From Bradymonadales bacterium (GTDB lineage Bacteria; Myxococcota; Bradymonadia; REDH01), in the NCBI GenBank assembly GCA_947483645.1, contig CANKLS010000018.1:1-23909 (forward strand): DNA of 23,909 bases, read 5' to 3'. The notes beneath the pieces are model-generated. The model saw nothing but the letters and a program-made list of their open reading frames with translations, made no database searches and was not told where the DNA came from. The stretch's first letter is position 1, and each line of letters starts with the position of its first letter. The translations under genes were made by a program, and so were the position numbers. This document shows, piece after piece, positions 1 through 23,909 of this stretch.

Positions 1-840
1 CTCAACCTGGTTGAAGATTATGTGGGCGGCCTCATCTCGGGCGTTATCAGCTTCTTCTTCGACCTGACGGGTCTCGGTGATGTGATCGGCGATGCCCTCA
101 ACGATCTCATCGCGAGCGTTCCCTTCCTGTCTGATATCGTGACCATCGGCCGCGACATCCGAGGCATCATCGCGGAGCTTGAGGTCATCTCGAATCTGAG
201 CATCGGAAAACTCGGGTCGGACTACGAGATTTTCGGCGTCGACAACTGGATTGGGTTGGCGCTCTACTGGCGGCTTGGCTGCACGCCTGCCGACGGGCCG
301 GACTGTGGCCGCATCCCGATCGTTGTGGACGAAGGCTTCGGCGCTCTTCGCGGCGAGTGGACGGGCCGCGTGCTCGGCTACAACCGGCTGGACATCGACC
401 GCCACCCCATCGACTTCGAGTATGGCCGCGTCATCCTCTACGCGCTCGAGTATCTGGTTCTGCCCGCGGTGGTTGGCCGCCCCGGGCCTGTGACGCTGGC
501 GGATCTGATGGCCGAGATCATCAATTGCGATGGCATTGGCGATTTCGTGGCCGGCGGCGACGGCTCCTGCCGCTGCGCGCTGGGCGCCTGCATCTGCGAC
601 AGCGATGTGGAGGGGTTCTGCAACTCCTTCATCTCGCTGACCTTCGGCTCGCTGTTCCGTGGCTTTGTGGATGCGCTTTCGTTCGACGCGGTGCTCGACC
701 TGCGCGGCGGCTGCGAGGTGGTGAATACCGACGACCAGCTCGACATCGATGAACTGGTGAACGGTGAGTATGTGGGCAACATCACCATCAACGGCACGCC
801 GACGCCCTTTGGCGGCACCTTCCGCGGGACGCGGCTGTAG
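1..840 (+). CDS. C-terminal part of a secreted Cys-containing protein, function unknown (5' end outside window)
   Basis: The reading frame is open from the first base to the TAG at 838-840. An internal GTG at 22 could start a 272-residue protein, but the frame continues upstream without a stop and there is no ribosome-binding site before the GTG, so I treat it as a truncated 3' end. The visible part begins with hydrophobic, glycine-rich amphipathic stretches (GLISGVISFFFDLTGLGDVI). It then has two Cys-bearing sections (a CTPADGPDC loop, and CDGIGDF followed by CRCALGACICDSDVEGFC) and ends in a beta-rich tail with NGTPTPFGGTFRG. Paired cysteines suggest an exported, disulfide-bonded envelope protein. 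I recognise no catalytic motif and no named family. The next gene is the tRNA pair, 97 bases downstream, behind its own promoter. Confidence 0.75.
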   Translation, partial: LNLVEDYVGGLISGVISFFFDLTGLGDVIGDALNDLIASVPFLSDIVTIGRDIRGIIAELEVISNLSIGKLGSDYEIFGVDNWIGLALYWRLGCTPADGPDCGRIPIVVDEGFGALRGEWTGRVLGYNRLDIDRHPIDFEYGRVILYALEYLVLPAVVGRPGPVTLADLMAEIINCDGIGDFVAGGDGSCRCALGACICDSDVEGFCNSFISLTFGSLFRGFVDALSFDAVLDLRGGCEVVNTDDQLDIDELVNGEYVGNITINGTPTPFGGTFRGTRL

Positions 841-869
841 CCAAAAGCGCGCCTGCAGGGCGATGGCTC

Positions 870-898
870 TTGACAGGTAGGGCTGATTGGCGTAATCG
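870..898 (+). promoter_or_regulatory. Predicted sigma-70-type promoter of the tRNA-Gln/tRNA-Glu unit
   Basis: A perfect TTGACA -35 (870-875) is followed by a 17-base spacer and TAATCG (893-898) as the -10. Transcription would start near 905, about 30 bases before tRNA-Gln, followed by a C-rich stretch. The -10 is a poor match to TATAAT but resembles the TAGCxx boxes seen at other promoters in this window. Confidence 0.6.
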
Positions 899-936
899 CT
901 CGCTCCCCGTTGCTCCCCTGCCGAGCAAAGGTCTCT

Positions 937-1007
937 TCGGGGATCGTCTAATGGCAGGACTGCGGATTCTGATTCCGCCTATCTAGGTTCGAATCCTAGT
1001 CCCCGAA
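937..1007 (+). tRNA. tRNA-Gln (anticodon CUG)
   Basis: The full cloverleaf can be folded by hand. The acceptor stem is TCGGGGA (937-943) with TCCCCGA (1000-1006), and base 1007 is the A discriminator. The D arm is at 946-960. The anticodon stem is GCGGA/TCCGC around the loop TTCTGAT, with CTG at 969-971. The T arm is CTAGG/CCTAG around TTCGAAT. CCA is not encoded. The tRNA reads CAG codons. It lies 10 bases before tRNA-Glu, so the two are probably processed from one transcript. Confidence 0.95.
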
Positions 1008-1017
1008 CTTACAATTT

Positions 1018-1089
1018 GGCGCGTTCGTCTAGCGGTAAGGACGCCGGCCTCTCACGTCGGTAACACGGGTTCGATTCCCGTACGCGCTA
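1018..1089 (+). tRNA. tRNA-Glu (anticodon CUC)
   Basis: The acceptor stem is GGCGCGT (1018-1024) with ACGCGCT (1082-1088); the first pair is G-U and the discriminator is A1089. The anticodon stem CCGGC/GTCGG holds the loop CTCTCAC with CTC at 1051-1053. The T arm is ACGGG/CCCGT around TTCGATT. CCA is not encoded. The tRNA reads GAG, a favoured Glu codon in a GC-rich genome. The minus-strand gene at 1029-1493 overlaps most of it. Confidence 0.95.
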
Positions 1090-1493
1090 CTTTCTTTCTC
1101 CGTTGAGCCCGGAGCCACTCTCCCATGCGCTTCGCGTTCGAGCGTCTCGGCGAGCAGCTGCCAGCCCGTTGGCGCCAGCACCAGCGTGATGCTCCCCGTC
1201 CCAGCACCCGAGGCGGGCTGGCCGGCGATGCGGCCCGACCAGGCGAAGCGGAAGGTGTAGCCGGCGCGGTCGGCGGTGCGGTCGCGCCAGACCAGCTCGG
1301 AGACGCGGTAGTCCTCGTTGTCGATGGCCGCGAAGTTGGCCGCGAAGGCCCGCTGCACCGCCGCCTTGCCGCGATGCACCGCGCCGGTCGAGAAGGTAAC
1401 GCAGGCCTCGTCATGGATGAGCGGCGCAACCACCTCCCAGCGCTGGCTGCGGAGCGCGGCCTCGTAGGCTGCGGGGAAGGCGTCGAGGTTCAT
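1029..1493 (-). CDS. SnoaL/NTF2-like domain protein whose C-terminus runs into the tRNA-Glu gene
   Basis: This 154-residue ORF starts at ATG 1493. The start overlaps the stop of the upstream minus-strand gene in an ATGA arrangement, which argues for translational coupling. Residues 1 to about 120 look like a SnoaL/DUF4440-type NTF2 fold. It begins with the pattern AYEAALRSQRWEVVAPLIHD, then has HRGKAAVQRAFAANFAA, an EDYRVSELVWRD strand and a closing LAPTGWQLLAETLERE. These small domains bind or turn over diverse ligands, so no substrate can be named. The last 20 or so residues (AYGNRTRVTDVRGRRPYR) are antisense tRNA sequence, so the functional protein probably ends at the NTF2 domain, or the stop has been displaced. 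The fold is fairly clear; the function is not. Confidence 0.65.
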   Translation of the reverse strand: MNLDAFPAAYEAALRSQRWEVVAPLIHDEACVTFSTGAVHRGKAAVQRAFAANFAAIDNEDYRVSELVWRDRTADRAGYTFRFAWSGRIAGQPASGAGTGSITLVLAPTGWQLLAETLEREAHGRVAPGSTEKESSAYGNRTRVTDVRGRRPYR

Positions 1494-1690
1494 GGCTGTC
1501 GCTTCAGCAGGACCTCGCCATCAGACCAGGCGGTCTGTTGGTAGAGGCGGAGGCAGGGACCCTCAATGCGGGTGGTCTGGTCGAGCGGCGCGCCGAGCGC
1601 ATTACGGTCGGTGACCCGGAGTTCGAGGCTGCCCGACCAGCGGCCTACCAGCGAACTGTAGTAGCGAAGGGCGGGCGGTGCGTCGGGCAT
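1490..1690 (-). CDS. Small protein of 66 residues, possible remnant of a larger beta-rich protein
   Basis: I chose ATG 1690 because the protein-like composition begins there. The open frame further upstream (to 1978) is Arg/Pro-rich and overlaps the HEAT gene on the other strand. There is no good Shine-Dalgarno sequence before 1690. The product begins ALRYYSSLVGRWSGSLELRV and ends in TTRIEGPCLRLYQQTAWSDG plus a short basic tail. It looks like the first strand of a lipocalin-like barrel joined directly to a last pair of strands. From memory only, longer proteins with similar ends have about 100 residues in between, so this may be an internally deleted relative. Its TGA overlaps the start of the SnoaL-like gene. 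Confidence 0.45.
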   Translation of the reverse strand: MPDAPPALRYYSSLVGRWSGSLELRVTDRNALGAPLDQTTRIEGPCLRLYQQTAWSDGEVLLKRQP

Positions 1691-1812
1691 GGAGACTCGG
1701 GAGGTTGAAGGTACCCGTCTAGTCCCGTCGATAACCGCGGGAAAGCGGCGCGGAGCAGGGCGAAGGCGAAAGGGCCGCGAGGCGTGCGGGAATCTCCGGG
1801 CCGGCCGGTTCC

Positions 1813-1841
1813 TTGACACTGATTGACCCCCTCGATAGCCG
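1813..1841 (+). promoter_or_regulatory. Predicted promoter of the HEAT-repeat gene block
   Basis: TTGACA at 1813-1818, a 17-base spacer and TAGCCG at 1836-1841. A start near 1848 would give a leader of about 40 bases before ATG 1890. The perfect -35 and the TAGC-type -10 match other candidate promoters here. Confidence 0.5.
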
Positions 1842-1889
1842 CGCGGAGCAGTTCTACCGCGTGCCGTTGAGCCCTGAACCCCCGAAGAG

Positions 1890-4208
1890 ATGATGGTTGG
1901 AACCTTTCGCACCCGTCTGATGGCCCTCGTCGCGCTGCTCGTCTTTCTGCCGCTTGCGCAGGTCGAGGCGCAGCTCAACGAAACAGGCGTGGTTTACGCG
2001 CTCACGCCACAGAACTTTGGCAGCTCGCAGCAGTTCGTGCTTGTCCCCATGCCCACCGACGCCGTTCGGACCGATGTGCCCATTCAGTCGGCGGTGCCGG
2101 CGGCCTTCGGGGTGCTCCGCGACGCCAAGGGGGTAACCTATGGCAACAGCAGCCTGCGCATGACCGATGCTGACCTGAGGCAGAAGCAGGTTGCCGTGAT
2201 GATCGACCCCGCTGTGGCCGAGTATGCGGGCGTGATTCAGGCGGAGACGGTCTACACCTTCACGCAGCTGGGGCTGGAGAAGGTGGTCTTTCCGGGCCAT
2301 CACGACAAGGGGCTGACGCGGGCCGATGTGGCCTATGCCGCCTACCGTCAGCAGGTGCCCTTCTGGCAGGCGCTCCCGCCCGCAAAGATCTTCCAGAGCG
2401 ACATCGTGATGGCCGACCGGTCGCTGCTGGATTCGACCAGCTTCTACGCGCGGCTGGCAGATGGCGATGCAAAGCTGAAGGCGGCGGCGCTCGAGCTGCT
2501 CGCGAGCCGTCAGACCCCGGAGGTGATGGCCGGCCTTGGAGCCATCCAGTCACTCTCCTTGGCCGGCTTTGAGTCGAAGGCCGCGCCGCTCCTCAAGCAT
2601 CCCGACCCGGCCGTTCGCGACACCACGCTCCGGGCCCTTGCAACCAGCCGCGTTCCGGCAGGTTGGGACCTCATCGCGAGTATGCTCGACACCGAGCCCG
2701 AGCCGGTGCTGCGGAACATGATTGCCGGCATGCTCAAGGAGAGCCCGCTGCTGCCCTACCGGCTGCTCGAGGTCTTCTTTCGGTCGCGCTCGGGCGACCT
2801 CGGCGTGCGGCTCGAAGGGATCGCCGAACTGGCGAAGAATGGCGATGCACGGGTCGCGCCCGAACTGGTGGCCTACCTGGCTGCGCCGGAGCCCGAGATT
2901 GCGGCTGCCGCGGTCGATGCCCTTCATGTTGCCAAGAACTGGGGCGCGCTGATGGCGGCCATGAACGAGCAGAAACTGCCCGACGAGGTGCGGCTCGCCG
3001 CGGCGACCGCGGTGGGCGCCGATGGTCCGACCGCGAACCGGGCGACAGCGATGGAGTTCCGCGCCTTCCTGCTCGTGGGTGCTCCGGCCGTTGGGACGAT
3101 GGAGGCCATCGAGGGGCTGCAGGGGAACGACCCGCGCGGGGCGCTCGAGCGTTTCCTTGGCCATCCTACCATGGCGGTTCGGACCCGCGCCGCCGAGCTG
3201 CTTGCCGCGCGAAAGTCGGCGGCATCGCTGCCTGCGCTCGTGGCTGCGGTGAAGCAGAACGCCGAGAATGCATCGGTGCTGACGGCGCTCGATGAGTCGA
3301 TCTACGCCATCACCCTCTCGCAGGCGATTGGCGGGATCACCGCGCAGGCCAGTGGCAAAGACGACCTGCTCCGACGGGCCGCCTACCGGGCGCTCGGTGC
3401 GCTCGCTGCGGCGGGCAAGGCAAACGCGGGGGTCATCGACCGGCTGAAGGCCGGTCTCACCGACGCCTCACCTGGCATCCGTGGTGCATCAGCGCGGGCG
3501 CTCGCTGCGACCCGAACGCCGGAGGCCTTTGAGGCGATTCTCGCGCTGCAGGACGACCCGAAGCCCGCCGTCGTGGGCGACCTGGCGCTCGCGCTCGGCA
3601 GCTTCAGCGATGCGGCGATTGTGGAGAAGGCAAAGGAGATTCTGGTGGGCTTCCTGCAGTCGGGCGAGCCCGAGGTTGCGGCCGGCGCGCTCGACTCGAT
3701 TGGTCTGCTCGGCTTTTCGAAGCTGCTCCCCGTTGCGCTCGAAAAGGTGTCGCACCCCGACGGTCGTGTGCGGGCTGCGGCGATTCGGGCAGCCTCGCTG
3801 CTCGCCGACAACGCTTCGACCCGTTCGGTGCTCAATGCCATCATCGGCCGCCTGCGCGATGAGGAGCTCTCGAATCAGGTGCTCGCGGCAACGCTGCTCG
3901 GCAAGTTCAGCAACGACAACGCGGTGCTCGGCCTCTCGCAGGCGGTGAACGAGCCGATCCCCGAGCTCCGCTTCGCGACCATCGCAGCGCTCGGTGCGAC
4001 CCGCCACCCCGGTGCAGCGAATGTGCTGCTGGCGCTCTTTGACGACAACGATCGCGAGATCCGGCTGGCTGCTGCCACCGCGATGGGCAAGCTGGCGCTG
4101 AAGTCGACGCTGCAGGACCTTGATGCTGCGGCAGGAAGGGCGGCAGACCCGGCGACTGCAGAGGCCATCCGCAAGGCCATCGAGACCGTCAAGCAGACGG
4201 GACGATGA
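1890..4208 (+). CDS. Exported HEAT-repeat protein
   Basis: The product is 772 residues long, starting at ATG 1890 (a second ATG at 1893 is equally possible). Residues 1-27 form a typical signal peptide: basic TFRTR, a hydrophobic run, and cleavage after VEA. Residues about 28-180 form a non-repeat N-terminal region. From about residue 185 to the end there are tandem paired helices of roughly 30-35 residues with the HEAT/PBS-lyase-like pattern (DPAVRDTTLRALA, DGRVRAAAIRAASLLAD, DREIRLAAATAMGKLA). Such arrays are scaffolds for protein-protein contact. The signal peptide places it in the periplasm or at the envelope. The stop overlaps the start of the DUF192 lipoprotein (ATGA), so the two are co-translated. 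No catalytic residues are apparent. Confidence 0.85.
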   Translation: MMVGTFRTRLMALVALLVFLPLAQVEAQLNETGVVYALTPQNFGSSQQFVLVPMPTDAVRTDVPIQSAVPAAFGVLRDAKGVTYGNSSLRMTDADLRQKQVAVMIDPAVAEYAGVIQAETVYTFTQLGLEKVVFPGHHDKGLTRADVAYAAYRQQVPFWQALPPAKIFQSDIVMADRSLLDSTSFYARLADGDAKLKAAALELLASRQTPEVMAGLGAIQSLSLAGFESKAAPLLKHPDPAVRDTTLRALATSRVPAGWDLIASMLDTEPEPVLRNMIAGMLKESPLLPYRLLEVFFRSRSGDLGVRLEGIAELAKNGDARVAPELVAYLAAPEPEIAAAAVDALHVAKNWGALMAAMNEQKLPDEVRLAAATAVGADGPTANRATAMEFRAFLLVGAPAVGTMEAIEGLQGNDPRGALERFLGHPTMAVRTRAAELLAARKSAASLPALVAAVKQNAENASVLTALDESIYAITLSQAIGGITAQASGKDDLLRRAAYRALGALAAAGKANAGVIDRLKAGLTDASPGIRGASARALAATRTPEAFEAILALQDDPKPAVVGDLALALGSFSDAAIVEKAKEILVGFLQSGEPEVAAGALDSIGLLGFSKLLPVALEKVSHPDGRVRAAAIRAASLLADNASTRSVLNAIIGRLRDEELSNQVLAATLLGKFSNDNAVLGLSQAVNEPIPELRFATIAALGATRHPGAANVLLALFDDNDREIRLAAATAMGKLALKSTLQDLDAAAGRAADPATAEAIRKAIETVKQTGR

Positions 4209-4879
4209 GGCAGCGGGCGCTGCTGCTCGCCTGCACGCTTGCGGCCAGCGGCTGCTCCCGTGCCGATGCTCCTGCGCCGTCGAAGGCTGTGGACTCGCCC
4301 GCCGCCGTTCAACCCGTGGCGCCGCCTGTGGCTGCAGCGCCGGCGAAGGCCGCTACGCTCGCGGAGCGCTACCCCGAGTGGCCCACAGGCGGAAGCTGTA
4401 CCGACGATCGGACCTGCGCGGGTGCGCTGCGCTGCCAAGAGGGGCGCTGCGACTTCCCGCAGGCGATGACAGGCCGCGCGACCGGTGAGACGGCCTCGCT
4501 CACCGTGCTCGGTGCGAAGGGCGGTGATCGGTTTGAGCTCGAGGTGGCCGATGAACCCTGGGAGGAGATGCGGGGCCTCATGTTCCGTCGCGAGATGGCG
4601 AAGGGCTGGGGGATGATCTTTGTCTTTGCCAACGAGGCGCCGCGGAGCTTCTGGATGAAGAACACGGTGATGGCGCTCGACATGATTTTCGTGCGGGCCG
4701 ACGGGGTGGTCGATTCGGTTGTCGCGGCCGCCGAGCCGTTGACGCTCACGCCGCGCCGTTCGACGGGGCCGGCAACCTATGTGGTGGAGCTGGCATCGGG
4801 CGTTGCGGATCTCTCGGGCATCGAGCCCGGCGTGCGTTTGGCGTTCGACAACCTGCCCGCGGGGAAGGTTGCGGAGTGA
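4205..4879 (+). CDS. Lipoprotein with a Cys-rich segment and a DUF192 domain
   Basis: The product has 224 residues and starts at ATG 4205, overlapping the upstream TGA. The N-terminus is a lipoprotein signal with lipobox LAASGC (Cys17). A Pro/Ala-rich linker follows, then a four-cysteine segment around residues 65-82 (C-TDDRT-C-AGALR-C-QEGR-C). Residues about 98-215 are a DUF192 (PF02643) domain with its hallmark blocks: RGLMFRREM, GMIFVF, RSFWMKNTVMALDMIFV, a strand rich in V/A, and a final strand with VVEL then G. DUF192 proteins are small beta-barrel proteins without a firmly assigned general function. The Cys segment fused ahead of it is a style common in Myxococcota-like envelope proteins. 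It lies between the HEAT protein and the membrane metallopeptidase in a tight block. Confidence 0.85.
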   Translation: MRQRALLLACTLAASGCSRADAPAPSKAVDSPAAVQPVAPPVAAAPAKAATLAERYPEWPTGGSCTDDRTCAGALRCQEGRCDFPQAMTGRATGETASLTVLGAKGGDRFELEVADEPWEEMRGLMFRREMAKGWGMIFVFANEAPRSFWMKNTVMALDMIFVRADGVVDSVVAAAEPLTLTPRRSTGPATYVVELASGVADLSGIEPGVRLAFDNLPAGKVAE

Positions 4880-7148
4880 GGCGCTGAGAGGCGCGGCGAG
4901 CCGTCTCGGGCTGCCGGGCTGGGGCGCGCTGCTTGCTGTCGTCGCGGCCCAGTTCGTGCCGCTGACGCAGCTCCTCGGCTATGAGTTCTCGACGCTCTGC
5001 GGCCTGCTCACCGTCTGGCTCGGGGTGCCCTGGCTCATCGCGCGTCGCGCGCAGTGGTGGGAGAGCGAGCGGGTCTGGCGGTCTTGGTTTGCGGCGATGC
5101 GGCCGCTCGCGTTGGCGCTCCTCGCCGCGGGTCTGCTCAGTGCGCTCAATGCGCTGCGTGTGCAGAACTGCGACCTGGCGGCGGGCGGCTGGATCTTCCT
5201 CTGGCTGGCACTCGGCGCGGTGCCGACGGCGGCTGCGCTGGCGCTGGTGAGCGTGGCAGCCCGCCCAGGCCGGAGCGCCCATGCGGTAGCGCTGACGGTG
5301 GTCGCGGCCTCCTACGCCGCGACGCTGCTCTTCCTCGCGACGCAGCCGGCCATCACCGCCTACAACAGCTTCTTCGGCTACTTCGCCGGCTCCATCTACG
5401 ACGAGGCGCTGCAGCCCGTTTCTACCCATGCCTGGTTCCGCGCCTACACGCTCTCAGCGGCGGTCGCGGCGGTCGGCTTTGTGGTGTTGCGGGGCCTCCA
5501 TCGGGCGCAAGACAGGGCGCTCTTCGCACTTGCCGCGGCGAGCGCGATGACCCTGTTTGCCTATCGGGGCGAGCTCGGCCTCGAGCGGAGCCGCGCCTAT
5601 GTGGAGCGGGCGCTCGGCGGCCGGATGGAGACGGCCCATTTTGAGATCTTCTTTGATGCCGGCGCGCTCGATGCGACCGCGCGCAAACTGCTCGCTTCGG
5701 ACCACGAGGCCCGCTTTGAAGAGATCCGGCGGGTGCTCGGGGTAGAGGCGCCCGCGCAGAAACTGCGGTCGTTCGTCTATGCGAACCGGGAGCAGAAGGG
5801 GGCACTGATGGGGGCCCGCAACACGCTCTTTGCCAAGGTCTGGCTGGGCGAGATGCAGATCCTCTGGGGCGGCCTCGGCGACAGCATGTTGGCCCACGAA
5901 CTCACCCACCTGATGCTGGCGCAGAGCGCGGGCAACTGGACAGGGCTGCCGACCCGTTTCGGGTTGCCGCTCAACGGGGTGCTTGAGGGCATTGCGAACG
6001 CGGTGGAGTGGTCGGCGGAGGAGCGCGACGACCATGCCTGGTCGGCGGCCATCGTGCGGCTCGGAAAGGGTGTGCCGGTTGCGGAGCTGATGACGCCGAC
6101 AGGGTTCTGGAGCCGGTCGGGCGACACGGTCTACACGCTGTCTGGGTCGTTCATCCGCTGGCTCATGGAGACACGGGGTGCGGCCCGCTTTTTGGAGGTC
6201 TATCGGAGCGGCGACCCGGTGGCGGCCTACGGGGCAGATTGGGCAGCGCTTGAGACTGGCTGGCGGGCGTTTCTATCGGCCTATCCGCTCACCGCGGACG
6301 AACTCGATGCTGCATCGTTTCGCTTCGACCGGCCCAGCGTGTTTGAGAAGCGGTGCGCCAGAACCATCGCGAGCCGGTTCGAGGAGGCCTCTTCAAAGAT
6401 CTCGCAGGGCGCAGATGCCGCGGCCGCCACCTGCCTAGAGCAGATCCTGGCCGACGACCCATCGAACCTGCTCTACAAGATGCGGGTCGCCGGGCTGCTG
6501 CGGCGGGCGGGTGCGGCGCAGCGGGCGGAGGCGCTCACGCTCGAGGTCGCAGGCGATCAACGGGCGACACGGGCGCAGCGCGGCGACGCCAAGCGCACCG
6601 CGGGCGATCTTGCGTGGGGACGCGGTGAGACGGCGGCAGCGCAGCGGCTCTTTGAGGAGGCGCTCTCGCTCACGCCGGGGAGCGGCGGTCGACGGGCGCT
6701 GGGTGTACGGCTGCAGGCGCTGGCCGAGGCCACGGATCGGCCTCGCGCGGCAGAGGCAATCCGTCGTTATCTGGGGGCGGAGGGCCCTGCGCTGGCCATC
6801 TCTGCCCTGGAGTTGGGCGAGGCCGTGGCGACGGAGAAGAGCCAGGTTGCCCGCTACCTGCTGGCGGTGCGGTTGCTGCAGCTCGAGGCGAGTGCTGCCA
6901 CCGAACGGCTCGCCGCAGAAGCGCTCGTTGCAGAGCATGACCCTGCGCGGGCCTCCTTCCTGCTCCGCGTTCAGGGCCGCTATCTGGCGCGCAACGGGGC
7001 GGCAAAGCAGGCCTGTGAGGTCTGGTCGAAGGTGGCTTCGGCGGCTCCGAAGGGGAGCGAGGGCGCGGTCGAGGCGACGATGTGGATGGGGCGTTGTGAG
7101 GCGGGAACCCTCCCGAACCTTGACGCGCCCCCGAGCGAGTGGGAATAG
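4869..7148 (+). CDS. Polytopic membrane protein with HELTH metallopeptidase-like domain and TPR-like tail
   Basis: I place the start at TTG 4869, which overlaps the DUF192 gene by 11 bases and follows a purine-rich GGGGAAGG; this gives 759 residues. The longer frame from ATG 4779 would overlap by 101 bases and add a non-membrane, Arg/Trp-rich stretch that looks like a shadow frame. Residues about 17-235 contain roughly six hydrophobic segments. Residues 255-470 form a peptidase-MA-like domain with HELTH at 343-347 and a downstream Glu (E373 in LEGIANA), the layout of a gluzincin zinc site (two His plus Glu). Residues about 500-750 are helical Ala/Arg/Leu-rich repeats resembling TPR/SEL units. 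Likely role: an inner-membrane protease or protease-like assembly factor with an external catalytic domain. The substrate is unknown. Confidence 0.8.
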   Translation: MRSEALRGAASRLGLPGWGALLAVVAAQFVPLTQLLGYEFSTLCGLLTVWLGVPWLIARRAQWWESERVWRSWFAAMRPLALALLAAGLLSALNALRVQNCDLAAGGWIFLWLALGAVPTAAALALVSVAARPGRSAHAVALTVVAASYAATLLFLATQPAITAYNSFFGYFAGSIYDEALQPVSTHAWFRAYTLSAAVAAVGFVVLRGLHRAQDRALFALAAASAMTLFAYRGELGLERSRAYVERALGGRMETAHFEIFFDAGALDATARKLLASDHEARFEEIRRVLGVEAPAQKLRSFVYANREQKGALMGARNTLFAKVWLGEMQILWGGLGDSMLAHELTHLMLAQSAGNWTGLPTRFGLPLNGVLEGIANAVEWSAEERDDHAWSAAIVRLGKGVPVAELMTPTGFWSRSGDTVYTLSGSFIRWLMETRGAARFLEVYRSGDPVAAYGADWAALETGWRAFLSAYPLTADELDAASFRFDRPSVFEKRCARTIASRFEEASSKISQGADAAAATCLEQILADDPSNLLYKMRVAGLLRRAGAAQRAEALTLEVAGDQRATRAQRGDAKRTAGDLAWGRGETAAAQRLFEEALSLTPGSGGRRALGVRLQALAEATDRPRAAEAIRRYLGAEGPALAISALELGEAVATEKSQVARYLLAVRLLQLEASAATERLAAEALVAEHDPARASFLLRVQGRYLARNGAAKQACEVWSKVASAAPKGSEGAVEATMWMGRCEAGTLPNLDAPPSEWE

Positions 7149-7201
7149 GGGAGGCAGGGCGCTGGTTCGCCCCTCCTACCTGCCTTCGTTGAGAGGACTC
7201 C

Positions 7202-7690
7202 TTGCGCGCGATCTTGGCCCCTGCCGTTGCTCTGTTCCTCTGTGTCGGCTGCGGTGCCGGCAACATCGAGAGCCGTATTGTTTCGCCCGAACTGGAGCTG
7301 GAGCGTACCGATGACAACGCCGCCATCGTGGAGGTCATGGAGGCCTACGCCAAGGCCATCGAGTCTCGTGACTTCGACTCGGTCTCCAAGATGCTCTCCA
7401 ATGACTATTATGAGAACGCCGGGACGACCGACCGCACGGAGGATGACTACGGTCTGGCGGGCATCAAGAAGCTCTTCACCACGCTGGGCGACCATGTGAA
7501 AGAGGTTCGCGTTGAGGTGACCATCCGTGATCTCTCCGTCGAGGGCGACCGGGGCCGCGTGGTCTTCGATTATGCGCTCACGATGCTCTATGATGTGGGC
7601 GGCGAAGAGCGGTGGCAGACCGCACGCGATGTGAACCAGGTTGAGCTGCGCCGCGAGGGCGAAAGCTGGCTCATCCTGAGTGGCATCTAG
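7202..7690 (+). CDS. NTF2-like (SnoaL/DUF4440-type) lipoprotein
   Basis: The product has 162 residues and starts at TTG 7202, preceded by GAGAGGA at 7191-7197. The start is fixed by the lipoprotein signal that follows directly (AILAPAVALFLCVGC, lipidated Cys17). Residues about 38-160 have the NTF2-like layout: helix IVEVMEAYAKAIESRDFDSV, the YYENAG turn, a second helix, and strands VRVEVTIRDLSVEGDRGRVV, FDYALTMLYDV and a final WLILSGI. In exported proteins this fold is often a ligand-binding or protein-docking domain; none of the usual catalytic residues can be assigned. The gene overlaps the next one by 11 bases and follows the membrane peptidase gene by 53 bases. Confidence 0.85.
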   Translation: MRAILAPAVALFLCVGCGAGNIESRIVSPELELERTDDNAAIVEVMEAYAKAIESRDFDSVSKMLSNDYYENAGTTDRTEDDYGLAGIKKLFTTLGDHVKEVRVEVTIRDLSVEGDRGRVVFDYALTMLYDVGGEERWQTARDVNQVELRREGESWLILSGI

Positions 7691-8846
7691 TTTGAAGAGA
7701 ACCGGAGCTGCGCTGACCATCGCGCTGCTCTGCATGATGCCGTCAGGCCTCTCGGCCGAGACGGTTCAGGAGCGGGTGGCAACCGCTGCGGCAGCGCATC
7801 ACTACCGCGCGCTGCAGGTCGCAGCGGGGGAGTTAGCGATCGAGCCTGGCTACCGCGTTGCCGCCTCTGCTGCTGCCGACTTCGCGGGCCTCGCCCTGCG
7901 CGGAGAGGAGGCCGGTTCATGGTGCCGGGCAGTGTTGCCGCGCGACGAGCCGGTGCTCTATCTGACGGAGTTCTCGCGGCTGCTGGAGCGGTCGCTGCGG
8001 TTCGAGGATGCGGCGCGCTGCCTTGTGCGGGCGGCGGAGCTCGCGCCCTCGATGGAGCGCCGCGAGGTGGCTGCGCGGGCGTTGCTCCGGACCGGGTTGG
8101 AGGCCGAGGCGTCGCGGCTGCTGGCGCCCGATGGCGACACCGCGCTCTTGGCCGAGTCCGATGGTCTGGCGGGGCGACAGGTGGAGCAGTCTGCCCGCTG
8201 GCCGGAGCTTCGCTGGGCCGCTTCGGGCGAGGGCGCTGCTGCCTTCGGGGCGACGGTCCAGGCGGCATACGAGGCCTTCGTTGCGGCGTCTGGTGAACCG
8301 CTTGCGGCCGGGTTGACGGTGGAGCGTCTGGCTCCCGTTCTCCGTGCGCATACGCGGCTCGCGGGGCTCTCTGCGGATGGAGCGGTTGGCATCACGCTCG
8401 GCAGGCTCGTGAGTGTGGAGGAGGGGCTGCCTGCGGCGGTGGAGCAGGAGGTGGTCTGGCATGAGCTGGCCCATGTCTTTCTGGCCGTTCGTGCACCCTA
8501 TGGAGGGCCGAGCTGGCTCGGTGAGGCGGTGGCCTTCGCCTGGAGTCGGACGCTCCTGCAGGCAGCGGGGATTGGGCCCGTTCCGTTCGTTCACGGCCCA
8601 GCGTTGGCCGGCTGGATCGCGGAGCTGGCGCAGAGCGACGCGGCGGTGCTGGATGGCCCGCTGCGGGCATCGCGCGACGCCTTCGCCGCGCGGCTGGGGA
8701 GCTGGTTTGCGTCGCGGTTTGGAATGGAGGCGCTGCTGAGCGTCTATACGGCCTCGTCGCAAGGCGAGCCGGTGGAGATCGCGCTTGCGCGTGTCAGCGG
8801 GCTTTCGTCGGCGGAGCTGCGGGCAGCGTTTGAGGCCGCGCCGTAG
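7680..8846 (+). CDS. Exported HELAH metallopeptidase-like protein
   Basis: The product has 388 residues from GTG 7680, which overlaps the NTF2 lipoprotein gene by 11 bases. An in-frame TTG at 7692 is an alternative; the signal peptide (KRTGAALTIALLCMMPSGLSA) is kept by either. Residues 30-180 are Ala/Arg/Glu-rich helices reminiscent of TPR-like packing. The C-terminal half holds WHELAHVF with HELAH at 261-265 and WLGEAVAF with E282 as the probable third zinc ligand, the peptidase-MA/gluzincin arrangement. It is the second such gene in the block and lacks the membrane domain of the first, so it is probably periplasmic. It ends 4 bases before the dnaJ stop on the opposite strand, with no terminator visible between them. 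Confidence 0.8.
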   Translation: MASSLKRTGAALTIALLCMMPSGLSAETVQERVATAAAAHHYRALQVAAGELAIEPGYRVAASAAADFAGLALRGEEAGSWCRAVLPRDEPVLYLTEFSRLLERSLRFEDAARCLVRAAELAPSMERREVAARALLRTGLEAEASRLLAPDGDTALLAESDGLAGRQVEQSARWPELRWAASGEGAAAFGATVQAAYEAFVAASGEPLAAGLTVERLAPVLRAHTRLAGLSADGAVGITLGRLVSVEEGLPAAVEQEVVWHELAHVFLAVRAPYGGPSWLGEAVAFAWSRTLLQAAGIGPVPFVHGPALAGWIAELAQSDAAVLDGPLRASRDAFAARLGSWFASRFGMEALLSVYTASSQGEPVEIALARVSGLSSAELRAAFEAAP

Positions 8847-8850
8847 CGGC

Positions 8851-9966
8851 TCAGTCGTCGGAGGGGTCGAAGAGGTCTTTGAGCTTGTCAAAGAAGGAGG
8901 GGCGTGAACTCTGCTTTTGGCCGCTTGCTTCGCGGAGTTCTTCGATGATGCGTCGCTGCTCTAAGGAGAGCGACTTGGGGACCTCGAGCTTGAAGTGGAT
9001 GTGGAGGTCGCCACGGTCCTTGCGGTTGACGATCGGGATGCCCTTGCCGGCAAGGCGCTTGCGGTCGCCCGGCTGCGTTCCTGCCTTGACCTCGACCGTT
9101 GTCGTACCGTCGAGGGTGGGGATGTCGACGGAGCCACCGAGCGCAGCGGTGGAGAAGTCGATGGGGAGTTCGAGGTGGATATCCGCACCATCTCGCTCGA
9201 AGACGTCGTGGGCCTGGACCTCGAAGATGACGAAGAGGTCGCCGCTCGGGCCGCCCTTGGAGCCGGCTGCACCCTCGCCGCGGAGCCGGAGTCGCTGACC
9301 TGTGTCGATGCCGGCGGGGATCTTCACCTTGACGACCCGCTCCACCTTGGTGGTGCCGCGGCCGCCGCAGGGCTTGCAGGGGTTGGAGATGATGGTGCCG
9401 CGGCCCTTGCAGCGGGGGCAGGTGGACTGGACGGTAAAGAAGCCCTGGCTGTGGCGGACCTGTCCGGAGCCTGCGCAGCTGGAGCAGGGCGCGGGCCGGC
9501 TGCCGGCCTCTGCGCCGGAGCCACTGCAGGTAGAGCAGGCCTCGTCGCGTGCCACCTTGACCTCTTTGTCGGCGCCATGGACAGCTACATCGAAGGGAAG
9601 GCGCATGCCGAGCTCGAGGTCAGCGCCACGCTGCGGTGCATTGGGGTCGCGACGCTGGCCGCCGAACTGGAAGAACTCGGAGAAGATGTCGCCGAAGTTC
9701 GAGAAGACGTCCTCAGATGAGTACCCTTGGCCGCCATTGCCGAGCCCGGCTTCGCCGAAGCGGTCGTAACGGGCCCGCTTCTCTGTATCGGAGAGGATGC
9801 CGTAGGCCTCAGCCGCGAGCTTGAACTTGTCCTCGGCCGCCTTGTCGCCCGGGTTGCGATCAGGATGGTACTTGAGCGCCTGAGCGCGGTAGGCCTTCTT
9901 GATCTCGTCCGCTGAGGCATCCTTGGCCAGGCCGAGGACATCGTAGAGGTTTGCCTTTTCGCTCAT
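8851..9966 (-). CDS. dnaJ: Chaperone DnaJ
   Basis: The product has 371 residues, the usual length for type I DnaJ. It has a J domain (residues 5-70) with the HPD motif in [10 protein letters not shown], a Gly/Phe-rich region ([16 protein letters not shown]), and four zinc-binding repeats ([32 protein letters not shown]). The C-terminal substrate-binding domains follow ([19 protein letters not shown]). It stimulates the DnaK ATPase and delivers unfolded protein in the cytoplasm. It is not beside dnaK, which lies 7.5 kb away on the other strand, but is divergent from the rpoH-type gene. Its promoter element is shared with the fmdB-dnaK unit. The tail [19 protein letters not shown] is also typical of such proteins. 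Confidence 0.97.
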
Positions 9967-9984
9967 GGGTTTGCTCTAAATCGG

Positions 9985-10029
9985 GTTGCGCGAGCGCGCT
10001 GCGGTAGGCACCGGGCGGGGGATGTCAAA
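9985..10029 (-). promoter_or_regulatory. dnaJ promoter with a composite element shared with fmdB-dnaK
   Basis: Read on the minus strand: TTTGACA (10029-10023), 11 bases, GTGCCTACC (10011-10003), then G and CAGCGC, two bases and TCGCG. Treated as a promoter, -35 is TTGACA, the spacer is 16 bases and -10 is TACCGC (10006-10001). Transcription would begin about 28 bases before the dnaJ ATG. The same pattern at the same spacing occurs at 17101-17141. Confidence 0.7.
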
Positions 10030-10090
10030 CAGTGGAAGTGTCGAACCGCCCGGGGCCGTGATCGCTGGACTCGTGGATTGTCTGCACCTT

Positions 10091-10104
10091 CGCCCGGAGG
10101 GGCG
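10091..10104 (+). other. Short hairpin in the rpoH-type gene leader
   Basis: CGCCC (10091-10095) pairs with GGGCG (10100-10104) around the loop GGAG. It lies 16 bases before the larger hairpin and would form in a transcript reading toward the sigma gene. Confidence 0.35.
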
Positions 10105-10119
10105 CATCTGAAGAGGGCG

Positions 10120-10153
10120 GGAAGAGGGTTGCTGCAGGCAGCGTTCCTCTTCC
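10120..10153 (+). repeat. 34-base imperfect inverted repeat / hairpin upstream of the rpoH-type gene
   Basis: Arms GGAAGAGG (10120-10127) and CCTCTTCC (10146-10153) are exact complements. Inside them, GTT faces GTT (two G-U pairs around a T-T mismatch), then GCTG pairs with CAGC across a four-base apex within CTGCAG. The structure starts 117 bases upstream of the sigma gene ATG. TTCCTC (10144-10149) in its 3' arm is also exactly complementary to GAGGAA (10228-10233), the Shine-Dalgarno sequence of the sigma gene. It could act as an operator, an RNA thermosensor or an attenuator; the sequence does not decide which. Confidence 0.7.
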
Positions 10154-10236
10154 AGCAAGCCCTCGCACGCGGTCGACCTCGCCAGCCCTTCTCGGGGCGG
10201 GCGGCACTGACATCGGGCATCGTGTTGGAGGAAGCC

Positions 10237-11163
10237 ATGTTAATGCGCAGCGAGCAAGTGATGAAGGTTTCGGCATCGGCAACCACGGCGGGTCGCGAAG
10301 ACAGCGGCGTCCCGATGGATGCGGTGGGTCGGTATCTCTACGAGATCCGGCGGCATGTTCCGCTGACGGTCGAGGAGGAGGGGGTGCTAACGCGCCACTT
10401 CCGAGAGACTGGTTCGAAGGTCGCGGAGTCGCGGCTCGTGAATGCAAACCTGAGGCTGGTAGTGAAGATTGCGCGTGAGTACCCGACGGGTCGGACCTCG
10501 CTGCTCGACATCATCCAAGAGGGGAACGTGGGGCTGCTGCATGGCATTCGGAAGTTCGACCCTGAGCGGAACATCCGGCTTTCCAGCTACGCGCAGTGGT
10601 GGATCCGCGCCTACATCCTCAAGTACCTGATGGATAACCACAAACTGGTTAAGGTGGGCACCACGCAGGCGCAGCGGAAGCTCTTCTATAACCTACGCCG
10701 GGAGAAGGACCGGCTGCAGCAGCAGGGGCTGGTTCCCACGGCTTCGATGCTTGCGCGGGCGCTGGGCGTCAAAGAGGTCGAGGTGCGGGAGATGGAGGTG
10801 CGGCTTTCGGGCCGCGAGGCCTCCATCGACGCACCGATCGAGGACGGCGAGCGGGGGTCGCTCGGCGACATCATCCCGAGCGGCGAGGAGGCTGTGGATG
10901 AGCAGGTGGCATCGCGGGAGTCAGAGTCTCAGATGCTCGGGCAGTTTGCCTCGTTTTCGGCGCAGCTCTCGGGTCGCGATCTGGAGATCTGGCGGTGCCG
11001 CCTGGTTGCCGAAGAGCCCGAGACGCTTCAGTCGCTGGGCGACCGGTTCAAGGTGAGCCGAGAGCGGGCGAGGCAGCTCGAGGCGCGGATTGTGGCGAAG
11101 CTGGCGACCTTCTTGGGAGTGCCGAATTCGGCTGCTACCGCTCTGGTGCGGTCTGGCGCGTGA
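10237..11163 (+). CDS. rpoH: RpoH-type (sigma-32 family) heat-shock sigma factor
   Basis: The start is set at ATG 10237, behind a strong GGAGGAA (10227-10233); the frame open to 10078 upstream is leader sequence. The product has 308 residues. Region 2 carries NANLRLVVKIAREY, LLDIIQEGNVGLLHGIRKFD and SSYAQWWIRAYILKYL, matching the core-binding and -10 recognition segments. The VKVGTTQAQRKLFYNLRREK block corresponds to the RpoH box (QRKLFFNLR in E. coli RpoH). Region 4 ends with TLQSLGDRFKVSRERARQLE, the -35-recognising helix-turn-helix. The protein would direct RNA polymerase to heat-shock promoters. It lies divergent from dnaJ. A non-RpoH alternative sigma factor of the same group is possible, but the RpoH box makes this the best call. 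Confidence 0.88.
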   Translation: MLMRSEQVMKVSASATTAGREDSGVPMDAVGRYLYEIRRHVPLTVEEEGVLTRHFRETGSKVAESRLVNANLRLVVKIAREYPTGRTSLLDIIQEGNVGLLHGIRKFDPERNIRLSSYAQWWIRAYILKYLMDNHKLVKVGTTQAQRKLFYNLRREKDRLQQQGLVPTASMLARALGVKEVEVREMEVRLSGREASIDAPIEDGERGSLGDIIPSGEEAVDEQVASRESESQMLGQFASFSAQLSGRDLEIWRCRLVAEEPETLQSLGDRFKVSRERARQLEARIVAKLATFLGVPNSAATALVRSGA

Positions 11164-11172
11164 GGTGAGTTC

Positions 11173-11201
11173 TTGACCGTCTGCGGGCTACGGCGTAGCA
11201 G
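11173..11201 (+). promoter_or_regulatory. Possible promoter with an overlapping dyad upstream of the TrpC-like gene
   Basis: TTGACC (11173-11178), 17 bases, TAGCAG (11196-11201). The perfect inverted repeat GCTACG-G-CGTAGC (11187-11199) covers the end of the spacer and most of the -10, a position suited to a repressor. The leader to ATG 11350 would be about 140 bases, and I see no other structure in it. Confidence 0.4.
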
Positions 11202-11349
11202 CCGTGTGGCAAGTGTGAACGCTCGAATCCACCACAGTCGGCAGCGCGGCGGATCGGCGGGCCCTGTGGTCGTGCTTCGGTGCCCTCCGCAGATGTTGTT
11301 GCGGTTGTTTCGAGCGGTTGTGTCGACGGTCACCCTCGAGAGGAAGTTC

Positions 11350-12147
11350 ATGCAGTCGATTGAAGCCGTCGATGCCTCGCGGCAGCGCTGGATTGCGGCC
11401 CAGAAGAAGGCGGGCGTGGAGGGAATGTACCGCACACGAATCCACTATCTTCCGCTTCCGCCTTCGATGGCCGATGCGCTTCGGGTTCCGCGGGCTGGTC
11501 GTGCGGTGGTGCTGGAGTTGGGCGAGATTGATCCTCGGGGTTCGGCAGGGCTGGCAGCCTGTAAGCGGCTGGAGGAGGCTGGAGCGACGGCCTTCTCGGT
11601 GACGGTACGGGAGCGGGAGTCGGAGGAAGATTACGAGCGGGTGTTGGCGCTTGCGCAGCAGACCACGCTCCCGCTTGTGGTGCGCGACCGTGTGATCGAT
11701 CGCTACCTGGTGACGATGGCGCGTGCGCACGGAGCCTCTGCGGTGACGGTGCAGCCCTCGGTTTTGGGCGATCGAGAGCTGCAGGCGGTGTTGGGTGCGG
11801 CCGTGGAGCATGGCCTCGAGGTCTGGTTCGAACTCGAGACAACCGCCGATCTGGCGCGCGCCGTTCGGTTTGGCCAGGGTCACCCCGTAGGGCCCGGCTT
11901 TCGGACGGCTTGCATAGGAGCCTCGAAGGAGGGCGGTGCGCTTCTGATGCAGGAGACGACGCGCCGGCTGATCTCGCGGCTGCCCGACGCGGTGCTGCGG
12001 CTCTGGACGATGGAGGAGGTGCCGGAGGTACTGCCGAGCACAGGCTTCTCGCAGGACTTTGACGCATGGGTGCTGCTCGCACCCACCGGGCAGGAGGCGG
12101 CGCTGGCGGCGCTGCTTGAACTCCCCGAGGCCGAGCGAGGGAGGTAG
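11350..12147 (+). CDS. TrpC-like (indole-3-glycerol phosphate synthase fold) protein lacking catalytic lysines
   Basis: The start is ATG 11350, behind AGAGGAAG; the frame is open back to TTG 11173, but that stretch has no protein-like character. The product has 265 residues. Its centre aligns with the TrpC barrel: EEAGATAFSVTV, then LPLVVRDRVIDRYLVTMARA (TrpC: LPVLRKDFIIDPYQVYEARA), GASAVTVQPSVLGDRELQAV and GLEVWFELETTADLARAV (TrpC: GLDVLVEVHDEEEL). The lysine of the LRKD motif is Arg112 here. The lysine of the EIK motif is lost (ELGEIDPRG around residue 56). The C-terminal ESG phosphate-binding motif is absent (LWTMEEVPEVL). It therefore probably does not make indole-3-glycerol phosphate, and may be a binding or regulatory relative. 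The downstream SRPBCC gene follows after 3 bases. Confidence 0.7.
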   Translation: MQSIEAVDASRQRWIAAQKKAGVEGMYRTRIHYLPLPPSMADALRVPRAGRAVVLELGEIDPRGSAGLAACKRLEEAGATAFSVTVRERESEEDYERVLALAQQTTLPLVVRDRVIDRYLVTMARAHGASAVTVQPSVLGDRELQAVLGAAVEHGLEVWFELETTADLARAVRFGQGHPVGPGFRTACIGASKEGGALLMQETTRRLISRLPDAVLRLWTMEEVPEVLPSTGFSQDFDAWVLLAPTGQEAALAALLELPEAERGR

Positions 12148-12150
12148 GTC

Positions 12151-12615
12151 ATGGCGCGGTTTTCTGGAGAGCATCAGGCGGTTTTGCTTGTTAAGGCTCC
12201 GCTCGAGCGTGTCGCTGCCGGGTTCTCTGATCTGGACCGGATTGTGCGCTGTTACGGGCCACTGGAGCGCTCGGAGCGGGTAGACGATGAGACCCTGCGG
12301 TTCTGGCTGGTTCCGAAGGCGCAGCGGGGCATCTCGTTCAAGGGAAACTACAGCTGCCGATACCGGCTTGTGACGCCGGAACTGCTCAGCTGGTCGACCG
12401 TGGGGACGGGCAACATGTGGTCGACGGGCTCGTCGCGGTTTGAGGCGGTGGAGCCGGGGCACACGCGTGTGACCTATGCTCAGACGATGGAGGTGGAGAT
12501 GGAGCTGAGCCGCCTGCTGGCTCCCATCGCGCGGCCCATCGTAGGGCACGAGATGCGCGAGGGGATCAGAGCCTACCTCGAGCGGATGGTCGCGAGCGTG
12601 GAGCGGGACGGCTGA
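12151..12615 (+). CDS. START/SRPBCC-like small protein
   Basis: The product has 154 residues, starting at ATG 12151 behind GGGAGGTAGG, 3 bases after the TrpC-like stop, so the two are surely co-transcribed. The layout fits the helix-grip fold: strand AVLLVKAPLERVAAGFSDLD, helix, strands around RSERVDDETLRFWLV and GISFKGNYSCRYRLVTPELL, a WSTVGTGNMWSTGSSRFEAV hairpin, TRVTYAQTMEVEM, and a long C-terminal helix EMREGIRAYLERMVASVE. Family members bind hydrophobic ligands, act as cyclases or shield lipids. No ligand can be inferred here. There is no signal peptide, so it is cytoplasmic. Confidence 0.7.
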   Translation: MARFSGEHQAVLLVKAPLERVAAGFSDLDRIVRCYGPLERSERVDDETLRFWLVPKAQRGISFKGNYSCRYRLVTPELLSWSTVGTGNMWSTGSSRFEAVEPGHTRVTYAQTMEVEMELSRLLAPIARPIVGHEMREGIRAYLERMVASVERDG

Positions 12616-12620
12616 GTTAC

Positions 12621-12649
12621 TTGTCGGCGGGCGGCGTCAGCGGTAGCGT
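12621..12649 (+). promoter_or_regulatory. Possible promoter of the 12672 gene
   Basis: TTGTCG (12621-12626), a 17-base spacer and TAGCGT (12644-12649), with GGAGGA and ATG shortly downstream. The spacing and -10 type repeat those seen at 1813 and 11173, but the -35 has one mismatch. Confidence 0.4.
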
Positions 12650-12671
12650 CGGGCTTCACGATGGAGGATGC

Positions 12672-13448
12672 ATGAGGCGGATTGCGGCGGTTTGTTTGTG
12701 TTTGGTTTGCTGCCTGCTGGCGGTTTCGGCGCGCGCCTCGGCGCCGCTTGATGTTGCGGCGATGATGGGCAAGGCGGCCTGGTCGGCGACCCCCGCCGAG
12801 GTGCTGGCCGACTACCGCGAGCAGATGATGGCACGGTTCCGGCAGGCGTCGGCCGGCATTGCCGATCCCTTGCGGGTGGAGGAGCTCCGGAAGGAGGTCG
12901 ATGCGTCGATCAAGCGGGCCTCCGAGAGCCTCGCGCAGCTTGATAACGAGCGGACGGGATACGAGGTCTCCGTGATCGGCGGCGAGGTCTTCGGGCAGAA
13001 GGGCATGTCGATGATCACGGTCCGTCCAACGGCAAGCCTGACGGGCAATTTTCATTACATGGTCTTCTCGGAGGGGCGGCTCTCCAAGGTGCTGATTCCC
13101 TTTGGCATCGTGGCGATGGACTACATGGCGATCGAGCAGTTCATGGCGGTTCAGTCGGAGAAGTTCGGGCCGCCGGACACGACAGAGTTTCGCAAGGACG
13201 ACAACGGTGTGAAACTGCTGCACGAGGCAGTTTGGAGCGACGGCGTAACGCGGATGCGGCTGCTGGAGCGTCGCACCGACCTGCAGAGCCATCTGATTGT
13301 ACTTGAAGATGCGACGAAGCCGACCTTGAGCCTGCCCGTCGATGCCAGCATCCGTCCCCGCCGTAGCGTCGAGGATCTGCTCGGCGGCGAGGGTGAGGGG
13401 CCGGTTGAGAGGGACGAAGAGGAAGGGGAAGGGGAAACATTCGAGTAG
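12672..13448 (+). CDS. Exported protein of unknown function
   Basis: The start is ATG 12672, with GGAGGA at 12663-12668. The product has 258 residues. It begins with a signal peptide (RRIAAVCLCLVCCLLAVSARA), cut probably before SAPLDV. The cysteines in the signal do not form a standard lipobox. A helical part follows (ADYREQMMARFRQASAGIAD, LRVEELRKEVDASIKRASES, spacing suggestive of a coiled coil). After it comes a beta-rich part with GYEVSVIGGEVFGQKGMSM and NFHYMVFSEGRLSKVLIPFG, and an acidic tail. The middle region resembles a substrate-free periplasmic sensor or chaperone-like domain, but I do not recognise a family. It stands 64 bases ahead of the next lipoprotein gene and may share its transcript. 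Confidence 0.75.
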   Translation: MRRIAAVCLCLVCCLLAVSARASAPLDVAAMMGKAAWSATPAEVLADYREQMMARFRQASAGIADPLRVEELRKEVDASIKRASESLAQLDNERTGYEVSVIGGEVFGQKGMSMITVRPTASLTGNFHYMVFSEGRLSKVLIPFGIVAMDYMAIEQFMAVQSEKFGPPDTTEFRKDDNGVKLLHEAVWSDGVTRMRLLERRTDLQSHLIVLEDATKPTLSLPVDASIRPRRSVEDLLGGEGEGPVERDEEEGEGETFE

Positions 13449-13512
13449 TCGCAGGGCGCAGGCTGAACGGCGGCGACCGCAGAGAGCGAACCAATCGTCA
13501 GGAGCGAAGAAG

Positions 13513-14790
13513 ATGAACAAGTTGATGCTGACCGCAGTGGCCGGACTCCTCGTGCTTGGCACGACCGCATGCGAAGAGGAGAAGAAGGGACCGCCCCCGG
13601 AGCCTCAGTTTGAGGTCCCTGGTAGCAGCCCGCTGGCGTTGACGAAGACGAACCGTGGCGTCGAACTCTGGCCGACGGCCACGGTTGTGGACGGCCATGG
13701 TGCGCGCTTGGCGGAGAAGGCAGCGTCGGCCGAGACGCTGGTGGTCTACGAGCAGCTGTCGAGTGAGTATGTCATGGCTCGGACGGCGGTGTTCGCCGAC
13801 GCCAAGTTGGAGAACCGGCTCGAGGATCTCTTTGCAGAGCCGAAGCTAACCGACGCGATGGCTGGCTATGGGCGGAAGGTCTTCGTGGTCGACCCGCTGC
13901 GGCTTGACCAGACTTGGATTGTAGATGCGTCGCGCGGCACGCGCGGCGATGCGGCCGGGCGGGAGAGCTTCCTGAACTTCGGTGATGCGGGCTACCGTGA
14001 GGATGCTGCCACGCGGATTGTTTCTGCGATCGCCGACGCTGGCGTGGTTCCCGAGGCGGTGGTCATTGGCTCCGAGATGGAGCGCTACTACCTGCTGAAC
14101 CGGAGCGACTGGTCGAACTTCGCGAGCTTCTATCTGGAGGTTCGCAGCGCCATCAAGGCTGCCTTCCCCACGGTGCAGGTTGCGGTGGGTATCAACTGGT
14201 CGAACTTCATGGAGTCGGTGGCGCCGGACTTCATCATTCCGGAGGCCGACGCGGCGGGCTGTGCGGCTGACGCGGAGTGTGGCGCAGGCAGTTACTGTGC
14301 AGCGTCGCAGTGCGGCGAGCTCGACTTTGTGGCGGTGCAGGCCGCATGGCAGGCAGTCATCGACCCCATCACGTTCGATGCCGTGACAGCCACGCCGCTG
14401 ACCGACTTCTACGCCTTCGCCTCCATCCCGAACGGGGCGCTTTACGGCGGCAACCCGGACGCGCTGCCCGACACCCACTATGCGGGCATTCCGACGATGT
14501 TCCGTGAGGAACCTACGCGGAAGCTCCCGGTGCGTTGGTTCCGGATTGGCTGGGATGTCACGGGCGACTCGGAGACACCGGTGAAGTTCCTGAGCCGTTT
14601 CAAGGAGCTCAACGGCCGCGGCTACGATGTGGCGCTCCTCTCCTGGTTCGGCTTTGTGCGTCAGCTGACGGGCGACTGCAATGTGATCCGCGACACGCTG
14701 AAGGCGCGTCCTGAGGTCTGTCAGCGCGGCTTCTACACGAGCTCGGGCGCTCCTGCGGGCAGCCTCGGCGAGCGCTACTTCGCCGACTGA
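13513..14790 (+). CDS. Lipoprotein resembling a TIM-barrel glycoside hydrolase, with Cys-rich insert
   Basis: The start is ATG 13513, behind AGGAGCGAAGAAG. The product has 425 residues and a lipobox LGTTAC (Cys20). The body looks like a (beta/alpha)8 glycosidase-type barrel: VVIGSEMERYYLLN (a Glu at the end of a strand, as in clan GH-A proteins), a helix SNFASFYLEVRSAIKAAFPT, VQVAVGINWSNFM, LDFVAVQAAW, TDFYAFASIPNGALY, PVRWFRIGWDVTGDS and DVALLSWFGFVR. A small four-Cys loop (residues about 252-268: CAADAECGAGSYCAASQC) is inserted between strands. I infer an envelope-attached, glycosidase-like protein; whether it is active is open. Its end overlaps the end of the convergent PDZ-thioredoxin gene by 16 bases. 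Confidence 0.7.
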   Translation: MNKLMLTAVAGLLVLGTTACEEEKKGPPPEPQFEVPGSSPLALTKTNRGVELWPTATVVDGHGARLAEKAASAETLVVYEQLSSEYVMARTAVFADAKLENRLEDLFAEPKLTDAMAGYGRKVFVVDPLRLDQTWIVDASRGTRGDAAGRESFLNFGDAGYREDAATRIVSAIADAGVVPEAVVIGSEMERYYLLNRSDWSNFASFYLEVRSAIKAAFPTVQVAVGINWSNFMESVAPDFIIPEADAAGCAADAECGAGSYCAASQCGELDFVAVQAAWQAVIDPITFDAVTATPLTDFYAFASIPNGALYGGNPDALPDTHYAGIPTMFREEPTRKLPVRWFRIGWDVTGDSETPVKFLSRFKELNGRGYDVALLSWFGFVRQLTGDCNVIRDTLKARPEVCQRGFYTSSGAPAGSLGERYFAD

Positions 14791-15626
14791 CGTAAGAGCT
14801 CTCGGAGCTCGGTTTCGACGGCTCCGACCTCACCCGCGCCGATGTGTGCGCCGACGATGGTTCCGGTGCGGTCGATGACCAGCCAGGAGGGGTAGGCCGC
14901 GACCCAGATCTGGGGGATGCTGGCGAGGTCGGTATCCGTGGCGATGGTGTAGGCAAGGTCGGTGTGCTTGGCCGCGTAGGCGGCTACATCGAGCGGGTCT
15001 TCGGGCGATAGCGCGATGATGGTGGCGTCGTGGCCGAGCTCCTGCTGTAGTGCGCTGAGCTGGGGAGCGGTGCGGGAGCAGGAAGGGCACCAGGTGGCCC
15101 AGAAGTAGAGGACGGTGGGCTGGCCGGCGGCGGGTAGTTCGACAGGCTTGTGGTCCAGGCCGACGCCGCGCGCGCTTGGGAACTGTGAGCCCACGAGCTT
15201 TCGGAAGATCTCTTGGTCGTTCTTGGGACGCTCCGCGAGGGTCGCCTTGACGGTGCGTGGTGCTGCGCCGCCGAGCGAGATGTCGACGGTGGAGGCCGGG
15301 GGGAGGGCGCGGATGATGGCGATCATGGCCTCGGAGGTGGCGACGGGTTGGCCGTTGATGGCGAGGATGGTGTCACCGGAGGCGAGTCCTGCGCGGTCGG
15401 CTGGGCCGGCGCTGAGAACGGCGGACGCAACGACCTGGCCGTCGCGGGTTGCGAGGCGGAGTCCGAGCCAACCGCTGGGTGGCTGCGGTACGGACGGTGC
15501 GTTCTGCGCGGTGGTGGGCGCGGCCGCGTTGGTAGCGGGGGGTAGTTCTGCAGCGGCTGCCGGCGCGGCGGCGAAGAGGATTGCGGCGAGCGCAAGTCGT
15601 GCAGAGCGGGGGATAGAGCGTGGCAT
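14775..15626 (-). CDS. PDZ + thioredoxin-like (TlpA/AhpC-type) exported protein
   Basis: I use ATG 15626, which puts a signal peptide at the very N-terminus (PRSARLALAAILFAAAPAAAA). The frame continues upstream to 15701, but would bury that signal. The product has 283 residues. Residues about 50-130 are a PDZ domain (GWLGLRLATRDGQVVASAVL, GPADRAGLASGDTILAINGQ). Residues about 145-280 are a TlpA-like thioredoxin domain with LYFWATWCPSC, the redox pair C180/C183, and a cis-Pro in YPSWLV (P246). It probably reduces or isomerises disulfides in the periplasm, the PDZ domain choosing targets. The DsbD-like gene is divergent, 65 bases away, and could supply its electrons. Confidence 0.88.
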   Translation of the reverse strand: MPRSIPRSARLALAAILFAAAPAAAAELPPATNAAAPTTAQNAPSVPQPPSGWLGLRLATRDGQVVASAVLSAGPADRAGLASGDTILAINGQPVATSEAMIAIIRALPPASTVDISLGGAAPRTVKATLAERPKNDQEIFRKLVGSQFPSARGVGLDHKPVELPAAGQPTVLYFWATWCPSCSRTAPQLSALQQELGHDATIIALSPEDPLDVAAYAAKHTDLAYTIATDTDLASIPQIWVAAYPSWLVIDRTGTIVGAHIGAGEVGAVETELRELLRQSAK

Positions 15627-15691
15627 GCTGGATGAACTCTGGTAGTGGCGCAGATTGACGCGAAGCGAGCCATTCATGGAGCAATGAGGCG

Positions 15692-17020
15692 ATGGATACA
15701 AGGCTAACCGTTGAGCAGATTCAGAGCGTGCGACTTGGCCTCGTGGGGAGCGCGTTGGTGCTGGTCACAGTGATCGGCTGGGTAGGCATGCTGCATAAGT
15801 CGAAGTGGGATGTGCCCGCCGGCCGCGGCTGGATGCGGTATGTGGCGGGCTGCCTGGTTGGCTGCCTGGTCTGGTTTGCCTTTGCGCTCTATACCGCGGC
15901 GCCGGCCGGCGAAGAGCTGCCCTGCTACACGCTGGAGCAGGCGCGTGCCCGCCAGGCGGAGTTGAAGCTGCCGATCCTGATGGACTTCACGGCAGACTGG
16001 TGCACGGCCTGCCACGAGTTGCGTGAGAAGACCCTCAACAGCAACGATGTGATTGATGCCAAGGATCAGTTCATCTGTGCGGTGGTCGATGTTACGGATG
16101 AGACGCCCGCGAACGTAAAGCTGATGAAGGAGCACGGCGTTCAGAGTCTTCCGCGGCTAGCGCTGGTGAGCCCGGAGGGAAAGTATCTCCCGGAGGCTTC
16201 GCTGGCGGGATTTGTGGATGCAGAGACGGTGCTGAACTCGGTTCGGGCTGCGGCGTCGGGCGGTGGGTCAACCCGGATGACAGACTTCGAGCGGGCCTTG
16301 GCGCGCGGCGGTTGGCTGTCGGCCTTCTTCCTTGTCTTTCTCGCAGGCATCGGGGCGAGCCTCACGCCCTGCGTCTACCCGCTCATCCCGATCACGATCG
16401 GTGTGTTCGGCGCGGCGGAAGCGAAGTCGCGGATGCATGCCTTCTCGCTGTCGCTGGTCTATGTGCTGGGCATTGCGGTGACCTACAGCGCACTGGGCAT
16501 TGCCGCAGCGCTGGCTGGCGGGCTGTTCGGCTCGGCACTTCAGAGCCCTGTGGTGCTGGGAAGTTTTGCGATGATGTTCATTGCCCTTGGGCTGAGCTCG
16601 CTGGGGCTGTTTGAATTGCAGCTGCCGACGGGGCTTCAGACGAAGCTGGCCAGTTCGGGTGGCGCGGGTTTCGGCGGTGCGCTGGTGATGGGGCTGCTGG
16701 CCGGTGTGATCGCTGCGCCCTGCGTGGGCCCGATTCTGTCGGGCGTGCTGTTGTTCATCACGCAGACGCGGGATGTGCTGTTGGGCGTGGCGCTGATGAC
16801 TGATTTTGCGCTGGGGATGGGGCTGCTGTTCATCATCCTGGGGACCTTCTCTTCGCTGGCGCACAAGCTGCCGCAGTCGGGGTCGTGGATGGATTATGTG
16901 AAGACGGGGTTTGCGGTCATCTTTGTGGCCGTGGGGATGCGCTACCTTGCGCTTTCGATCTCTGAACTGCGCGACGCGCCTGGTGCCTTCTGGGCCACGG
17001 CCGCTCGTCTCTGGAGCTGA
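15692..17020 (+). CDS. DsbD-like thiol:disulfide transporter with thioredoxin domain ahead of the membrane domain
   Basis: The start is ATG 15692; GGAG at 15678-15681 lies 10 bases upstream. The product has 442 residues. Two N-terminal membrane segments (residues about 15-34 and 48-69) are followed by a thioredoxin-like domain (about 78-190) with MDFTADWCTACHELREK, the pair C104/C107. A DsbD-beta/CcdA-type domain follows (about 208-425), with its paired cysteines in ASLTPCVYPLIPITIG (C227) and VIAAPCVGPILSGVLLF (C344). Canonical DsbD has alpha, membrane, then C-terminal thioredoxin domain. Here no alpha domain is present and the thioredoxin part comes first. It would carry reducing power from the cytoplasm to the periplasm, plausibly to the divergent PDZ-thioredoxin. 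Confidence 0.88.
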   Translation: MDTRLTVEQIQSVRLGLVGSALVLVTVIGWVGMLHKSKWDVPAGRGWMRYVAGCLVGCLVWFAFALYTAAPAGEELPCYTLEQARARQAELKLPILMDFTADWCTACHELREKTLNSNDVIDAKDQFICAVVDVTDETPANVKLMKEHGVQSLPRLALVSPEGKYLPEASLAGFVDAETVLNSVRAAASGGGSTRMTDFERALARGGWLSAFFLVFLAGIGASLTPCVYPLIPITIGVFGAAEAKSRMHAFSLSLVYVLGIAVTYSALGIAAALAGGLFGSALQSPVVLGSFAMMFIALGLSSLGLFELQLPTGLQTKLASSGGAGFGGALVMGLLAGVIAAPCVGPILSGVLLFITQTRDVLLGVALMTDFALGMGLLFIILGTFSSLAHKLPQSGSWMDYVKTGFAVIFVAVGMRYLALSISELRDAPGAFWATAARLWS

Positions 17021-17100
17021 GCTGCGGTGGCCGAGCCGGGGCTGGCGTCGCGCGGGTCGTGCAGGGAATCGGGTAGCCATCGGGGACTGTGCCGGGGTCG

Positions 17101-17141
17101 TTTGACAGGCCGTTGCCTGTGCCTACCTCAGCGCCTTCGCG
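17101..17141 (+). promoter_or_regulatory. fmdB-dnaK promoter, the second copy of the dnaJ-type element
   Basis: TTTGACA (17101-17107), 11 bases, GTGCCTACC (17119-17127), T, CAGCGC, two bases, TCGCG (17137-17141). As a promoter: -35 TTGACA, 16-base spacer, -10 TACCTC (17124-17129). The start would be about 33 bases upstream of the FmdB-like ATG. Confidence 0.7.
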
Positions 17142-17168
17142 AGATGTTCCGCGTTCACGGGAAGTCCC

Positions 17169-17429
17169 ATGCCCCTCTACGAATACCGATGTGAGCGTTG
17201 TTCGAACGAGTTTGAAGTGCTCGTTCGCCGCAGTGACACGGCGATTTGCTGCCCGTCCTGCGGCGGTGATGAGGCGTCGAAGAAGGTGAGCCGGAGCTCG
17301 TTCCACCTCAAGGGTACGGGCTGGTATGCGTCGGAGTATGCGTCGGCGAGCGCTGCATCGGCGGAGAGTGCGAGTGCAGCAGCGACAGAATCGGTGGGCG
17401 GCTGCGGCTGCGCGAGCGAGACGAAGTAG
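17169..17429 (+). CDS. FmdB-family zinc ribbon protein
   Basis: The product has 86 residues, starting at ATG 17169 behind GGGAAG. The N-terminus [19 protein letters not shown] is diagnostic of the FmdB/CxxC_CxxC_SSSS putative regulatory family. It has a zinc knuckle pair C8/C11 and C28/C31 (CPSCGG), then the usual [15 protein letters not shown] segment. The C-terminal part is a low-complexity Ala/Ser/Glu tail (about 58-76) ending in CGCASETK. The family is widespread but without a defined molecular role. Here it shares its promoter with dnaK, which starts 59 bases after its stop, so it is probably induced with the chaperone. Confidence 0.9.
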
Positions 17430-17487
17430 GAATCAACCAATCGCGTCGTCGCAGAGATGGCGGCGCGTGAATCGAAGGAGAAGAGAG

Positions 17488-19371
17488 ATGGCAAAGATCA
17501 TCGGCATTGACCTCGGAACGACGAACTCGGTTGTCTGCGTGATGGAGGGCGATGAGCCCGTCGTGATCGCGAACCAGGAGGGCGCCCGTACGACGCCATC
17601 GGTGGTGTCGTTTGACGCCAACGGCGAGGCGGTTGCGGGTCAGGTTGCGAAGCGGCAGTCGATCACGAACACGGAGGGCACGATTTTCTCGGCCAAGCGG
17701 TTCATTGGTCGGAAGTTCAGCGAGTGTCAGAACGAGGTGAAGCGGATGCCCTACTCGGTCCGCGAGGCGAAGAATGGGGACTGCGAGTTTGAGATCCGTG
17801 GTCGGCGCTACGCTCCGCCGGAGATCAGCGCGAAGGTGCTGATGAAGCTGAAGGCGGCTGCGGAGGCCTACCTGGGCGAGACGGTGACGGAGGCGGTCAT
17901 TACGGTGCCGGCCTACTTCAACGACAGCCAGCGTCAGGCGACCCGCGACGCGGGCCGCATCGCCGGCCTGGATGTGAAGCGCATCATCAACGAGCCGACG
18001 GCTGCGGCACTGGCCTACGGCCTGGACAAGAAGAAGGAGGAGACCATCGCGGTCTACGACTTCGGCGGCGGTACCTTCGACGTGTCGATTCTGGAGGTTG
18101 GTGACGGCGTGGTCGAGGTGAAGTCGACGAACGGCGACACGACGCTTGGCGGCGACGACGTTGACCACCGGCTGATGGACTGGCTCATCGAGGAGTTCAA
18201 GCGGGAGTGCGGCATGGATGTCTCGAAGGACAAGATGGTCCTTCAGCGGCTCAAGGATGCGGCGGAGAAGGCGAAGATTGAGCTTTCTTCGGTGACGGAG
18301 ACGGAGATCAATCTGCCCTACCTGACGGCAGACGCGACGGGTCCGAAGCACCTTGTGAAGACGCTGTCGCGGGCGAAGCTCGAGCAGCTCATCGATGACA
18401 TCATCGAGCGGACGATGGAGCCCTGCCGGAAGGCGATGGCGGATGCGGGCCTGAAGGCTTCGGACATTCACCAGGTTGTTCTTGTCGGCGGCTCGACGCG
18501 TATCCCGAAGGTGAAGCAGCGGGTGACCGAGTTCTTCGGCCGCGAGCCGCACCAGCGTGTGAACCCGGACGAGGTTGTGGCGCTGGGCGCTGCGGTTCAG
18601 GCCGGCGTTCTGTCGGGCGACGTGAAGGACCTCCTTCTGCTCGATGTGACGCCGCTGTCGCTTGGCATCGAGACGCTTGGCGGCGTGACGACGGTGCTCA
18701 TCCCGCGCAACACGACCATCCCGACAAAGCGTTCGGAGACCTTCTCGACCGCCTCGGACAGCCAGAGCTCGGTGACGGTGCATGTCACGCAGGGCGAGCG
18801 GAAGATGGCGAACGACAACAAGTCGCTCGGCAAGTTCAACCTCGATGGCATCCCCTCCGCGCCTCGCGGCGTGCCGCAGATTGAGGTCACCTTCGACATC
18901 GATGCCAACGGCATCGTTCACGTGTCGGCGAAGGACAAGGCGACCGGCACCGAGAAGCAGATTCGCATTGAGTCGTCGTCGGGCATCTCCGAGGCCGACA
19001 TCCAGCGGATGGTGCGCGAGGCGGAGCAGAACAAGGAGGAGGACGAGCGCAAGCAGGAGCTTGTGAACCTCCGTAACGAGGTGGACTCGATGTCGTGGAG
19101 CGCGAAGAAGCTCATCGATGAGAACCGTGAGAAGCTCGACGCGGCGCTTGTCGCGCGCGTGGAGGAGGCCCTTGCCGAGGCCAAGACGGCGCTGGAGTCG
19201 GGCAGCAAGGAGACGCTCGAGGCGGCGAAGTCGAAGTTGGAGAAGGCCTCTCACGACCTTGCGCAGAAGATGTATGAGGCTGCCTCGTCCGAGCAGGGCG
19301 GCGGCGGTGCGAATGGTGGCGGTGGCGCCGATGGCGACGTCATCGACGCGGAGTTCGAAGACAAGAAGTAG
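17488..19371 (+). CDS. dnaK: Chaperone DnaK (Hsp70)
   Basis: The start is ATG 17488, behind AAGGAG (17475-17480). The product has 627 residues, near the usual length of about 630-640. The nucleotide-binding domain has [49 protein letters not shown] and [13 protein letters not shown]. The linker [19 protein letters not shown] leads to the peptide-binding domain ([15 protein letters not shown]), then the helical lid. It ends in a Gly/Ala-rich tail with [13 protein letters not shown]. It folds and holds client proteins using ATP with DnaJ and GrpE. No grpE is in the window. It is the second gene after the fmdB promoter. A large open frame on the opposite strand (17308-19467) is a codon-bias shadow. 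Confidence 0.98.
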
Positions 19372-19441
19372 TCGTCGCGCCGTTTGCGCCTCGCTGGGGC
19401 GCTGTGTCGAAGGGGCCGCCGTGTGGGAGACCATGCGGCGG

Positions 19442-19471
19442 TTGACCTTTTTGGCGGCTTGGCGCAAAGAT
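19442..19471 (+). promoter_or_regulatory. Weak promoter candidate ahead of the 19501 gene
   Basis: TTGACC (19442-19447), 18-base spacer, AAAGAT (19466-19471). It would start transcription about 25 bases before ATG 19501. It is weaker than the other candidates and has a different -10. Confidence 0.3.
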
Positions 19472-19500
19472 GGGGCATATGCAACCGATGGTGGCCGGCA

Positions 19501-20163
19501 ATGGATTCACAGGATTCGAAGACTGGGCGACTGCTCTCCAAGTCGTCGCCGCTTGAGGTGGTAGCCGATCAAGGGGCCGACGGTTCCTATGAGATCCGTG
19601 TTGAGCGTGGCGCCACGCCGGCTCCCGAGGTGGTGGTGGTGCGTGCGGAGGCTGCTTCGTTGGCTTCTGGCGGTCGCGGTCGCCGGTGGGGGCTCTGGCT
19701 GGTGGCTGGCGCGATGGCGTTGACCGGAATGGTCTGCTTGGTAGCCGGCGGCGGTGGCGCGCGGCCGACCTCGAAGAGCGTGGAGGGCGTTGCTGTTCCC
19801 GGTCCGGCCGGCGAGCCGGTGGAGGAGCCTGCGCTGCGCGGGGCTGTGGCACCGCTGGCGGCGCAGGATACGGGTAGCCCCATGCCTCCGACCGATCCGC
19901 TGCTGGAGCCCAACGCGGTGCCGCTCTCTGCGGCGACGGCGCTCGGGGTGGCAGTGGAGCCTCTGGTGGAGCCTGTGCGGGCGGTGTTGCCGGCTGCGCA
20001 AGAGGCTGCGCCCGAGGGCGAGCTGAACCCGGAAGATGAGGGGCTCGAGGGCGAGGAAGGCCCCGATCCCGCCGCGGGCGAGTCGCCTGAGGGTGAGCCT
20101 GAAGAGGGCGAACTGAATCCGGAAGATGAGGGGCTTGAGGGCGAGGAGCCTGCCCCCGAGTAG
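19501..20163 (+). CDS. Single-pass membrane protein with acidic repeat-bearing C-terminal region
   Basis: The start is ATG 19501; the frame is open back to 19384 but there is no protein-like character before it. The product has 220 residues. A mixed N-terminal part of about 60 residues is followed by one membrane segment (residues about 63-83, WGLWLVAGAMALTGMVCLVAG). A Pro/Ala/Glu-rich region then runs to the end, strongly acidic, with two 15-residue repeats (EGELNPEDEGLEGEE at 172-186 and 202-216). It looks like an envelope-spanning or linker protein. It sits immediately before the GspE/PilB-like ATPase gene, so a role in the same trafficking machine is an inference. No family recognised. 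Confidence 0.7.
   Translation: MDSQDSKTGRLLSKSSPLEVVADQGADGSYEIRVERGATPAPEVVVVRAEAASLASGGRGRRWGLWLVAGAMALTGMVCLVAGGGGARPTSKSVEGVAVPGPAGEPVEEPALRGAVAPLAAQDTGSPMPPTDPLLEPNAVPLSAATALGVAVEPLVEPVRAVLPAAQEAAPEGELNPEDEGLEGEEGPDPAAGESPEGEPEEGELNPEDEGLEGEEPAPE
20014..20148 (+). repeat. Two in-frame 45-base direct repeats encoding EGELNPEDEGLEGEE
   Basis: The units are 20014-20058 and 20104-20148, 45 bases apart. They encode the same 15 residues, with only a few silent third-base differences. This looks like a recent in-frame duplication that has been kept at the protein level. Confidence 0.85.
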
Positions 20164-20220
20164 CGGCTGCAGACCGGTCGCGGCGGCAGCTGCGCGGGCA
20201 TCGGAAGCGAGGAGAGCGAA

Positions 20221-22311
20221 ATGTCGAACGAGGTCGCAGCGCTGGTGGCGCAGTTGTCGGAGACGGAGCTGTTCGGCGGGATTGGCGAGTCGCTGCTGCC
20301 GCAGGTGGCGCGGGTCTTCACCCGGCAGACGGCGCGGGCTGGGACGGTGTTGTTCGAGCAGACCACGCCGGTGGCCTCGGTCTATGTGGTGGCGCGCGGC
20401 GGCGTGGAGCTGCGGCGCCGCGACATCGCGACGGGCATGGACTACCTGGTGGCCTCGTATCGCGAGCTGAAGTCGTTCGGCGAGGAGAACGCGCTCGGCG
20501 ACGACATGTCTCCGCTCTATGCGGTGGCGACGGCAGAGTGCGACCTGTTGCTGATTTCGCGAACCAACTTTGTGTCGCTGATGCAGCAGATTCCGGCGGT
20601 GGGGCTGGCAGCGGCGCGCATCATCGCGCGGCGTGCGAACCGGCTATTTTCGGACAAAGGGGTGAATTTTGGGGCGCTGTCGAAGCTGAACATCGACCGG
20701 GCGCTCTGGAGTTCGGTGCCTCGCCGCCTGATTGTGGAGGCGCGGGTGCTGCCGCTGGGGCGTCGGGGCGCGACGGTGCTGGCTGCGATGACCAACCCCT
20801 TCGATTCCAACGCGATCGATGAGGCGCGCCGTGCGTTTGGCGGTGCGAATGTGGAGGTTGTCGCGGTCTCGGAGGCGGAGTTTGACCGGTATGTGACGCG
20901 GTATGTTCTGCCCGCGCTGGACGGGATTGTGGAGGCCGCGGCTGACCCGCATTTGATTCCGAAGCTTCCGAACAAGGCCTACCAGATGAAGTTCACCCAG
21001 GAGGGGAACGAGAACATCTCGGAAGAGGAGCGGAAGGCGCAGGTGACGGGCGAGCAGGTGGTGGCGATGCTCAACCAGATCATCGGCGACGGGCTCGCGC
21101 TGGAGTGCAGCGACATCCACATCGAGCCCTACGAGGCCGATTGCCAGGTTCGGTATCGCATTGAGGGCAAGCTGCTTCGGCGGCCCGATCCGATCCCGAT
21201 GCGGTATCACGGCGCGGTGGTGAGCCGCCTGAAGGCGCTCGCGAGCATGAACATCACGGAGCGGCGTAAGCCGCAGGATGGTCGGTTGGGCTGCGTGTTC
21301 AATGAGCGAGAGATCTCGTTGCGCATCTCGTCGGTACCGACGCGGTTTGGCGAGAAGGTGGTCATGCGTGTGCTGGACCGGTCGGCGTCGCTGATCGGGC
21401 TCGACCGGATCATCGGGCTGCCGAGGGTGCGCGACATTGTGCGGAGCCTCATCTTCCAGCCGCACGGCATTGTGCTCATCACGGGCCCGACGGGAAGCGG
21501 CAAGACGACGACGATGTACTCGGCCATCCTTGAGCGGCGGGGCGAGGGCATCAACATCAACACGGTCGAAGACCCCATCGAGTACACCATCCCGGGCATC
21601 ACGCAGGTGCAGTACAACGATGCGGTGGACCTGGGGTATGCGCAGGCCATCAAGGCCTTTCTGCGTCAGGATACCGACGTGATGCTCATCGGAGAGACGC
21701 GTGACGCGCGGACGGCCGGCTATGCGATTCAGGCCGCGCTGTCGGGCCACCTCGTGCTCACCTCGCTGCACACGAACTCGGCGCTCAGCACCATCTACCG
21801 CTTGAAGGACATGGGCATCGAGTCGTTCCTGCTCGGCAACGCGATTGGCGGCGTGGTGGCACAGCGGCTGGTCCGGAAGATTTGCTCTGATTGTCGACAG
21901 CCGCACAACTACCCATCGTCGCTGTTGTCTCGCGTGTTTGATGCGGGCGAGCCCGTGCCGCCGCTCTACCGGGGCGCTGGGTGCGGGCGCTGCAACAACA
22001 GCGGTTACCGCGGTCGCGCAGCGGTGGTCGAGGTCATGCGGATGAACGAGGAGCTGCGGGCGGCGATTGCTGCCAATGCGCCCATGACGGAGCTCAAGGA
22101 GGTGGCCGTCGCGGCGGGCATGGTGACCTTCCGCGACTACTGCCGGGAGCTGTTGGTGCAGGGTTTGACGACGCCGTCCGAGGTGAGCCACATCCTCTAT
22201 GCGGAGGATGAGGCGACGGCGAAGGGCGAGGTGAAGGTGTGCGGAAACTGCGGTGCTGCGAACACGGCGTCGACGAAGTACTGTGAAGATTGCGGGAATT
22301 CGTTGAGCTGA
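20221..22311 (+). CDS. GspE/PilB-type ATPase fused to a cNMP-like domain and an extra zinc ribbon
   Basis: The start is ATG 20221, behind GAGGAGAG. The product has 696 residues. Residues about 15-140 form a CRP/cNMP-binding-like domain (TVLFEQTTPVASVYVVARGG, SFGEENALGDDMSPLYAVAT); the arginine of the phosphate-binding cassette is not seen, so cyclic-nucleotide binding is doubtful. Residues about 150-255 fit the MshEN domain that binds c-di-GMP in relatives. Residues about 270-650 are the T2SSE ATPase: SDIHIEPY, Walker A GPTGSGKTT (422-430), VMLIGETRD and GHLVLTSLHTNSAL. The zinc cysteines are C555/C558 and C588/C591. A further zinc ribbon (CGNCGAANTASTKYCEDCG, 674-692) closes the protein. It powers a type II secretion or type IV pilus-like machine. 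Confidence 0.9.
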   Translation: MSNEVAALVAQLSETELFGGIGESLLPQVARVFTRQTARAGTVLFEQTTPVASVYVVARGGVELRRRDIATGMDYLVASYRELKSFGEENALGDDMSPLYAVATAECDLLLISRTNFVSLMQQIPAVGLAAARIIARRANRLFSDKGVNFGALSKLNIDRALWSSVPRRLIVEARVLPLGRRGATVLAAMTNPFDSNAIDEARRAFGGANVEVVAVSEAEFDRYVTRYVLPALDGIVEAAADPHLIPKLPNKAYQMKFTQEGNENISEEERKAQVTGEQVVAMLNQIIGDGLALECSDIHIEPYEADCQVRYRIEGKLLRRPDPIPMRYHGAVVSRLKALASMNITERRKPQDGRLGCVFNEREISLRISSVPTRFGEKVVMRVLDRSASLIGLDRIIGLPRVRDIVRSLIFQPHGIVLITGPTGSGKTTTMYSAILERRGEGININTVEDPIEYTIPGITQVQYNDAVDLGYAQAIKAFLRQDTDVMLIGETRDARTAGYAIQAALSGHLVLTSLHTNSALSTIYRLKDMGIESFLLGNAIGGVVAQRLVRKICSDCRQPHNYPSSLLSRVFDAGEPVPPLYRGAGCGRCNNSGYRGRAAVVEVMRMNEELRAAIAANAPMTELKEVAVAAGMVTFRDYCRELLVQGLTTPSEVSHILYAEDEATAKGEVKVCGNCGAANTASTKYCEDCGNSLS

Positions 22312-22321
22312 GGAGCGGTCG

Positions 22322-23909
22322 ATGCGGAATCTGGGCCTGGTCTGGTGTCTGGTGCTGGTTGCAGGTTGCGCGGAGGATGCTGCGGCCCCGACGGCGGTCG
22401 ATGCGGGCGTGGACGAAGGCAACGGCTCTGGCAGCGGCGAAGGCTCTGGTAGCGGCGAGGGCTCTGGCAGCGGCGAGGCGCCGATTCCTCCTTGCGGCGG
22501 TGGCTACGACCTCAACGATGACGGGGTCTGCGACCACGACGTGGCGGATTGGTCGCGTGGCGCGTTGGTCGTGGGAGGACTGCCGAGAACGGATATCTAC
22601 GAACTCGGCTCGGCGCTGCCGGAGGTGGCATCGAACGGTGTGGGGCACGCGCTGATCTGGCCGGTCGATGTGTCGGGCGTGCTGCTGCCGTGGGGTGCGC
22701 TCACACGGATGCTCGACCCCGACACCACCGACCCCGGTCTGCGGGCGCTTCAGAACGGCGCGCGCGGCCTGCTGGGCTTTGGGACGACGACGGAGATGTA
22801 TGGTTGGCTCGGGCTCACGCAGCTTGATGGCTCCAGCGAAGCGATGCCGGGCGTGGCGTGGCCGGCCTATGCGCAGGCGGGAGATTTCTTGGGCGTGGGG
22901 CAGGTGCCGACGGCGCAGGGGCCGGCGCTGACCTTCTCCTGCGCGACCTGTCACACGGCGGATCTGTTCGGGAAGACGGTGTTCGGGCTGTCGAACCGGC
23001 GGGCGCGTGCGAACGAGTTTTTCCATGTGGCGAGGCGGTTCTTTCCGTCGCTCACGACCACGGCCTTTCGTAGCGCAACGGACGCGACGCCGGATGAGCT
23101 GGCGCTGTTTGAGCGGACGAAGCTGAATCTGGGTTCGGTGGGGACGAAGGAGCCGCAGGTGCTGGGGCTGGATACCTCGCTGGCGCAGGTGTCGCTGAGC
23201 CTCGCGCGGCGCGCGGAGGATGGATACTCGACCAAGGATCGTGCGCTGGAGCGGACGCCGCGGGTGGCGGCGCTGGCGACCGAGGTGGCCGACAGCAAGC
23301 CGGCGGTCTTCTGGAACGCGAAGTACAAGAACCGCTGGTTGAGCGACGGTTCGATCGTTTCGGGCAATCCGATCTACACGAACTTTCTCTGGAACGAGAT
23401 CGGGCGTGGGACCGACCTGCATGAGCTCGAGGCTTGGCTGGCGCGGAACCAGAAGGTCGTCGATGAGCTGACGGTTGCGGTCTTCGCGTCGCAGCCTCCA
23501 AAGTGGGTGGACTGGTTCGGCGAAGGGTCGCTGGATGTTGCGGCTGCGGAGCGGGGGCAGGTGCTGTTTGATGCGAACTGCGCCCGCTGCCACGGCAGCT
23601 ACGAGAAGGGGTGGCAGGCGGCCGATGCGGCAAGCATGACGGTGACGGAGCTGGTTGCGACCACCCGGGTGACCTACTTTGAGGATACGCCGGTGCACGA
23701 TGTGGGGACCGACCAGCTGCGGGCGCGTGGCATGGCCGACTTTGCGGAGCGGCTAAACGTGCTGGAGATCTCGAAGGCGATGGGGACGGTCGTGGAGGTG
23801 CAGTCGGGCTATGTTCCGCCGCCGCTGGAGGGCATCTGGGCGCGCTATCCCTACCTGCATAACGGGAGCGTGCCGACGCTGTGCGACATGCTGACGCCGT
23901 CGGCGCGGC
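22322..23909 (+). CDS. Diheme c-type cytochrome lipoprotein, 3' end outside window
   Basis: The start is ATG 22322, with GGAG at 22312-22315, 10 bases after the stop of the ATPase gene; the frame runs open to the window end (529 residues seen). The N-terminus is a lipoprotein signal (RNLGLVWCLVLVAGC, Cys16). A linker of three GSGSGE repeats (residues 35-52) follows. Two heme c motifs are present: SCATCH (from C207) and NCARCH (from C420). The late segment has PPPLEGIWARYPYLHNGSVP, and VFWNAKYKNRWLSDGS lies between the hemes. This pattern resembles diheme oxygenases/peroxidases of the RoxA or MauG-like group, which place their catalytic heme near such a segment. The exact reaction is inference; membrane-anchored redox function is likely. 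Confidence 0.85.
   Translation, partial: MRNLGLVWCLVLVAGCAEDAAAPTAVDAGVDEGNGSGSGEGSGSGEGSGSGEAPIPPCGGGYDLNDDGVCDHDVADWSRGALVVGGLPRTDIYELGSALPEVASNGVGHALIWPVDVSGVLLPWGALTRMLDPDTTDPGLRALQNGARGLLGFGTTTEMYGWLGLTQLDGSSEAMPGVAWPAYAQAGDFLGVGQVPTAQGPALTFSCATCHTADLFGKTVFGLSNRRARANEFFHVARRFFPSLTTTAFRSATDATPDELALFERTKLNLGSVGTKEPQVLGLDTSLAQVSLSLARRAEDGYSTKDRALERTPRVAALATEVADSKPAVFWNAKYKNRWLSDGSIVSGNPIYTNFLWNEIGRGTDLHELEAWLARNQKVVDELTVAVFASQPPKWVDWFGEGSLDVAAAERGQVLFDANCARCHGSYEKGWQAADAASMTVTELVATTRVTYFEDTPVHDVGTDQLRARGMADFAERLNVLEISKAMGTVVEVQSGYVPPPLEGIWARYPYLHNGSVPTLCDMLTPSAR
22424..22477 (+). repeat. Three tandem 18-base repeats encoding GSGSGE
   Basis: The units are 22424-22441, 22442-22459 and 22460-22477, with only a few base differences. 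They are in frame in the cytochrome gene and form a flexible spacer between the lipid anchor and the heme domain. The number of copies could vary by slippage. Confidence 0.85.

Follow-up and report, generated by a model that had tools for sequence, protein, structure and literature searches.

Sigma-32 promoters of Escherichia coli, of which dnaKp1 is an example, combine CTTGAA at -35 with the -10 element CCCCATNT (PMC10216364), and the C-rich extended -10 is described as gammaproteobacterial and said not to be general (PMC6687850). According to the promoter description in the latter source, Ehrlichia chaffeensis sigma-32 promoters have TTGTAT and TATATN without a C-rich stretch. The consensus sequences quoted for Sinorhizobium are CTTGAA-N15-16-CCTATAT for RpoH1 and CTTGCC-N15-16-CCTATCT for RpoH2 (quoted in PMC4843759), and the sigma-32 promoters predicted for metal-reducing deltaproteobacteria follow CTTGAAA-N11/16-CCCCAT (PMC545781). 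An RpoH promoter consensus for Myxococcota was given by none of the literature matches listed. The element described here, which stands before dnaJ and fmdB-dnaK of a Bradymonadales bacterium, resembles each of these systems in part. With the E. coli promoters, as represented by dnaKp1, it shares YTTGA, A-11, the spacing and the class of genes, but it has T-12 instead of C, C-30 and mostly A-29, and GTG at -17 to -15, with G-15 in place of the C-rich extended -10 (PMC10216364). The CCTA core of the -10 and the presence of two RpoH paralogues with related promoters are found in alphaproteobacteria as well, whereas the consensus lines given for that group name no GTG before CCTA (PMC4843759), and the paralogues here are linked to dnaJ and clpB. 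The metal-reducing deltaproteobacteria are alike in the gene classes, but the account of them gives an E. coli-like consensus, variable spacing and CIRCE in most genomes (PMC545781), in contrast with the constant spacing, the GTGYCTA and the failure to find CIRCE in the family (six genomes) in the present case. E. chaffeensis likewise has sigma-32 promoters without the C-rich extended -10, but the description of its promoters includes no fixed GTG (PMC6687850), which is near-invariant here.

Within the window, that is, the whole stretch of 23,909 nucleotides that was analyzed, TTTGACA-N11-GTGCCTACC occurs without mismatch before dnaJ and before fmdB-dnaK (Table 1), and the full 41-base layout TTTGACA-N11-GTGCCTACC-N-CAGCGC-NN-TCGCG also has no mismatch at 10029-9989 (minus) and 17101-17141 (plus). 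The right halves of the two elements are identical at 20 of 23 positions and the 11-base spacers at 4 of 11. The initial annotation, which had reported identically spaced elements with this right-half match and a mostly unrelated spacer, was thus exact. Measured against the 16 fixed bases in the left part of the layout, the best other matches in the window are four sites with five mismatches each. The two elements are very probably RpoH (sigma-32)-type heat-shock promoters that make dnaJ and fmdB-dnaK one regulon. RNA polymerase with an RpoH-type sigma factor would bind YTTGAC (-35) together with GTGYCTA (-17 to -11), and the two units would be transcribed, presumably upon heat induction, as members of one heat-shock regulon, which, judging from sister species, would also hold groES-groEL, the second groEL and clpB. 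The common control of dnaJ and fmdB-dnaK proposed in the initial annotation is well supported by the sequence, and the RpoH-like layout it had pointed out is borne out in the form YTTG-N17-CYTA, which in relatives also precedes groES-groEL, groEL2, clpB, hsp20 and hslV. The window also contains two tandem tRNA genes, at 937-1007 and 1018-1089 (Rfam RF00005).

Table 1. Genes and predicted promoter parts around the dnaJ and fmdB-dnaK units, in window coordinates.
Feature	Position	Strand	Basis or remark
dnaJ	8851..9966	minus	NF008035 455.2 bits and TIGR02349 411.7 bits, both above cut-off
Stretch past the -10 of dnaJ	9989..10002	minus	Resembles that of fmdB; no conserved common element
dnaJ transcription start (predicted)	near 9994		
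dnaJ heat-shock promoter (predicted)	10003..10029	minus	Window sequence and dnaKp1 register
dnaJ promoter, TTTGAC (-35 to -30)	10029-10024	minus	A-29 at 10023
dnaJ promoter, 11-base spacer	10022-10012	minus	
dnaJ promoter, GTG (-17 to -15)	10011-10009	minus	
dnaJ promoter, CCTA (-14 to -11)	10008-10005	minus	CC at 10004-10003
RpoH-type sigma factor gene (clade A)	10237..11163	plus	Divergent from dnaJ; TIGR02392 best, 243.1 bits against a cut-off of 323.1
fmdB-dnaK heat-shock promoter (predicted)	17101..17127	plus	Window sequence and relatives
fmdB-dnaK promoter, TTTGAC	17101-17106	plus	A at 17107
fmdB-dnaK promoter, spacer	17108-17118	plus	
fmdB-dnaK promoter, GTG	17119-17121	plus	
fmdB-dnaK promoter, CCTA	17122-17125	plus	CC at 17126-17127
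Stretch past the -10 of fmdB	17128..17141	plus	Resembles that of dnaJ; no conserved common element
fmdB-dnaK transcription start (predicted)	near 17136		
fmdB	17169..17429	plus	Encodes a zinc ribbon protein and heads the dnaK unit; TIGR02605 65.9 bits, cut-off 31.3
dnaK	17488..19371	plus	NF001413 991.4 bits, above cut-off

When the element is numbered from -35 at its first base, CTA ends with its A at -11, which matches the scaffold of E. coli dnaKp1 in the register given for that promoter (PMC10216364), and both window sites keep its distance from -35 to A-11. Both have TTTGAC, which contains the -35 element YTTGA, and CCTA, which agrees with the alphaproteobacterial-type -10 core CYTA. Information content was profiled over 24 sites, to which the window's genus contributes one site per gene (from the window or from G001) and from which the repeat sites of G002 to G004, secA of G008 and G030, and the reverse transcriptase, CitMHS_2, acetyltransferase and L192 sites were left out; because the set was partly chosen by motif, only the flanks of the profile are free of selection. 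Information is high from -35 to -29 and from -17 to -11, weak at -36 and from -9 to -7, and no higher than 0.2 bits from -6 to +18. G-17, T-16, G-15 and C-13 are invariant or almost invariant, and the C-rich extended -10 is absent, G-15 being present in 24 of 24 sites of this partly motif-chosen set. The new detail is the near-invariant GTG at -17 to -15, which takes the place of the C-rich extended -10 known from E. coli. The consensus T at -10 (CYTAT, CCCCAT) is not found at the window sites, both of which have C, and the 24 sites have C in 9, G in 7, T in 6 and A in 2. In sigma-32 promoters, the T at -10 is a consensus position and is not known to be strictly required. The element is non-palindromic, occurs in a single orientation, and ends 36 (dnaJ), 41 (fmdB), 82 (groES), 62 (groEL2) or 98 (clpB) bases before the start codon. 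The predicted heat-shock promoter is thus of an ordinary kind, but its -10 carries an extension specific to the lineage.

Scans for the motif covered the genomes of relatives, of which G001, with 30% of sampled words in common with the window, is the nearest; G001 to G004 are four genomes of the window's genus, and G005 and G006 represent two other genera of the same family. The scan with up to two mismatches that the initial annotation had proposed as a check gave four sites in G001, all at chaperone genes: fmdB-dnaK (no mismatch), groES-groEL (one), dnaJ (one) and the second groEL (two). Over 38 genomes the same threshold returned 119 sites against 68 in the control (32 against 9 in the family, 87 against 59 in the other 32 genomes). 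At up to three mismatches G001 has 11 sites, which prove nothing alone because the reversed control also has 11; the added sites lie at a reverse transcriptase gene, at clpB and at five places that could not be linked to heat shock. Up to one mismatch to a degenerate consensus gave 41 sites in the family against 20 in the control, and specificity soon fades once mismatches are allowed. The same genes as in G001 are preceded by the motif in the three further genomes of the genus, except that the fmdB-dnaK site was not seen in G004, a draft that is 77% complete, and the other genera of the family add sites before hsp20 (G005) and a second J-domain protein gene (G006). The core TTGAC-N12-GTGYYTA occurs 15 times in G001 to G004, against 2 in the reversed control, and every one of these sites precedes fmdB-dnaK, dnaJ, groES-groEL or the second groEL. 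An extension of the core scan to 12 genomes, including six outside the family that were picked since a site was already known there, gave 47 sites against 13 in the reversed control. Among them 39 precede dnaK or fmdB-dnaK, dnaJ, groES, groEL2, clpB, hsp20 or hslV, and eight lie at other genes (G006 C189, acetyltransferase; G013 C114 and C318; G057 C388; G051 C6, C94 (peroxiredoxin), C296 and C476).

The element recurs in several families of the class with its spacing and orientation kept. The strict form YTTGACA-N11-GTGYCTA, searched with zero mismatches in 57 genomes of the class, gave 34 sites, spread over 16 genomes, against 0 in the control; 29 of them are before chaperone or protease genes, four before secA and one is unassigned, and the strict form is absent in 41 of the 57. 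By family, it is present in 6/6 genomes of f1, 5/13 of f2, 4/8 of f3, 1/5 of f7, 0/1 of f4, 0/21 of f5 and 0/3 of f6. The secA genes concerned belong to four f3 genomes (L193, L194, L195 and L207; identified by Pfam for L193) and have the motif 65 to 82 bases before their start. A wider scan of the phylum (282 genomes, 225 of them outside the class) added 18 strict sites outside the class, against 5 in the control. Among the 14 of these 18 that were examined, six precede heat-shock genes (groES, fmdB-groES-groEL, three times grpE and once lon), a seventh precedes a carD-like gene, and the remaining seven were not linked to heat shock. The requirement for GTG was dropped in a test of the 350 bases upstream of 30 groES loci, out of 52 genomes with a match. 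There, [CT]TTG-N17-C[CT]TA was found in 9 of 30 genomes, against 0.34 expected in first-order random sequence (at most 2 in 200 trials), and was not found in the other 21 upstream regions. All nine sites, namely six of the family that were known beforehand (four from sister species) and three from f3, have GTG at -17 to -15. Outside this comparison with random sequence, a looser form adds six further genomes, five with GTG.

Some sites lie at genes of other kinds. The variant TTTGACA-N11-GCGCCTAAY precedes a reverse transcriptase gene (RVT_1 in Pfam) in two species of the genus (L126 3326 (+), 47 bases before the start; L136, G001:C252:11047-11073); a heat-shock promoter on such a gene would be unexpected, and chance may account for the variant. 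In all four genomes of the genus (L173 to L176), the gene of a CitMHS_2-family transporter has a site CTTGAC-N12-[CG]CGCCTATC 76 or 77 bases upstream, and an identity of this transporter as an antiporter, considered from its sequence, was dropped on the Pfam assignment to CitMHS_2. In G006 (L178, C189) the core motif stands before a GNAT acetyltransferase gene (Pfam) whose product resembles EctA. The CarD-like gene outside the class (L315, G190) and the peroxiredoxin gene (L299, G051:C94) complete these observations.

The likeness of the two window elements extends past the -10, where the initial annotation had suspected the site of an additional regulator. Indeed, beyond the ninth base of the right half the two window elements are identical at 11 of 14 positions, and TCGCG is kept at both dnaJ and fmdB throughout the genus, as would be expected if the 41-base similarity, including CAGCGC-NN-TCGCG, represented a second regulator site common to dnaJ and fmdB-dnaK. 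The stretch varies between sister species, however, for CAGCGC, which both window elements have, is CAGCCC at dnaJ in four relatives and TGTGCG at fmdB in three, and the groES, groEL2 and clpB sites lack the stretch altogether. Because the columns from -6 to +18 carry so little information, the CAGCGC..TCGCG likeness is not part of the element, and a second regulator site is exceedingly improbable. CAGCGC and the C at -10 of the window's dnaJ promoter, where four relatives have T, are shared features peculiar to the window's species. It is highly improbable that the element is an operator for a DNA-binding regulator of chaperone genes and no promoter at all: such an operator might well be long, conserved and specific, as the element is, but there is no palindrome, a single orientation is kept shortly upstream of the start codons (36 to 98 bases), and the two halves maintain the -35/-10 register of sigma-32 promoters as given for dnaKp1 (PMC10216364). 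The known chaperone operator CIRCE, TTAGCACTC-N9-GAGTGCTAA, was found in 0/6 family genomes at up to three mismatches, which also led us to reject HrcA/CIRCE control in the family. CIRCE half sites were found before groES in 7/8 f5 genomes and in 0/22 others, and control of groES therefore seems to depend on the family. Both halves are present before groES in four f5 genomes (L247, L248, L252 and L254), and the number of RpoH hits per genome in f5, a family without any strict motif site, ranges from 0 to 5. A housekeeping (sigma-70) promoter would explain why TTGACA, the sigma-70 -35 element, is exact, and the TA at -12/-11 fits a weak -10, since a 16-base spacer gives the hexamer TACCTC or TACCGC with T-12 and A-11 in common with TATAAT. 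A housekeeping motif should be widespread, however, and the exact sites lie mostly at heat-shock genes; in addition, the near-fixed G-17, T-16, G-15 and C-13 are no requirement of sigma-70, and GTG is also present in the less selected groES set, all of which makes this a very improbable origin. The TG is one base too far upstream for a sigma-70 extended -10.

The preferred reading as RpoH-type promoters calls for a sigma factor of that type. The gene divergent from dnaJ encodes a protein whose best family is TIGR02392, and we name it RpoH-type because its score lies 80 bits below the curated RpoH cut-off, which was exceeded in 0/57 genomes of the class. Its best solved relative is RpoH (8hkc_E), and it has an RpoH box, QRKLFYNLRREK (QRKLFFNLRK in E. 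coli). By hand count on the alignment to the solved relative, it keeps E265, R266 and R268, which are reported as needed at -35 (PMC10216364). Six of six family genomes have two RpoH-type genes, A divergent from dnaJ and B near clpB (directly before it in G001 to G005, about 2 kb away in G006), and sister species suggest that the window's genome also has B. A tree of 56 rows sets A (11 rows, 99/98) apart from B (26 rows, 100/97), with long branches that leave deeper joins unsure. Type A was seen in f1, f4 and f7.

The initial annotation had pointed to the dnaJ-adjacent gene, but this is not the only candidate reader of the promoter, in view of the second paralogue and of families, typed as B only, that use the same promoter. 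It could even be that B alone reads the motif and that A, the 10237 sigma factor, has other targets. All 13 f2 genomes and all eight f3 genomes have a single RpoH hit (E <=1e-50), type B wherever it was typed (13 and 5, respectively), and the two families carry the same promoter before dnaJ, dnaK, groES, hsp20, hslV or secA; moreover, in G007 and G012 the B gene has a core motif roughly 90 to 115 bases upstream of its aligned start. On the other hand, A is divergent from dnaJ in 11 of 11 distinct A loci, nine of which have the core motif between the two genes (G053 and G010 have none), the f2 and f3 assemblies are drafts with a completeness of 67 to 99%, in which an A gene may be missed in single cases, and alphaproteobacterial RpoH paralogues with overlapping regulons are on record (PMC3441632, PMC4843759). 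We regard exclusive reading by B as unlikely, though far from negligible. Reading by B or by both paralogues is likelier than reading by A alone because B co-occurs with the motif in families that yielded no A. In some families the reader is probably B, the divergent arrangement with the core motif between the genes speaks for A in the same circuit, and in the window A, B or both may act on the promoter.

The paralogues differ from gamma- and betaproteobacterial factors at two residues of interest, in a comparison where group A comprises 16 rows, five of which repeat genomes (L012 to L016 = L148 to L152). At H107, which by our own count we take to be the wedge histidine of the E. coli sigma-32 paper, A has W in 15/16 rows, B has Y in 26/26, and the gamma/betaproteobacterial proteins have H in 57/61. 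At the position of K130, which in E. coli contacts the base pair at -15 (PMC10216364), A has Q in 16/16, B has R in 26/26, and the gamma/betaproteobacterial proteins have K in 61/61. These differences might go with G-15 and T-12, a pairing that is no proof of contact because the sets of rows also differ by descent. Tentatively, and with slightly less than even confidence, we propose that GTG at -17 to -15 is a new sigma-32 extended -10, used in several families of the class and thinly elsewhere in the phylum, that it replaced the C-rich element jointly with the change at K130 (Q in A, R in B), and that the dnaJ- and clpB-linked sigma factors share one promoter code. Directly upstream of the rpoH-A ATG, five species have the same base at 35 of 36 positions (window 10201-10236). 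An RNA thermometer was considered there, but despite this identity the folds are no better than those of shuffled sequences (z 0.72, -0.47, 0.21 and 0.23); the conserved bases may instead encode an N-terminal extension of the protein.

The first gene behind the promoter is fmdB in the fmdB-dnaK units of the window's genus and of G040 of f5, and an fmdB-groES-groEL unit stands behind the motif in G271, outside the class (loci L309 and L311 besides the window). fmdB is thus a recurrent first gene of chaperone operons in distant lineages, and its product may take part in the heat-shock response. With sigma residue 130 and promoter base -15 differing jointly, a swap of these two positions would make sigma-32 specificity testable. 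Given that all exact sites in the genus lie at chaperone genes, so specific a code would make part of the heat-shock regulon of uncultured members readable from sequence.
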